Shown piece after piece: positions 1 to 64,000 of a DNA stretch of 64,000 bases. The notes beneath the pieces were generated by a model. That model was not told the origin of the DNA and did no database searches. It was given only the letters and a program-made list of their open reading frames with translations. How positions within the stretch are numbered: the stretch's first letter is position 1; each line of letters begins with the position of its first letter. Source of the stretch: Candidatus Zhuqueibacterota bacterium (GTDB lineage Bacteria > Zhuqueibacterota > Zhuqueibacteria > Zhuqueibacterales > Geothermadaptataceae); the NCBI GenBank assembly GCA_030950365.1, contig JAUZRQ010000103.1:1-64000 (forward strand), written 5' to 3'. The translations under genes were made by a program, and so were the position numbers.

Positions 1-1
1 G

Positions 2-346
2 GGTAAGAAATCGTTGTACGAGTGGCTAAAGGAGCTTCCTGAAGGGAATGAGCTTATCGAATCTCCAGAATGGAAATATCTTCTGCAGTTATGTGGGCTG
101 AAAATATCTTTTAACGAAAAATTTGTTGTATTAGATGAAGCTCCTGTAGTAAAATTTTGTAACCTATTTCATAAATTTATTCACGCTCCTTCTAAATATC
201 TTGAAAAAAAATCACTTGATGATCTAACTTTAATCTTCAGTGATAAAATAGGCAACGATGAAAAAAAAATACAATCCTTTTTTGGTTGGATAAACGAATT
301 AAGCTGTGCTTTTGACGAATTAAATGGTTTAATAACTAAAGATTAA
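2..346 (+). CDS. Hypothetical protein, 5' partial
   Basis: The frame is open to the left edge of the window, so the true start probably lies outside it; the first internal start is a TTG at 14. The visible 115 residues are largely alpha-helical with alternating hydrophobic and charged residues. There is no signal peptide, membrane segment or recognisable catalytic motif. I do not recognise the family. The stop is followed after two bases by the ATG of the channel-like gene, so the two are almost certainly co-transcribed and perhaps translationally coupled. The low GC content matches the next four genes and contrasts with the GC-rich gene at 5007. Confidence 0.6.
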   Translation, partial: GKKSLYEWLKELPEGNELIESPEWKYLLQLCGLKISFNEKFVVLDEAPVVKFCNLFHKFIHAPSKYLEKKSLDDLTLIFSDKIGNDEKKIQSFFGWINELSCAFDELNGLITKD

Positions 347-348
347 AA

Positions 349-2337
349 ATGAACCAGAACTGGCTAATCATTAGCTATGAGCCGTTAGCTTCCAGTTTGC
401 AACGCTATTTGCACGCCTGCTACCACAAGCCCATTGATACCCTCATTCTCCCCCGTCGTTTTTTTGATGAGGATATTTATTATGATGTACGCGACTACAA
501 CAATTATTATGAAGCCATCTCCCAAAAGCTTTGCAGTTACCGTTCCTCGACATTAAGACACCTGGTGGTGGTAATGACCAAATGGGTGGATGGGATTGGG
601 AATTCAAGTTTATGGAATCCACTCCACCGTCATGCAAAAAAGCGGGAACGGATTCATCCCCAGGAAATTCTCTTAAGTTGGCTCATCCTGAGTTTTCCTG
701 AAGTGCGCTGGGTGTTTTTTAAAAGTAGCCCCGATAATGCTAATAAAAACAAAGACCCTGGCAATCATGCAACATCTGAGTCAACGAATCAGGGAGTATT
801 CAATCCTTTAGAAGATGTTCATTGCCTTCCCGTCAGTCTTCAATTCGACGTCCATCGAAGGTATCCCGGCTTTGTCCCCTTGTTTGATCCCACCGGTATT
901 CGATATCGTCTCCGCAAAATCGTGCGCGACCGCGAGGATCGGGAAGGAAAAAAGATCGCTGCAGAAATTCCAATACGTGTACAAACGGCTGCGGCCATTG
1001 ATGAAGAACCCGTTTACGCTTACATGAATGCGTATATTGCTTATCGCTTCGGCTACCGATCCTGGGCATTAGTGGACTGGCAAATGACGGAGAACGTATT
1101 TGGCAATGATGGCCACGGAGCCAATCTGGTTCTGGAAGATTTGTACTTGAATTTTGCTGACCGGCCACTAGATTTTAATGAGGAAAATAAGTATTCAAAA
1201 TGTATCAAAAAGGAGGAAAATGCACCATCCCCTCATCTATCCCATTTAGAATTCAGAGATTGTTTATTGCCAAAATTAAAAAATGTAAAAGAACGATTTT
1301 TAATTACGGTTGGTCACCAAAAATGGCAGGAAGACCGGCATCGCTGGCGGCTCAATAAGTTTTATTTGCGTAGCTTAGTTTCCACCCGCACAAAAACGCT
1401 TTTCAAACCCTTTTCCGGTATCTATGATTTGTGGAAAAAATCCGGCAAATGGCAAAAGTTCCGACGATTGCCGCGCCTGGCAGAACATTATGAATGGCCT
1501 CCGCGGCATTTTGGTTCCATGGAAGCCAGCGGGGGCCACAGCGCACCTGGTCAGCTTCTGGTTCTGGCCCACCGTCTCTTAGACCGGGCCCAAAATATAT
1601 TGAGAAAAGCCGAAACCGTCCCCGAAGCGATTCATGCGGCTCTATTGGCGCTGGAAGGCAAAGAGCTTTTGGGCAATAAAACCCCCACTTCCGCTTTGCG
1701 TGCATTAGCCATACAGCACGATGCAGAAATTACTGCAGAAAGCATGTTTTATGGAATTGAATACAATATCAATGTAAAAGAACGTTTTCGTGAAATTGAA
1801 CGGGAGGTCAAATCAATTAGCCGTTGGTTTCATCGTTCGTCACGCAAACGCTCCGAACTTAATGCGCGATTAACCATCATTGAGAATTTAGCCAAACGCT
1901 TTCGAGATTTAAATCAATTTGAAGAAGAACAGCAATGCCTTGCTGAGGCCAGAAAACTGCGTTTTGAGTTCTGGATGCGGCAGGAACCTTACCGTTGGGG
2001 ACTTTGGCCTATCTTAAAATATTTAGCGCATGCTTTGTATTCGATCCCACGATTCCTTGTAATGTTGCTCCTCATCAATTTATTGTTTGCCTTTCTTTAT
2101 TGGTTTTATTACAACTACTTTGTTGCTTCAACATTAAAGCTGAATCCAGTGGATTTTTGGCAAGCCCTCAGCGCTTCGACAGTGTTTTTCTTTACGTTGC
2201 AGTCGGCTCAAGAGTGGCAACAATTTTTTGAATTTGACATTTTTTGGAATTTTGTTCTTGCTTTCCAGGGGGCAATTTCTTTATTTAATTTAACATTGCT
2301 ACTAACCCACCTGTATATGCAAATCCTACGTAGATAA
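349..2337 (+). CDS. Large protein with alpha/beta N-terminal region and C-terminal two-helix channel-like membrane module
   Basis: The protein has 662 residues and no signal peptide. The N-terminal half alternates hydrophobic strands (for example LIISYEP near residue 6 and HLVVVMTKW near 75) with helices, as in Rossmann-like sensor domains. Residues 400-560 are mainly helical and contain a GGHSAPG motif. The last 100 residues hold two strong hydrophobic helices (about 567-590 and 637-658) flanking an amphipathic stretch, DFWQALSASTVFFFTLQ. That layout matches helix-pore helix-filter-helix of two-TM potassium channels, but the TVGYGD filter is absent. Family knowledge is limited to this resemblance; a gated pore or membrane effector is an inference. 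The gene sits 2 nt after the previous gene and 40 nt before a small membrane protein. Confidence 0.75.
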   Translation: MNQNWLIISYEPLASSLQRYLHACYHKPIDTLILPRRFFDEDIYYDVRDYNNYYEAISQKLCSYRSSTLRHLVVVMTKWVDGIGNSSLWNPLHRHAKKRERIHPQEILLSWLILSFPEVRWVFFKSSPDNANKNKDPGNHATSESTNQGVFNPLEDVHCLPVSLQFDVHRRYPGFVPLFDPTGIRYRLRKIVRDREDREGKKIAAEIPIRVQTAAAIDEEPVYAYMNAYIAYRFGYRSWALVDWQMTENVFGNDGHGANLVLEDLYLNFADRPLDFNEENKYSKCIKKEENAPSPHLSHLEFRDCLLPKLKNVKERFLITVGHQKWQEDRHRWRLNKFYLRSLVSTRTKTLFKPFSGIYDLWKKSGKWQKFRRLPRLAEHYEWPPRHFGSMEASGGHSAPGQLLVLAHRLLDRAQNILRKAETVPEAIHAALLALEGKELLGNKTPTSALRALAIQHDAEITAESMFYGIEYNINVKERFREIEREVKSISRWFHRSSRKRSELNARLTIIENLAKRFRDLNQFEEEQQCLAEARKLRFEFWMRQEPYRWGLWPILKYLAHALYSIPRFLVMLLLINLLFAFLYWFYYNYFVASTLKLNPVDFWQALSASTVFFFTLQSAQEWQQFFEFDIFWNFVLAFQGAISLFNLTLLLTHLYMQILRR

Positions 2338-2377
2338 ACAAAAGTTACCGCCGGATACCATTTTTGTGGGGGATGTT

Positions 2378-2716
2378 ATGTTTAATGCACTCATCGGCCT
2401 ATGGAGCGTGATTGCGCTCGTTTTATTCGGCTACATTTTGACGATGTATTACCATGTTGATGATCAAACCAAGATAGCGCATTATCAGCACATTTTCAAC
2501 ATGGTCCTGAAAGCCGTCATTGTTGTAAGTTTATTATCTTTAATATATTATCTAAACGAACTTTTCCCGAAGAACAATTTACAATTATCAAATTCATCCT
2601 ATCCGTCTGTAAATAAAACAATCCTTTGGACAGAACTTTTGCAGGTCTGTCTTAAGGGAGTTTTGTTCGCTATGATAATATGGGGGATTGTCCGAGTCTT
2701 AACAGCCGAAGAGTGA
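2378..2716 (+). CDS. Small membrane protein with three predicted TM helices
   Basis: This 112-residue protein has three hydrophobic segments (about residues 4-24, 43-60 and 86-108) separated by short polar loops. I prefer the ATG at 2378 because the GGGGGA just upstream can act as ribosome binding site; a GTG at 2366 would add four residues. No family is recognised. It lies between the channel-like protein and an NtrC-like regulator, with a 4-nt gap before the regulator, so it is probably part of the same operon and may partner the upstream membrane module. That role is an inference from position only. Confidence 0.65.
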   Translation: MFNALIGLWSVIALVLFGYILTMYYHVDDQTKIAHYQHIFNMVLKAVIVVSLLSLIYYLNELFPKNNLQLSNSSYPSVNKTILWTELLQVCLKGVLFAMIIWGIVRVLTAEE

Positions 2717-2720
2717 TACA

Positions 2721-4217
2721 ATGGTGTCTTCAAATCAAAAGCCGCGTCTCCTGATAGTGGATGACGATAAGCCCTTGCTTCAGTCATGGCAACGCGCCTT
2801 ATCGCGCGATTTCGATATGCTAGTCGCGGCAAATGCATCGGAAGCGAGAGAATTATTTCAAAGAAAGCCGGATCTTGCGTTAATAGATATACGTTTGGAT
2901 GAAGCTGATCCAAACAATAGAGATGGCGTAGAGTTACTTGAAACGTTTCTTGCATTACGACCTGATATTCCAATAGTGATGACCAGCGCTTATGGCGACA
3001 TTGATATCGCTGTGCAATGTATGCGACGTGGCGCCTTTGATTTCTTCAAGAAACCGTCCGATTTAAAAGAAATTCGCCAGCGCCTCTTCAGTGCCTTACA
3101 GCATGGCAAGGAAAAACGCAAGGCCAGACACTTTGATGAATACATTAAGCAAAGCGAACCGGTTGAGATCATTGGCGAAAGTCCTCAGATTCAGGAACTG
3201 AAGCAAACCATTGAAATTGTTGCTCAGGATGGTCAGATCAGTGTTTTAATTCGTGGTGAAACCGGAACCGGAAAGGAATTGGTTGCCAAATCCATTTATC
3301 GCCTTGGCAGACGATACGGCGAGCCATACATTACGGTCCCTATCGTATCCATTCCCAGTACACTGATCGAAAGCGAACTCTTCGGACATGAAAAAGGCGC
3401 TTTTACGGATGCCAAGGAGCGCAAAATTGGCTGGCTCGAAAAGGCCGATGGCGGTATTCTTTTCCTCGACGAAATCGGCGATTTGCCGAAAGAGCTGCAA
3501 ATTAAACTATTAAGATTTTTAGAAGAAAGAGAATTCACACGCGTAGGAAGTACTGAACCTATAAATGTTGATGTTCAGGTAATTTCCGCAACCAATCAGA
3601 ATTTAGAAAAGGCAATAGAAGCAGGGGAGTTTCGAGAGGACCTGTACTATCGATTAAAGGGCGTACAAATCGATTTGCCAGCTCTTCGTGAACGGAAAGA
3701 GGACATACCTTTACTGGCAGATTATTTTTTAGAGCGATTGCGCAAAGAGGGTAGAACGAAGATTCTGGCAGTAAGTGACGAAGCGATGGATGCGCTTTTT
3801 AACTTTGAGTGGCCTGGGAACGTACGAGAATTGAAAGTTGCCATTGAGCGGGCTGTATTATTTGCAAATGGCAGAGGACATTCCAAGATTGAATTAGAAG
3901 ACTTACCTGAAGAATTACTTATGCCAGCGCTATCCCGCAAAACTTCAATTTTTTCAATTGAGCTTCCCGATGATGGTATCAATATGGATGTTCAAATGGC
4001 AAGGGCCGAGTTAGCTCATTATGCTGCTGCCCTTAAAAAAGCTAATGGGAGAAAAACAGAAGCCTGGAAATATTTGAACTTAAATGATCGCTTTATTTTT
4101 CGCAGAAGAGTTTTAGCTCTTTTCAAAAAATACCCTGCTCTAAGACGGGAGTTTATACAACTAGCAGAAGCATATCCTGAGAAACAAGGAAAGATCAAAA
4201 ATGCAAATCAAGAATAA
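2721..4217 (+). CDS. NtrC-like response regulator, REC-AAA+ with variant GAFTDA loop
   Basis: The 498 residues carry an N-terminal receiver with acidic pocket VDDD (residues 13-16), phospho-acceptor Asp56 and a KKP lysine near 112. A central AAA+ module follows with Walker A GETGTGKE from about 179, Walker B GGILFLDE near 245 and a WPGNVREL sensor II motif. The C-terminus has a weak Fis-like helix-turn-helix at about 433-465 (ANGRKTEAWKYL). In the usual family this domain remodels sigma-54 RNA polymerase through GAFTGA. Here the loop at 226-231 is GAFTDA, so sigma-54 contact may be altered or lost. No partner histidine kinase is adjacent. The gene follows the small membrane protein by 4 nt and overlaps the methyltransferase by 17 nt. 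Confidence 0.9.
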   Translation: MVSSNQKPRLLIVDDDKPLLQSWQRALSRDFDMLVAANASEARELFQRKPDLALIDIRLDEADPNNRDGVELLETFLALRPDIPIVMTSAYGDIDIAVQCMRRGAFDFFKKPSDLKEIRQRLFSALQHGKEKRKARHFDEYIKQSEPVEIIGESPQIQELKQTIEIVAQDGQISVLIRGETGTGKELVAKSIYRLGRRYGEPYITVPIVSIPSTLIESELFGHEKGAFTDAKERKIGWLEKADGGILFLDEIGDLPKELQIKLLRFLEEREFTRVGSTEPINVDVQVISATNQNLEKAIEAGEFREDLYYRLKGVQIDLPALRERKEDIPLLADYFLERLRKEGRTKILAVSDEAMDALFNFEWPGNVRELKVAIERAVLFANGRGHSKIELEDLPEELLMPALSRKTSIFSIELPDDGINMDVQMARAELAHYAAALKKANGRKTEAWKYLNLNDRFIFRRRVLALFKKYPALRREFIQLAEAYPEKQGKIKNANQE

Positions 4218-4986
4218 TTTGTATGAAGCCATAGTGAGCCATCAATTAAAACTCCAGGTTGATGTATCCTTTCAATCACATTACAGGTTTATGCTGCAAG
4301 AAAATTTAGATAAAGCGAAAGTAGTGGCAGATTTTGGAACAGGGAAAGGATATTTTTTAGCCCAACTCGCTAAGAATTATCCAGACATTCAATTTTATGG
4401 AATTGATTCGAATCCTGAAAGAATCGCATTTGCGAAACAAAATCATCCTCTCAAAAATATATCCTGGATTCATGCAGATGTTGGGCAATTGTCTAATTTT
4501 GCCTTTTTGCAAATGGCAGATGGTATTATTATGCGATATTTTCTATTACATTTTCAAAAAATTCAATCACTTTTATCAAATTTATTTTTATCTATCAAAC
4601 CGAAAACCTGTTTATGGATTATTGATTTAGATTGAAATGCTTTTATCTGCCGCCCTTATCATCCAGGATTCCATATTTTGAAAAAATTGGTCGAAGAATA
4701 TTGCAAAAAATATAGTGGGAGCCTTGCAGCAACTTCTATTACTCCATTATTAAAACATGCGGGATTTACCATACGAAACACGATAATCGATCGTTTCACA
4801 ATCCAAGAAATTCGACGAGATCTGTTCGTCAAATTTCTCGAGCAAGAAGCATTATTATACTATTTTCATCTTAAAAATACTTTTGATTCAAAAGAAATCG
4901 ATGAAATACGCAAATTCTTAAAAATATTATCAAGCGATAAATATTTTGTACAATATGGTATTTCAATGATCAGCGCGAAAAAATAA
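4201..4986 (+). pseudogene. Class I SAM-dependent methyltransferase interrupted by one in-frame TGA
   Basis: The N-terminal part has the SAM-binding motif ADFGTGKGYFL and an acidic motif II FYGIDSNPER, then stops at a TGA (4633-4635) after the residues WIIDLD. Reading straight on in the same frame gives a continuous C-terminal part to 4986 that resembles the substrate-binding end of such enzymes. No frame change is needed: a single TGA, in a place where an aromatic or Trp residue would fit, separates the halves. TGA is clearly a normal stop elsewhere here, for example at the end of sbcD. The explanations are a recent nonsense mutation, a sequencing error, or two separately translated pieces. 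The start overlaps the end of the regulator by 17 nt. Confidence 0.75.
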
Positions 4987-5006
4987 AATAATTCAGGTCC
5001 AATCCC

Positions 5007-6092
5007 ATGCCCCAACCCACCTTCCTCCTCTATGGTGCCAACGGCTACACCGGCGCGTTGATTGCCCGCGCGGCCAGGGCGCGCGGAATGACGCCGTTGT
5101 TGGCCGGGCGCAATGCGACCGCAGTAAAAGCGCTGGCGGATGAGCTCGATCTGGAATATCGGGTATTTGGGCTGAAGGATGTACAACGGCTAAAACAATA
5201 CCTCAAAGATGTGAACGTCGTGCTGCATTGTGCCGGGCCGTTTTCGGCCACCAGCGCGCCAATGGTCGAGGCCTGCTTGCAAACGCGCACGCATTATCTG
5301 GACATTACCGGCGAAATCGATGTTTTTGAAGCCATCCGGCAGCAGGATGAGGCTGCCAAAGCGCAGGGCGTGCTGCTCATGCCGGGCTGCGGTTTTGATG
5401 TGGTGCCCACCGATTGCCTCGCGCTGATGTTGAAACATCGCCTGCCGGATGCCACCCGCCTCATCCTGGCGTTTGCTTCCGGTGGCCGGCCCAGCCGTGG
5501 GACGGCAAAAACCATGATCGAGGGGTTCAAGGTAGGGGGCCGCATTCGTGAAAACGGCCAACTACGCCTGGTGCCGCTCGCGTATAAAGTCACGACTCTA
5601 CCATTCTTCACCGGCCCGCATCTGGCCATGACCATCCCCTGGGGAGATGTCTCCACAGCTTATTACACCACCGGAATCCCCAACATTGAAGTTTATATGG
5701 CGGTGACGCCAGCGCAGGTAAAGCAGGTCAAACGCATGCGCTATTGGCGGTGGCTGGTTTCACTGGATTGGGCGCAGACCTACTTGAAGAAGAAAATCGA
5801 CCGGTGCCGGCCCGGCCCGACGGACGAAGAGCGGCAACAGGCGAAAACGGTGGTTTATGGACGGGTTGAAAACGAAGCCGGACAATGGGCAGAGATTCAG
5901 CTTCTCACTCCCAATGGCTATGACCTCACCGTTGAAGCGATCCTGCGCATCGTGGAACATGTGCTGAAAAACGACGTGCCTGCCGGCTATCATACGCCAG
6001 CGCAACTCATGGGCGAAAATTTTATCTTATCCATACCTGATGTAAAAATTATGTCTTCATCCGAAACTGAGTTGACCACCAAAAATGATTAG
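5007..6092 (+). CDS. Saccharopine dehydrogenase-like / trans-acting enoyl reductase family oxidoreductase
   Basis: The 361-residue protein begins with a Rossmann dinucleotide-binding motif, YGANGYTGALIAR, followed by LLAGRN, typical of the saccharopine dehydrogenase NADP-binding family. A conserved CAGPF segment near residue 75 and the GCGFDVVPTD segment near 128 match the trans-acting enoyl reductase branch. Such proteins are thought to reduce lipid or polyketide intermediates; the substrate here is unknown. The gene is GC-rich, unlike the AT-rich block ending 20 nt upstream, so it looks like the start of resident chromosomal sequence. It stands alone, with about 80 nt before the next gene. 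Confidence 0.85.
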   Translation: MPQPTFLLYGANGYTGALIARAARARGMTPLLAGRNATAVKALADELDLEYRVFGLKDVQRLKQYLKDVNVVLHCAGPFSATSAPMVEACLQTRTHYLDITGEIDVFEAIRQQDEAAKAQGVLLMPGCGFDVVPTDCLALMLKHRLPDATRLILAFASGGRPSRGTAKTMIEGFKVGGRIRENGQLRLVPLAYKVTTLPFFTGPHLAMTIPWGDVSTAYYTTGIPNIEVYMAVTPAQVKQVKRMRYWRWLVSLDWAQTYLKKKIDRCRPGPTDEERQQAKTVVYGRVENEAGQWAEIQLLTPNGYDLTVEAILRIVEHVLKNDVPAGYHTPAQLMGENFILSIPDVKIMSSSETELTTKND

Positions 6093-6175
6093 CCACACAT
6101 TGTCTGGGCATTTAGCTTGACTTTCATCACAAAGAATATTAGCTTTTTTTCAGGCAAAATTACTCAAGTAAAATC

Positions 6176-6445
6176 ATGAATAGATTAGAATCTCAACAGC
6201 CCATTTCTATCGGCCGGCATATTGTGATTGATCCCGTCATTTGCCATGGACAGCCCGTCTTTCGGGGAACGCGCATCCTGGTAAGCGACGTCCTGGAACA
6301 AATCGCCAGCGGGATGGCCTGGGATGCAATCATCGAGGAATGGAATGGCCGAATCACCAAAGAAGCTATTGCAGAAGCCGTCCATCTCGCAAGGCATGCC
6401 TTATTCAATCATATCGAGGACTATTTGGAGCCATCGACTGATTGA
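6176..6445 (+). CDS. DUF433 domain protein, antitoxin-like
   Basis: The 89 residues contain the DUF433 signature: a short beta strand (HIVIDP), then GQPVFRGTRILVSDVLEQIASG and a helix-turn-helix-like region with WDAIIEEW and a run to EAVHLARHAL. DUF433 proteins are commonly paired with DUF5615 PIN-like proteins and are regarded as VapB-like antitoxins. The same pairing is seen here: the next reading frame overlaps its stop codon and encodes DUF5615. The ORF is complete, so the antitoxin may persist while its partner is broken. Confidence 0.85.
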   Translation: MNRLESQQPISIGRHIVIDPVICHGQPVFRGTRILVSDVLEQIASGMAWDAIIEEWNGRITKEAIAEAVHLARHALFNHIEDYLEPSTD

Positions 6446-6837
6446 TTTTATTGGATGAAAATATCCCTGCCAATCAAAGACAATTGCTAAAAAGCTGGCG
6501 AATCCGCGTCCGGCAAATCGGATATGATTATTCTCCCAAAGGGATCAAAGATCACGAAATTATCCGACTTTTGCACTAGCTTTCAAAACCGACCTTTTTC
6601 ACAAGAGATATGGGCTTTTACGACAAATATTTGTGTCATGGGCAATATTGCCTGGTCTGTTTGGCTGTAGAAAGGGAAGAAACCGCATTTTTTATTCGCC
6701 GCTTTCTTCGTCATCCTAACTTCAATTCCAAATCCAGGCGAATGGGAACAGTCAATCGAATTTCTGCTTCTGGCATTCGAAGCTGGGATTTAGGCTCAAA
6801 CCTGGAACAATTCTTGAGCTGGGAATCTTCTGATTAG
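6442..6837 (+). pseudogene. DUF5615 PIN-like protein interrupted by an in-frame TAG
   Basis: Reading from the TTG at 6442, which overlaps the DUF433 stop, gives LILLDENIP, the characteristic start of DUF5615 PIN-like proteins with a catalytic Asp. The frame meets a TAG at 6577-6579 after RLLH. It then continues without any shift through SKPTFFTRDMGFYD, the second acidic motif of the family, to the stop at 6837. The TAG occupies a position where Gln (CAG) would fit. The intact length of about 130 residues is normal for the family. The likely state is a nonsense-inactivated toxin-like partner; readthrough or a sequencing error cannot be excluded. Confidence 0.75.
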
Positions 6838-6902
6838 AGCCATTGTGCACTTCAAACTTAAATCGCGAACGGCCCATTCTTTATTTCATCATTTGACTCA
6901 CC

Positions 6903-7187
6903 ATGACCTACATCATCACCGAACCCTGTATGGATATCCGAGACCGGGCATGCGTGGATGTGTGTCCGGTGGATTGCATTTATGAGGCGAGCGACACGAT
7001 GCTTTCCAGGGACGATTCGGCTTACCGAAACATGCTGTACATTCATCCTGAAGAATGCATCGATTGCGGGGCCTGCGAGCCGGTTTGTCCGGTGGAGGCG
7101 ATCTTTCCGGAAGACGAAGTGCCGGATATCTGGCAATCGTACATCGGATATGCATATACCGCTTTCGGGCTGGAAAAGCCGGCCTGA
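6903..7187 (+). CDS. Ferredoxin with two iron-sulfur cluster motifs
   Basis: This 94-residue soluble protein has a C-terminal 4Fe-4S motif, [12 protein letters not shown], at about residues 54-65. An N-terminal Cys set ([14 protein letters not shown]) lacks the classical CxxCxxC spacing and instead resembles the 3Fe-4S or modified cluster of 7Fe ferredoxins. It would carry low-potential electrons to partners such as oxidoreductases; none is adjacent. It is convergent with the nuclease-PDZ gene, with only 9 nt between the stops. No strong ribosome binding site precedes the ATG. Confidence 0.9.
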
Positions 7188-7196
7188 ACCTGCCCC

Positions 7197-8006
7197 CTAT
7201 TTTAGCCTGAGTGCCACGGCTTTCCGCTTGCCATTACGCCAGATGACCAATTTCACTTTGGTCTGTTCCCTCACATCACGAACGGTTTTGCGAAAATCCT
7301 CAAGCCCGGCCAGTTCGTTATCCTGCACCTGAATCAGCAAATCGCCGGCCTCGAGGCCGCTCGCTGCGGCCGGGGAATCGGCCTGCACATCCGAAATCAG
7401 CACGCCGTTTTGGCCCTTGAAATACTGCCGCATGGCCGCCGTCAATTCCTGCACGGTGATGCCCCACTCCCTGAGCGTCATCTGCTGCAGTGATCGTTTC
7501 GGCATCATCGGTATTTCGTGTGGCAGTTCTTCCAATAGATCCCGGTGTGCGAAGATGGGAGCTTTGGTGCGCAGCGCTAACGCGATGGCGTCGCTGGGAC
7601 GGGAGTCGATTTCGAGGGTTTGATCATCACGCTGAAGCACCAGATTGGCGTAATAGACGCCGTCCCGGAGTTCTTTAATCACCACGCGTTCGATGCTGGC
7701 ATCCAGTTTCTTCATCACATTTACAAACAGGTCATGCGTCAAAGGCCTTTTCGGGATTTGACCTTCGCGGGCATAATAAATGGAGACGGCCTGGTTTTCA
7801 TCGATGTAAATCGGCAGGTAGCGTTTGCCTTCTTTGGCTTTCAATATGACCACAGCTGTTTGCTGACCGGGGATGGGCTGCATGGTGCGGAAGGTGACTT
7901 CCACAAATGGCTCTTTTGCCTGTTTCGCGCAGGCTTGCAGACCGTGTAATAAAAATGTTAGAATAAATAGACTAATGGCATTTGTGCTACGATTGAATAG
8001 CTTCAT
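7197..8006 (-). CDS. Lipoprotein-like bifunctional-nuclease (DUF151) domain fused to PDZ
   Basis: The 269 residues start with a signal sequence ending LLHGLQAC, with Cys26 a plausible lipidation site. Residues 35-165 match the bifunctional nuclease (DUF151) fold: LPIYIDENQA, a DLFVNVMKKL helix and RPSDAIALALR. Residues 195-268 form a PDZ domain with DSPAAASGLEAGDLLIQV. DUF151 proteins are usually short and cytosolic or organellar, so an exported version tethered to a protein-binding PDZ domain is notable. Cleavage activity is not demonstrable from sequence. A good ribosome binding site (AAAGGA) precedes the ATG. Confidence 0.85.
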   Translation of the reverse strand: MKLFNRSTNAISLFILTFLLHGLQACAKQAKEPFVEVTFRTMQPIPGQQTAVVILKAKEGKRYLPIYIDENQAVSIYYAREGQIPKRPLTHDLFVNVMKKLDASIERVVIKELRDGVYYANLVLQRDDQTLEIDSRPSDAIALALRTKAPIFAHRDLLEELPHEIPMMPKRSLQQMTLREWGITVQELTAAMRQYFKGQNGVLISDVQADSPAAASGLEAGDLLIQVQDNELAGLEDFRKTVRDVREQTKVKLVIWRNGKRKAVALRLK

Positions 8007-8404
8007 GGTTTCCTTTCTCCCACGTCATCACCAAACAGGCCTTTTTAATTTTTAAGCAATTCAGGTATGAAAAACAAGGCTTTTTGTATTGAGATCTCGA
8101 CATTTTTGCGATTTCCATCATCCGTAGCACTAATTATCTGAAAACATAGAATTCGTTCTCCATACTTAAATTTCTGAATGATTGCTGACAAATCAGAATG
8201 ACCAGAAACAAAATGCTTGATAAAATAGATCAATATCATTAATTGTTTATACATAAAAATTTGTATTCTATTTCTGCAAGCCAATGAAACATGGGTTGGG
8301 ATTCATGAAATCGGCGAGCTGCACGGTAAGGTATCAAGATTGCAAAATGTGGTGCTGAGCATCAACATAATATCGACGTATTACATCCAAAGGAGATTTG
8401 AACC
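8007..8404. other. Intergenic stretch between nuclease-PDZ and vapBC-like genes
   Basis: This AT-rich 398-nt spacer should contain the divergent promoters of the flanking operons, but I see no clear promoter boxes. A minus-strand open frame at 8045-8284 would encode 79 residues with no recognisable domain and a weak start; I do not call it a gene. Confidence 0.4.
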
Positions 8405-8647
8405 ATGGAAAAAGTCATAAAATCGAAAAGCAAAAAACGGATCGTCCTGGGTAAGAATTTGCTTGAGCAAGCCGGTCTTGGAGAAGAAATTGAAATTATT
8501 GTGCAGGATGGCGCAATTTTAGTGCTGTCAGCGGTGAAACCGGATGGCTGGAAGGCATTACAAGCCCTTGGAGAAGATCCTGGCGAGGGTAATATTGAGA
8601 ATCCTTCTATAAACCATGATCGATATCTTTATGGAGATCAAAAATGA
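8405..8647 (+). CDS. vapB: AbrB/SpoVT-like antitoxin of a VapBC-type pair
   Basis: The 80 residues begin with a short swapped-hairpin-like region containing KRIVLGKNLLEQAGLGEEIEIIVQDGAILV, the pattern of AbrB/SpoVT DNA-binding antitoxins. A charged, flexible tail follows that would wrap the toxin. The start is supported by AAAGGAG eight nucleotides upstream. The stop overlaps the start of the PIN-domain gene by 4 nt, the usual antitoxin-first arrangement. By family analogy it neutralises the PIN RNase and autoregulates its promoter. Confidence 0.8.
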   Translation: MEKVIKSKSKKRIVLGKNLLEQAGLGEEIEIIVQDGAILVLSAVKPDGWKALQALGEDPGEGNIENPSINHDRYLYGDQK

Positions 8648-9057
8648 TTTTTGTCGATACCAGTGCATGGGTTGCCCTAGAGGACAGAAAAGATATCAAT
8701 CTCTCTGCAGCGCTGCTGTTCAGACAGGAGCTTATGAATACAAAAATCAGACTCCTCACCACCAATTTCATCCTCGATGAAACCTTCACCCTGATGCTCT
8801 TTGACCTGGGATATCACAAAACCATTGCGTTTAAGAATAAGCTGGACGTACTCATTCATAATCATGTCGTCCTGGTGATTCACATCACTCCGGAAATAGA
8901 ATCGGAAGCCTGGCAAACGTTTGAACGATTTAATAAAGACAAATCATGGTCCTTTACAGACTGCACAAGCAAAGTAGTGATGGAACAATTAGGGGTTCGG
9001 GAAGCCTTTACCTTCGACCGGCATTTCAGTCAGATGAAATTTATCCAAAAGCCCTGA
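8644..9057 (+). CDS. vapC: PIN-domain ribonuclease toxin, VapC-like
   Basis: The protein has 137 residues, normal for VapC. It begins MIFVDTSAWVAL, with the first catalytic Asp at residue 5. A conserved Glu lies in NFILDETFTLML near residue 45, the FTDCTS motif near 97 supplies the third acidic residue, and FTFDRHF near 116 a fourth. These residues coordinate Mg or Mn in the RNase active site. The gene overlaps the antitoxin gene by ATGA. All key acidic residues are present, so the toxin is probably active. RNA target specificity cannot be read from sequence. Confidence 0.88.
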   Translation: MIFVDTSAWVALEDRKDINLSAALLFRQELMNTKIRLLTTNFILDETFTLMLFDLGYHKTIAFKNKLDVLIHNHVVLVIHITPEIESEAWQTFERFNKDKSWSFTDCTSKVVMEQLGVREAFTFDRHFSQMKFIQKP

Positions 9058-9158
9058 GGTAATGCGCCAAAAGTCATTCTGCACCATTTGGATTATGCAA
9101 TGTTAGGTATTTTCCCTGTTTGCCCGGAAAAAACAAAATCGGGATCCGCGCCATCAAG

Positions 9159-9180
9159 AAAAAACGGATAGCCCCTCCGT
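9159..9180 (-). terminator. Putative rho-independent terminator after glutamate dehydrogenase
   Basis: Read on the minus strand, a short ACGGA/TCCGT stem with a 7-nt loop lies directly after the gdhA stop codon and runs into six T residues. The stem is short, so the call is moderate. Confidence 0.45.
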
Positions 9181-9182
9181 GC

Positions 9183-10592
9183 TTACGGGAAAATCCCCAA
9201 TTCCATGTACGAACGGGCCACTTTGTGAATTGCATCCACAAAGGCGGCGGTGCGGAGATCGATCTGATCGCGGTGCTTACGGCGGATTTCTCGCAGTTCG
9301 TGGTAGGCGTTGACCATGGTGTCCTCCAGGCCGGAATTGACCAGGTCTTCCTCATTGGGGCCGTGCGCAAGTTGCTGGAGGTCATCATCGCTCAGCTTGC
9401 GGCCGGTCAGTTTCTCGATGGCACTGAGAATCTGACGCTGGGCATTTTCTTCAAACCGCTTTTGCATACGGCCGAAACGCACGTGTGACAGGTTTTTCAG
9501 CCATTCAAAATAGGATACCGTCACGCCGCCGGCATTCAAATAGATATCCGGAATGATCAGCACGCCTTTTTCGCGCAGATACTCATTGGCCGCCGAGGTT
9601 ACCGGGCCGTTGGCCGCTTCGGCGATGATTTTGGCCTGGATGCGCGCCATGTTTTGCTCGGTGATCTGATTTTCCAGCGCCGCCGGCACGAGTATGTCGC
9701 AGGGCAGCTCCAGCCCCTGCGGATTGGGCACATCTTTGGCGCCCGGGAATCCCAGGATTTTGCCGGTCTCTCGCCGGTGCTGAATCACCGCCTCCAGATC
9801 GAGACCATCAGGATTGTAAATGCCACCTTCATATTCCAGCAGACCCACCAGCCGCGCTCCGCCTTCCTGCAGGAATTTGGCCGCGTGGTAGCCTACGTTG
9901 CCGAGTCCCTGCACCACGACGCTTTTTCCTTCAAGGCCGGTCGGTAGCCCCAGTTTTTGCATATCCTCGGTGATATTGCATGCTTCCCGGATACCGAAAA
10001 ACACGCCGCGTCCCGTGGCCTCAGTGCGGCCGCGAATACCTCCCTGGGTTACGGGCTTGCCGGTCACGCAGCCCATTGCATCCAGGAGGTTACTTGTCAA
10101 TGCCGTGTAGGTATCCACGATCCAGGCCATTTCCTGGGGGCCGGTGCCGTAATCCGGGGCCGGCACGTCCTCGCCCGGTCCGATGAAATTTTTCCGAACC
10201 AGCTCGTAGGTATATCTCCGCGTAATGCGCTCCAGCTCCGCCTGCGAATATTTATGTTTACTGATTTTCACCCCACCTTTCGCGCCGCCGAAGGGAACAT
10301 CCACGATGGCGCATTTGTAGGTCATTAGCGCGGCCAGCGCCATAACTTCATCTTCATTGACCGTCATCGCGTAGCGGATGCCGCCTTTCACAGGCAGTTT
10401 GTGGTGACTGTGTTCGGCCCGCCAGGCATGGATGACTTCGATGGAGCCATCATCACGCTTGAGTGGAAAGGAAAAGTGGTACACGCTGTTGCAGGACTTG
10501 ATCTGCTCCAGAAGGCCGGGTTCGTATTCCGTCAATTTAGCGGCTCGGTCGAAATGCAAATTGACTTGTTTAAAAAAGCTGGTATGTGACAT
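9183..10592 (-). CDS. gdhA: Glutamate dehydrogenase (Glu/Leu/Phe/Val dehydrogenase family)
   Basis: The 469-residue enzyme interconverts glutamate and 2-oxoglutarate plus ammonia with NAD(P). The N-terminal catalytic domain has PVKGGIRY, the segment with the catalytic lysine [18 protein letters not shown] and [10 protein letters not shown]. The C-terminal Rossmann domain has the [15 protein letters not shown] nucleotide loop. Near the C-terminus are [10 protein letters not shown] and [17 protein letters not shown], which complete the usual hexameric-type enzyme. A ribosome binding site, GAGGTG, precedes the ATG. The gene stands alone, upstream of a putative terminator. Coenzyme preference is not certain from sequence. 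Confidence 0.97.
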
Positions 10593-10699
10593 GGGCGCAC
10601 CTCATAAGTTTATGCAGGCAAGTCCAATCAGGGCGTCATTTCCGATTGTATTCCAAATTTCGGAATATCGTCATCCATCCCCGATTTTCTTGCCAAATT

Positions 10700-11671
10700 T
10701 TAACGGCGCCAGCGTCGCAGATCGGCTTCGGCGGCGATGTAACCGAACGCCGGCCAGAAACGGCCGGCCACCACCTTCTCAAAAATTTCCCGCGCCCGTT
10801 TTTTATTTCCATTGTAGTAGTACCAGTTGCCCAAGCCATATCCATACGTGGCCATGTCCAGCTCGCTGGCGTTTTGCCAATTGAGCAGCGAATCCGGCGA
10901 CAATAGGCCTTTGTACATAAGAAGACGGCGATGATAAGCGGTGTTTTCCAGAATTTCCATATCCTCGCGGATCAGCTCAAGGGAGGCGCGGGCCTCCTCC
11001 TCCCGGCCCATGCGCCGCAGGGTCATATACAGCCAGTCCACGGTCGCGCACAGCATGTCGTCATTTCTGGAAACCTTGAGGCATTCGCGGTAGGCGCGCA
11101 GGGCCTTGTCAAAATCGCCCTTCAGGTAATACGCCAGACCAAGATGATACCAGATATTCGAATGCAGGGTGCTTCGCGGAATATTGTACTTGTTCGGCTG
11201 GCCGTCCGGCTCGATTTCATCATTTTGGCCCTGGATCAATTTGGCTGCTTTTTCGAGATCGGCGATCGCGCGATCGAACTGACGGAGCGTGATGTAGCGA
11301 TGGCCCCGGTGCCGGTACATGCGGGCGTCATTCGGGAACTGTTTGATGCCGCCGCTGAACACCTGAACGGCCTCCCGGTAGCGCCATAGATAGGCCAGCC
11401 GCCGGCCGTACCAGATCAGCGCATCCGGGTCGTCCGGATTGGCTTCGTACCGCTTTTGCGCTTCCTTCAATTGCGCCGTGAGTTTGGCTTCCTGTGCCGG
11501 CGAAAACGTGATGCGGTACAGTGGATCGCCAAACAAGGAAATCGCTTCCAGGTACCGTTTTTCAGTGTTTTCTTTTTTCTGAGGAAGGTCCTGGGCTACA
11601 GCCGTACTGCGTAGCAACCCCAGCAGAAGAACCAACCAAACCGACATCCCAATCCGCATTGGATAACGCAT
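10700..11671 (-). CDS. Secreted tetratricopeptide-repeat protein
   Basis: The ATG at 11671 is preferred because GGGAGG lies just upstream; an upstream start at 11698 would put extra residues before the signal peptide. The protein begins MRYPMRIGMSVWLVLLLGLL and has a likely cleavage site after AVAQ, so it is exported. The rest consists of TPR-like helical pairs, including DPDALIWYGRRLAYLWRYREAVQVF, DARMYRHRGHRYITLRQFDRAI and IWYHLGLAYYLKGDFDKALRAY. TPRs mediate protein contacts; no enzymatic domain is visible. It is about 107 nt upstream of gdhA in the same direction, but with no sign of a functional link. Confidence 0.85.
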   Translation of the reverse strand: MRYPMRIGMSVWLVLLLGLLRSTAVAQDLPQKKENTEKRYLEAISLFGDPLYRITFSPAQEAKLTAQLKEAQKRYEANPDDPDALIWYGRRLAYLWRYREAVQVFSGGIKQFPNDARMYRHRGHRYITLRQFDRAIADLEKAAKLIQGQNDEIEPDGQPNKYNIPRSTLHSNIWYHLGLAYYLKGDFDKALRAYRECLKVSRNDDMLCATVDWLYMTLRRMGREEEARASLELIREDMEILENTAYHRRLLMYKGLLSPDSLLNWQNASELDMATYGYGLGNWYYYNGNKKRAREIFEKVVAGRFWPAFGYIAAEADLRRWRR

Positions 11672-11986
11672 ATAAGCCTCCCAAATTTGAACAATCAAAT
11701 AAATTGCGAAATTTCAAGTTTCCCCGGGCATGGCTTGCCGGATGCGACAATGGTGTAAACATGACAAAAACCATGTCAAGGTACGCAATAAAACCAGGAA
11801 AGCCTATAAAAATACAACGATCCGAGAAGATTGGGCTACCGCTTTTGCCCTTCAAATGGGTCATAGGGATTGAATAGTCAGGACCCTTGAGGCGACTGCC
11901 GTCTTTGGATTTTTTTGCCACGGTTTTTTAGGTATGAACCTGCACCTCACCCAGACGGCCATTCTGGCGGGAAGCATATTCCCGGC

Positions 11987-12727
11987 TCATAAAATCAGCT
12001 CGCGGATTTTGGCGGCGTGCGATCGGCTGACGCGCACCCGGGCGCCATTGATCATGGTGGCCACATAGCCGCCCTCGCCGTCGCTCTGCAGATGCTTCAG
12101 CGCGGGCAGGGCAATGATGTACGAACGGTGCACACGCACGAACCGTTGCGCGTCCAGCCGCTTTTCCAGAGCGCCGATGCCGAGATTGCAAAGGTATTCC
12201 CGGTCCGCCAGATGAATGCGGGTGTAATCGCCTTCAGCCGAAATACATAGGATGTCGTCGATGCGAATGGGAATGATACGCGATCCCACGCGCACGAACA
12301 GCCGGTTCAGCGATGGCGGCGCGGTTTGCATGAGTAGCGACAGCATGTTTTCCAGCCCGCTGCCGGTCTCCCTGCGCTGTTCCAGCGCCCGCTGCACGGC
12401 TTTCTGAAAACGATCCCGACTGAACGGTTTGAGCAGATAATCAATGGCATTGACTTCAAAGGCGCGGATGGCGTACTGATCGTAAGCGGTGGTGAAAATG
12501 ATATCCGGCAGGTGCTCGAGACGTAGCAACACCTCGAAACCGGACAGTCCCGGCATCTGAATATCCAGAAACACGAGATCCGGTTTTTGCTGGTTGATAG
12601 CTTTTACGGCCTCCCGGCCGGTGGCGCACTCGCCAATCACCGCGATGGCCGGCACATCCTGCAGATATTCCTTCAAAAGATCGCGGGCCGGCTTTTCGTC
12701 ATCCACAATCAGTGCGCGCACGGGCAT
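11987..12727 (-). CDS. LytTR-family response regulator
   Basis: The start is set at the ATG at 12727, two bases past the kinase stop, where an AGGA ribosome binding site overlaps the kinase end. The receiver domain (residues 1-120) has VDDEKPAR, phospho-acceptor Asp55 in FLDIQMPG, and a KPF lysine. The LytTR DNA-binding domain (about 140-246) contains RIIPIRIDDILCISAEGDYTRI and VRVHRSYII. It should bind DNA direct repeats after phosphorylation by the adjacent LytS-like kinase. The targets are unknown. Confidence 0.93.
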   Translation of the reverse strand: MPVRALIVDDEKPARDLLKEYLQDVPAIAVIGECATGREAVKAINQQKPDLVFLDIQMPGLSGFEVLLRLEHLPDIIFTTAYDQYAIRAFEVNAIDYLLKPFSRDRFQKAVQRALEQRRETGSGLENMLSLLMQTAPPSLNRLFVRVGSRIIPIRIDDILCISAEGDYTRIHLADREYLCNLGIGALEKRLDAQRFVRVHRSYIIALPALKHLQSDGEGGYVATMINGARVRVSRSHAAKIRELIL

Positions 12728-12728
12728 T

Positions 12729-13826
12729 TCAGTTCCTCTGCAATGGAATGGTGAATTGCACTTCGGTGCCTTTGCCTGGGTAGGACTGAATCTGTAGCTG
12801 CGCCTCGACGCCAAATAGCCGCAGCAACCTCTCGTTGGTGTTTTTCAGGCCAACGCCTTGCGGTTCTGAATCAGCGCCGTTCATGCCAATGCCGGTGTCA
12901 CGGATGCAAAACCGCAGCCGGCCGTCCTGATTGCGAACATCGATGTGAATACGTCCCCCCTCCTCCTTGGGGGCGATGCCATGCCGGATGGCATTTTCGA
13001 TCAGCGGCTGCAGGATCATCGGCGGGACGCGCGCGTCCTCCACATCCACCTCGACATGAATATCGAACGTCATCCGATCGCTGAAACGGCGGTGCTCCAG
13101 CGTCAGATAGTTGCGGATGAACGTCAGCTCCTCATCCAGCTTGACAAAATCGCGCTGGAAGCTCTGCAGCGTGTAACGCATCAGCTCGGCCAGTTGGGCG
13201 ATCATGTTCCGGGCCACTTCGGGCTTGTTCTTGACCATGGCGCTGATGGTGTTGAGGGTGTTGAACAGGAAATGCGGATTGATCTGCGCTTTGAGGGCGG
13301 CGATTTCGCGCTCGCGGGCCAGCTCCTGCAGCCGTGCGGTCTGTTGCTCGCGCTCGCGTAGCTTTTGCAGCGAATGGATGACGTGCAAAATGGAAAACTG
13401 GATCACGTAAAATGTAAACGCGCCATTGATGAGCCAGACACGGTTCTGGCCGATCTGCGCGAAGGCGTACACCTGCGGCCCCCATACCTGCAAAAACAGC
13501 CACGAATAAATTTCATACCAGGTGACCGAAAAGATCAACCCCAGCACGGCATGCGCCAGCAATTTCAGCGGCCATCGGCTCTGGTCCATTTTTCGGAACA
13601 CCACGTACCACGGCCCCAGGCTGAGCACGCCTTCGAGCAATGTGCCGAGGCTCATACCGGCGAACGTGGGCCAGAAGGGAACCCATTGCGGATTCTGCTG
13701 TACGATCATGATCGTGTACAGCAAACTGTAAAGCTCATAAATGCCCAGCGCAATGAGCACGCCTCTGGCGGTGATCCGCGGCCGTGAGGCAAGGTCCGCA
13801 GCCGCAGCCCGGGACAATTGATTCAT
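12729..13826 (-). CDS. LytS/YehU-type membrane sensor histidine kinase
   Basis: The N-terminal 150 residues contain about four hydrophobic segments, so the protein is membrane-bound without an obvious ligand domain. A short coiled coil (QKLREREQQTARLQELARER) leads into the His_kinase motif AQINPHFLFNTLNTISAM, with the phospho-accepting His near residue 185. The HATPase end has LIENAIRHGIAPKEEGG and DTGIGMNG. It is the cognate kinase of the LytTR regulator, whose start lies directly after its stop. The signal sensed cannot be deduced. Confidence 0.93.
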   Translation of the reverse strand: MNQLSRAAAADLASRPRITARGVLIALGIYELYSLLYTIMIVQQNPQWVPFWPTFAGMSLGTLLEGVLSLGPWYVVFRKMDQSRWPLKLLAHAVLGLIFSVTWYEIYSWLFLQVWGPQVYAFAQIGQNRVWLINGAFTFYVIQFSILHVIHSLQKLREREQQTARLQELAREREIAALKAQINPHFLFNTLNTISAMVKNKPEVARNMIAQLAELMRYTLQSFQRDFVKLDEELTFIRNYLTLEHRRFSDRMTFDIHVEVDVEDARVPPMILQPLIENAIRHGIAPKEEGGRIHIDVRNQDGRLRFCIRDTGIGMNGADSEPQGVGLKNTNERLLRLFGVEAQLQIQSYPGKGTEVQFTIPLQRN

Positions 13827-13880
13827 GGCTCAATCCGTTGCAAAACAGTGCGATTTATCCGGGTCCGGCCAGCCGAACGA

Positions 13881-14396
13881 TTAATAATCGTATTCGTCTT
13901 TTTCGTGCTCGTCTTCGTCCTCATCGTTGGTTGGCGTGGTGCCGCGCAGCGTGGCAATCGCCGATTTGGTCCAGTCGCAAAGCGTTTGCACATCCTGCTC
14001 GCTCAATCGGGCATCGCTGTGCATCCACAGATACGGCTTCAGCGGCATGCCGCCTTCTTCCACCTCTTCGCACAATTCATCCAGAGCCTTGACCTTTTTC
14101 TTGGTCTCGTAATCGGTCCAGGCTGAAAAATTCAAATGCCGCCGGCCTTCATTGACGTCGTTCACCACCAGCCATGACACGGGCGCAATATAGCTATACC
14201 ACGGCCATTTGGTGGCGTAAGAATGGCAATCAAAACAGGAACGCTCGAGAATTTGCATCACTTCGACTGGCACCTGCAAATCGGCCATGATGGTTTTGGA
14301 ATCATCGATCGGCGGATTGGTGCGCGCCGGGCCGAAGAACTGGATGACCACGGCAATCAGCACGAGAACCAGCACAATCAGCTTGCGTTTGTCCAT
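13881..14396 (-). CDS. Haem-binding domain protein with CxxCH motif
   Basis: Start at 14396 is chosen because AAGGAG precedes that ATG at good spacing and the protein then begins with a hydrophobic membrane anchor, MDKRKLIVLVLVLIAVVIQFF. After a proline-rich linker, a single c-type haem site, CFDCHSYATKWPWYSYIAP, lies near residue 61. A methionine-containing stretch, EEGGMPLKPYLWMH, follows and may supply the distal ligand. This matches the haem-binding domain family (PF14376-like) of periplasmic proteins. The C-terminus is very acidic (DEDEDEHEKDEYDY). It probably carries electrons or binds haem in the periplasm; the partner is not known. Confidence 0.85.
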   Translation of the reverse strand: MDKRKLIVLVLVLIAVVIQFFGPARTNPPIDDSKTIMADLQVPVEVMQILERSCFDCHSYATKWPWYSYIAPVSWLVVNDVNEGRRHLNFSAWTDYETKKKVKALDELCEEVEEGGMPLKPYLWMHSDARLSEQDVQTLCDWTKSAIATLRGTTPTNDEDEDEHEKDEYDY

Positions 14397-14605
14397 CGTA
14401 AGGCTCCTTTTCTGTGGGGTTGCTAAACGGTTCCGCATAACCTGTAAAGCTAATGAAATTTTCAAAAAAAGCAAGATTCGGTTGGCGAACGGCGTGAAAA
14501 AGCGTTAAGTTACGGATCACATCGATGAGCCACGACCATCTTTGCCATAACGAACATACGATGCGATCTATTCCAAATTGCATGAAACCATAACAGATAC
14601 TTCCC

Positions 14606-15457
14606 ATGCTGACATTCGATTTACCGCAGTCTTCGCGAGATTATGCCATTATCGAAAGGGCTCTCGCCTTCTGGCTCGATCACCTGCACTATCAGCCACC
14701 GGCGCAGGCGCTCGCAAAGGCTGCCGGGGTGAACGAGGCGCAATTCGAGCAAGTCGTCCGCCGCTGGGCCGGAATTGATACAGAGGCGTTTCTGCAGCGA
14801 CTCTCCCGGGAACACATCCGGCGCTTGCTACAGCGCTCGGCGGAGCAAACGCACTCGTTTCACGCCGATGAGAACAAGCCGTGGCGTCCCATCGCCATCC
14901 GTTGGGAAATTCGCACGCCCGGTTCAAGTTCCCCGCGGGGCGCCGGACTCCAGATCACTTATGGCTTTCACCCCACGCCGTTCGGCATGGCCCTGCTGGC
15001 ACGAACGGATCGCGGCGTTTGCTGGCTGTCGTTTGAGCGCGGCGGGAAGGAAGATTTACTTTCGGCGATGCATGCCTACTGGCAGGGAGCGCGGTTTGAA
15101 GAAGACCCGGCCGCGACCGCCGATTTGATCGAACGCATTTTTGACGGCTCTTCTGAACACGAACCAACACCGCTACACCTGTGCGGCAGCGAATTCCAGA
15201 TGCGGGTGTGGAATCGGCTGGTGGCCATTCCAGCCGGTGAAATCACCACGTATTCGGTACTGGCAAACGGATCGGGACGACACCGGGCCATACGGGCCGT
15301 TGGCACGGCGGTGGGACAAAATCCGGTGTCCTATCTGGTGCCATGTCACCGGGTATGGCGCAAGGACGGCGAGGTGGGGGGATACCGGTGGGGCATCGTT
15401 CGCAAATACGCGATGCTGATCCTGGAGACAGCCAATGCCGGCTCCCGTGCCGGCTAA
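14606..15457 (+). CDS. AraC-type HTH fused to O6-alkylguanine-DNA methyltransferase
   Basis: Residues 1-85 form a helical region resembling an AraC-type helix-turn-helix (LAKAAGVNEAQFEQVVRRWAG, then FLQRLSREHIRRLLQRS). Residues 110-280 are the suicide alkyltransferase: FQMRVWNRLVAIPAGEITTY with the DNA-contact helix, and the active-site VPCHRV around residue 246. Compared with E. coli Ada it lacks the N-terminal zinc domain that accepts methyl from phosphotriesters, so it is the common short Ada-like form. It should repair O6-methylguanine and may regulate its own gene. It stands alone. Confidence 0.92.
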   Translation: MLTFDLPQSSRDYAIIERALAFWLDHLHYQPPAQALAKAAGVNEAQFEQVVRRWAGIDTEAFLQRLSREHIRRLLQRSAEQTHSFHADENKPWRPIAIRWEIRTPGSSSPRGAGLQITYGFHPTPFGMALLARTDRGVCWLSFERGGKEDLLSAMHAYWQGARFEEDPAATADLIERIFDGSSEHEPTPLHLCGSEFQMRVWNRLVAIPAGEITTYSVLANGSGRHRAIRAVGTAVGQNPVSYLVPCHRVWRKDGEVGGYRWGIVRKYAMLILETANAGSRAG

Positions 15458-15561
15458 CCATTTCCTGCCAGCTCTCAACGCGACTGCCACGCAGGCATTG
15501 CGGACGAATGTTCAAGATGAGGGAACGAACGGCGCCGGGGTGAGCCGCCGCAATTCCAGGC

Positions 15562-15587
15562 AATAAAAAACCCCGGCGTGGCCGGGG
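15562..15587 (-). terminator. Rho-independent terminator
   Basis: A CCCCGGC/GCCGGGG stem of seven base pairs with a 3-nt GTG loop is flanked at its left by AATAAAAAA. On the minus strand this is a GC-rich hairpin followed by a T-run, placed directly after the hypothetical gene at 15609-15959. On the plus strand there is no T-run. Confidence 0.8.
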
Positions 15588-15608
15588 CTATGGCATGAGT
15601 CGGGTCGT

Positions 15609-15959
15609 TTAGCCCAGAAAATCTCCGGGAGGAAAATGATCCAAACATTCGTCCACCGACCAGTCGTTTTCGCTATGATCCGGACAGGTGGATGAGGTCA
15701 GCTCCCGCTCGATTTTCGCAAAATCCAGTTTGACCTGCGGCCGCGAAGCAAACATTTGCTCCTCGATAACCCACTTTCTCAGCAAACGCAAATACCGGTC
15801 ATCAATGCAAAAACGCTCTGAATCGTGCATCCGTGGGGGAAGGGGAAGCGGGTGGCGCTTGCGCGCAACCAGGGCAGCAATCTTATTGCGCTTCACATGC
15901 AGGATCTGGGCCAGCAAAGCAAACGTATTCGCCTGATCACTCAACACATTCCTTGTCAT
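15609..15959 (-). CDS. Small basic hypothetical protein
   Basis: The 116 residues comprise a basic N-terminal half (LLAQILHVKRNKIAALVARKRHPL, then RYLRLLRKWVIEEQMF) and an acidic C-terminal tail ending in DHFPPGDFLG. The repeated basic helices suggest possible nucleic-acid binding, but no family is recognised. There is no signal peptide. A good terminator follows the gene, which supports its being real and separately transcribed. Confidence 0.55.
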   Translation of the reverse strand: MTRNVLSDQANTFALLAQILHVKRNKIAALVARKRHPLPLPPRMHDSERFCIDDRYLRLLRKWVIEEQMFASRPQVKLDFAKIERELTSSTCPDHSENDWSVDECLDHFPPGDFLG

Positions 15960-16348
15960 GATACAATCCTCACAGCTCTGTTGTTAACAATGAGGGAGCA
16001 AATAAAAGCGAAGAGATTCACATATACGAATGATCGACCGGATGCGGATCGACTTTAATTCGCCCCTTACCCTGATTCTGTTAATTGTATGAAAATCAAT
16101 GAATAAAAGCAAGCTTATTACAGAAAAATAACCGAACCTGGTGGGCTGGAATCAGCGGCTTAGCTTCCCTTTATGCGGAATCGTCACCGTGCCCCGGGCC
16201 GCAAAAGCGAGCGGTAAATAGGTCGCATGCTCCCTTGATGTTGTAGCGCAAATTTCCTATATTAGCGACGACCTAACTCTTTGTAAGGCCGGAATAGCAA
16301 AAAGTTCCACCGTTTCGATGAGACACGCAAAATAGCTTACAGAACCCC
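15960..16348. other. Intergenic stretch upstream of sbcD
   Basis: This 389-nt spacer separates divergent genes and should hold promoters for both. No RNA gene, repeat or terminator is recognised. A TATATTAGCG-like AT stretch near 16257 could be a promoter element, but it is not distinctive. Confidence 0.35.
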
Positions 16349-17494
16349 ATGAAATTTGTGCATTTCAGCGATACCCATCTCGGCTTTAGTGATTTGAGCC
16401 GCATCGATTCCGAGACCGGCATGAATCAGCGCGAGATGGACTTTTACCGCGCCTGGGAACGCGTGATCGACGCCATCCTCGACCTGAAGCCGGATTTCGT
16501 GGTGCATGCCGGCGATCTGTTTCAGACGCCCCGCCCCAACAACCGCGCTCTGCGTATTGCCGCCGAGGGCATTCAGAAAGTCGCCAACGCAGGCATCCCG
16601 TTTGTGGTGGTGGCCGGCAACCACTCCACGCCGCGCATCCGCCAGACCGGAAGCATCTTTGAAACCATCGCCCTGTTTCAAAATGTGCATGCGGCCTATC
16701 AGAACCGCTACGAGCGTTTTCGTATCGGCGAGTGCGCGGTGCACTGCATTCCGCATTGCTCGCTTACCGAGGAACTGGAAGCCGCCTATGCCGCCGTGGA
16801 AGCGGATGACGAGGCCAGATATCAGATTCTGGTCACCCACGGCGCCTGGCGCGAAAGCGACGACCGGCTCATTGGCAGCGTCGGCGAGTTCAACGAACAA
16901 TTTCTGGAGAATCCGGAAAAAAAGACCGGCGTGACGTTCGATTACATCGCCCTGGGACATTATCACAAGCATCTGCCGGTGACCGACCATGCCGTGTACA
17001 GCGGTTCCACCGAGCGCACCAGCTTCAACGAAATTGGGTACACCTCCGGCTACGTGGTGGTCGATCTCGCGCAAAAATCCTGGCAGTATCACGAAATCGA
17101 GTCCCGCCCCATGCTGCGCCTCGGGCCGATCGATTGCTCCGGCCTGACCGCCACCGAAATTTATGATCGCCTGCAGGAGCTTGCGCCGCAGGTTCCCGAA
17201 GGCGCGCTGGTCCGGCTTGAGCTGGATGAGCTGTCGCGCGAGACGCTGCTCAGTCTCGACGGCCAGGAAATCGACCGCCTGCTTGAGCAGGCCTTTTATG
17301 TGGAAAAAATTCTCAATCCGGCCATTCAGAGCGGCATGCAGCATACTTCGGCCAGCATCGGCTCGTTGCCGGTTGAGTTTGAGCGCTATGTGCAGGAGCT
17401 GGACGATTTCGGCCTGGACCGCGAGCGCTTTTTGCAACTGGGGCAGCGATTGCTGCAAAGCGTGGAAGATGAAGCGTCCATGACCGAATCCTGA
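16349..17494 (+). CDS. sbcD: SbcD/Mre11-type exonuclease
   Basis: The 381-residue metallophosphoesterase has all the phosphodiesterase motifs: FSDTHLGFSD (from residue 6), VVHAGDLFQTPRP (near 50), VVAGNHSTPR (near 89), VTHGAW (near 163) and LGHYHKHLP (near 205). These bind two Mn ions for 3'-5' dsDNA exonuclease and hairpin-opening activity. The C-terminal half matches the SbcD capping domain. Its ATPase partner SbcC is encoded next, but 461 nt downstream rather than overlapping as is usual. Confidence 0.95.
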   Translation: MKFVHFSDTHLGFSDLSRIDSETGMNQREMDFYRAWERVIDAILDLKPDFVVHAGDLFQTPRPNNRALRIAAEGIQKVANAGIPFVVVAGNHSTPRIRQTGSIFETIALFQNVHAAYQNRYERFRIGECAVHCIPHCSLTEELEAAYAAVEADDEARYQILVTHGAWRESDDRLIGSVGEFNEQFLENPEKKTGVTFDYIALGHYHKHLPVTDHAVYSGSTERTSFNEIGYTSGYVVVDLAQKSWQYHEIESRPMLRLGPIDCSGLTATEIYDRLQELAPQVPEGALVRLELDELSRETLLSLDGQEIDRLLEQAFYVEKILNPAIQSGMQHTSASIGSLPVEFERYVQELDDFGLDRERFLQLGQRLLQSVEDEASMTES

Positions 17495-17955
17495 CATGTC
17501 CGCGGGCAAAAGCGGTGACGTTTTGGGTTCGGTATCGTTTTGTGCGGGTAGTTCCCCCGACAGGATGAACAGGATCAAGCGGATAGACTTGAAACTTGCC
17601 CTTCGACTGCCAGGTGGTTCAATAAAGCAATAGTTAAGAATCATCCTGTTGTACCCCGTAATGGATGGAGCTTTACAATTACCGTCCTGGCGAATGGTCG
17701 GAATAGGATTGACACAGTGATTCTTGTACGTGGGTATTCAGCTATTTTTACCCTGAATTTTTCCTGTTTATCATGTCAATTCCGTCAAAATTGAACAAGT
17801 AACCTATAGAGTTCAACATAGAGCCACTTTCTGAGCCAGTTGTAGCAAGCAAGCCGCCACCGAGTCAGTGAAGTAAGCATCCTTGCTTGCGCTAAGCCAG
17901 AACAGATCGTTCTTGCATCTCAAAATGTGATGGTTCAAAAAAGCTGAAAACGCCG
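17495..17955. other. Long non-coding spacer between sbcD and sbcC
   Basis: This 461-nt gap is unusual because sbcD and sbcC normally overlap or abut. No convincing ORF is seen. Its right half carries TGTAGCAAGCAAG and AAGCATCCTTGCTTGCG, which resemble the palindromic repeats at 55063-55156. The spacer may have grown by insertion of a repeat unit, and sbcC may have its own promoter. Confidence 0.55.
17841..17891. repeat. Degenerate copy of a dispersed palindromic repeat
   Basis: TGTAGCA at 17841 and AAGCATCCTTGCTTG at 17875-17889 share the core of the CACAAGCA/TGCTTGTG palindromes at 55092-55156. The two parts are split by about 25 unrelated bases, so this is a degraded or rearranged copy. 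Confidence 0.5.
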
Positions 17956-20358
17956 ATGATCATTCGCTATCTGGAACTGAAAAACTACCGCCGATTCCGG
18001 CAGCAGGCGCTGGAATTCCCCGAGAATCTGGTGGGCTTCATTGGCCCGAACGGCGCCGGCAAATCCACCTTAATCGAGGCCATTGCCTGGGCGCTTTACG
18101 GCACCCGCGCCGCACGGGGCAGCAAAACCGACATCCGCTCTCAGACGGCCGGCCCGCGTGAGGTCACGGAAGTGACGCTGATCTTTGAGATTGCGGGCAC
18201 GGAATACAAGATTGTGCGGCAGTTGCGCGGCAAGAACGCGATCATGGAGGCGGCGCTGTACCGCAGCGGTAGTGACGAGCCTCTGGCCGTGCAGGAAAAA
18301 GGTGTGAATCAGTTCGTCGAGCGGCTGATTGGCCTGGATTACCGCTCGTTTTTCGCTTCGGTCTTTGCGCGTCAAAAAGACCTGGCGGCGCTGGGCAATA
18401 TGCAGCCGGAGGACCGGCGGCAGGCCATCAACCGGCTGATCAACATTGACGCCATCGATCGCGCGCGGGACCTGGCCCGACAGCGCAAAAATCAGCTCGA
18501 GAGCGAGCTATCCGGCATGAAAGCGATGATTAAAGATCCCGAGGCACTGGAGAAAGAGGTGCAGGCTTTGACCGAACAGGTTAAAAAAGAAGAAGAAGCC
18601 GAAGCCCTGGCGCAAAAAAGCGTGCAAAAGGCCAAAGCCCGTTTCGATCAGGCGAAACAGGAGTTTGAACGGCTCAGCCAGTTGCGTGACCGATATCAAA
18701 AATTGGATGCGGATATGGGCAAATGCGTGAGTGAGCAGGACGCCACCGGTCGACATCTGAAAGACACCCGCGCCGAGCTGAAAAAAATCAATAAAAGCAA
18801 AGATGACCTGAAGGCGCTGAAGCCGCATCTGGAGCGCCATGAAACGGTCAAAGCCGAAAAGGAGAAGCTGGATGCGCAAAAGGCCCGTCTGGAAAACTGG
18901 CAAAATTTGCAGGAAGAGCTAAAGCACCAACAGGAACAGGCGGAAGCGGAGCGGCGCATCGTCGAACAGGCGCGGGCTGCGCTGAGCCAGCACGGCGATC
19001 CTGAAGCGGAGCTAAAAAAACTCGAGGATCGGCAGGCTGAGCTGGATGAACGCATCGTCCGGTTCGAAAACGAACAGAAACAGGTCAATGCCGACTGCAC
19101 CGCCATTGAAGTGCAGGGCACGGATTTGAAAGAAAAATTGGGAAACATCGAAAAACTCGGTCAGGACAGCCCGTGCCCGGTATGCACGCGTCCGCTGGGC
19201 GAGCATTACAGCTCGGTGCGACAGCATCTGCAAAGCGAAATTCAGCGCTTGCGCCAGCAGTGGAAGACCGCCAATGGCCGCCGCCAGCAACTGGAAAAAG
19301 ACCTGTTGGTTTTGAAGGATCAAAAACAGGAGTTGCAAAAGCAAAAAGAAAACCTGCGTGAGGCCGTGGCTCGGCTGCAAGGCGAACGGCAGCGACTGCA
19401 GGAAGCGGAGAAGCGCTATCAACAATTCAATGCACGCGTGCAGGAGCTCAACAAAAAAATCGCCGATCTCGGCGAGATCGAATTCGACGCCGCGGAATAC
19501 GAGCGCGTGCTTCAGGAGTTCGAGAAATTGCAGAAAATCCATGAACGCGCGCTAACGCTGCAGGCGCTCATCGATCGGGAGCCGGACGAACGCCGCAAGG
19601 CTGAGGAGCTGGAGCGACGGCTGCAACAGCTCGAAGGGCAACTCTCCGAGCTTAAAAAACAGCAGGAGGCGCTGCAGTACGACGAAAAAGCCTTTCAAAA
19701 GGCCAAAGCCGAATACGACCAGGCGCTGCATGATTACAATCAGGTGCGGGACACCCTGGCCGAGGCCGGCCGGGCGCTGGCTGCGGCGCGCACGCGTTTG
19801 CAAAATGCCGAAAACGAGCTGAACACCGTGCGCGAGCAAATCCAAAAAACCGAGGAGCTGGAAACCGAGAAGCGGTACTACGAGGCCCTGGTGGAGCATT
19901 TCGGCCGCTTCCGCATGCATCTGGCCAGCCGGCTGCGACCGCTGATCGCCGCGCGCGCCAGCGAGCTGCTGCGCATGACCACTTCCGGCCGCTATAGCCT
20001 GATGGAGCTCGACGAAGAATACAGCATCCGCCTCGTGGATCAGGGCGAGACGCACAAATTACAGCGCTTTTCCGGCGGCGAACAGGACCTGGCCAATCTC
20101 TGCCTGCGCATGGCCATCAGCCAGGTGGTGGCCGAGCGTAGTGGCAAATCGCCGGTGCAATTCATCGTGCTGGATGAGGTATTCGGCTCGCAGGATCAGG
20201 ACCGGCAGCAACTCATTATGCAGGCGCTATTGCAATTGCAATCGCGGTTCCGGCAAATTTTCATCATTTCGCACGTGGAGGCGATCAAGGAAATTCTGCC
20301 GGTGATCATTCAGGTGGAATTGCTCAACGCGCAGGAAAGCCGCGCACAAATGCTGTGA
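17956..20358 (+). CDS. sbcC: SbcC/Rad50-type SMC ATPase
   Basis: The 800 residues have the SMC layout. The N-terminal lobe contains Walker A GPNGAGKST (about 29-37) and a Q-loop region with SVFARQKDLAAL. Two long coiled coils follow (about 190-400 and 430-660), rich in Lys, Glu and Gln. Between them is the zinc hook CPVC near 408 within SPCPVCTRPLG. The C-terminal lobe has the ABC signature RFSGGEQDLANLCLRMA near 705 and Walker B FIVLDEVFG near 735. With SbcD it forms the complex that processes DNA hairpins and ends. The coiled coils are shorter than in E. coli SbcC (1048 aa). Confidence 0.95.
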   Translation: MIIRYLELKNYRRFRQQALEFPENLVGFIGPNGAGKSTLIEAIAWALYGTRAARGSKTDIRSQTAGPREVTEVTLIFEIAGTEYKIVRQLRGKNAIMEAALYRSGSDEPLAVQEKGVNQFVERLIGLDYRSFFASVFARQKDLAALGNMQPEDRRQAINRLINIDAIDRARDLARQRKNQLESELSGMKAMIKDPEALEKEVQALTEQVKKEEEAEALAQKSVQKAKARFDQAKQEFERLSQLRDRYQKLDADMGKCVSEQDATGRHLKDTRAELKKINKSKDDLKALKPHLERHETVKAEKEKLDAQKARLENWQNLQEELKHQQEQAEAERRIVEQARAALSQHGDPEAELKKLEDRQAELDERIVRFENEQKQVNADCTAIEVQGTDLKEKLGNIEKLGQDSPCPVCTRPLGEHYSSVRQHLQSEIQRLRQQWKTANGRRQQLEKDLLVLKDQKQELQKQKENLREAVARLQGERQRLQEAEKRYQQFNARVQELNKKIADLGEIEFDAAEYERVLQEFEKLQKIHERALTLQALIDREPDERRKAEELERRLQQLEGQLSELKKQQEALQYDEKAFQKAKAEYDQALHDYNQVRDTLAEAGRALAAARTRLQNAENELNTVREQIQKTEELETEKRYYEALVEHFGRFRMHLASRLRPLIAARASELLRMTTSGRYSLMELDEEYSIRLVDQGETHKLQRFSGGEQDLANLCLRMAISQVVAERSGKSPVQFIVLDEVFGSQDQDRQQLIMQALLQLQSRFRQIFIISHVEAIKEILPVIIQVELLNAQESRAQML

Positions 20359-20363
20359 GGTTT

Positions 20364-21029
20364 ATGGAGAACGCATCCCCCATTCCGGTCCATCGTTTTG
20401 TTATCGATTTCAGCGTGTATTATGCCGTGCTGCCCCCCGTTCCGGAACACGACCGCAGCATCACGCTGGTGGTTCTGCACGGGTTCGGCCAGCGCTGCGA
20501 CCGCTTCATCGCGCAGTTCGGGCCGCTCGCCGAGGCCGGCATCACGGTGGTGGCGCCGCAGGCCCCGAATGCCTTTTATGTCAAATTTGAAACCCGTACG
20601 GTGGGCTTCACCTGGCTGACGCGCTATGAGCGCGATCAGGCCATCCGCGATGTTGTGACATACCTCGATCGCTTGCTGGACACGTTGCACGTCCGCAAGA
20701 ACGTCCCTCTTCAGCCATTGTATGTTCTGGGATTCAGCCAGGGCGTCTCCATGGCGTACCGCTATGCAGTTTATGGCCAGCATGCCGTGGCGGGGGTCAT
20801 TGCCTGTGGCGCAGACCTGCCCCCGGACGTGGCCGAACGGCTGCCCGGAGAACGGCCGTTCCGGGTGCTGCTGGTGCACGGTCGGGACGACACGGTGGTG
20901 CCTTTTGCTAAATGCGAGGAAGCCGAGCATCTCCTGCGGCACCACCGCATTCCACTGGATACGTTCATCTTCTCTGGTGGTCATCATATCCCACCGGAAG
21001 CCCTGCCCAAAATTCTGGATTGGCTGTGA
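20364..21029 (+). CDS. Alpha/beta-hydrolase, phospholipase/carboxylesterase family
   Basis: The 221 residues (from the ATG at 20364 after GAGG; a GTG at 20355 would overlap the sbcC stop) show a compact hydrolase fold. The elements are LVVLHGFGQRCDRF (oxyanion region), the nucleophile elbow LGFSQGVSM with Ser in GFSQG, the acid VHGRDDTVVP and the catalytic His in FSGGHHIPPE. This matches the esterase/lysophospholipase type (PF02230). It is cytosolic, with no signal peptide. It begins six nt after sbcC and may be co-transcribed, although a functional link is not expected. Confidence 0.9.
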   Translation: MENASPIPVHRFVIDFSVYYAVLPPVPEHDRSITLVVLHGFGQRCDRFIAQFGPLAEAGITVVAPQAPNAFYVKFETRTVGFTWLTRYERDQAIRDVVTYLDRLLDTLHVRKNVPLQPLYVLGFSQGVSMAYRYAVYGQHAVAGVIACGADLPPDVAERLPGERPFRVLLVHGRDDTVVPFAKCEEAEHLLRHHRIPLDTFIFSGGHHIPPEALPKILDWL

Positions 21030-21060
21030 CCGCCCGCCCCCCAATCGAGGCCAATTGGGA

Positions 21061-21882
21061 TTATTTGAGCATCAGCATTTTGGCCGATTGGCTAAAACCG
21101 CCAGCCCTGATCTGATATACATACACGCCGCTGGCCAGGGCGCGCCCGGCATGGTCCCGGCCATCCCAGACCACAGTGTACGAACCCGCAGCCTGCCGCA
21201 GTGCCACGAGCCTGCGCACGGTGCGTCCCTGCATATCGAGAATCGTCAGCCGCACCTCGGCCGGCACCGGCAGGTCGTAGCGGATGGTGGTCTGTGGATT
21301 AAATGGATTGGGGTAGTTCGGGTGCAAGGCAAATTCCGTAGGCCGACCGGCCCCGGTTTCCTCAACCGCCGTGGCCGGATCGAGAAAAAACAGGCCCTGT
21401 GCGTTGGTGGCCAGGCGGGTGGCCAGGCTATCTGAGGCCTGCACCGACCACCGGATGCCCAGCCGGGTATTTGAAGCAACCAGACCGGAGAAATCCACCA
21501 CAAGACTGGTATCCCGGGTGGTAAAGCTGGTGTCGTTGCTGTCCCACTGCAACGCCAGCGTATAGGTGACCGGATCACCATCCGGATCGACTGCATCGGA
21601 CCAGACGAACTGAACGTTATCGGCCTGCACCACGGTGCTGTCCTGCGGCTGCAAGCGGCGAAAGTCACCGGGGGCACGATTGCCTTCCATCGCCACCGAC
21701 AGGAGATTGCCACTGGCGTCGTAAGCGTAGGAAATGCGGTTGCCGTTATCATAGGTTACTTTGATCAGCCGCCCCTGGGCGTCGTATTCGTAGGTCTCGC
21801 CCGCCAGGGAGAGCTCCACAGACAAAAAGCTGACAACGAAGGCAAGAAATTTACAGGAAATGGATTTTATAATACGTTTCAT
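21061..21882 (-). CDS. Secreted YD-repeat protein with FlgD-like C-terminal sorting module
   Basis: A signal peptide (to about residue 27, ending LSLAG) precedes two RHS/YD units, TYEYDAQGRLIKVTYDNGNRI and SYAYDASGNLLSV. Then comes a fibronectin-like segment (residues 75-165) with VQFVWSDAVDPDGDPVTYTL. The last 85 residues form the sorting module: FALHPNYPNPFNPQTTIRYD, an immunoglobulin-like fold with GSYTVVWDGRDHAGRALASGVYVY, and a KMLMLK tail. By family analogy the tail directs surface attachment by a type IX-like system. It lies 93 nt downstream of the giant RHS protein, with GGAGAGG as ribosome binding site. The function is unknown; a fragment or partner of the RHS protein is possible. 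Confidence 0.88.
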   Translation of the reverse strand: MKRIIKSISCKFLAFVVSFLSVELSLAGETYEYDAQGRLIKVTYDNGNRISYAYDASGNLLSVAMEGNRAPGDFRRLQPQDSTVVQADNVQFVWSDAVDPDGDPVTYTLALQWDSNDTSFTTRDTSLVVDFSGLVASNTRLGIRWSVQASDSLATRLATNAQGLFFLDPATAVEETGAGRPTEFALHPNYPNPFNPQTTIRYDLPVPAEVRLTILDMQGRTVRRLVALRQAAGSYTVVWDGRDHAGRALASGVYVYQIRAGGFSQSAKMLMLK

Positions 21883-21975
21883 GATCCTCTCCGTGTTTGT
21901 CGGTCAAATCGTTTCATTTCGGTGCGACCCTGCAGTTGGGTCATTATAATGCCATCGGCTTTACCAATCATCCTA

Positions 21976-24900
21976 CTAATCACGACTCAACCAGTTGGTC
22001 AGGGTTTCACCGGCTCCGTAAACAAATTTGACCACGGCACCATGCTCGCCCCGTTTTATGGCGCTCTCCAGCCGACGCAGGGATTGATAGCCTTCTAACG
22101 CGGCCACGGGGACACGAATAGCCTGTTTTAGCGAATTGCTGATATTCCCACCCGTGAGTGCATCCCCGATGGCCACGGGCGCCGAGGCCAGTCCGAGTGC
22201 GCCATCCGCCAGACCGGAAGCGACTGTGCGGACGGCCGTTGCCGTACCTCCCTGGCCTTCTTTTTGCGCCTGTTTGTATTCATTCCAGGCGCCCCAGGCG
22301 CCGCCCAACACAGTACCGGCGGCTTTGGTGAAAGCGGCTCTTCTCCCAGCCCTGGCAAGGCCGGAAAAATTGCCGCTCTGCAATCCGGTGCGCACAATGG
22401 CTCTGCCCTGCCGTTTGAAAAAGGTTTCTCCTGCGGCGAAGCCCAGGCCCAAAGCGCTGCCAGTGAAATCCGGATTAATGAAAGGGGATTCCCGATCTAC
22501 TACTGGCGTTGTGGACGGTCGCGTTCTTGTAGCGGGTTGACTGACTGGCGCAGGCTCCACCACCGGGGCTTGTTTCGTGGCGGTTGCCGTCCCCGCAAAA
22601 AAACCGCTATTCCATGGGTTATCCATGTTTATTAACCGTTCTATAAATTCAAAGCTCTTGATGAAATCCCACCCTTCCTGGTCCCGGGCTGCATCCATGT
22701 CCAGAAGACCGTCTAATCCCAGTGGGTCGGCGAACCGCATCGGATTGCCATAGGCAAACTGGTACAGGCTCATGCTGCGCGGATGGAACGACGCTACCGG
22801 GTCTTCGGATATAAATTGCCTTGAGATCGCATCATAGTACCGCGCTCGCATGTAAAACAGGCCGGTTTCTCCTTCCTGCATCACGCCATATTTGCCCTGA
22901 AAGGTGAACAGATGGCCAGACTCGCCTGCCATCCCGGCGATCCGACCATAGGGGGTATAGGCATAGCGGCTGACAATGCGGCCACTGGCGTCGGTCAAAA
23001 ACAGGGTATTGCCGCGTTCATCATAATGATAAAACCGGACCTGGCCATTGGCCGCGTTGATGCTGTATAGCAGCATGCCATCTGTGGAATGGATGTAATA
23101 ACGAAAATCACTGCCTTCGCACCGTTCCACGGAAAGGACGGGTATTGGCAAAGTATAGTTCCAGATATATTCATGGCGTTCCCCCTCACTCACCCTCGAG
23201 GTGAGCTGACCAACGGCATCGTACTCAAAGCGGACCTGTTTGCCGCTTTCGGAATAGCTTTCCAATTGCGAGGCCAGATTCCAGGAATAGCTGCGCCAAT
23301 CATCGCCGGTGCGCCGTCCGAGATGGTCAAAACGGAATTGCTCCACCTGCGAAGCGGCGTCATAGGCCAGGTTTTGCGTATCGGCGTTCAACTTGAGTGG
23401 CAGGGGCACTTCGCGTTCAGCAGCCACGATTTGCCCGCCGTCGTTGCGCGTGAGCTGAATCGTTGACAGGCCCCCTTCCTCGATGCCGACCAGGTAGCCG
23501 TTAGCGTCATAAGTAAAGGTGGTGGTCACGCCGTTGGGCCGCTCGATTTGCGTCAACCGTCCCACAGGATCGAAGGTCAGACGGGTGGTCTGCTGCAACC
23601 AATCGGTGATGGTGATGGGCAAATTGCGTTCATCATAGGTGTATTCCACGGTTTTCCCGTCAGGGAGGGTCATGCGAATCATCCGCCCGGCGGCATCACG
23701 TTCAATGCGGATGCCGTTGCTGCCGATGAGGCGATCGTTGGCGTCATATTCCAGGGCCAGCCCATCGGCCGCAATCAGGCGTCCGGCGGCGTCGTATTGA
23801 AATTGCAGCCGGGTGCCGTCGGAAAACGCTTTCGCGGTTACATTGCCCAGCCCGTCGCGTTCGAAAGTGACTGAACCCATGCCCCCAGGAAAGGTCATTT
23901 TTTCCAGCCAACCGCGGCTATGGTAGGCATGGGTGGCGGTGCGTCCCAGTGGATCGGTACGGGCGGTGATACGTCCACGGGTATCTCGGGTAAAATTCCA
24001 GGCACTGCCGCGGCCATCCACGATGCGGGTCACATTACCGAGGGCATCGCGAGTGTATTGCCCCATGATGCCTCCGGCCAGGGTCATGCGATTCAGATAA
24101 CCGTTGGCATCATATTGAAGGGTGGTAAGCTGACCGTTGGCCCCTTGCACGGAAGTCAATTGGCCCATGGCATCGAATTCGAGCTGCGCGTTTCCCGAGC
24201 CAGGCTCGGCGCGCTGATTTAGCCGCCCCATTTTGTCCGCCGAATACATCCGGGTATTTCCCAGCGGGTCCGTGGTCCGGGTAAGCACGCCCTCGGCATC
24301 ATATCCCTGGCTCCAGGTACCGCCTGCCGGATCGGTCAGGCTAACGAGGTTATTCAATACGTCATATTGCATCGTGAACGTATGTCCGTTTTCATTGGTC
24401 AGTCGATTCAACCGCCCCAGGGCATCGTAAGTACGGGAGCTGACATTGCCCAGCGGATCGGTGATCTGTACCAGACGATCGAGTCCTTCGTAGGCATACG
24501 AGGTGCGATTCCCCAGCGGATCGGTCAATCCGGTAAGATTGCCGTTAGCATCGTAATCAAAAATGATCTGGCTACCGCGTTCATCGGTCAGAGACAGCAG
24601 GCGATCGCTTGCGTCGTACATAAAGATGCGACTGCTGCCGTCGGGGCGATTGATCCGTACCAGTCGATCAAAGGCATCATAGTCGAAGGCTGTCTTCTGG
24701 CCAAATTCATCCGTCATGGAAGCCAGAGTGCCGTTGGCGTTATAGCTGTTGGTAATAGTGCCCCCCAGTGGATTGCTCACGGTCACGACCTGTCCACGGC
24801 CGTTGTAGGTATAATTCCAAGGGTTGCCGGCGCGATCGGTCCACGAAATGAGGTTACCGCTGGCATCATAGGTGAATTGCTCACGGGTGCCATCAGGAAA

Positions 24901-27543
24901 GGTGATGGCGGCTGGATCATAAAACATCAAGCCCGCCACCTCACGCGCGGTATATTCGAGACTGACGATACTACCGTCGGCGCGGTTGATTTGCGTGGCC
25001 AGGCCGCTCGGATCATGATACGTGTAACTGAACGCGTTATTGTTACGATCCGTGAGTGCATTTCGCCGGCCTGTACCGTCATAGCCCTGGGTGATGGTCT
25101 GCCCGGTTTTACTCTGGATGGCAGTGTTCTTCCCTTCGGCATCGTGGAAGTAGGTTTCCGTATTGCCGAAGGCATCGGTTACCACGGTTTCCATCGGCGT
25201 CCGGGTTTTGTTATATTGAAACCGATGCTTGTTGCCGTTTGCATCGGTCTGGGTGACCACCCTTCCTTCGGCATCGTAGGTCTGGGAGTATGGTACGTTA
25301 CCGCGTGGCAGGGTTTTGCTGGTCAGCAATCCCGGGATGGAATGGGCTTCATCATAGGCGTACGTTGTTGTTTTGCCACTGGCATCGGTCACCCCGGTCA
25401 GGTTACTGCCCGTATGCTGGTAGGCAACGGTACGCGTGCCGTCACTGACGCCAGTCAATCGGTTCTCAGCATCGTAAGTGAAGGTCAGGGTTCGGCCCAG
25501 GCCGTCGGAAATGGAGGCAAGCCGGCCGTTACTGTAACTCAAAGTGTGCGCATTGCCGCGGCCGTCTTCAATTTTTACCCATTTGCCGGTGTCATCAAAC
25601 GTCCACAAACGGTTGCTGCGGGGATCGCCAAGGATGAAATTGGCGCCGCTTTCCACCAATTGAAACGGGACATCGCGTTTCCCTCGCAGCTCCCATGCGC
25701 CGTTGGTCTGTTCAAACTCTATTATCCGCCCGCGATAGGTGACGATTTCGATGCGGGTGTCGCTAATCCGGGTGAGCTTTCCGTCGAAACGGTGCAGCCA
25801 GTTGGTGCCGAGAGCACTGCGGATTTTTGCGTCCTGCCCGAGATGGGAGGCGTAATACCGCTCAAAAATCAGAGGCATGGGGCCACCCAGGTACAGATCG
25901 GGCGCTTCCAGGAAAAACAGCTCTCCGGTAAACAGATTGATGGGATCGCGGGTGGTAGCGCTTTGGATAAGATTGGCATGAGTCATTGGGGGGCTCTGCA
26001 CATAATCTAGCACCTCCAGCCGGGTAATCCCACCCACGTAATCGAGCGTTATGTTGCCGGGATGGATCGGCTGGAGCGCGTTGGCCGTGGTCGTTATTTC
26101 GCCCATAAAGGAGCCCGTTAGCGTCCAAGAAAATCTCCCCTTCTCTTTCGAATAAAGCATTGCAGTCACCACCAGGCGCTCCGCCTTATCGCCAAAAAAG
26201 CGTTTGGCGAATGGCATCTCTTGCCGGATTTCCACGCCCATGTCGGTCATTCGCCACTCCGAGAAAATATATCCCGATGCTGCCGGTTCGATGGTTGATT
26301 TGCCGATCCCGGCCGTCGATCCCCCCGGCTGTTGCGGGATGAAATCATCGCTTAAAGATTGCCCTGCGTAGATCAAATTGCCGTTTTCATCGCGCGCAAA
26401 TGCGAACACCCTATCGCGGTCTGAGCCGCCCAGGTAGGAACTCGCCTGGATGCTTTTGGCAAAAGGCGTCAGCACCGCCACAAAGCCGTCCTCGGAACCG
26501 CCGCCAAAATTGGCTTGAAACGCGTTGACGACGGGCATATCCGTTGAGGATGTCCTGCCCCAGATGTGCACATTCCCGTCCACATCCACAGCGATGCCAT
26601 GCAAATTGTCATAATCGGTGCCGCCCAGGTAGGTGGCGGTTTCCAGGGCCCCGGTGGGACTGAAAACCGCCACATAGGTATCACTGACCCCCCCTGCGAA
26701 ATTGGCCTGAAGGGCATCTTTGGTTATGAGGTCGGAGGACAAAGTACCGCCGGCGAGATAGATATTACCTGCAGCATCGACCGCGATCTCATTTCCGTAT
26801 TCGTTCCCGGAGCCTCCATACGTGAAACCAAGCACTTCGGTCAGGACATTGTTGCTTTCACTGAGCTTCACCACGACTGCCTGCGAGGCGCCCAGGACGC
26901 TGCCGGGATTCCCCGACGGGAAATCCCTGGAAAGGGTCTCGCAGGAGATATAAATGTTTCCGTCGCTGTCCAGAGCCAAACCTGGATGGTTTGCCTCGGA
27001 GCTTGAACCTCCGATGCGGGTGGAGGTAAGCACGTTGCCGTCGCTGTCCAGGATGGCTAAAAAGTTGTCCAGGGAACCGCCGGTGTAGAGCGGATTGACC
27101 ACCGGAAAATCATCGGAAAATGTGGTGCCCACTACATAAATGCGGCCATCGGGGCCAACCGCCACATCGGAGGCCTGATCCAAATAACTGCCACCGATGA
27201 AGACCGTCCACAGCACCTGTCCCTGCTCGGTGGAATTGGTCGGCAGCGTGATTTTACTGACAAAGGCATCGCGAGATTGGGGACTGGCGTTGGTGCCCGG
27301 GAAGCTTGGAGAGCTGGTGAAGCCGACCACGATGATGGTACCGTCCGGGGACTTGGCCATATCATACACGAAGTCGCTGCCGCTGCCGCCGAAGTAGGAG
27401 GCGTACACCACCTCAGGCGACATGGTCTGTTCCTGAGCCTGGGAATTGCCCGACGTCCCTACAATAACCATTACCAGGAAGCCCACCCCCGACATGATGA
27501 GGCGTTGGCTGAATAAAAAATCAGGCTTAATTTTTGTAAGCAT
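21976..27543 (-). CDS. Giant SBBP-RHS repeat protein with unique C-terminal region, polymorphic-toxin-like
   Basis: The ATG at 27543 follows AGGAG; a TTG two codons upstream is less likely. The 1855 residues comprise a signal peptide and then SBBP beta-propeller repeats (about 48-410), with units such as YFGGSGSDFVYDMAKSPDGT. A DUF6531-like entry domain follows near 530 (DPINLFTGELFF) and a long YD-repeat barrel at about 620-1515. The RHS core lies at about 1515-1615: GLFYMRARYYD, then YGNPMRFADPLGLDG. The final 240 residues leave the RHS pattern: a Pro-rich linker and Gly/Ala-rich helical stretches. By family knowledge RHS shells enclose a variable C-terminal effector. No nuclease motif or downstream immunity gene is evident. 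Confidence 0.9.
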   Translation of the reverse strand: MLTKIKPDFLFSQRLIMSGVGFLVMVIVGTSGNSQAQEQTMSPEVVYASYFGGSGSDFVYDMAKSPDGTIIVVGFTSSPSFPGTNASPQSRDAFVSKITLPTNSTEQGQVLWTVFIGGSYLDQASDVAVGPDGRIYVVGTTFSDDFPVVNPLYTGGSLDNFLAILDSDGNVLTSTRIGGSSSEANHPGLALDSDGNIYISCETLSRDFPSGNPGSVLGASQAVVVKLSESNNVLTEVLGFTYGGSGNEYGNEIAVDAAGNIYLAGGTLSSDLITKDALQANFAGGVSDTYVAVFSPTGALETATYLGGTDYDNLHGIAVDVDGNVHIWGRTSSTDMPVVNAFQANFGGGSEDGFVAVLTPFAKSIQASSYLGGSDRDRVFAFARDENGNLIYAGQSLSDDFIPQQPGGSTAGIGKSTIEPAASGYIFSEWRMTDMGVEIRQEMPFAKRFFGDKAERLVVTAMLYSKEKGRFSWTLTGSFMGEITTTANALQPIHPGNITLDYVGGITRLEVLDYVQSPPMTHANLIQSATTRDPINLFTGELFFLEAPDLYLGGPMPLIFERYYASHLGQDAKIRSALGTNWLHRFDGKLTRISDTRIEIVTYRGRIIEFEQTNGAWELRGKRDVPFQLVESGANFILGDPRSNRLWTFDDTGKWVKIEDGRGNAHTLSYSNGRLASISDGLGRTLTFTYDAENRLTGVSDGTRTVAYQHTGSNLTGVTDASGKTTTYAYDEAHSIPGLLTSKTLPRGNVPYSQTYDAEGRVVTQTDANGNKHRFQYNKTRTPMETVVTDAFGNTETYFHDAEGKNTAIQSKTGQTITQGYDGTGRRNALTDRNNNAFSYTYHDPSGLATQINRADGSIVSLEYTAREVAGLMFYDPAAITFPDGTREQFTYDASGNLISWTDRAGNPWNYTYNGRGQVVTVSNPLGGTITNSYNANGTLASMTDEFGQKTAFDYDAFDRLVRINRPDGSSRIFMYDASDRLLSLTDERGSQIIFDYDANGNLTGLTDPLGNRTSYAYEGLDRLVQITDPLGNVSSRTYDALGRLNRLTNENGHTFTMQYDVLNNLVSLTDPAGGTWSQGYDAEGVLTRTTDPLGNTRMYSADKMGRLNQRAEPGSGNAQLEFDAMGQLTSVQGANGQLTTLQYDANGYLNRMTLAGGIMGQYTRDALGNVTRIVDGRGSAWNFTRDTRGRITARTDPLGRTATHAYHSRGWLEKMTFPGGMGSVTFERDGLGNVTAKAFSDGTRLQFQYDAAGRLIAADGLALEYDANDRLIGSNGIRIERDAAGRMIRMTLPDGKTVEYTYDERNLPITITDWLQQTTRLTFDPVGRLTQIERPNGVTTTFTYDANGYLVGIEEGGLSTIQLTRNDGGQIVAAEREVPLPLKLNADTQNLAYDAASQVEQFRFDHLGRRTGDDWRSYSWNLASQLESYSESGKQVRFEYDAVGQLTSRVSEGERHEYIWNYTLPIPVLSVERCEGSDFRYYIHSTDGMLLYSINAANGQVRFYHYDERGNTLFLTDASGRIVSRYAYTPYGRIAGMAGESGHLFTFQGKYGVMQEGETGLFYMRARYYDAISRQFISEDPVASFHPRSMSLYQFAYGNPMRFADPLGLDGLLDMDAARDQEGWDFIKSFEFIERLINMDNPWNSGFFAGTATATKQAPVVEPAPVSQPATRTRPSTTPVVDRESPFINPDFTGSALGLGFAAGETFFKRQGRAIVRTGLQSGNFSGLARAGRRAAFTKAAGTVLGGAWGAWNEYKQAQKEGQGGTATAVRTVASGLADGALGLASAPVAIGDALTGGNISNSLKQAIRVPVAALEGYQSLRRLESAIKRGEHGAVVKFVYGAGETLTNWLSRD

Positions 27544-27647
27544 TATCAATTCTCCTGATTAAAGTAAAAAAACACTTCCGAGAAACGATTAATCCATTTA
27601 ATAGGGAAGCCACTTTTGCCGCACCCAATACCTTATAACTCCAAGAA

Positions 27648-28004
27648 TCAGTACCCTCGGAGCAACGCTTCAATGCGTTCGATTAATAGCTTTTGATTAA
27701 TGGGGTTGGGAAAAGCATCCCGGACGTCAAAAGCAAAGGCCGTTGGCAACAACTCACGGTTTCCGATAAAAACTACCGGCACTCTGGGACAATATTCCTT
27801 TAGAAGGCGAAGCTGGTTCTCAAGTATTAGGGGTTTATCGCTTGATAGTAACACAAGTCGGAGCTCGGCCATGTTTTGCACGGTGTTCACAAGGCGGCTT
27901 CCCTGCCCGGCGATCACCACCTCCGCGATTTCCGAAATCGCCTGCATTAGCCGGGCATTCCGAATAATTGAGCTGCCGACGATCAGAATTGCCGTTCCTG
28001 TCAT
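27648..28004 (-). CDS. Pseudo-receiver domain protein
   Basis: The 118-residue protein has the length and strand-helix rhythm of a CheY-like receiver, beginning TAILIVGSSIIRNARLM and ending FPNPINQKLLIERIEALL. The N-terminal acidic pair is replaced by GSS, and the phospho-acceptor segment reads LVLLSSDKP with no Asp at the usual place. The lysine of the KP motif is replaced by FPNP. It is therefore probably a non-phosphorylatable adaptor. AAGGAG precedes the ATG. It lies between a sigma-54 activator and the RHS gene in the same direction. Confidence 0.65.
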   Translation of the reverse strand: MTGTAILIVGSSIIRNARLMQAISEIAEVVIAGQGSRLVNTVQNMAELRLVLLSSDKPLILENQLRLLKEYCPRVPVVFIGNRELLPTAFAFDVRDAFPNPINQKLLIERIEALLRGY

Positions 28005-28289
28005 CGTTTCTCCTTCTTATTATCTGAGGAAAGAATACCCTTCAAGCATCATGCCGGGATGATGGCGCGGCAACCAACCGATTTGATAAGAGTTGTTTTT
28101 AAATGAAATATAACACGGAGAGAAATAACGATGCATCAGCTAAAACCGATGAAATATTGGTAGCCACACCAAAGTATGCTATGGTGAGAATGCCAAAATA
28201 CCACTTTTTGATCCGAAATTAGACAAATTGCCACAAGGGGGCACATGCCTTCTTTCTTCACCTTCTTGGAGCGCGGCACTTTTGCCAGG

Positions 28290-29849
28290 TCATTCTGGTT
28301 TATTAGCTGTTTTAAATGCCCTGGCATCTATCCTATGCTGTTTCATCTTTTCGTAGAAGTTTTTGACGTCCATGCCCGAAGCGCGTGCCGCCTGACTGAT
28401 ATTGCCACCGGAGTCGGCCAGACGCTCGAGGATGAAACTGCGTTCAAACTCTTGAAGCAGACGTTGTTTGGCTTCTCGAAAGGTGGGAACATTTTGTTCT
28501 ACAGGAGGGGGCGATTCAACGGGACCCAGATCGATTGGTAGCGTTTCGGCCTCGACTTCATTGGCCTGGCACAGGATGACAGCCCGTTCCATCATATTTT
28601 CCAGTTCTCGCACATTACCCGGAAAATGATATTTTAGCAATTGAGCACGGGCTTTGGAGCTCAGCCGGAGTCCGGGCTTGCCGTATTTGCTGCCATAGTA
28701 ATCGAGAAAATGCACAGCCAGCAGCAAAATATCACTGGCACGGTCTCGCAATGGCGGCACTTCGATGGCGATCACATTAAGGCGATAATATACATCATCC
28801 CGGAACCTTCCGGCATTCACAAGTTGCTGCAGATTGCGGTTGGTGGCGGCAAGTATTCGCACGTTGCTGTGGCGCAGCCGTGTACTCCCCACGGGTGAAA
28901 ACTCTCCAGTCTGCAAAATACGCAGCAGCTTCAGTTGCAGCGCTGGTGACATCTCACTGACTTCATCAAGAAAAATCGTGCCGCCGTGAGCGCGTTCAAA
29001 CCAGCCGATTTTATTTTCCGTGGCTCCAGTAAACGCGCCTTTGACGTGCCCGAACAGCTCGGACTCCAGCAAATTTTCCTGCAAGGTACTGCAATTGATC
29101 GCCACAAACGGCCGGTTTGCGCGGCGACTGTTCTGATGCAAGGCTCGGGCGATTAGTTCCTTGCCAGTACCGGTTTCCCCCTGAATTAGTACCGTGGCTT
29201 CAGTATCAGCGACCTGAGCGACCAATTGTAAAATCTGCATTATGGCCGGATGGGTGCCAATGATCTCACCAAACGAATAGTGCTCGCGCAGGTCACGCTG
29301 CAGCGCTTCGACATTGTCTCGCAAGCGCTGTTGCTCCAGGGCATGCGCCGCCGCTACGGAGATGAAGTCAGCAAATTTTTGCGCAAATTGAAACATCTCC
29401 GGGCTAAATATACCACGAAAGGAGCGATTATCGAGGTATACAGCACCGATTAGTTCGCCTGCATGCAAAAGGGGTAAACAGATTACGGAAAGGATCTTGA
29501 GACCACGCACACTTTTACTGGCTTCGAACTCCGGAGCTTCCAGGGCATTTTGCAGGAACACAGGCTTTTTATCGAACTGGACTTTGCGAATAATACTTCG
29601 GCTGGTTTCATTTTTGGGACGTTGCAAATCCTGCCGATTGAGGTTGCGAGCAGTATGAAACCGAGAGCCGCCATCGTGATCAAACAAAATAATGAAACCA
29701 CGTTCGGCCTGGGTGAGCGCAATCGCTCCATCCATAGCCCTGGTCAGTATCCGATCAATATCCTCTTCAGCCAACACCTGGCGGCCGATATCAAGCAAAT
29801 TTTCCAGAATGGATGGAGCAAACTGCATGGGATTGGACTGGGGCATCAT
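28290..29849 (-). CDS. GAF-domain sigma-54-dependent activator
   Basis: The 519 residues carry a GAF domain (about 30-175: TQAERGFIILFDHDGG, then GELIGAVYLDNRSFRGIF). An AAA+ activator domain follows (about 195-425) with GETGTGKELIARAL, an intact GAFTGA loop in HVKGAFTGATENKIGW and Walker B GGTIFLDEVSEM. A Fis-like helix-turn-helix lies near 475-510 (GGNISQAARASGMDVKNFYEKM). GAF replaces the usual receiver, so activation is by small-molecule binding or protein contact. It overlaps the preceding kinase gene by ATGA, and the two may form one signalling unit. It should drive sigma-54 promoters; I could not identify a clear -24/-12 site nearby. Confidence 0.93.
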   Translation of the reverse strand: MMPQSNPMQFAPSILENLLDIGRQVLAEEDIDRILTRAMDGAIALTQAERGFIILFDHDGGSRFHTARNLNRQDLQRPKNETSRSIIRKVQFDKKPVFLQNALEAPEFEASKSVRGLKILSVICLPLLHAGELIGAVYLDNRSFRGIFSPEMFQFAQKFADFISVAAAHALEQQRLRDNVEALQRDLREHYSFGEIIGTHPAIMQILQLVAQVADTEATVLIQGETGTGKELIARALHQNSRRANRPFVAINCSTLQENLLESELFGHVKGAFTGATENKIGWFERAHGGTIFLDEVSEMSPALQLKLLRILQTGEFSPVGSTRLRHSNVRILAATNRNLQQLVNAGRFRDDVYYRLNVIAIEVPPLRDRASDILLLAVHFLDYYGSKYGKPGLRLSSKARAQLLKYHFPGNVRELENMMERAVILCQANEVEAETLPIDLGPVESPPPVEQNVPTFREAKQRLLQEFERSFILERLADSGGNISQAARASGMDVKNFYEKMKQHRIDARAFKTANKPE

Positions 29850-32452
29850 GGGTTCTCGATTTTGGCAATGGAAAAATGGGTAACAAAATCACGGTGCAAT
29901 ACCATTAGAGTATGGTCCCGTACCGCATAGCGCGCATGCTGAGTGCCCCGCCAACGGCTATCAAAAGGCCGTCTGATGCGGCCGGTGCTCAAATTGAGTT
30001 CAACTAATCCTTTTCCATCAGAAAAAAACAAATGTCGATCATCCGGGCCCCACATAATAGCAGTGGTGGCATCAATTAAGCTGCCGGGAAGATTATGGAC
30101 CCGGGACTCTTTGCCAGTGTGTAAATCGTGGATCCAAACGGCGGATCGATTTTCCTCGGCAACAATTCGATAAAAGGCCAAGCGCCGACCATCATTGCCC
30201 CAATAACCACCGGACTCCATTGCCGGTGTATGGGTAACTTTTTGAAAAGTTTTTTGTGAAAGATCAAATAACCACAGGTCAAAGGGGCCATCGCGGTTGG
30301 AGAGGAAGCTAAGTTTTGTGCCATCAGGAGAAAATCGAGGCATCCAGTCGGCACGCGGGTATTCAAACAGCTTTTCGACCTCACCGGTGCTCATGGCCAC
30401 ACGCCAGATATCCGCATAATCGCCTCCGCCTGCATCAAAGGCCACCCATCGGCCGTCTGGAGAAATGGTTGGGGCGAAAGCATCCATTATGTCATACAGG
30501 GTGACGATAACGCCCTTGCGTGGGTCCAAACGCATGAGAACACGTCGGTCGGAACGGGAAGCTTCGAGTACCACACGATCGCCAATCGGCGCAATTTCAA
30601 TATTGGTGATCCCCCAATTTTGCGGTCGCATGATGCGTTCGGCCCGAGCCCAGGGCGAACCCGGCCCCAATGGCAACCGAAACCGCCACAACTCCTCGTT
30701 CAGAATTCGCTGCCCCAAAACCAGCACACGGCCATCCCGGGACAATCGGAATTGCACGATCCCCTCTCGATTCAAAACACGTTCCGGTGCACCTTCCACA
30801 ATAGCAGAACTCAACTTGATTTTTACCCGCCACAATTCGGAATTCTGACTGATAAAATAAATGTACCGCCCCGATCCCGCCCAGGTTGGAGCCTCGGGCA
30901 GCAGGTCCCCGTCCAATAGCTTTCGAGCTCGGGGGGTTTTTGCATCGAGAAGCCATAGCGCCCGATCACTGCCGATGCCACCAATACAGACCAACCATCG
31001 GCCGTCTGGAGACCAGGCCGGTGAAGCGTAACTTCGGCCATCCCGCGGTGAAATTCGCCGCGTAGTCTTTGCCTCTATATCGTAGAGCCATATTTCATTG
31101 TTTTGAATTAACTTGATGGGATCGAACCGCGAAAAGGCCAGACGTCTCCCATCGGGGGACCAACGCGCCTCAAAACCAAAATTGGCCAGTCGCTGGGCAA
31201 CCGTGCCACTGGTATCGATAGCCAGAAAGCCCCCTGCCTGCGTGGAAAGCAATATCCGTCGCATGTCCGGCGACCAATCACCCGAAATCGGGCGGATCCG
31301 ATAGCCAAATCGATTCAGATTGATACGCTTGGTCTTTCCTGATCTCAGATGGGCCAAAACCAGAGCTTGTTCCCCCTCCGCTTGCTTCGGCGCCACTAAA
31401 TATGCGAGATATTGCCCACCGGTGGAAACCATGGGCGTACTTTCTGGATGATCGCCTGGATTATATTCGCGAAGATGCTGCAATGAAGGTAAATTGCTAA
31501 AAAGCTTTTGTATGCCGTAACCGGTCAGAAGACTCGTCAGGATGCTGACGGCTACCATTAGAACCGTTAGCCTGGTTTTCCGACTTTTCTCAGGCCCCCC
31601 AATAAGGCGAAGAGCATCGCATAATTTGGGGATTTCACGAAAACGATCGTCTGGATTTTTGGCTAGGGCCTTACACACGATTTGGCCGATCGCTGGCGAA
31701 AGAGAGGAACAAAGTACCCCTGGCGACGGCGGTGGGGTTTCCAGAATGGCGGTGATGAGCGACAGCAGGTTCTGCTCACGAAATGGTGGAACCCCTGTAA
31801 GCATTTCGAACAAAACCGCACCAAGGGCATACACATCGGTTCGTGCATCAATACCGCGTTGCTCGATCTGCTCCGGTGCCATATACAATACTGTTCCTTC
31901 GATGCCGCTGGTCGAGGCCTGTTCGATATGATGGCTGGTTTTCGGCTGGGAAGTTCCCATTGTGCTAGCAACCGGTTCTTCTAGCAACTTCGCCAGGCCA
32001 AAATCCATAATTTTAACCTGATGATTGGCCGTGATCATGATATTTTCAGGCTTGATATCCCGATGGATGATGCCTTTCTGGTGAGCGGCTGCCAGAGCGT
32101 TGCAGACCTGGATGCCGATTTCTACGGTCTCCAATTCTGTGAATCGGCCGCGGCGACGCAGAATTTGCTGCAGGGTTTCCCCGTCCACGTATTCCATCAC
32201 AATATAGTTCCATCCCCGGACTTTACCTACGTCATAAATGGTACAGATATTTGGATGGTTGATTGCGGATGCGATGCGGGCTTCCTGCATTGATTGTAGA
32301 GGTTCGATATTCGACCGATCCTTGCGTGCGGGAATCAGTTTAATGGCAACGCGGCGCAACAGCCGACGATCCTCTCCCTCATACACTACACCCATCCCGC
32401 CCTGACCGATTTTGCGTTTGATATGGTAGGGACCAAGGGTATCAAATATCAT
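29846..32452 (-). CDS. Transmembrane Ser/Thr protein kinase with WD40/TolB-like propeller
   Basis: The N-terminal kinase domain (about 10-270) begins YHIKRKIGQGGMGVVYEG and has the AIKLIP lysine, HRDIKPENIM and the DFGLAK metal motif, and it looks fully active. A single hydrophobic helix at about 306-326 (LTVLMVAVSILTSLLTGY) is followed by 550 residues of TolB/PD40-type propeller repeats such as RWSPDGRRLAFSRFD, ASPAWSPDGRWLVCIGG and APTISPDGRWVAFDA. The propeller would be outside the cytoplasm and sense a ligand. Start is placed at the ATG at 32452; an upstream TTG at 32524 would add 24 residues without benefit. The stop overlaps the sigma-54 activator, suggesting phosphorelay-free coupling of kinase and activator. 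Confidence 0.92.
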   Translation of the reverse strand: MIFDTLGPYHIKRKIGQGGMGVVYEGEDRRLLRRVAIKLIPARKDRSNIEPLQSMQEARIASAINHPNICTIYDVGKVRGWNYIVMEYVDGETLQQILRRRGRFTELETVEIGIQVCNALAAAHQKGIIHRDIKPENIMITANHQVKIMDFGLAKLLEEPVASTMGTSQPKTSHHIEQASTSGIEGTVLYMAPEQIEQRGIDARTDVYALGAVLFEMLTGVPPFREQNLLSLITAILETPPPSPGVLCSSLSPAIGQIVCKALAKNPDDRFREIPKLCDALRLIGGPEKSRKTRLTVLMVAVSILTSLLTGYGIQKLFSNLPSLQHLREYNPGDHPESTPMVSTGGQYLAYLVAPKQAEGEQALVLAHLRSGKTKRINLNRFGYRIRPISGDWSPDMRRILLSTQAGGFLAIDTSGTVAQRLANFGFEARWSPDGRRLAFSRFDPIKLIQNNEIWLYDIEAKTTRRISPRDGRSYASPAWSPDGRWLVCIGGIGSDRALWLLDAKTPRARKLLDGDLLPEAPTWAGSGRYIYFISQNSELWRVKIKLSSAIVEGAPERVLNREGIVQFRLSRDGRVLVLGQRILNEELWRFRLPLGPGSPWARAERIMRPQNWGITNIEIAPIGDRVVLEASRSDRRVLMRLDPRKGVIVTLYDIMDAFAPTISPDGRWVAFDAGGGDYADIWRVAMSTGEVEKLFEYPRADWMPRFSPDGTKLSFLSNRDGPFDLWLFDLSQKTFQKVTHTPAMESGGYWGNDGRRLAFYRIVAEENRSAVWIHDLHTGKESRVHNLPGSLIDATTAIMWGPDDRHLFFSDGKGLVELNLSTGRIRRPFDSRWRGTQHARYAVRDHTLMVLHRDFVTHFSIAKIENP

Positions 32453-32673
32453 AAAGATGGCATTCAAGGGGTTTGGGCCTATTAGGGCCACAAAATAAGG
32501 GACTGGAAATGACAGGACATGCAACCCCTGTCAAATTTTATTTTTAGAAAAAAAATTAAGAATTCTTATCAATAAATGCAACCCAGAAATAAACTTTGCG
32601 CAAAGTTTTTTTTGCAAGGCCAATGGTTATTTCCAATGAATAAAACCAAAGTTTGAATAATCCAGAGTTTCCC

Positions 32674-35121
32674 TTACCTTAGAAAAATCATTTTGCGACG
32701 AACTTTTTGTTCGCCGTCTAACCAAAGTTCGTAAAAATATATCCCTGAGGCTACCCGACGGCCATCGGTGTTGCGAGCATCCCAGATCGTTGCATAATGG
32801 CCTGCATGCTGTGGGGCATCGATGAGCCGGCATATTTCCCGCCCAAGAACATCGTACACGGCAAGAAGCACATGCCCTGCTCGAGGAATTTGGTAGCGGA
32901 TTGTGGTCTCGGGATTGAAAGGATTAGGGTAGTTCTGTGCCAGAGAAAAGGTGAACGGAAGCGGCTGGGAGACGCCGGTCACGGTTGCGCCCACCAAATA
33001 GGTATGAAACGCCCGGGTCTGCAGATTGTCTGTCAACCTAAATACATCGCCGGTGGTAACATCCTGTACCAGAGTTCCGGCATGAGAAGGATACTGGAAA
33101 GAAGTAAAAGAGAATACCACTTTTTCTGGTCCGGCGTCATTGCTCCATTCCACCCCCAGCCAAGTATTTCCCTCACCAATGAGCCTGCGATACTGCATTT
33201 TGTTCATGATGGACAGATAATCGAAATTGGCCTGTACGATGCGCTTGACCGTTTCCTCGGGTAGCTTCTTCAACTCGGCCAGATTCGCCACACCAATGGC
33301 CCCTCCGGATGCAAGCGCCCGATAATAGGCATCAGGCTCGGGATATACATCAGCAATATAGGAGTAAAGTCCATATTCTCTGTCGCGAATTTTCTGCAAA
33401 TCTTCGGGGATAGGAGGCTCATGACCATAGCCCCCGGTGGATACGCCCAGCGGCCCACAGCCTTCAATGTAAATCTCGGTCATTCCCAACCGCCAAAGCT
33501 CCTTCTGAATAGCCAGAGAGGAGTGAAGCGAAGGCTCAGGTTGTTTGACCCGATAATCCGGTAGGACACCGAACGTAAGGAAAGAATCCTGCCAGATACC
33601 GTCATAGCGCAATTCGGCCACAGTCCGACGGTATTCTCGCAATGCATAATCGAAATAGCCACTGAATGGACTGGTACCGGTAACATCCCCCCAGTCGAAA
33701 TCTTCTGGCACACCAGAGGCTCGCCATTTAATCCAGTCCGTGTTTTGTGCCAGTAGAGGCGCCGAATTGGACAGATGGCCTGGGGAAGACCACAAAACGA
33801 CTTTGACCGCCAGCTCATGGGCTTTCTCAATCATGGAGCGCATGCGATCAGCTCCTCCAATCGACGGACTAACTTCGAAGCTCCACGGCGCATTGGCGGA
33901 TCCAAAACTGCCACTACCGGGGAGGTAATCCTGTTCGAGATGATCTGCATCACTCTCCCATGGAGTATGGAAAAAGACCACCCGGAATCCCAGTTGCGCC
34001 AATTGCGGTAAATCCTGAGTGCGAAAGGTATCCAACCAGAAAGGCTGCTGTATCCCCGCGCGGTATCGCAGAAAATAATCATCATCAGGTGCTCCCCAGA
34101 ATAGGGTAGGTTTCGGCCGTGTTTTTCCCAGCCCCATCTGTTGTCGATATGTTTCTGCAAGGGCATCAAATATCCGGGTCCATTCGTTTATGACCTCCCA
34201 TTTACTGGAGTGTCCATGGTCACTCCATAGCCAGAATTTCATAGGCGTTTCGCGGATGTTTCCAGTACCGAGAGGAATCTGCGACAACATGAAATGTCGC
34301 CCTGCTTCTTCTTGGATTTCTACAATCGTTGCCGTTACTTCATCGAAAAAACTAATGGCCGTGCCCTGCCCCCCACTGGCAAAATAAAAAGGCTGTATAT
34401 CCCCAAAATACCATTTCGATTCAATCATTAATGGCGGCCCATTCCCAACCCGGTTTTCTATCCATTGTCCCCAGGTTTGTGCCAGTACCCAATCTCCAGG
34501 CCTTGTTTGAATGGGCTCGATCCATCTCAACCACATAGCCGAATGTAAACCAATAAGACGGACTTTCCAGCCAAGTCCGCGGTAGGTTTCTTCCCCTCTT
34601 CGCCATTCCCACGGAGAAAAAATCCACTGGAGTTCTCCGCTCTCTCCAAGCGCTTCCATTCTACACCGGATCACGACACTATCCTCCCGAACTTCATAGC
34701 CGAGATACGTCGCGGTCTCCAGACTTAAAGCCTGGATATCCCGTCCACCTACCGGGGGCCATTGATACTGATTTGCCAGCCGTTGCATAAGATAAGATTG
34801 CCAATTATCAATGCCACCCACCGAATCATCGCTAATAAGAACCAGTTCAGGCGGGAAACGATAGGATACCGGTAAAGACAGAATTTCTTGCTTTCCCACC
34901 CACAAGCCGGATAGGCCAGAAAAAAATTGACCGGGTTGACGCTCCAAAACCAAACCGACCTGCTGTGGAAAAAGCACTGTAAGCCGATCGTCAGCTTCAA
35001 TAACTTCCGGTTTCGATGTTGGATACGCTGGCATCTGGGCCTCGGCACCAGATACAAGAATAACAAACAATATCAGGAACATCCAAAGAAGAGACTTATC
35101 GAGGCCATTGATCCGAGTCAT
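32674..35121 (-). CDS. Secreted glycoside-hydrolase-like protein with sorting module
   Basis: A signal peptide (LLWMFLILFVILVSGAEAQ) is followed by an all-beta N-terminal domain to about residue 300. A TIM-barrel-like region follows (about 340-610), with FRVVFFHTPWESDADH, LAVKVVLWSSPGHLS and ELRYDGIWQDSFLTF, in which the Asp after W is a plausible nucleophile. This arrangement resembles GH36/GH31-like alpha-glycosidases, but the exact family is not certain. The final 85 residues are the sorting module: SLAQNYPNPFNPETTIRYQI, then VASGIYFYELWLDG and RRKMIFLR. Probable role: extracellular or surface hydrolysis of a glycan. A clear AGGAGG precedes the ATG. Confidence 0.8.
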   Translation of the reverse strand: MTRINGLDKSLLWMFLILFVILVSGAEAQMPAYPTSKPEVIEADDRLTVLFPQQVGLVLERQPGQFFSGLSGLWVGKQEILSLPVSYRFPPELVLISDDSVGGIDNWQSYLMQRLANQYQWPPVGGRDIQALSLETATYLGYEVREDSVVIRCRMEALGESGELQWIFSPWEWRRGEETYRGLGWKVRLIGLHSAMWLRWIEPIQTRPGDWVLAQTWGQWIENRVGNGPPLMIESKWYFGDIQPFYFASGGQGTAISFFDEVTATIVEIQEEAGRHFMLSQIPLGTGNIRETPMKFWLWSDHGHSSKWEVINEWTRIFDALAETYRQQMGLGKTRPKPTLFWGAPDDDYFLRYRAGIQQPFWLDTFRTQDLPQLAQLGFRVVFFHTPWESDADHLEQDYLPGSGSFGSANAPWSFEVSPSIGGADRMRSMIEKAHELAVKVVLWSSPGHLSNSAPLLAQNTDWIKWRASGVPEDFDWGDVTGTSPFSGYFDYALREYRRTVAELRYDGIWQDSFLTFGVLPDYRVKQPEPSLHSSLAIQKELWRLGMTEIYIEGCGPLGVSTGGYGHEPPIPEDLQKIRDREYGLYSYIADVYPEPDAYYRALASGGAIGVANLAELKKLPEETVKRIVQANFDYLSIMNKMQYRRLIGEGNTWLGVEWSNDAGPEKVVFSFTSFQYPSHAGTLVQDVTTGDVFRLTDNLQTRAFHTYLVGATVTGVSQPLPFTFSLAQNYPNPFNPETTIRYQIPRAGHVLLAVYDVLGREICRLIDAPQHAGHYATIWDARNTDGRRVASGIYFYELWLDGEQKVRRKMIFLR

Positions 35122-35349
35122 GATGATTTTCCTCCTGTCGGCTGGTCAACTTGGGCATTTTCCCAAAGGCCGTCCCCCCAATAAAAACTGTGAGAACCGT
35201 TCAGCTTTGAACTCATACAAAGCTGGGGCATTATCCACAATAAAGATCACGTCTGGTTTGTACAGCGGCAAGGGCTCCACGGGGGACGGCCGACTGCAAG
35301 GAAAGAAGTGGACCCAATCCTGCGATCATGTTACGCTACTTACTCTAGT

Positions 35350-36564
35350 TTAGTTTTCGACCTGCATTTCAATTTTAGCGATCGTCAACTGATACGTATT
35401 TCCCACACCGCCGCCACCCGCAGCAGTGAAATAAAAGGAGCGCGCACCGGTATCTTTAGGGATAATTCCAGGAATGTAAATTTCACCGTCAAATTTTTGT
35501 ACTAGCTTCCACGGACCCCACGGTTGGTCAGCGACATAGAGCGTTAGGGCAGGCCCCTCTGAATAATTCGAAACCGCAAGAAAAACATACTGTTCTACCC
35601 CCGGATGGTACATAGCAGCCCCCAGGGCAATGGTGTTTAGCTCTGCAAGTGGAACGGCATCGGCCTGGGAAACTGACCAGAGAGGGTTTGCACGCTTATC
35701 CAGTCCGGCAAAATATTGGTAGCTTTGGTAGCGAAGAATCGAATCCTGGTGTACACGGGTCAGGTAAACCTGTTGCGGTGCAGGCGGCCAGATCAATTCG
35801 CCATGAATGCCCAATCCGTAAATATAGCCATCCTGGTTCAAAGCATAATCTTGTCCCATATTAATGACCATCAACACCCGAAAATGGCTGTCTCCGGTCC
35901 ATGGAGAGTCAGGAACTTCTGTCCAGGTTTTGCCTTTATCCTCGGAATAAGCGACATAGCCGTAGCGCGGTTCCACCATTAATTGATGTCCGAACCAATA
36001 CAATCGGTTTTTGATGGCCAGCAAGCTCGATGGCTTGTCACCACGCCGCTGGGTGGGATCAGCTCCGAGCGCAAATTGCGGAATACCACTAGGAATATGA
36101 ATACTCTGAATACATTCCTGTTGCTCGCATCCGATAAATTCTTCTATCGGACCGGTCAGGCGAAACAGGCCCGCTTGAGTGAGGATACAGGGAGCATAAG
36201 CTGTTATACCATCACAATCAAAAACACCGCAAAAATCTTCACAGAACACCACCGGTTCCGACTCACAGGAGCTGATAACCAATGCGGGATCCGGATCCGG
36301 CACATTGGCTGGAATTGGATAGCAAGTCCCCGGCCCCGTACCATCGCCCCAGGAAACATAGAGCTTGTCATCGGCAGCCCAGGTACTCATCCATAAATCT
36401 CCCAAGCTCGGGATTTTTTTCACTGGTTGAAGTATTCTTGCGGCGACAATGCGCGGTCCAGTTTTCTCGCCATCGTTTTGTTCAACAGGAATACTCTCTT
36501 TGCAGCCCTCGGTAAACAGGCCTAATATTACCACAATGACCATAGTATTGAATAGTTTTCGCAT
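35350..36564 (-). CDS. Lipoprotein with sialidase-like beta-propeller
   Basis: The signal sequence ends ILGLFTEGC, a plausible lipobox with lipidated Cys21. The mature 380 residues have repeated Asp-box-like and propeller segments: YVAYSEDKGKTWTEVPDSPW (the Asp-box S-x-D-x-G-x-T-W) and LYVADQPWGPWKLVQKFDG. An unusual cluster of Cys residues near 101-125 (SSCESEPVVFCEDFCGVFDCDG) probably forms disulfides. A carbohydrate-binding or sialidase-like role is possible, but catalytic residues cannot be assigned. It precedes the glycosidase-like gene in the same direction. GTGAGG precedes the ATG. Confidence 0.75.
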   Translation of the reverse strand: MRKLFNTMVIVVILGLFTEGCKESIPVEQNDGEKTGPRIVAARILQPVKKIPSLGDLWMSTWAADDKLYVSWGDGTGPGTCYPIPANVPDPDPALVISSCESEPVVFCEDFCGVFDCDGITAYAPCILTQAGLFRLTGPIEEFIGCEQQECIQSIHIPSGIPQFALGADPTQRRGDKPSSLLAIKNRLYWFGHQLMVEPRYGYVAYSEDKGKTWTEVPDSPWTGDSHFRVLMVINMGQDYALNQDGYIYGLGIHGELIWPPAPQQVYLTRVHQDSILRYQSYQYFAGLDKRANPLWSVSQADAVPLAELNTIALGAAMYHPGVEQYVFLAVSNYSEGPALTLYVADQPWGPWKLVQKFDGEIYIPGIIPKDTGARSFYFTAAGGGGVGNTYQLTIAKIEMQVEN

Positions 36565-37809
36565 AGCAACCTCACGTGATCAGAGTACAGGAATTACCAA
36601 AACCCTGAATTAGTTCATCGGCCAACTCACCTGGCCCATCCTGGGTCCCAGAACACACCGATGACAACCAGCAGGAGGGCCCCCAAACTAACCATAACGC
36701 TGACCAAAATACGAGCTGGGGCCCTCAGCCTCACCCGGGGTGACGCAGTTTCGAATTCGTGGGCCTTTCTTCAAAGGTTATGCCAGAAAAAAGACCAACA
36801 AAGACATGAAATACAACTAATTAAATTACAATATGTTAACAGAATATCCTGGAAGGAGCCAAAGAAGTATGGAAGTGTGAATTTCCACCACATTTGTGGC
36901 AACATCACTACACCCTAAAAGATGACGAGAGTTGGTTAGTCTATAAATGAGAGCCGTCCCTTTCAGGCAATCGCTCACCTTTACGCAGAGACACCGCTTG
37001 TACTGACGAGCAACTCCAGAACAGACAGAACCCTCTAACAGACTAGGCTCGAAGATATGGGAGAGGCATTGCCGGAAAAGCGTATTTGTGGATTAGCGAA
37101 CGACTTCACAAAATCCGCCTTTCCAGCCAGTGGGTAAACGATATGGTGTAACCGGTTCCAACTCGCGTTTTTTTATCGAGTCCTTTTATTCCCTGTTCAT
37201 TTTGGATCAGCCTATGGAATTCCCCAGAGGGAAAACGGTCTTCCGTGTTTTCCAGGAAGTTCGATAGGAACTTATTGAGGCACCAGGAGGAGCAGCGATA
37301 ACCCTATTTTCAAACGGTGCAATTATAGCAATGCGTAATCGCGCAAGAATTGCAAACAGTCACCTTGTTCACTTCCGGTGAATTTTGCAGGCATGGCCCG
37401 GAGAAACATACTGAAACCATTCCCGCAAATGCAGGATGCCAAACAACCATGCTCTGTCACCGGTGCACACCTAAGCCCCATGCCTTCATGAAAGGCGCAT
37501 AGGTTGTGCCACTCCTGCTTTATATGCCCCGAGCAACCAGGAAGAGATTGAACGCGCGGCTGAGCATAACTTCCGCAGGACGTGTCCGTTCCATCGCTTG
37601 CCAGGCCTCGCACAAACGCAACCGCTGGGACGAAAGCTTAGCCACGCGTTAAGCCGAGGCGCTTCACACCTTGGCTTAACATTTTCCTAAAATAAATGAA
37701 ACACCTCTTTGATATTGCCTGAGAATAGCATTCCCTTTAATTGCTTTTTTTAATCACTTTTCAGAAACCGTCTTCTTTTGCCGTTACGGTGGCTCCAGCG
37801 GCTTCTTTT
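36565..37809. other. 1.2-kb non-coding or decayed region
   Basis: No convincing gene is seen in this 1245-nt stretch. The small open frames at 36661-36918 (plus) and 37323-37613 (minus) have no recognisable domain, no good ribosome binding site and unusual composition. The left end should contain the promoter of the lipoprotein gene. The right end holds an inverted repeat at 37648-37680. It may be remnants of a mobile element, but I cannot identify one. Confidence 0.5.
37648..37680. repeat. 12-bp inverted repeat hairpin
   Basis: GTTAAGCCGAGG and CCTTGGCTTAAC are inverted arms with one G-T mismatch and a 9-nt loop. It lies 130 nt downstream of the giant surface protein gene. On neither strand does a strong T-run follow, so it may be a factor-assisted terminator or a repeat remnant. 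Confidence 0.6.
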
Positions 37810-40800
37810 TCATCGCAGCAGCGTCATCTTGCGCACGGCGGTGAAGCCGTCGGTTTTCATCAGGATGAAATAGACGCCGGAGCCAACGGCGCGGCCGCTG
37901 CCGCTGCGGCCGTCCCACTGCAGCGTGTGCGTGCCCGGCGCAAACGGCTTATCCGCCAGCAAACGGACCTCCTGTCCGAGCACGTTGAAGATGCGGATTT
38001 CCACCCGCGTCTCACGCGGCACGTCAAATTGAATGGCCGTTCTCGGGTTGAATGGATTCGGATAGTTGGCATACAGCCGGAAGACTTTCGGCAAGGCACG
38101 GTCGGCGACGCTGGTGACTACGATCTGAAAGGTGATCTCCGCCGCCGTTTTTGCGGCTTCGGCGTTGCCGGTCCAATCCTCCGCCAGCACGAACAGCCGG
38201 TACACATGCCCGGGCTCGCCGGAGAAGCGGTACGCTTGCCCTTCGATGCCGTTTTCCAGCAACTGGAACGGACCGTCATCGGTGGAGATGTACAACGCGA
38301 ACTGCTTCAGCCCGGCACCGGCATCGGACGCCTGCCATTGCAGTTCAACGTCGCGCTGTTCCACCTGCGCCGGCACGGCGTCGAGCCGGCTCGTCGGTAA
38401 ATCCGCATCCAGTGTGTGAAAAATTTCCGGTGTATCGATGGGATCGTTGGTATCGAACACGATACGGGCGCGCGCCTGCACTCGATCGCCGGTCTGCGCA
38501 CCGGCATCGGCGCGCACCTGAAATTGCACGAAACCCTCGCCGCGGCGGGCCGCATCATTTACCGGCAAGAGGCCGAGTAACGGATCGGCCGGCAGTTCGC
38601 CGGTGGACGGATCGATGGACCGGAAAATCCAGAACGCTTTGTGATTGACGATATCGATGCCCGCATTCACATCCACCAGCACGCCCAGCGAGTCGCGTGC
38701 ATCCAGCCGGTTGCGATAATACGAGACATTTTCGGGCACAGTGAATTGCAGATTGGCAAAACCGAACGAGCCCAGCCGGAAACTGCGCGCATCCAGGGTG
38801 GAATCCAGCGGCAGCTCGATGCGCACCTGCTGTGCCGGCGCCGTGGCAAACTCCGGATCGTTCTCGAAGCGGATGGTGTATTCCAACGGCCGAAACGCCG
38901 ACACCCAGTGCTCGTCGCCGTAGCCGGCCGGCCCAAGGATGTCATTGGGATCCTGGGACCGCACCGCTTCGGCGGTTTGCCGGTCCAGATCATCCCACTT
39001 TTCTCCGGTTTTGTACAGCTCATACGCAAACCTGCCTACATGGTATGGCGCGGTAAGGCCCGGGCGCTGCGGTTTTACCGCGGTGCCCGGTATTTTTGCG
39101 CCGGCCTCGACGATCCCTGTCAGGTCTTTCACTTTCTCTTTCCGGGCGTTATCCTGCAGGCACAGCTTATAAAGCGACGGTTCGAGGCCCTTCAGAGCGC
39201 TGCAATCTTCTTGTAAAACCTTACCCAGGGGCGGCGTCGTTTGCGTTGGCGTGAACGAGACCCATCCCTGGCGGCCGGCCTCGAGCCAGGTTGTAGCCAT
39301 GATCCGAATGTGTTCGGGCGTCGTGGTCACGAAGGTCTCGATTTGAAATTCGTAGGTCCCGGTGCGGTTGAATTCAAGCCAGCCGTTGAGGACTTTGGTT
39401 TGCCGCGGTCCGATGTTGGAAAAGGTCAGCCACATCACTTGCTGACGTCCATCGGGAGTGACAAACGGACCGGGGAAGTGCAACAATGAATCGACATGGA
39501 CAAAATCATCAAACAGCGTCAATTTCATGTCCGGCGGCATGGTCATCCACACCAGCGCCCGCTCCACATTAACATTGGCCAGATTTTCGGCGCGGAGCTG
39601 AATGGGAATGCGCCGATCAATCCGTGAGACCGGCGGCATCTCCAGGGTGACGCGCAGTCCCGGTGGCAAAGCCGGCTCCACCGTGAGCGCCTGCGGTAGC
39701 ACCGCTTCCGTGCCATCGGGCTGCCGCGCCACCACATCCCAGCGGCCCGGCTCGAGGGGATCGGCGTCGAACAGCGCTATGATGCGGCTGCCATCGATAA
39801 AAGCTGTGCGCACTGCCTCGAAGCGTTGACCATTGCGAAGCAGAAACACGCGGGTATCTGGCCGCAACCGGGCGCCGTTTAGCGCCAGAGTGAATTCTCC
39901 CCGATCGCCCACCGGACTCTCTTCCACGGAGAAAAGCTGGAATGACCAGGTCTTTACCTCAATGGTAAATGCAGTGGCCTCTTGCGGTACCTGCACGGCG
40001 TGGACCAGAATGTAATACTTTCCGGGTTTCGGCGGCGCAATGGACACGGTTTGCTCCGCCGAAAACGGCGCTCCGCCGGTCAGATCGTAGCGGCTGCGGT
40101 CCGGCATCGAACCGTGGTTCACGTACAGTTCGAAGAAGCCGTCCGCTCCCAAAACGCGCACCTGCACATCCTCGTTGGCCGGCGCTTCGAAAGCATAGTA
40201 GCGTGCCTGCCCCGAGTCGATGGTGTCCTGCTCCGGCACGTTCAATGCCAGCTCCCGCACCAACACATGCACCCGATCCGCTGAAACCGCAAGATTATTG
40301 GTCTCGTCTTCTTCGCGGATGGCATTGCGCACATCGGCGCGCACAATGATGTGATAATCGCCGATGGCCAGACCGGGCAGGCGCTGGCTCATTGAGGTGG
40401 TAGAATCGGCATTGAGCCGCGCCGCCAGGTTGACTTTCATGCGCACCTGGGCGCCGGCTCCTGGCGGCAGATCCACGAGATGGGGATGGATGCCCACCAG
40501 GGCATCGCTAACATCCCAGACCGTGTCTGCCGAAACATACACGGCGTCGTGGACAATTCCGTTGATCGCATTCGTCCCCTGATTGCGCAGGGTCCATTCT
40601 ACCGTGACCGGCTCTCCCGGCCTGGCCGAATCCGGCACGGTGATGGCGCCCACCACCAGATCAGACGGCGGCATGAAATCGATGCGCAGGGGTAGACCGA
40701 GCAGGTTGTTGGCCTCGGCCTGATGCTCGTACAGGTCGTTGCGGCTGTCGGTTTTGTAAATCAGAACATAATCACCGGCGAGATAATTGGGCAGCATCAC

Positions 40801-43800
40801 GTGCAGGGTATCAGTCAGCGAACCGCCTGTGGCCAGCAGTCCGCGGCGTTCGACCGTGGTCAGCCGCTGATCGCGGTCATCCAGCAAATTGTCTGCGGAC
40901 AAATACACCGCATCGAACCAGGCGGCGCTTTCCGGAATGGCTGCCCCGGCATTGCGCATCCATACTTCCACCGCGATCGGCTGCCCGGCAAAAGCCTGCG
41001 TCACCGTGTGCAGCGAATCGATTTGCAAATCCGGCGAGGGGGAGAGCTGAATCAGCATGGGCGTTTGCGTGGCCAGGACGTTATTGAGCGGCTGCGCATC
41101 CTGCACCACGCCGCCGTCATCGGCGACGAACAGGAAATAGTAGCTGCCGGAAACGCCGTTGGGCAAATTCACCTGCACCTGCCGCCGGTACGACGCGCCG
41201 GGGCCCAGTGGAAGTTCGCGCGGCAACCGCGCCAGCAGCCGGTCGAAATCGCGGTTCAGAGTGCGATCGAGAGACAGGTACACCGCATCCTGCCAGCGAC
41301 CGACGCGGGTGGCGCCCTGGCCGGCATTCTGCACCGTCCATTCCAATGCAACCGTCTCGCCGGATTGGCCATTTGCCGGCGCCACCGCCCGGGTCACCTG
41401 CAGGTCCTCGGCCGGATACGGCCGCACCACCAGCGTGCCGATGCGCGCCACGTTGTTGCCTTCACCCACATGCTCGTAGATCAAATCGCCGGCATCTGCT
41501 GCCACGAACAGAAAATAAGTCCCATTAAGTTCGGCGGGGAGACCGACCTCCACCTCCTGCTGCGCCTCGGCCCCGGGCGTAAGGGCGCTGTCGTGGCGCA
41601 CCTCGGCGAGCAGCCAGCCGCCGGTGCCGTTCCAGGCAGAATCCGCAGTCAGATAGAGACGGTCGAGCCAGAAATGCGCCTGCGTGGCGGCGGTCCCCTC
41701 ATTGCGCACGCGCCACTGTACCATCACCGTTTCGCCGGCGGTGGCGCTGTCCGGAGTGCTCGCTGGCAACGGCACGAGATCGGGCCATGGCGACAGCGCC
41801 ACGCGCAGCGCCGGGCTGCCGGCAAGGCGGTTGTTCTCTTCAAACGTGTACTCGAATACCTCTTCGTCGGCGTCGGTCTGCACAAAAATGTAAAACGGTC
41901 CGGCGATACCCTCGGGCAGATACACCTGCCGGCTGGCCTGATAGCCGTCCCCGGTTTCAAGACCGCCGCGGTGAAACAGATCGCCCAGAATGCGCACCGA
42001 ATCGGGGTGAAATGCCGGCGAGGAGGAAAGAAAGATGCGATCGGTCCATTGCGACTCCATCGCCCGGCGCGCTCCCTGATTTTCCACCGTCCATTCCACA
42101 TACAGCGGCTCGCCGGAGCGGCCGTTGTCGGCATGCAACACGGAGGTCACCACCAGGTCAGGTGGGGGCGTCAGGGTAATATCGATGATCGCCGCGGCGG
42201 CGTTATTGAATTCGTTGGTGTGCTCGAACACATCGCCGCGTTCGGCGCCCCTGGGATTGGCGCGAGTATCGGTAAAGACAAATAGATGCATCGAGCCGAA
42301 TTGATAATGGGGCAGGGCGATACGCGCTGTGGCTTGATAGGATTCACCGGGCTGCAAAATTCCGGTATGTTTTCTCTGATCCAGAAAATGGTCCTCGAAA
42401 CGGATTCTGTTTGCGCGGATCAGACTGTAATCCAGAACTGAATCCGAAGACAGGAAAAAGCCATCGTACCAGGCATCGACCAGCGTGGGGCCGTTGCCAA
42501 CATTTTCCACCGTCCAGGCGACCTCGATGGTGTCGCCGGAAAAGGCGTTCGGCGGGGCCTGCACTGCGGTCACACGCAGATCGGGCATGGGCGACAGGGT
42601 GACCTGTACGGTGGCTGCCGTCCGGTTGTCGGTCTCCTCCCCTTCGATCAATTCGTCCTCCGCATCCGTTACCACGAAAATCGTATGAGGTCCGCTGGCG
42701 CCCAGCGGCACGGTAAATGTAGCTCGATTGGTGTAGCTATCACCCGGCAACAGGAACGTCGGATTGAGCTTGCTAACGATCAATCTATCGGTGCGCGCAT
42801 CCCAAACGGTGTCGTCGGAAAAATACACCCGATCCGACCAACGCGGCGCGTCGGTACTTTGATTGCCGTTGTTGGTCACCGTCCACCGGATTTCGATGGA
42901 TTCGCCGGAAAACACCTGCGCCGGCGCCTGCACCTGACTCACGGTCAAATTGGCGAGATCGCTTCGTTGCACCACAGTCAGAGTGAAACTCTGCTGCGCA
43001 GCCGCCCCATGGGAATCGCGCACCTCGATGGTCACATTGGCCTCGCCGACATCGCCGGCACCGGGCGTGCCGCGCAACACCGACGATCCGGTGCTGAATC
43101 CCAGCCAGGCCGGGCCGGAAATGAGCGTGTAGGTGAGCGCATCCCCGTCCACATCGACCGCCGAAACCGGGTATTCATACACGCTGTTGACGTAGGCCAC
43201 GGCCGGCGGCGTGGAGTGGATGCGCGGTGGGTCGTTCACCGGGGTCACCGTAATCGTGACCGTGGCCCGGGCCTGCAGGCCGTACACATCGGCGATGCGG
43301 TACTCGAACCGGTCCTCGCCGTTGAAATCCGGCGGCGGGGTGTAGGTGACGGTCGTGTCGCCGGCATTCAAACGTACCGATCCGACGGTCTGTCCGGTGT
43401 CCAGCGCCGCGAGCTGAAACGGATCGCCGTCGGGATCGGCATCGTTTCGCAAAATCGGAATCAGCACAGGCTCATCTTCGGCGGTGGTGGCGGCGTCGTT
43501 CCCGGCCACCGGGGCGCGGTTGCCGGTGTGCTGATACACCAGGGTGAGATGATCCGCCTGATACTGGGGGCTGAGCTGCTGTCCACCGCCCAGGTTGCCG
43601 CCGGTGATCTGCGCAAAGGTGCCGCGACGCGACCCGTAGTTCAGCACCCGGAAGCTGTCGGCGTCCGCCGGAAAAAAGCCGCCGAACCACTGCACCTGCA
43701 GGGTGCCGTCGAGGTCGACCGCGCCGGTGACGTCCAGCACATCGTGGCCGGTGCCGGGGTCGAGCCCGCCGATCTCGATGGCGAGGGTGCCGGTGGGGGG

Positions 43801-46134
43801 TTGTCGCAGGTCGCCGTCGATGGTGAGCCGGCCCGGCGACGTCCCCGGTTGCAGGATGCCGGAATTGACCAGTTCGGCGCCGGTAACGTCCAATGTACCG
43901 CTGCCGGACAGGATTCCGGTGTTCTCCAGCGTTCCGGCGGCCACGGTCATTCGCTGTCCACTCGCGATAACCAGGGCGCCGCGGTTGATTGTGGCGGCGG
44001 CATCCGGCTGGTTCAGGAGCAGCGGCTGCCTAATCTCCCATCGTCCTTCCTGGCTCAACTGGCCCCCATCCATAAGTTCGATGCGGCGCTCGCCAGCGGC
44101 AAACGTTCCGGGCAGCGCGCTCAGCACGCCGGATGCCGCGTTGTGAAACTTCCCCTTTTCCACGCGCAAAATGGCATCATGAAAACCTCGATCGCTGCTG
44201 CTGGTGAGTTCCATCCGGCCCGAGTTCTCCAAATCGGCGGTCAACGTCAACCGCGCGTCCCCCGTACTGGATTGCGCCTGCAATTCGAACACGCCCTGGT
44301 TGGTCACCGGCGCATCCACCCCATTGTTGAACCCGCTGAACACCAGCCGCCCGTTTGCCGACAGGGTGCCCGGGCCGATCCGCATATCGGTCATCTGGAT
44401 GGCGCCTTCAATCCGGCCGGACAGCAGGTGCAAGCGGCCGCCATCCATGGAAAGGGTTTTGGTGCTATCCACCCGAATGATACCGCTGTTGCTCACCCGG
44501 GCGCTGGTGTCGGCCATTCCAATGGAAAAATCGTACTGCTGTACTTGCACTGTTCCGGAATTTTCAAAGCTGGTTCCCCTGTCAAGTTGCAACTCGCGGG
44601 TGGCGACGCCGAAAGTGCCCGGCTGCGCTTCCAGCACGCCGCTGGTAAAATTCTGCAGGCGGCCGGATTTGACCTTGATGCGGGCATCGTAAAACGTCCG
44701 GTCGGACTGGCTGCTCAGAGCGAGCCGCCCGTGATTCTGTAATTCCGATTCGATTTTCAAAACCGCATCGCCGGACTGGGTGGCCGCTTCGACCACCATG
44801 CGGCCGGAGGCCTGGTTCACCAGCACAGCGGCCACCGTGTTGGTGCCATGGAATATCATGTGACCGTAGTTTTCGAGCTGGCCGGCAATGACGTTGCCGG
44901 CTTCCAGGGTCACCCGGACGCTGTCGGACAACTTGCCGGCTTGAATCCGGCTGGACGACAGAGCCATCGGACCGCGGATCCAGCCGTCATGCGGACGGAA
45001 GGTGCCTCTTTTCAAAGACAACGTCGCCGAGGTATCGATGTCCACCCGGCCGAAGTTGGCAAAACCGGCCGTAGTATCCACCATGCTGATTTCTAGCGGA
45101 TAAGTCACTTGCAACCGGCCGCGATTGACGAAGTGCACTCCGGACCGCAGGCGCAGGATGCGTCCTCCAGCGGAAAACGTGCCCGGGAGCGATGCCATCC
45201 GGCCGGAGCTCTCGTTGACCAGCGAATCGGCGCGCACATCCAGTATGGCATCGTAATAGCTGCGAGCGCTGGTGCTGCTGAATTGCAAAAGGCCCGGACT
45301 TCTCAGGGTGCGCCACACCGTCAGCGTGGCGTCGCCGGATTGGTCATCGGCGCGGATTTCGAGGATGCCGTGGTTTTCAACATCGCCGTCGATGGTGTTG
45401 CTTGTTCCGAGAAAAATCAAGTGGCCTGTGGAGGATAGGTTACCGCCGTCCAGCCCCATGGAGGCCATGTGGATCGGGCCGTCGATGGTGCCTGTGGATA
45501 AATCGAAAACGCCATTGCGTAGACTCAGGGTACGCGTGCTGTCCACCACGATCGCGCCATGATTGATGAGCTTTGCCGAGGTATCGGCAAAAGCCAACTC
45601 GGCATCATATTCCAAAACTTCGATGTGGCCGCCGTTTTCCCATACGGAGCCGGCGTTGAGCCTGATCAGGCGCTTCCCCTGCCCCGGGGTTCCAGCGGCG
45701 ATTTTCAGCACCGCACCGCTATCGCTGACGAAGCGCGCGCCGTCCAGCACCAGTTTCGCATCGTAAAACGATTCAGCCGCGATGCTGGAAAGGACTATGG
45801 TGCTTTGACTGTACAACCGCTGTGTCACGGTGAGGGTGGCGTCACCATTCGTTGGATTGGCCTGAATCACCAATCGGGGATGAGAACCGGCGCCGCCCAG
45901 GGTCAAATCCGCCACGGTCACACTCTGTTGCACCACCACATCGTAACTGCCGGCAAGTGTGATGCCCACCGTGTCCTGGGTTCCGGGCACCTGGCCGGTA
46001 CTCCAGTTGGCCGGATTGCTCCAGTCACCGCCCGCGGCGTTGGTCCAGCTTACCTGTCCAGCGAAAAGGGGAAATTGCGACAAAAACAGGAAAAGGAATA
46101 CACTGAGGACCGGGAAAATGTGCTGCCTGCCCAT
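37810..46134 (-). CDS. Giant multi-domain surface protein: four long repeats, seven CARDB domains, PPC domain and sorting module
   Basis: Start is set at the ATG at 46134 after GTGGAGG, giving a signal peptide, MGRQHIFPVLSVFLFLFLSQ. Residues 95-800 contain four copies of a 175-180-residue repeat, each opening with GDATLTV or similar and including FYDA, PGTF and DTSA. Then come a tandem-domain region (about 873, NDADPDGDPF) and an Ig-like domain near 970. Seven CARDB-like domains span about 1058-1950, each starting PDL-V and with EWTVENQG. A PPC-like domain lies near 1965-2060 (YYAFEAPANEDVQV). The last 95 residues (YANYPNPFNPRTAIQFDV) are the sorting module. It is 2774 residues long, the largest gene here. 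Probable role: adhesion or surface structure. Confidence 0.9.
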   Translation of the reverse strand: MGRQHIFPVLSVFLFLFLSQFPLFAGQVSWTNAAGGDWSNPANWSTGQVPGTQDTVGITLAGSYDVVVQQSVTVADLTLGGAGSHPRLVIQANPTNGDATLTVTQRLYSQSTIVLSSIAAESFYDAKLVLDGARFVSDSGAVLKIAAGTPGQGKRLIRLNAGSVWENGGHIEVLEYDAELAFADTSAKLINHGAIVVDSTRTLSLRNGVFDLSTGTIDGPIHMASMGLDGGNLSSTGHLIFLGTSNTIDGDVENHGILEIRADDQSGDATLTVWRTLRSPGLLQFSSTSARSYYDAILDVRADSLVNESSGRMASLPGTFSAGGRILRLRSGVHFVNRGRLQVTYPLEISMVDTTAGFANFGRVDIDTSATLSLKRGTFRPHDGWIRGPMALSSSRIQAGKLSDSVRVTLEAGNVIAGQLENYGHMIFHGTNTVAAVLVNQASGRMVVEAATQSGDAVLKIESELQNHGRLALSSQSDRTFYDARIKVKSGRLQNFTSGVLEAQPGTFGVATRELQLDRGTSFENSGTVQVQQYDFSIGMADTSARVSNSGIIRVDSTKTLSMDGGRLHLLSGRIEGAIQMTDMRIGPGTLSANGRLVFSGFNNGVDAPVTNQGVFELQAQSSTGDARLTLTADLENSGRMELTSSSDRGFHDAILRVEKGKFHNAASGVLSALPGTFAAGERRIELMDGGQLSQEGRWEIRQPLLLNQPDAAATINRGALVIASGQRMTVAAGTLENTGILSGSGTLDVTGAELVNSGILQPGTSPGRLTIDGDLRQPPTGTLAIEIGGLDPGTGHDVLDVTGAVDLDGTLQVQWFGGFFPADADSFRVLNYGSRRGTFAQITGGNLGGGQQLSPQYQADHLTLVYQHTGNRAPVAGNDAATTAEDEPVLIPILRNDADPDGDPFQLAALDTGQTVGSVRLNAGDTTVTYTPPPDFNGEDRFEYRIADVYGLQARATVTITVTPVNDPPRIHSTPPAVAYVNSVYEYPVSAVDVDGDALTYTLISGPAWLGFSTGSSVLRGTPGAGDVGEANVTIEVRDSHGAAAQQSFTLTVVQRSDLANLTVSQVQAPAQVFSGESIEIRWTVTNNGNQSTDAPRWSDRVYFSDDTVWDARTDRLIVSKLNPTFLLPGDSYTNRATFTVPLGASGPHTIFVVTDAEDELIEGEETDNRTAATVQVTLSPMPDLRVTAVQAPPNAFSGDTIEVAWTVENVGNGPTLVDAWYDGFFLSSDSVLDYSLIRANRIRFEDHFLDQRKHTGILQPGESYQATARIALPHYQFGSMHLFVFTDTRANPRGAERGDVFEHTNEFNNAAAAIIDITLTPPPDLVVTSVLHADNGRSGEPLYVEWTVENQGARRAMESQWTDRIFLSSSPAFHPDSVRILGDLFHRGGLETGDGYQASRQVYLPEGIAGPFYIFVQTDADEEVFEYTFEENNRLAGSPALRVALSPWPDLVPLPASTPDSATAGETVMVQWRVRNEGTAATQAHFWLDRLYLTADSAWNGTGGWLLAEVRHDSALTPGAEAQQEVEVGLPAELNGTYFLFVAADAGDLIYEHVGEGNNVARIGTLVVRPYPAEDLQVTRAVAPANGQSGETVALEWTVQNAGQGATRVGRWQDAVYLSLDRTLNRDFDRLLARLPRELPLGPGASYRRQVQVNLPNGVSGSYYFLFVADDGGVVQDAQPLNNVLATQTPMLIQLSPSPDLQIDSLHTVTQAFAGQPIAVEVWMRNAGAAIPESAAWFDAVYLSADNLLDDRDQRLTTVERRGLLATGGSLTDTLHVMLPNYLAGDYVLIYKTDSRNDLYEHQAEANNLLGLPLRIDFMPPSDLVVGAITVPDSARPGEPVTVEWTLRNQGTNAINGIVHDAVYVSADTVWDVSDALVGIHPHLVDLPPGAGAQVRMKVNLAARLNADSTTSMSQRLPGLAIGDYHIIVRADVRNAIREEDETNNLAVSADRVHVLVRELALNVPEQDTIDSGQARYYAFEAPANEDVQVRVLGADGFFELYVNHGSMPDRSRYDLTGGAPFSAEQTVSIAPPKPGKYYILVHAVQVPQEATAFTIEVKTWSFQLFSVEESPVGDRGEFTLALNGARLRPDTRVFLLRNGQRFEAVRTAFIDGSRIIALFDADPLEPGRWDVVARQPDGTEAVLPQALTVEPALPPGLRVTLEMPPVSRIDRRIPIQLRAENLANVNVERALVWMTMPPDMKLTLFDDFVHVDSLLHFPGPFVTPDGRQQVMWLTFSNIGPRQTKVLNGWLEFNRTGTYEFQIETFVTTTPEHIRIMATTWLEAGRQGWVSFTPTQTTPPLGKVLQEDCSALKGLEPSLYKLCLQDNARKEKVKDLTGIVEAGAKIPGTAVKPQRPGLTAPYHVGRFAYELYKTGEKWDDLDRQTAEAVRSQDPNDILGPAGYGDEHWVSAFRPLEYTIRFENDPEFATAPAQQVRIELPLDSTLDARSFRLGSFGFANLQFTVPENVSYYRNRLDARDSLGVLVDVNAGIDIVNHKAFWIFRSIDPSTGELPADPLLGLLPVNDAARRGEGFVQFQVRADAGAQTGDRVQARARIVFDTNDPIDTPEIFHTLDADLPTSRLDAVPAQVEQRDVELQWQASDAGAGLKQFALYISTDDGPFQLLENGIEGQAYRFSGEPGHVYRLFVLAEDWTGNAEAAKTAAEITFQIVVTSVADRALPKVFRLYANYPNPFNPRTAIQFDVPRETRVEIRIFNVLGQEVRLLADKPFAPGTHTLQWDGRSGSGRAVGSGVYFILMKTDGFTAVRKMTLLR

Positions 46135-46672
46135 ATGGCCTCCACTTGAATAAGGTTGAAAAAATGCGAGGCTCACCAGCCTTCGTTAGAAAAAACCGGA
46201 ATGACAATCAAATATCCAAAACCAATATCATCGAAAAGAAGGAAGTATTCTCCAGGCGCTTTGCAAGGACGGTTTCTTGTTGTGTAGTTCTCGGCAGGCC
46301 CCCAAAGGGCGAAAAGCAGGCAGCAGAAGCGCTTCCACCAGATCCAGCATTAACTGGTTTGTCGTTCAATCGTGTTTACAAACCAACAGCGGGCCCCGGA
46401 GCAAAGGTTCTATGATGCTGGCATGCTCCCTGTCAGTTGCGGCATAGCTTTTGGTGTAGCCAGACGTGGGCACGAAAGACACCGCAACATGGGAGTCGCC
46501 CTTTGCCGTTACAGAACTGCAACTACATGCCCGGGACAATGAACGGTTCGTGGCCTCATAAGTCATATCCGCTGGCTTTCGACCGATGGGACTACGATGA
46601 ATTGGTTCATTTTTTCTTAAAATAACACGATATTTAACTATCGCAAGGACTTTTTGGCTCAGGGAACTAAAT
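46135..46672. other. Intergenic stretch between divergent genes
   Basis: This 538-nt spacer separates the giant surface gene and the HDOD gene, which are transcribed apart, so it should carry both promoters. No RNA, repeat or credible ORF is recognised; open frames on both strands lack a domain and a ribosome binding site. Confidence 0.35.
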
Positions 46673-47593
46673 ATGGCCCATAGGGTCCGCAACGTTTGTT
46701 ATGCAGATTCAGATATCGGACAAAAATCCGATAATGTCAATATGAAACCTGAAACCGTACTGGCCCTGTTTACCGCTTTTGAGGATGACTTGCTGCAGCA
46801 GGTTGTCCAGATGACCGAAGAATTTCCAGCGCCGCCCACCATTTTGAATCGCATTTTGGAATTGACTAATAACCCGACAACTCAGGTGGAACAGGTGGCC
46901 GAGGTTCTCGCCACCGAACCGGCTGTGGCGGCCAAGGTGCTGAAGCAGTCCAACTCGGCTTTTTACGGACGTTCACGCAAAATTTCTTCCATTCATGATG
47001 CCGTAATAATGTTGGGGTTCTACACCATCCGTAGTCTGGTAGTGGCCACGGCGGCGCACAGTCTATATTTTCGCGGTCAAGAAAGCCAGCAGTTGCGCCA
47101 CAGCATGTGGGAGCACAGCCTGGCTACAGCCATCGCCGCGCGTATGGTAGCCCGAGCCCTGCGCAATGTGAATCCGGAGGTGGCGTACATCGCGGGCCTC
47201 CTGCATGACGTCGGCAAACTGGTCCTGCTAGACCGCTGGCCGCAGCGCTTTGCGCAGGTGGTAGAACAGCCAAACGATGCCTCGGTGGCTTCATTGGAAA
47301 TCGAGCTCGAGCAATTTGGGTTCACTCATCCCCTGGTGGGTGCGGTTTTGATTGACCGCTGGCTGTTTCCGCAGCCACTGGTGGCGGCCGTGGCGCTGCA
47401 CCATGAGGTGGATAGCCTGAATGAAATCCCGGGAATTGTGCATTACGCCAACATATTTGTATCGCATCTTGGCTACAATCTATACACCGTATCACAAGAC
47501 GCCCTGACCGCCATCAGTGAAGAGCCGCTGATCGACCGCGGCGACTTCGAATCAGCGTTTTCGGAACAGAAGGCCCTATTCGATGCCGCCTGA
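46673..47593 (+). CDS. HDOD domain protein
   Basis: The 306 residues carry an HDOD domain (about 45-250), marked by FPAPPTILNRILELTNNP, a QSNSAFYGRSRKISSIHDAVIMLGF segment and the HD-like AGLLHDVGKLVLL. HDOD proteins act as signalling output or scaffolding modules; hydrolytic activity is generally not shown. The ATG at 46673 follows AGGGAAC; an internal ATG at 46742 is possible. The next gene, 77 nt downstream, is a second HDOD protein, so they form a pair. Confidence 0.9.
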   Translation: MAHRVRNVCYADSDIGQKSDNVNMKPETVLALFTAFEDDLLQQVVQMTEEFPAPPTILNRILELTNNPTTQVEQVAEVLATEPAVAAKVLKQSNSAFYGRSRKISSIHDAVIMLGFYTIRSLVVATAAHSLYFRGQESQQLRHSMWEHSLATAIAARMVARALRNVNPEVAYIAGLLHDVGKLVLLDRWPQRFAQVVEQPNDASVASLEIELEQFGFTHPLVGAVLIDRWLFPQPLVAAVALHHEVDSLNEIPGIVHYANIFVSHLGYNLYTVSQDALTAISEEPLIDRGDFESAFSEQKALFDAA

Positions 47594-47670
47594 TGGGGGC
47601 GTTCTTTCAATGACTCCAAATGAGGCAATAACCATGGCCACGCTACAACTATATTTGCAGGGTAACATCT

Positions 47671-49149
47671 ATGAATTCCGATCGTAACCGGCTGCGTAGC
47701 CTGGTGGAAACCACCGATGATTTACCGGCGATGCCACAAATCTGGATGCGTGTACGCAAAATAACCGAAGACCTGCACGCCTCGGCCTATGACGTTGCCG
47801 AAGTCATTCTCAAAGACCAGGCCATGACGGCGCGCATTCTTAAAGCCGCCAACTCAGCCGTATATGCCGGATATCATCAGAAAATCACCACCATTACCAA
47901 CGCCATTGTGTTGCTAGGCTTCAAAGAGGTGCGCAACATTGTTTTGGGCTATGCGGCCTTTCATATGCTTAACCGCCTTAAAAGGAGCAATCATTTTGAT
48001 TTCAAGTCGTTTTGGGTGCATTCCCTGGCCACCGCGGTAGCTGCCCGAATGATTAGCGAGTCAGTGAGCTATGAATTGCCGGAAGAGGCATTTGTGGCCG
48101 GTTTGCTGCACGACATCGGCAAGCTGATCGCCGCTTACTTGCTGCCGGACGCCTATGGCGAGGTATTGACGCGCCTTGACCGGAAGGGCAATACTCTTAA
48201 ATTAGAGCGAGAGATTCTGGGTGCGGATCATCAGGAAATCGGTCAGTGGGCAGCACAGCGCTGGGTTTTTCCAGACGTTTTAAAACGGTGCATAGGCGCC
48301 CACCACCGCGCCAAGTTGAAAGCTCGAGAAAAAAGTAAGCATGTGCTGGTGGACATTGTGGCCGTGGCTAACGACATGGCCAAAATTATTTTTCGTACTG
48401 CAGTCAACTACGATCAAATCGATCCTCGCGAGGCACAGGTGCAAGCCCAGGCCACGATCGGTATCCCCAAAGAACGCTGGGCTACCATCCTGCGCCAGCT
48501 CGCCACCAATGTGCGCAAGTTCATTGATGAATTCAACCTCAAACAGGAAGACCTCGAAGCTTACACCGAATACCTGGAAGAGTCCAACCAAGAGCACATT
48601 CGTACCGAACGATTTTACGAGGAACTCAATCGCGAACTCACTGAAAAGGTAAAGGAACTCAATACCCTGAATCAATTTTCCACCGCCCTACTACAAACCG
48701 TGGATACCGATGAGATAATACATTTATTGATCGAGAGCATCTATCGCGCGGTTAATTTCAGCCGCGTGATACTGCTGACGCCACAACGGCGCAAACTGGA
48801 ACTGGTCGTCCGCGAAGGCATCGGCGCAGATGTGGAGCACCTCTTGCAAGTGGCCACGCTGGATTTACGACAGAAGGGGGCCATCGCCAGCAGCTTTCGA
48901 GAAGGCAAAATCATCAACATTTTGAATGCCGCATCGCACCTCTACGCAGATCAGGTCTCCAAGCAGGAACTGGAGTTGCTCAAATGCGCCAGCTTTGCCT
49001 GCGTACCGCTCATTGTCAACAGCGAGGCACGCGGCGTGATCGTGGTGGATAATCACATTCCGGCCGAGCCTGTTCCCGATCATCGGCTGAATGCCGTGGT
49101 GACGTTCGTGAATCAGGCCAGCCTGGCGTTGCAGCGGGCGGTGGTTTAA
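47671..49149 (+). CDS. HDOD-GAF signalling protein
   Basis: The 492 residues have an N-terminal HDOD domain (about 15-220; LPAMPQIWMRVRKITED, KAANSAVYAGYHQKI, and FVAGLLHDIGKLI). A helical linker with a coiled coil follows (about 285-330), then a C-terminal GAF domain (about 345-490; EIIHLLIESIYRAVNFSRVILLT, then FACVPLIVNSEARGVIVVDN). GAF may bind a nucleotide or small molecule and control the HDOD output. CAGGGT lies before the ATG. It is probably co-transcribed with the upstream HDOD gene. Confidence 0.92.
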   Translation: MNSDRNRLRSLVETTDDLPAMPQIWMRVRKITEDLHASAYDVAEVILKDQAMTARILKAANSAVYAGYHQKITTITNAIVLLGFKEVRNIVLGYAAFHMLNRLKRSNHFDFKSFWVHSLATAVAARMISESVSYELPEEAFVAGLLHDIGKLIAAYLLPDAYGEVLTRLDRKGNTLKLEREILGADHQEIGQWAAQRWVFPDVLKRCIGAHHRAKLKAREKSKHVLVDIVAVANDMAKIIFRTAVNYDQIDPREAQVQAQATIGIPKERWATILRQLATNVRKFIDEFNLKQEDLEAYTEYLEESNQEHIRTERFYEELNRELTEKVKELNTLNQFSTALLQTVDTDEIIHLLIESIYRAVNFSRVILLTPQRRKLELVVREGIGADVEHLLQVATLDLRQKGAIASSFREGKIINILNAASHLYADQVSKQELELLKCASFACVPLIVNSEARGVIVVDNHIPAEPVPDHRLNAVVTFVNQASLALQRAVV

Positions 49150-49732
49150 TTAAAAGGAATGCTCTCGCAGAGCCTGTCGGGAGCGCAGAGGTTTTCTTTC
49201 AGGGGAATTAGAAAATTCAATTAAAGACACAATCGAAATAGGCAATGACATTCACTCTCCATATAAAATAATATCCGCGTCCATCCGTGGTTCCTAATAA
49301 TCAGCGCCAAGCTGTGAAATCCTGGGGTTCGAATAGCCACCGTCTGCAGTCGCCATTCTGGTCTCAACGCTCTCTCCTTCGATGGCCATTCGGGAAAGAA
49401 TTGTTGCTTGTAATTTGATGCATTTTTTTGTATAATCCATCAATCGTATGCATTTAGGTCGGCAGAGATAAGCCTCACGCCCTGTTATTGAACCGGTTTC
49501 CCCTTATTTAAATACCATGGAGATGATGGCGGCGCCCCAAATGGTGCTGACTAACGCCAAAGCATCTTTTGTATGCTACTTTAAAGATATCTACACGCCA
49601 GGCCGAATTGTTTAACACAGCAATTATTCAAAGCTGACGCAACGCCATTTTGCAAAATCAGGCATTAGGCCTGAATCCATTGCTTATCCAAAAGAAGCAT
49701 AAGGCCAATTCATAGCGTTTTAGCAGACGATT
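49150..49732. other. Intergenic stretch after HDOD genes
   Basis: No gene, strong hairpin or repeat is recognised in this 583-nt spacer. It probably includes the promoter of the downstream methyltransferase-reductase gene. Confidence 0.35.
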
Positions 49733-51589
49733 ATGACACGCACTTCAATTATAGACGAGATGACGGAAAACATTATCGTGGGCGATGGCGCTATGGGCAC
49801 CATGCTCTACGCCCGCGGCATCCCGTTTTCGCACTGTTTCGACGAGCTCAATTTAAGCCGGCCGGCGCTGGTTCAGGAAATATTGCGCGATTATGTGTAT
49901 GCCGGCGCGCGTGCGGTGGAAACCAACACCTTCACCGCCAACGCCCATAAGCTGGCGCGCTACGACCTGCAGGATCGCGTGGAAGAGATCAACATCCGCG
50001 GGGTGGAAATTGCGCGCACGGTGGCCGGCGATCGCGCTTATGTGCTGGCTTCGGTGGGACCGGTGCGTACGGGCGAAACTGACGACATTTCCGACGAGGC
50101 CATTCGGCAGGTGCTCATCGAACAGATTTCCGCGCTGGACGCAGCCAAACCGGACGCCATCATCCTGGAAACGTTTACGCGCGCCTCAGAGCTGGAAATC
50201 GCTTTGCAGGCCGCGCGCTCGGTGACCCGGCTGCCGGTCATCGCGCAGCTCACTGTGGACGAAGAAGGCTACACCCGCGACGGCCAGCACATCGTGCCGG
50301 CATTCAAACGGCTGCGCAAGCTCGGCGCGTCGGCCGTCGGGATCAACTGCGCCAAAGGGCCCGCCGGTATATTGCGCGCGCTGGAACAGGTGCCGCTGGA
50401 AGAAGGCATGCTGTTGTCGGCCTATCCCAACGCCGGATTGCCGGCGTTCGTGGACGGGCGCTACATGTACCTCTCCACGCCCGAGTATTTTGCGGACAGT
50501 GCCTTGCGGTTTCGCGAGCAGGGCGTACGGCTCATCGGCGGCTGCTGCGGTACCACCCCGGAACACGTGCAGGCCATGGCCCGAGCGCTGGAAGGGCTGA
50601 AACCGGTGACGCAAAAATCGGTGGTGGCGCACAAAGTGCAGGTCCGGCCCATCCGCCGGCCGCGCGAGCTCCGGCCTGAGCTGCTGGATATCGTCAAGCA
50701 GCGGCCCACCTTCGTGGTGGAATTGGATCCGCCACGCGACCTCGATTATGAGAAAATCATCCAGGGGGCCCGCGCGCTCAAAGAATGCGGCGCCGACGCC
50801 ATCACCATGGCCGATTCGTCCCTTGGCATCACGCGCATGAGCAATATGGCGCTGGGGCACCTGGTGCACGAGCAGACCGGACTTTTGCCCATTTTGCACC
50901 TCGCCTGCCGCGATCGCAACCTCATCGGCATTCAGGCCGAGCTCATGGGCATGTATGCGCTGGGCCTGCATTACGTGCTCGCCATCACCGGCGATCCGGC
51001 CAAATTCGGCGATCAGCCCGGCGCCACCTCGGTGTACGATCTCAACAGTTTCAATCTGGTGCGCATGATCAAGCAACTCAACCGCGGCGTGTCGTTTGCC
51101 GGCCGGGCGCTGGGACAGGCCACGCAGTTTGTCGTCGGCGTGGCGTTCAATCCCAACGTGCCGAAGATGGACAGCCAGGTGCGCCGGCTGGAAAAAAAGG
51201 TGGCCCTGGGCGCTGATTTCGTCATGACCCAGCCGATTTACCGCAAGCAGCAGGCCAAAGCGTTGGCGAAAATGGCGCGCGAGTTCGACATCCCGTTTTT
51301 CGTGGGCATCATGCCGCTGGTCAGCGCGCGCAACGCCGAATTTTTGCACAACGAGGTTCCGGGGATCGAGATCCCGGACGACATCCGCAAGCGCATGGCC
51401 AAATACGAGGGCGAGCGCGCCCGCGAAGAGGGCATTAAAATCGCGTATGAGCTCGAACAGGAAGTGCTGAGCTATTTCAACGGCATTTATCTGATTACGC
51501 CGTTCAAACGTTACGAGATGTGCGTGCGGCTGGTGGAAATGGCCCGGCCGATCGACACGCAGAAGGTGGAGCTCAGTCAGGCAGGCTGA
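49733..51589 (+). CDS. Bifunctional homocysteine S-methyltransferase / methylenetetrahydrofolate reductase
   Basis: The 618 residues fuse two one-carbon enzymes. The N-terminal half (to about 290) is a homocysteine S-methyltransferase barrel with GDGAMGTMLYARG, ETNTFTANAHKL and the zinc ligands in IGGCCGTTPEHVQAM. The C-terminal half (about 320-600) is an FAD-dependent 5,10-methylene-THF reductase with FVVELDPPRDLDY, HLACRDRN and YVLAITGDPAKFGDQ. It would make methyl-THF and methionine; the same fusion is known as YitJ in Bacillus. The gene stands alone and is GC-rich. Confidence 0.95.
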   Translation: MTRTSIIDEMTENIIVGDGAMGTMLYARGIPFSHCFDELNLSRPALVQEILRDYVYAGARAVETNTFTANAHKLARYDLQDRVEEINIRGVEIARTVAGDRAYVLASVGPVRTGETDDISDEAIRQVLIEQISALDAAKPDAIILETFTRASELEIALQAARSVTRLPVIAQLTVDEEGYTRDGQHIVPAFKRLRKLGASAVGINCAKGPAGILRALEQVPLEEGMLLSAYPNAGLPAFVDGRYMYLSTPEYFADSALRFREQGVRLIGGCCGTTPEHVQAMARALEGLKPVTQKSVVAHKVQVRPIRRPRELRPELLDIVKQRPTFVVELDPPRDLDYEKIIQGARALKECGADAITMADSSLGITRMSNMALGHLVHEQTGLLPILHLACRDRNLIGIQAELMGMYALGLHYVLAITGDPAKFGDQPGATSVYDLNSFNLVRMIKQLNRGVSFAGRALGQATQFVVGVAFNPNVPKMDSQVRRLEKKVALGADFVMTQPIYRKQQAKALAKMAREFDIPFFVGIMPLVSARNAEFLHNEVPGIEIPDDIRKRMAKYEGERAREEGIKIAYELEQEVLSYFNGIYLITPFKRYEMCVRLVEMARPIDTQKVELSQAG

Positions 51590-51651
51590 CCTCCGTCACC
51601 CAACCCCGCTGGCATGGTCGCGAAGCCAGCCGGCGATCGGAGGGAGCAATC

Positions 51652-52749
51652 ATGTGGTTTCGATATAGCGAATGGCGGGACGATCCAAAGGGGCAGATGC
51701 GATTCGATGATCTGCTCCGGCTGTTCAACCAGTTGCTGGTGCAGGCCAGTGGCAACGTGGCGCAGGCCATTAGCTGGCTCACGTATCTGGACAATCGCTA
51801 CGGCCTGTTTTCCGATGAACCGGGTAGGGGGCTCGGCGATTTCATTGAATGGCTGAAGCGGGAAGGCTATTTGCGTGAGTCCGAGCCGGGCGAATATCAA
51901 ATCACATCGAAGGGCAACCGGCAAATCCGGCAGGATAGCCTCGACCGCATTTTTTCCTCGGTAAAAAAAGCGCCGGGCGGGGAGCACCCGACATCGGACA
52001 GCGGCCAGGGTGTGGAACGTCTCAGCGAAACCCGGCCCTACCGCTACGGCGACGCGCCGTCCAACATCGATTTCTCGGCATCGATTTCCAATGCCATCAA
52101 ACGACACGGATTGGACGACCTGCACCTCAACGAAGACGATCTCGAGGTGTACGAAACCGAGCACCTGTCCAGTTGCGCTACCGTGCTGGCCATCGACATC
52201 AGCCACAGCATGATTCTGTACGGCGAGGACCGCATCACGCCCGCCAAAGACGTGGCGCTGGCGCTGGCCCAGCTCATCCTGACGCGTTATCCGAAAGACA
52301 AATTGCATGTGCTGGTGTTCGGCGACGATGCCCGCGAGGTCAAGGTCGAAGACATTCCGTTCATTCAGGTGGGGCCGTTTCACACCAACACCCGCGCCGC
52401 GCTGGAGCTGTCGCGGCGGATTCTGAAACGGCACCGCAACGCCAACCGGCAGATTTTCATGATCACCGATGGCAAACCCTCGGCCATTTACGAGTACGGC
52501 AGGCTGTATAAAAACCCGTTCGGTCTCGACCGCAAAATCGTCAACAAAACTCTGGACGAGGCCGTCAAATGTCGTCGCGATAAAATCACCATCACCACGT
52601 TCATGATTGCCCGCGATCCCTGGCTGGTGGATTTCGTCAACACGCTCACCAAAGTCAACCACGGCCGGGCCTATTTTTCCTCTCTCAACAAGCTCGGGGA
52701 ATACATTTTCGTCGATTACATCCGCAACCGCCGGCAGAGCTTACGGTAG
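51652..52749 (+). CDS. VWA-domain protein
   Basis: Start is set at the ATG at 51652, after GGAGGGAGC; longer upstream frames lack this. The protein has 365 residues. The N-terminal half is helical (RFDDLLRLFNQLLVQASGNV, then LGDFIEWLKREGYLRE). The C-terminal von Willebrand A domain (about 175-360) has the MIDAS motif in VLAIDISHSMILYGEDR, a downstream Thr in HTNTRAALELS and an Asp in MITDGKPSAIYEY. Such proteins often bind partner AAA+ ATPases of the MoxR type; none is adjacent. There is no signal peptide, so it is cytosolic. A terminator follows the stop. Confidence 0.88.
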   Translation: MWFRYSEWRDDPKGQMRFDDLLRLFNQLLVQASGNVAQAISWLTYLDNRYGLFSDEPGRGLGDFIEWLKREGYLRESEPGEYQITSKGNRQIRQDSLDRIFSSVKKAPGGEHPTSDSGQGVERLSETRPYRYGDAPSNIDFSASISNAIKRHGLDDLHLNEDDLEVYETEHLSSCATVLAIDISHSMILYGEDRITPAKDVALALAQLILTRYPKDKLHVLVFGDDAREVKVEDIPFIQVGPFHTNTRAALELSRRILKRHRNANRQIFMITDGKPSAIYEYGRLYKNPFGLDRKIVNKTLDEAVKCRRDKITITTFMIARDPWLVDFVNTLTKVNHGRAYFSSLNKLGEYIFVDYIRNRRQSLR

Positions 52750-52771
52750 CGCTGTAGCTCGCGGAAAAGTC

Positions 52772-52804
52772 GTGGCTGCCTTTCGGCTGATTGCAGCCAC
52801 TTTT
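52772..52804 (+). terminator. Putative terminator after the VWA gene
   Basis: GTGGCTGC and GCAGCCAC form an 8-bp perfect inverted repeat with a 13-nt loop, followed by TTTT. It lies 23 nt after the VWA stop codon. The long loop and short T-run make the call moderate. The rest of the spacer up to 53051 holds no recognised feature. Confidence 0.55.
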
Positions 52805-53051
52805 GGAGCCATGGATGGACGTGGATGAAAACCGGATGAGAGTGGTGGGCTGATGGGAGCTCACTGCGGTGATCGTCAAGGTCGTAGAGGCCTTTCACCG
52901 TGACCTTAGCACTCTCGGCGGTTATAAATTGGCCTCTTTCAAAGCCCCCTTACCTACTCCACTCTCCATCTTTCTCCTTGCAACTCAGGGCACATTTCAT
53001 TAATTTTTGCATGTTCTTTCAAATGAGCCAAGAAACCTGCGTTTGGAATAC

Positions 53052-54239
53052 ATGAACAACCACGGGCATAAAATTACCATCCCCGACTGCAAGCTCTTTT
53101 CCGGTTACAAACCCTGTTTGCCTTACAAAATCTGCGAGGGCTGCCCGGATCCTCAGCCCTATGGCAAGAAAATCCTCATCATCAACCTCGACGCCATCGG
53201 TGATGTACTGATGACCACCGCGCAACTGCCAGCCATCAAACGCGCCTATCCGGAAAGCACCATTTTCTGGCTGACCCGCAAAAATGCCCTGCCGGTACTG
53301 GAGAACAATCCGTATCTTCACGAAGCGTTCGCCTGGGATGACGAAAGTCGCATGATTTTGCGCAACATGCGATTCGATCTCGTACTCAACGCCGACAAAA
53401 ACCGCAACTCCTGCGCTTTTACGCTGGAAGTGCCGGCGGACGAAAAGCGCGGCTTTGGGCTGAACGCCAACGGCGCCATTGTGCCGCTGAATCCGGGCGC
53501 GGAATACAACTTTTTTCTGGGCACGCACGATTATTTCAAATTTCACGAAAACACCCGCACCGGACAGGACATTCTGGCGGAAACCTGGGAACTGCCGTAC
53601 CGCCGCGACGAATATGTGTTGCATCTCACCGAAGCCGAGCGCGCGGAAACCGACGAGTGGCGCCGCAAACTTGGACTGGAGGACGCGCGCCTGATCATCG
53701 GGCTGAATACCGGCTGTTCCAATCTGTATCCGCTCAAACGGCTGTCGGCCGAGCAGCAGGCCGAGCTGGTCCAAAAAATCCTGAACGGCCTTCCCGATGC
53801 GCGCGTCATTCTACTGGGAGGCCGCGAAGACACCGAACGCAACGAACACATCGCCCGACTGGCGGGCGACGGCGTGGTGCAGACGCCCACCACCCTCGGC
53901 CTGCGCAAGGGCATCATTCTGGAAAACCTGGCCGACGTTGTGGTCTCCGGCGACAGCCTTGGCATGCACATTGCCATCGGGCTCAAAAAATACGTCATCG
54001 CCTGGTTTGGGCTGAGCTGTGCAGCGGAAATCGATCTTTATGGTCGCGGCGTCAAGCTGGTGCGCGATTTGCCCTGCGCGCCCTGCTGGAAAAAAGTCTG
54101 CGACCTGCCGCACGGTCCAATCTGCGTCACCGAATTTGAGATCGATGCGATTTACCGCGAACTGGAGCGGTTGTATCACCACTGGCCGCCACAGGAACAG
54201 GAAACCCCGGTGTGGGAAGCGGATGAGGTGCGCGTGTGA
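53052..54239 (+). CDS. Glycosyltransferase family 9 (heptosyltransferase-like) protein
   Basis: From the ATG at 53052 (a TTG 45 nt upstream is possible) the protein has about 395 residues. The N-terminus holds four clustered Cys (DCKLFSGYKPCLPYKICEGC) before the GT-B start KKILIINLDAIGDVLMTTAQ. The C-terminal domain has ARLIIGLNTGCSNLYPLKRL, VVSGDSLGMHIAIGLKKYVI and the CAPCWKKVC pattern seen in this family. It would transfer sugars, probably during lipopolysaccharide core assembly at the inner membrane. The next gene overlaps its stop and is a GT2, forming a two-gene unit. Confidence 0.9.
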   Translation: MNNHGHKITIPDCKLFSGYKPCLPYKICEGCPDPQPYGKKILIINLDAIGDVLMTTAQLPAIKRAYPESTIFWLTRKNALPVLENNPYLHEAFAWDDESRMILRNMRFDLVLNADKNRNSCAFTLEVPADEKRGFGLNANGAIVPLNPGAEYNFFLGTHDYFKFHENTRTGQDILAETWELPYRRDEYVLHLTEAERAETDEWRRKLGLEDARLIIGLNTGCSNLYPLKRLSAEQQAELVQKILNGLPDARVILLGGREDTERNEHIARLAGDGVVQTPTTLGLRKGIILENLADVVVSGDSLGMHIAIGLKKYVIAWFGLSCAAEIDLYGRGVKLVRDLPCAPCWKKVCDLPHGPICVTEFEIDAIYRELERLYHHWPPQEQETPVWEADEVRV

Positions 54240-55033
54240 GCGGAATTTCGGTCATTGTCATCACGTTGAATGAAGAGGAAAACATCCGCGATTGCCTCGC
54301 CAGCGTGGAATGGGCGGATGAGATCGTGGTTGTGGATGCTGAGAGCAACGACCGCACGGCGGAGATCGCCCGGCAATTCACGCCGCACGTGTTTGTGCGG
54401 CCGTGGGAGGGCTTTTCCGCCAGCAAGAATTTCGCCGTGGCGCAATGCCACCATGACTGGGTGCTCTGGCTGGATGCCGACGAACGCGTCACGCCGTCGC
54501 TGGCGCACGAAATTCGCGAGGCCATCGCCAACGGCGAATACGACGCCTACGAAATGCCGAGGCTGGCCAACTTTCTCGGCCGATGGATCTATCACAGCGG
54601 CTGGTATCCCGGCCATGTGCTACGGCTGATCCGCCGGGAGCTGGCGCGGTTCAACGATGCGAAGGTGCACGAAGGCCTGGATTATCGCGGGCCGCGCGGC
54701 CGGTTGAAGAATCATTTGCAGCATTATACCGACCGGACGCTCGAGCACTACTTTCGTAAATTCAATCATTACACCAGTCTTGCAGCAGAGCAGTTGTATG
54801 AACAAAAACGGCCTTTTCATTTGTGGGATTTGCTGTTCCGGCCGTCGTACCTGTTCTTGCGCATGTACCTCTTGAAGCGCGGCTTCCTCGATGGCATTCA
54901 GGGCTTCATACTCGCGGCGCTTTCGTCCGCTTATGTGTTCACCAAATACGCCAAGCTGTGGGAGCTGCACCGCACGCGCGGTGCATCGGCAAAAAAGAAG
55001 GACGTGGTGGGAAAGGCATTGTTCGGCCGCTGA
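54236..55033 (+). CDS. Glycosyltransferase family 2
   Basis: A GTG start overlaps the stop of the GT9 gene by four nt, a sign of coupled translation. The 265 residues open with SVIVITLNEEENIRDCLASV, then VVVDAESNDRTAEIARQF, and the DXD-like acid segment VLWLDADERVTPSL lies near 80. The rest resembles the LPS core glucosyltransferase (WaaE/KdtX) type, with KVHEGLDY near 140 and hydrophobic segments near the C-terminus. Its likely role, with the GT9, is core or O-chain sugar addition. Confidence 0.92.
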   Translation: MSGISVIVITLNEEENIRDCLASVEWADEIVVVDAESNDRTAEIARQFTPHVFVRPWEGFSASKNFAVAQCHHDWVLWLDADERVTPSLAHEIREAIANGEYDAYEMPRLANFLGRWIYHSGWYPGHVLRLIRRELARFNDAKVHEGLDYRGPRGRLKNHLQHYTDRTLEHYFRKFNHYTSLAAEQLYEQKRPFHLWDLLFRPSYLFLRMYLLKRGFLDGIQGFILAALSSAYVFTKYAKLWELHRTRGASAKKKDVVGKALFGR

Positions 55034-55062
55034 AACGGACAGCCGTCGATGGGCCATCGAAC

Positions 55063-55156
55063 GGTAGCACAAGCAATCTTTCCTCTGAAGCTGTAGCATA
55101 AGCATCCTGCTTGTGGAAACAATCGATTGTAGCACAAGCATCTTGCTTGTGAAAAC
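55063..55156. repeat. Tandem palindromic repeats with CAAGCA-TGCTTG core
   Basis: There are two near-identical units, at 55092-55120 and 55128-55156, with period 36. They share TGTAGCAxAAGCATCxTGCTTGTG followed by GAAAAC or GGAAAC. The second contains the perfect 8-bp palindrome CACAAGCA/TGCTTGTG with a TCT loop. A partial third unit (GTAGCACAAGCAATCTT) begins at 55063. They lie between a glycosyltransferase and meaB. They resemble REP-like intergenic elements and match part of the sbcD-sbcC spacer. Confidence 0.8.
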
Positions 55157-55301
55157 AAACAGCCCGGGGTTAAACTATTTTTTTGTTTCAAATGTGGGGC
55201 ACAAATCTTAAATTTTAATAATCTGGACAATCCACGGCATAACATTGGCCATAGTCTTTGTGCCTTTGTGGTGAATATGACTTTTTTGTGAGGAAAACGA
55301 T

Positions 55302-56264
55302 TTGACCCTGAATCCGGAAAAACTGCTCAACGATTTCGAAACTGGCTCGAAACGCGCCTTAGCGCGATTGATTTCCTTAATTGAAAACAACGGCAAACTG
55401 GCCGATGACGTGCGGGATGCGCTGTATCAAAAAAGCGGCCGCGCTTACCGCATTGGATTTACCGGGCCGCCAGGCGCCGGCAAAAGCACCCTGGTAAACC
55501 AAATCACCAAGGCATACCGCCAGCAGGGCAAAACCGTCGGCATCATCGCGGTGGACCCCACCAGCCCGTTCACCGGCGGCGCGCTGCTGGGCGACCGCGT
55601 GCGCATGAACGACCTGACCCTCGATGACGGCGTGTTCATTCGCAGCATGGCCACGCGCGGCTCCCTCGGCGGTCTGTCCACCAAAGCGCAGGAAGTCGCC
55701 GACATCCTCGATGCGTTCGGAAAGGATATCATCATTTACGAAACCGTGGGCGTGGGCCAGAGCGAACTGGATATCGTTGAGGCGGCCGACACCACGGTAG
55801 TAGTACTGGTCCCGGAAAGTGGCGATAGCGTCCAGGCGATGAAGGCCGGGTTGATGGAAATCGCCGACATTTTTGTGATGAACAAGGCCGATCGCGAAGG
55901 CGCCGACCGGGCCATCCGCGAGCTGAGCGCCATTTTGCACCTGCGCGAAGCCCGCGATTGGCAGCCACCGATCGTGAAATGCGTGGCCGTCAAACAAGAA
56001 GGCATCAACGACTTGCTGACCGCCATCGATCGACATTACTGTTATTTGCAGGAACATCATCTGCTAGAAGAAAAACGGCGCGAACGGTTTGTCCAATCGG
56101 TGCATTCGTTGGTCAGCACGCGCCTGAAAAACGAATTCTGGGATGAGCGCGCCCGACGGATTCTGGAACAGCACATTGCCGGACTCGATCAGCGCAAAAC
56201 GTCGCCCTATCGGGCCGCGCAACAGTTGATCGACCATTTCAAACAAAGCCTGGCAAAACAATAG
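55302..56264 (+). CDS. meaB: Methylmalonyl-CoA mutase-associated GTPase MeaB
   Basis: The TTG start at 55302 is supported by GAGGAAA just upstream. The 320-residue G3E-family GTPase has Walker [18 protein letters not shown] near 48, [20 protein letters not shown] (switch I), [14 protein letters not shown] (switch II) and [13 protein letters not shown] as the G4 motif. It loads and protects the B12-dependent methylmalonyl-CoA mutase. The mutase genes follow, 16 nt downstream and beyond. Confidence 0.96.
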
Positions 56265-56280
56265 CCAAAAGGAGATCGCC

Positions 56281-57942
56281 ATGACCGATTTCGAAAAATA
56301 CAAAAAAGAGCGTGAGCGCTGGGAAGCCGAACGACAGACCAAAAGCAAAGATCGTCCCGGCAAATTCATGACCACCTCCAGCGTGCCCATCGACCACCTG
56401 TACGGTCCCGAAAACGTACAGGACATCGACTTTTTTAAAGACGTTGGTTACCCCGGGGAATACCCCTACACGCGCGGCATTCATTACAACATGTACCGCG
56501 GTCGGTTGTGGACCATGCGCCAGTTTGCCGGTTTCGGCACGGCCCATGATACCAACCAGCGATTCAAATATCTCCTCGAAAACGGACAGACCGGCCTGTC
56601 CGTCGCCTTCGACCTGCCGACCCTGATGGGCCGCGATTCCGACGATCCGTTGTCCCACGGCGAAGTCGGCGTGTGCGGCGTGGCCATCGACTCGCTGGCC
56701 GACATGGAGGTGCTGTTCGACGGCATTCCGCTGGACAAAGTTTCCACGTCCATGACCATCAACTCGCCCGCGGCGATTTTGCTGGCGTTCTACATTTGCG
56801 TGGGCGAAAAACAGGGTGTGCCACAGGAAAAACTCATGGGCACGCTGCAAAACGATATTCTCAAAGAATACATCGCTCAAAAAGAGTTCATTTTTCCCCC
56901 CGAGCCCTCGATGAAGCTGGTGGTGGATACGGTGGAATACTGCACACGGCACGTGCCGAAGTGGAACACGATTTCGATCTCCGGCTATCACATCCGCGAG
57001 GCCGGCAGCACCGCCGTGCAGGAGCTGGCCTTCACCCTCGCGGACGGCTTCGCTTACGTAGATTCCTGCATCGAAGCCGGCCTGGACGTGGATGAATTCG
57101 CCCCGCGGTTCAGCTTTTTCTTCAATTCGCATCTGGACTTCTTCGAGGAAATCGCCAAGTTCCGCGCGGCGCGAAAAATCTGGGCGCGCCACATGCGCGA
57201 GCGCTACGGCGCCAAGAATGAGCGTTCCTGGAAGTTGCGCTTCCACACGCAAACGGCAGGGTGTTCACTCACCGGACAACAGCCGGAGAACAACATCGTG
57301 CGCACGGCCTTCGAAGCACTGGCCGCGGTGCTGGGCGGTACGCAGAGCCTGCACACCAACTCACTGGACGAAACCTGGGCCCTGCCCACGGAAAAGGCGG
57401 CCAAAATCGCCCTGCGCACACAGCAGATCATTGCGCACGAAATCGGCGTTATTAACACGCCCGACCCGCTGGCTGGCAGCTATTTCGTCGAACGGCTAAC
57501 CAAAGACATGGAACAGGCCGCCGAGGAGTATTTCCAGAAAATCAACGATTTTGGCGGCGTAATTCCAGCCATCAAACAGGGCTTTTTCCAGCGGGAAATC
57601 GCTAAAGCGGCGCGGCAATATCAGGATGAGATCGAACGCAAGGAGCGCATCATTGTGGGGGTGAACGCCTACCGCGAGCCGGACGAAAAATTAGAGATTC
57701 CGATTTTGCGAATCGATGATAAAGTGGAAAAAGCGCAGGTGGCGCGCGTGAAAGCATTGAAAGAAAAGCGCGACAACACCAAAGTCCGGCAAACCCTGGA
57801 CCGGCTGCGCGAGGCGGCCGCCGCCAACGAAAACGTCATGCCGTATCTGATCGACTGCGCGCACGCCTACTGCACCATCGGTGAGATGATCAATACGCTC
57901 AAAGAGGTGTACGGCACCTGGACTGAGGAACCGGTGTTTTAA
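56281..57942 (+). CDS. mcmA1: Methylmalonyl-CoA mutase, catalytic subunit
   Basis: The 553 residues form the substrate-binding barrel of the mutase, without the B12 domain. Diagnostic segments are [49 protein letters not shown]-like (here [15 protein letters not shown]), [17 protein letters not shown] and [19 protein letters not shown]. With the separate B12-binding subunit encoded 58 nt downstream it isomerises methylmalonyl-CoA and succinyl-CoA, as in propionate or odd-chain and branched metabolism. The start has AAAGGAG at eight nt. The split into large and small subunits is common in archaea and many bacteria. Confidence 0.97.
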
Positions 57943-58000
57943 GAAAGTACCTTGCGGTGTTCTCTGAACAGTTATGTATGAAGCAAAAACGAAATAAAAC

Positions 58001-58429
58001 ATGGGACATGCTATGGATCGCAAAATTCGCGTGCTTGTCGCCAAACCCGGGCTCGATGGTCATGATCGGGGCGCCAAGGTGATCGCCAGCGCCCTGCGGG
58101 ATGCCGGCTTCGAGGTCATTTACTCCGGCCTGCATCAGACGCCGGAACAGATCGTCGAAATTGCCCTGCAAGAAGACGTGGACGTCATCGGCATTTCCAT
58201 CCTGTCCGGGGCGCACATGACTCTTTTCCCGCGCATCATGGAGCTGATGCAAGAAAAAGGCCTCGACGACGTCTTGCTCACCGGCGGCGGTATTATTCCG
58301 CCGGAGGATGCCGAGAAGCTCGAGGCCATGGGCACCGGCAAAATTTTCGGACCGGGCTCATCCACGCAGGATATCATTCAATATATCCGCGAATGGGCCG
58401 AATCCCGCGAACAGACCGAGACCAAATGA
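58001..58429 (+). CDS. mcmA2: Methylmalonyl-CoA mutase, cobalamin-binding subunit
   Basis: The 142 residues have the B12-binding signature: [14 protein letters not shown] (DxHxxG with cobalt-ligating His), [16 protein letters not shown] and [16 protein letters not shown], with [11 protein letters not shown]. It is the partner of the mutase catalytic subunit upstream. An ATG at 58013 is an alternative start. A strong terminator follows at 58476, closing the meaB-mcmA1-mcmA2 operon. Confidence 0.95.
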
Positions 58430-58475
58430 GTCTTGCTGGCCAACAAACCACAAAACATACGCTTGTTTTTCTTAC

Positions 58476-58502
58476 GCCGGGATGTTTTATCCCGGCTTTT
58501 TT
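58476..58502 (+). terminator. Rho-independent terminator of the mutase operon
   Basis: GCCGGGAT and ATCCCGGC form a perfect 8-bp stem with a GTTTT loop, followed directly by six T residues. This is a strong canonical terminator, 46 nt after the cobalamin-subunit stop codon. Confidence 0.92.
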
Positions 58503-58665
58503 GTTAATTGACCTACTGCTTTCCGAACCTTAATTCACGCCTGTTTTACTGCGAATCTTTTCGTTCCACTCAACTTAGTTTTCTTACTTTTTTAAACCTT
58601 TGCCGATAAATAGAACAGAAAGAAGCGCCTCAAAGGCTGTTGAATTTCACGACGGAGGTCATTTC

Positions 58666-60069
58666 ATGCACAAGGATGAGCCAATCCGGATACATGACAA
58701 TACATCCTCTCCCCATACCGCTACCAAAGTTCAACACCCAAAAGGATGCATACAAACGGGAAAAATCCTTGTCGTCGATGATAGTAAAGTGCAACTTGTC
58801 AGCATAACTGCCCATTTAAAAAAAGCCGGATACGAGGTCATCGAAACCACGGATGGCAAGCAAGCGCTCGTACTGGCGAAACAGAACAAGCCAGATTTAA
58901 TCATTTCGGATTATTTTATGCCCGAAATGGATGGGCCCGAACTGGGGAAAGCTATCAAATCCGACCCTGATATTTGTCATATCTATTTCATTCTAATTAC
59001 CGCCAACGAAAAGCAGTCGGACCGGTACAAAGCCTTGAATAGCTTTGCCGACGATTACCTGCAGAAACCGATAGCTCCTAAAGAATTGCTGGCAAGGGTA
59101 AATTCGGTTATGCGTATTGCCAAATTGCAAAGGGAACTAAAAGAACGAAACCTGCAATTGGAAGCGGCCATTAAAGACCTGGAACGGGCCAATATGAAGC
59201 TCAAAAATACCCAGGCACAATTATTACAACAAGAAAAAATGGCATCCATTGGTTTGCTGGCTGCCGGAGTGGCGCACGAAATCAACAATCCGATCTGTTA
59301 CGTGGATATGAATCTTGGTACCATGATGGAATACATCGATCCCATCGAAAAGGCTTTTGAGAAGGTGGATCGAATTATCGAGGTAATACCGGAAGACATC
59401 GGCGATCCAATCCGGGAGCGAATTCGGGCCTACCAGGATCTATATCAGAGTGAAGATATCCCGTTTATTCTGCAAGATATGAAGAGCATGATCAGAGAAT
59501 CAAGAGAAGGCTCTGAACGGGTGAAGGAAATTGTACAGACCCTGCGGGATTTCTCCCACGTGGATCACACCAAACGCCAGTACACCAATATCCACGACGG
59601 GTTAGACAGTACCCTAAAGATTGCCTGGAATGAGATCAAATACAAGGCCAAGGTGATCAAAGAATATGGCGATATTCCGGAAGTGTTCTGCTATCCACAG
59701 CAATTGAATCAGGTATTCCTGAACATCATCATTAATGCAGCACACGCCATCAAAGAAAAAGGAGAAATCCGCATTAAGACCTGGGCGGATGATAAGCAAG
59801 TATATATCGCCATCAGCGACACGGGCTGCGGTATTCCAGAAGAAAATCTGAGCAAGATTTTCGAGCCTTTCTTCACCACCAAGCCCGTCGGCAAGGGCAC
59901 AGGGCTGGGCCTGGCCATGTCCTACAACATTGTAAAAAAACATCAAGGTAAAATATCGGTTGAAAGTAAAGTCGGAGAAGGAACCACTATCACCATTATA
60001 TTACCCATTGAACCTGAAATAGGTGAGGATATGGAAGCCATGGAAGACGCAGGCTATGTCCAGACATAA
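58666..60069 (+). CDS. Receiver-histidine kinase hybrid
   Basis: Start at 58666 is chosen because GGAGG lies eight nt upstream; the longer frame from 58600 has no such signal. The 467 residues have an N-terminal receiver (about 32-150; [11 protein letters not shown] and Asp82 in [12 protein letters not shown]). A coiled coil follows (about 158-195), then the H-box [12 protein letters not shown] near 203 and an HATPase domain with [28 protein letters not shown] and [17 protein letters not shown]. There is no membrane segment, so it is a cytoplasmic kinase controlled through its own receiver. It is followed by receiver-PAS and receiver-HD-GYP genes, suggesting one signalling unit. Confidence 0.95.
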
Positions 60070-60102
60070 ATAGACATTCAGAAATACAAAGGTGGGATTT
60101 GA

Positions 60103-60963
60103 ATGGACGCCACTATCCGTCTTATGTTTGTGGATGATGAAATAAATATTCTTCGAATGATTCAAAGGCTTTTACGCAATGAGCACTGGGAGATGCAGTT
60201 CGTTCGCAGCGGCGAAGAAGCCTGGGAAGCACTACAGGAACAGCCCGTGGATATCATTGTCACAGATCATCGAATGGAAGGCATGACCGGCACCCAACTG
60301 CTGGCGCGGGTGAAAGCCGCCTTTCCGGATACACTGCGGATCATTTTCTCCGGCTATACCGAAGTCAGCACGTTGACCGAGGCGATCAATCAGGGGAATA
60401 TTTACAAATTCATTCATAAGCCGATCAAAGAAGAGGATCTGCGATTGACGATCCGACGTGCGGTTGAGAATGTCCTGCTCATGCGCGAAAATCGCAAATT
60501 GACCGAAAAAATTCGCGCTCAAAATGAAGAATTGCGCCAGCTTAACGAAGAACTGGAGCTGCGCATTGAGCAACGCACGCGCGATTTGTATCTGCGGCAA
60601 AAGGCTCTCGAAACGGCTCAGATGGTCCTCGACAGCCTGCCCACGGCCGTAATCGGATTGGATATTGAAGGGACTATCGTCTATTGCAACAGCGCCTACT
60701 CCAGCTATTTCCACAAACAGCAGGGCGAAATCTTGGGGCAGATGTACGAGGATGTGTTACCAGAACCGCTACAAATGCTGATTGTCAAAACCCTGGAGAA
60801 AAAAGAGCCGAATCACTGGAAGGGCATGATTAGCGGCCAGACGATATGTGCCCAGACCGCCCTATTTTATCCGACGAAACAGACGACTGGACTTATCCTC
60901 TCTTGTTTTTTCTTTAAGCCGAAAACACGATTTGATGTATCTGAAAAATTTATAAGCAAATAG
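60103..60963 (+). CDS. Receiver-PAS protein
   Basis: The receiver (residues 1-120) has FVDDEINILRMIQRLL, phospho-acceptor Asp55 in IIVTDHRMEGMTG and the HKPIKEEDL lysine. A coiled coil at about 128-175 (ENRKLTEKIRAQNEELRQLN) leads to a PAS domain (about 180-270; MVLDSLPTAVIGLDIEGTIVYCN). The C-terminus, ending in FFFKPKTRFDVSEKFISK, has no output domain. The protein may be a sensing adaptor, or a truncated version of a longer signalling protein. It starts 33 nt after the kinase. Confidence 0.88.
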   Translation: MDATIRLMFVDDEINILRMIQRLLRNEHWEMQFVRSGEEAWEALQEQPVDIIVTDHRMEGMTGTQLLARVKAAFPDTLRIIFSGYTEVSTLTEAINQGNIYKFIHKPIKEEDLRLTIRRAVENVLLMRENRKLTEKIRAQNEELRQLNEELELRIEQRTRDLYLRQKALETAQMVLDSLPTAVIGLDIEGTIVYCNSAYSSYFHKQQGEILGQMYEDVLPEPLQMLIVKTLEKKEPNHWKGMISGQTICAQTALFYPTKQTTGLILSCFFFKPKTRFDVSEKFISK

Positions 60964-61012
60964 GCCAGAAATTGCAAGATTGTGAAACCTTAGAAAATTG
61001 TAGGAAGAAAAT

Positions 61013-62344
61013 ATGTCTGAATTGATGCACACCGTGGCCTCGAAACTGAAAATGCATTCTGTTCTGTTTGTTGATGATGAACCCAACATTTTAAGCTCAG
61101 TACAACGGATTTTGCGAAAGGCACCTTATAAGGTCCTAACTGCCAATTCTCCAGAATATGCTCTTGAAATCATTGCACAACAGTCCATCACGCTGGTCGT
61201 TTCTGACTTTCGAATGCCCACCATGGATGGTGTTACATTCCTTGAAAAAGTGCGGAAAATCAATCCCGATACGATAAGAATGTTATTAACTGGCTTTGCT
61301 GATGCAGAATCCGCCATTCGTGCGATCAATAATGGCCAGGTCTTTCGATACCTGAAAAAACCGATCAAGGAATCTGAACTCCTCGAAGCATTGCTTAGTG
61401 GCATTCAACAATACGAGCTGGTGGCGGAAAATCGACGATTAATGAGGCTCACGCAACAACAAAATGAGGAACTCAAAAGATTCAATCATGAGCTGGAAAA
61501 ACTGGTTCTCGAGCGGAGTCAGGAAATTATTCAGCAAAAGCGTGAACTTGAGCGCCTGTATACCCAACTCGATAACAGTTTCACCGAAATCATTCGGGCT
61601 TTTATGACCTTAGTTGAGATGAAGAATCCAAATATAGGCGGACATTCGCGTCGAGTTGCAGCCTTATCGCGTCGATTTTCCGAATTTTTAGAAATCCCCA
61701 AGCAAGAGGTGCGAGATATTGAAGTAGCGGCGTTGCTGCATGATATTGGAAAAATCACATTGCCGGATGAAATACTGGAAACGCCCAAAAGTGAGCTTTC
61801 ATCGCAGCAAATGGATTTATTAAACTCCCATCCGGAAATCGGTGCCTCCATCTTAAATGACATTCCTGATCTTAAAACCATAGCTAAAATCGTCGAAGCG
61901 CACCATGAAAATTACGATGGCTCTGGTTTTCCTAAAAAATGGAAAGCCCAGGAAATTCCTATTGGTGCCCGTATCATTGCAATATTAAATACCTTTGATC
62001 ATTTTATTTCCAAAGAACAACTGGAACGTTCCCTGCGATTAGAGCTGGCCATAGAATATCTTAAAGCTGAAAGTGGTAAGCGTTTTGATGCTCATTTCGT
62101 ACATCGTTTCATTGAATTTCTAAAATCATCCGCCAATTTTAAACGCGCCTTACGGGTGATTTCAGTCGATTTGGGTCACTTAGAAGCTGGCATGATGTTG
62201 GCTGGCGACGTGCGCACAGAATCCGGCCTTTTATTGCTAAGAAAAGACCAGATTCTCAATTCCATCATGATCCAGAGATTGCATCATTACCATAAAATTG
62301 ATCCGATTGTAATGCCGATTCAAATTTTCGAAGGGTCAAATTAA
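61013..62344 (+). CDS. Receiver-HD-GYP cyclic-di-GMP phosphodiesterase (RpfG-like)
   Basis: The 443 residues begin with a receiver (VLFVDDEPNILSS; Asp65 in LVVSDFRMPTMDG). A coiled coil (about 140-190) connects to an HD-GYP domain (about 200-345) with GGHSRRVAAL, LLHDIGKITLPDEIL and AHHENYDGSGFPKKW. In HD-GYP enzymes these residues bind metals and cleave c-di-GMP; here the GYP motif reads GFP. The last 75 residues form a small beta-rich domain (GHLEAGMMLAGDVRTESGLLLL). It follows the receiver-PAS gene by 49 nt and is probably the c-di-GMP output of this cluster. Confidence 0.93.
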   Translation: MSELMHTVASKLKMHSVLFVDDEPNILSSVQRILRKAPYKVLTANSPEYALEIIAQQSITLVVSDFRMPTMDGVTFLEKVRKINPDTIRMLLTGFADAESAIRAINNGQVFRYLKKPIKESELLEALLSGIQQYELVAENRRLMRLTQQQNEELKRFNHELEKLVLERSQEIIQQKRELERLYTQLDNSFTEIIRAFMTLVEMKNPNIGGHSRRVAALSRRFSEFLEIPKQEVRDIEVAALLHDIGKITLPDEILETPKSELSSQQMDLLNSHPEIGASILNDIPDLKTIAKIVEAHHENYDGSGFPKKWKAQEIPIGARIIAILNTFDHFISKEQLERSLRLELAIEYLKAESGKRFDAHFVHRFIEFLKSSANFKRALRVISVDLGHLEAGMMLAGDVRTESGLLLLRKDQILNSIMIQRLHHYHKIDPIVMPIQIFEGSN

Positions 62345-62880
62345 ATGCGCTTATGCACGTTATCCAGTTTCGTTTACACCTACGACTATTAACCTGTTAT
62401 TACAAGGCTTTGCTTGCTGACGGAGATAGCGCTATCCCAAACATTTTTGCAAGAACATCGTTATGCTAACGACTGGTGACCGCTTGCGCTAACAGCTATT
62501 CACCTTCTAAGCATTTTTGCATACCAAAGACAAAACGTTAGCAATCGAACTGGCCAATTCTCAGGTGATATTTTTCTGGATGTTCCTTCACAATTATGTT
62601 ATTTTGTTTAAAACTAAAGACAAAATGCATTTTTCCGATAATTTAATCACAAATGGAACCAATCAATCACAATGGGAAACTGCATATACATCTATCTCAT
62701 AGAGGGCTTTTGAATTGAGTGCGACAAAAGCACTTTCCCCACCTCTTATTTTTACGCATAGGGGAAACGTTTCCATGTGATGTCAGCCCAGACTACGATG
62801 TGCTGGGCCAAATACACCGGCAAAGGTTCATTTGGTTGAAAAGGATTTGATAAACTAACACAGTAAACCAAAACTCAGGG
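62345..62880. other. Intergenic stretch before cheY
   Basis: In this 536-nt AT-rich spacer a 12-bp palindrome, GATAGCGCTATC, lies at 62425-62436. A CGTTA-TGC-TAACG hairpin follows at 62459-62471. They may be an operator or a remnant repeat. A plus-strand frame at 62517-62702 lacks a domain and a ribosome binding site. Confidence 0.4.
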
Positions 62881-63264
62881 ATGATGGAGATGCAAAATAT
62901 TCGATTTTTAGCGGTAGATGATTCGCCAACCATGCGGCGAATCATTGTGAACACCTTAAAAAGAATTGGTTTTAATAACATTTCTGAAGCTTCCAATGGG
63001 AAAGAAGCGCTCGCTAAGATCTATAGCGAAAAAGTCGATTTTGTGATAACCGATTGGAATATGCCAGAAATGAACGGACTGGAATTAATTAAAGCCATCA
63101 AAACCGATGATAGCTTAAAAAATCTACCTATTTTGATGGTCACCACACGTGGAGTGAAAGATGATATTGTTGAGGCCATGAAGGCGGGAGTTTCAAGCTA
63201 TATTGTTAAGCCATTTTCGCCTCAAACCCTGAAAGAAAAAATCGAGCAAATTTTAAAATCTTAA
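62881..63264 (+). CDS. cheY: CheY-like response regulator
   Basis: A stand-alone receiver of 127 residues with FLAVDDSPTMRRI, the phospho-acceptor Asp58 in VITDWNMPEMNG, the conserved Thr in LMVTTRG and Lys in YIVKPFS. These match chemotaxis CheY and include the aromatic Tyr two residues before Lys. It should bind the flagellar or pilus motor when phosphorylated. No CheA is in the window. A CheZ-like gene follows after 23 nt, consistent with a chemotaxis cluster continuing to the right. An ATG at 62890 is an alternative start. Confidence 0.93.
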   Translation: MMEMQNIRFLAVDDSPTMRRIIVNTLKRIGFNNISEASNGKEALAKIYSEKVDFVITDWNMPEMNGLELIKAIKTDDSLKNLPILMVTTRGVKDDIVEAMKAGVSSYIVKPFSPQTLKEKIEQILKS

Positions 63265-63287
63265 CGCGTTTAGTTGGGAGGTGTTAA

Positions 63288-64000
63288 ATGGAGCAGATCG
63301 ATTTCAAACGCATCCTCAAGCAAATCGAAGAGATCCAGGCGCTCTTCATTATTGCACAACGGATCGCACCCTATTTCAAAGAATTGATCCAATTTATACA
63401 AGAAACCACCCCCATTATTGAAGAAATGAAAAACAGCATTTTAGAAAGCTCAAAAAAAATGCCGGCTGCTTTGGAACAATTGGATAAAATTACCGCTGCT
63501 ACAGAAACAGCCACAGTGGACATTCTTGATCGTCTTGATCAAATGCAAAAACGTGTGGATAATGCTTTAACAAGCATCCAAAAAATAAAATCCAACCTTC
63601 GTCAAGATTCAGAGGAGCCGCTAAATCGTACCAGCGATTTGACGGAACTTGAACAACTCGAACAAGATATTCTTGAAATTCAGAATGAAACATTTGATAT
63701 TATGAATTTATTGCAAGTTCAGGATATTACAACTCAGCAAATTATGGCGGCGAATAGTTTAATTGAATCTGTCCAGGGCAAGTTGGAGCAATTGACCTCT
63801 CGTTTTGGCCGCTTGGAAACGCAACCTGACATAGACCTCTATGCCCCCGAATCTAACGTTGGCCAGGACAAACAGCGCGCCTTTGATCCCAATGCTACTT
63901 TTGAAGACCGTAGCGATGTCCAGGCCATGGCTGATGCTATCTTAACCCAATCGGTGGTTTCAGAACAACCACGTTCAGAAAAAGAATCCAATCAGCACTC
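63288..64000 (+). CDS. CheZ-like protein, 3' partial
   Basis: The frame begins at ATG 63288, after GGGAGGTG, and runs open to the window end (237 codons). The protein is helical throughout. A segment near residue 140, LLQVQDITTQQIMAANSLIE, resembles the CheZ active region, where an Asp-Gln pair speeds dephosphorylation of CheY. It follows cheY by 23 nt. The middle helices (LDQMQKRVDNALTSIQKI) could form the long dimeric bundle of CheZ. The assignment rests on this motif and position and should be regarded as probable. The C-terminus is not visible. Confidence 0.65.
   Translation, partial: MEQIDFKRILKQIEEIQALFIIAQRIAPYFKELIQFIQETTPIIEEMKNSILESSKKMPAALEQLDKITAATETATVDILDRLDQMQKRVDNALTSIQKIKSNLRQDSEEPLNRTSDLTELEQLEQDILEIQNETFDIMNLLQVQDITTQQIMAANSLIESVQGKLEQLTSRFGRLETQPDIDLYAPESNVGQDKQRAFDPNATFEDRSDVQAMADAILTQSVVSEQPRSEKESNQH

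What the first reader, a model, noticed from the sequence alone, without database searches (positions are those of the whole stretch)
21976..22694. Unmatched 240-residue C-terminus of the RHS protein
After the core ending in FADPLGLDG the sequence switches to a Pro-rich linker and Gly/Ala-rich helices with no known nuclease or protease motif. In RHS proteins this is where the variable effector lies. Helical, Gly-rich composition is compatible with a membrane-acting domain. No immunity gene is evident downstream.
Basis: partly seen in the sequence, partly recalled or inferred. Interest (0 to 1): 0.5.

Follow-up and report, generated by a model that had tools for sequence, protein, structure and literature searches.

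The report
Variable RHS tail and secreted partner
The unmatched end of this large bacterial shell protein is a real, lineage-private cargo of unproven function, as such tails usually are; the more unusual part is the gene next to it, one of a set of small secreted partners found beside similar shell genes in distant bacteria, which may help carry the shell to the cell surface.

Summary
Confirmed: residues 1613-1857 of the minus-strand RHS protein (21976-27549) form a tail with a Pro-rich linker and Gly/Ala-rich, probably helical segments. It has no match in Pfam, NCBIfam, PHROGs, PADLOC or PDB sequences, nor in the other 81 of 82 phylum genomes searched. The core continues across phyla (44% and 41% identical in a gammaproteobacterial and an Anaerolineae MAG) while the tail changes at DPxG, as in polymorphic RHS proteins. 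Being unmatched is normal: at most 3 of 27 tails scanned had a Pfam match. A membrane-acting tail is possible (cationic, amphipathic beyond shuffles) but has no strong transmembrane helix, no glycine zipper beyond composition and no usable fold model. No immunity-like gene follows. The downstream gene (21061-21882) is a secreted protein with a single YD pair and a type IX sorting domain. Similar signal-peptide-plus-one-YD genes lie beside RHS genes in Pseudomonadota, Bacteroidota and Chloroflexota; some carry type IX or IPTL-CTERM-like sorting ends. One published RHS bacteriocin needs an apparently similar gene (ORF4). Best reading: a Sec-exported RHS shell with an autocleavable variable cargo, exported or displayed with its YD partner. 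The tail's activity is inferred, not shown.

The parts
21976..27549 (-). RHS gene, 1857 aa (TTG start as listed): signal peptide, SBBP propeller, DUF6531, RHS repeats, Rhs_assc_core, variable tail
27433..27549 (-). likely Sec signal peptide (hydrophobic stretch IMSGVGFLVMVIVG; read by eye, no predictor run)
26350..27417 (-). SBBP-type beta-propeller region
   Evidence: Pfam SBBP E 3.6e-17, four stretches; boundaries approximate
25714..25947 (-). DUF6531
   Evidence: E 7.4e-14, residues 535-612
22714..22959 (-). RHS repeat-associated core TIGR03696, ending DPLGL
22726..22803 (-). putative autocleavage dyad D1583 and D1608 (25 residues apart)
   Evidence: both invariant in the 8-sequence alignment A1; spacing
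21979..22713 (-). variable C-terminal tail (residues 1613-1857)
22480..22578 (-). Pro/Thr-rich linker of the tail
   Evidence: sequence
21982..22473 (-). Gly/Ala-rich, cationic, probably helical part of the tail
21061..21882 (-). P0003: secreted single-YD partner gene, 93 nt after the RHS stop
21685..21795 (-). single YD pair of P0003
   Evidence: RHS_repeat E 5.4e-9; profile match 67 bits (profile includes this sequence)
21076..21315 (-). FlgD-like / type IX sorting C-terminal domain of P0003
   Evidence: TIGR04183 40.3 bits, cut-off 23; FlgD_ig 52.1 bits, cut-off 27

Best explanation
The gene makes a Sec-exported RHS shell closed at its N-terminal side by an SBBP propeller. The tail is a variable cargo held in the shell and probably cut off by the shell's own Asp dyad after DPLGL. 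The shell is taken to the outside or held at the surface with the help of the downstream partner P0003, whose single YD pair could dock onto the YD shell and whose type IX sorting domain gives it access to the outer membrane export route. Once released, the tail most likely acts on membranes of a neighbouring cell (Gly/Ala-rich, cationic, amphipathic), but this last step is the least certain (about 0.3). Shown here: architecture, core/tail switch, catalytic Asp residues present, partner gene and its recurrence, SprA in the genome. Inferred: cleavage, encapsulation, docking, export route, target.
For: Core and signal peptide; shell-like model whose best PDB matches are RhsA, other T6SS Rhs proteins and teneurins (E 3e-46, but TM-scores only about 0.2). 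Core shared with L049 (44%) and L050 (41%), tails unrelated. D1583/D1608 invariant in 8 of 8. The tail is found in 1 of 82 phylum genomes, its own. Partner: P0003-like genes adjoin RHS in 2 of the 4 loci, the two closest cores, and in 3 of 10 fetched plasmid RHS loci found by core alone. Of the 9 minis read in the 8 loci fetched after mini searches, 8 lie beside an RHS gene, one of these divergently; Novosphingobium is the exception. SprA in the genome at 716 bits. ORF4 of the Bcn-A locus, with a signal peptide and similarity to WapA/RhsA, is required for that RHS bacteriocin (PMC7259588).
Against: No experiment. The tail has no strong transmembrane segment and no glycine zipper beyond chance. 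At 25.6 kDa it is larger than the 15-16 kDa tails said to fill shells of about 32,000 cubic angstroms (PMC10684867), so it may not fit inside. L049 has DISG in place of DPxG, so cleavage may not be general in this group. No immunity gene, which a toxin usually has. Most minis have no known sorting end; several are only signal peptide plus YD. Shell/tail AlphaFold model pTM 0.34, tail pLDDT about 20-35. 7 of 10 plasmid RHS loci and 2 of 4 loci have no mini.
Confidence: 0.45

Rival explanations
1. The tail is an ordinary polymorphic toxin of an undescribed enzyme or nuclease family; immunity lies elsewhere or is not needed because the protein acts outside the cell.
For: Tails in this sample differ at DPxG and mostly lack Pfam matches; other loci with partner genes have an immunity-like gene after RHS (Methylomonas; Asticcacaulis).
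Against: No compact domain can be seen after the Gly/Ala segment; conserved catalytic residues cannot be tested without relatives; no immunity gene.
Confidence: 0.25
2. The tail is a Gly/Ala-rich pre-toxin (translocation) segment whose warhead was lost, or a decayed end, so the protein is a toxin relic or plain surface protein.
For: In other RHS tails such as L004, L006, L012 and L028 a Gly/Ala-rich stretch is followed by a further, less Gly-rich part; here nothing follows. No immunity gene.
Against: The frame is intact with normal coding bias; no warhead remnant seen by eye between the stop and P0003.
Confidence: 0.2
3. The whole RHS protein is an adhesin or surface scaffold; the tail is structural and P0003 is its anchor, without any toxin.
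For: SBBP propeller, type IX sorting partner and no immunity gene; a same-genus genome has an SBBP plus type IX protein in the matching slot next to the esterase.
Against: RHS core with both Asp residues and abrupt tail divergence fit a polymorphic cargo better.
Confidence: 0.2
4. P0003 is not a functional partner but a leftover: a displaced piece of RHS or of a surface protein that stayed next to it.
For: RHS loci are known to carry displaced C-terminal pieces (recalled; for PMC2935791 only the title and abstract start were seen). P0003's C-terminal domain is of a kind found in 82 of 82 phylum genomes.
Against: The 14 minis (selected for one YD match) lie on either side of RHS and across phyla, and those read have their own likely signal peptide; RHS proteins beside them have one too where read, so it is not a split gene.
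Confidence: 0.25

Closest known systems
Tse5, an Rhs pore-forming effector (PMC10684867, passages read)
   Same: RHS shell, aspartyl autocleavage after DPxGL, tail that acts on membranes rather than as an enzyme
   Different: T6SS-delivered with a PAAR-like domain, 16-kDa tail and an immunity protein; here Sec signal, SBBP propeller, 25.6-kDa tail, no immunity gene; sequences not compared
Bacterial teneurin-like proteins (PMC13018210: opening part, sections 8 and 9, passages read)
   Same: often Sec-exported, propeller plus YD shell, variable tail; one such tail permeabilises E. coli when sent to the periplasm
   Different: NHL propeller, FN-plug and TIP domain there; SBBP and DUF6531 here; their downstream gene is an immunity gene, here it is a YD/sorting protein
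Bcn-A locus of Xanthomonas perforans (PMC7259588: section 19 and passages read)
   Same: RHS bacteriocin with a neighbouring signal-peptide protein (ORF4) similar to WapA/RhsA
   Different: ORF4 is 290 aa with two transmembrane helices, export by type II secretion and an immunity gene (ORF5); I did not see ORF4's full sequence
Bd0108/Bd0109 of Bdellovibrio (PMC3818213, PMC4267844: passages read)
   Same: small secreted protein encoded beside a secreted YD-repeat protein, shown to bind it
   Different: Bd0108 is disordered and its partner lacks protease and variable tail; no YD pair is reported in Bd0108 in the passages seen

Membership tests
Rhs polymorphic proteins | RHS repeats and Rhs_assc_core | tested here: met
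   RHS_repeat 374.8 bits, TIGR03696 53 bits, cut-off 32.5
Rhs polymorphic proteins | conserved core with divergent tail | tested here: met
Rhs polymorphic proteins | catalytic Asp pair and PxxxxDPxGL | tested here: met
   NPMRFADPLGL; both Asp invariant in 8 of 8; first motif lacks its G and the spacing is 25, not about 22-23
Rhs polymorphic proteins | autoproteolysis | not testable with these tools
   needs the protein
Rhs polymorphic proteins | immunity gene downstream | tested here: not met
   next gene is P0003
Bacterial teneurin-like proteins | NHL propeller, FN-plug and YD shell | tested here: not met
   SBBP found; NHL at 14.7 bits and TEN_YD-shell at 37.5 bits, both below their cut-offs (20 and 50); DUF6531 present
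Glycine-zipper or pore-forming toxins (works like) | glycine zipper or transmembrane helices | tested here: inconclusive
   3 zipper matches, shuffle mean 2.1; no strong hydrophobic helix; amphipathic windows exceed shuffles
Type IX secretion cargo (P0003) | type A sorting domain and a T9SS translocon gene in the genome | tested here: met
   TIGR04183 40.3 bits (cut-off 23; Pfam PF18962 26.7, just under its 27); SprA 716 bits
Immunity protein (P0003) | binds and neutralises the tail | not testable with these tools
   no immunity family matched

The most novel reading that the evidence does not exclude
Sec-exported RHS proteins across several phyla share a dedicated partner, a signal peptide followed by one YD pair. 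It completes or docks onto the RHS shell in trans and lends it whatever outer-membrane sorting or export route the lineage uses (type IX, exosortase, type II), which would answer how these very large shells leave Gram-negative cells without a T6SS.
Probability: 0.27. Interest if true: 0.72.

Novelty: new variant of a known kind. Interest (0 to 1): 0.45.

Why it matters
How non-T6SS RHS proteins cross the outer membrane is open; [quoted passage not shown] A small partner gene that recurs beside RHS genes gives that question a testable handle. The tail itself adds one more unmatched cargo, possibly membrane-acting, to a large class of such tails.

Tried and rejected
Tail homologues: none in the other 81 of 82 phylum genomes, in plasmids or phages, nor in genome contigs or viral contigs (both need exact short peptide matches, so only close relatives would show). 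Tail similarity to L050 (11 of 18 identical, E 0.004 for one comparison) and to others was judged chance: best of 28 tails p 0.007 by shuffling, L050 p 0.01. Glycine zipper: not above composition. Structure of the tail: single-sequence model pLDDT 43, and about 20-35 in the core-plus-tail model; no fold search was made with the tail model. Frameshift artefact: rejected by codon score. P0003 as a split piece of RHS: judged unlikely, since it has its own likely signal peptide. Exclusions: one search scanned 27 tails including the window's; left out were tails cut by a contig end (L033, L017, L045, L024), one with a masked motif (L009), and three whose core end my script misplaced (L049, L030, L005); L049 was scanned apart. 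In the plasmid survey 10 of 13 core hits were fetched (not H12, H15, H18). Of the 5 records only H1 was fetched; of the 22, seven were (H20, H22, H31, H32, H34, H39, H40); of the 34, H61 and H79, which are long RHS genes and not minis. Phylum RHS loci hold only about 1.5 kb of flank, so absence of a mini there is weak evidence.

Full report
THE OBSERVATION. The RHS gene runs on the minus strand from 27549 to 21976, 1857 residues. Pfam and NCBIfam give an SBBP propeller, DUF6531, 21 RHS-repeat stretches and TIGR03696 at residues 1531-1612. The core ends exactly at DPLGL; the tail is residues 1613-1857. It is in the coding frame, has no significant match in Pfam, NCBIfam, PHROGs, PADLOC or PDB sequences, and has pI 9.5, 14.8% Ala and 12.7% Gly.

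IS IT A VARIABLE TAIL? This is the only RHS core in its genome. The tail occurs in 1 of 82 phylum genomes, its own, and not in the one same-genus genome held, which also has no TIGR03696 match at E <= 0.001. In the phylum the best other core match is 36% identical. The closest cores found lie in other phyla: L049, a gammaproteobacterial MAG, 44%, and L050, an Anaerolineae MAG, 41%. Aligned over the shell, all three agree up to DPxG and then diverge; no tail matches the window's at a convincing level. So the core is conserved and the tail is not. Of 27 tails scanned, families at E <= 0.01 were YkuD, HNH and HNH_5, one member each, so at most 3 of 27 tails are recognised. An unmatched tail is the rule here.

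WHAT COULD THE TAIL DO? AlphaFold2 on one sequence suggests helices from residue 80 of the tail on, at mean pLDDT 43; with the shell and eight sequences the shell reaches about 80 but the tail about 20-35. The Gly/Ala part has more amphipathic windows than shuffles (25 against 5.1, p 0.005; the maximum itself is p 0.106), but no strong transmembrane segment and no glycine zipper beyond composition (3 against 2.07, p 0.35; looser counts p 0.09-0.12). Membrane-acting RHS tails exist: Tse5 forms ion-selective pores (PMC10684867, passages) and a teneurin-like tail permeabilises E. coli when sent to the periplasm (PMC13018210, section 8). I give membrane action about 0.3.

RELEASE. Both Asp residues of the RHS protease are present (D1583, D1608) and invariant in the 8-sequence alignment. 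The first motif lacks its Gly and the spacing is 25 against 22 in RhsA and 23 in Tse5. L049 has DISG at the second motif. Cleavage is therefore likely but not certain. At 25.6 kDa the tail is larger than the 15-16 kDa tails reported for shells of about 32,000 cubic angstroms.

THE LOCUS. On one side, SbcC and an esterase are 85% identical in DNA to the same-genus genome G006 up to window 21045, where G006 instead has a protein with SBBP-like similarity and a type IX sorting domain. On the other side the sigma-54 regulator and kinase are shared with G005 (74% and 48% of residues), which has no RHS there. The RHS gene and its neighbour thus fill a variable slot between conserved blocks. G006's contig ends inside that slot, so its far side was not seen.

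THE PARTNER. P0003, 93 nt after the RHS stop, has a likely signal peptide, one YD pair and a FlgD/type IX sorting domain. The sorting domain is ordinary in the phylum (82 of 82 genomes), but the signal-peptide-plus-YD part matched strongly only in its own genome (six other genomes had weak matches, and the four small-ORF ones I read carry three or more YD motifs). Both close-core relatives carry such a gene right after RHS: L049 overlapping the stop, L050 34 nt after it. The other two loci do not. Of 13 plasmid records found with the L049 core, 10 were fetched and 3 have a mini: two near-identical Methylomonas plasmids (upstream) and Aureispira (downstream, type IX domain). Searching with minis gave Asticcacaulis (two minis, one just upstream of an RHS gene and one divergent from another), Caballeronia, Variovorax, Rhizobium, Methylomonas UP202, Hartmannibacter and Methylosinus, each beside an RHS gene, and Novosphingobium without one: 8 of 9 minis. 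In Variovorax the open frame of the RHS gene overlaps the mini, so its start is unsure. Some minis are only signal peptide plus YD; others end in type IX (window, Aureispira) or IPTL-CTERM-like signals (Methylomonas koyamae 20.5 bits at cut-off 20.5; DH-1 14.8, below it) with an annotated xrtM exosortase gene nearby. Asticcacaulis and Methylomonas UP202 have type II secretion genes next door. Signal peptides were judged by a hydrophobicity rule or by eye, not by a predictor.

PUBLISHED HINTS. In the Bcn-A locus ORF4, with a signal peptide and some identity to WapA and RhsA, is required for the RHS bacteriocin (PMC7259588, section 19 and passages). In Bdellovibrio a small secreted protein binds its neighbouring YD-repeat protein (PMC3818213, PMC4267844, passages). 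In nine paper searches I saw no paper that describes the single-YD partner as a recurring gene; most listed papers were seen only as listings, and most subscription papers are not held.

READING. The protein is best taken as a Sec-exported, propeller-capped RHS shell with a variable cargo, paired with a YD partner that may sort or export it; the genome has the type IX translocon gene SprA (716 bits). It is not a teneurin-like protein by domains and lacks the usual immunity gene. Docking, export and toxicity are inferences.

Noticed in passing
L049:6526-7203: The first 50 residues of the L049 RHS tail weakly match Porin_4 (E 0.001, below the cut-off): a possible outer-membrane strand piece in an RHS tail.
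   Followed up: no
window 21045-28314: The RHS/P0003 pair fills a variable slot between blocks conserved in relatives; G006 has an SBBP-like plus type IX protein there instead.
   Followed up: partly
L117:1555-11079: Methylomonas koyamae plasmid: mini, RHS, small gene, then a second RHS core gene and another small gene, like displaced toxin cassettes.
   Followed up: no
L136:4980-5507: Novosphingobium plasmid: a small YD-bearing Calx-beta protein with no annotated RHS neighbour in the fetched 10 kb.
   Followed up: partly
L127, L129, L130 minis: Alphaproteobacterial minis share a short end of the form WGxGxxGCxxW after the YD pair.
   Followed up: no
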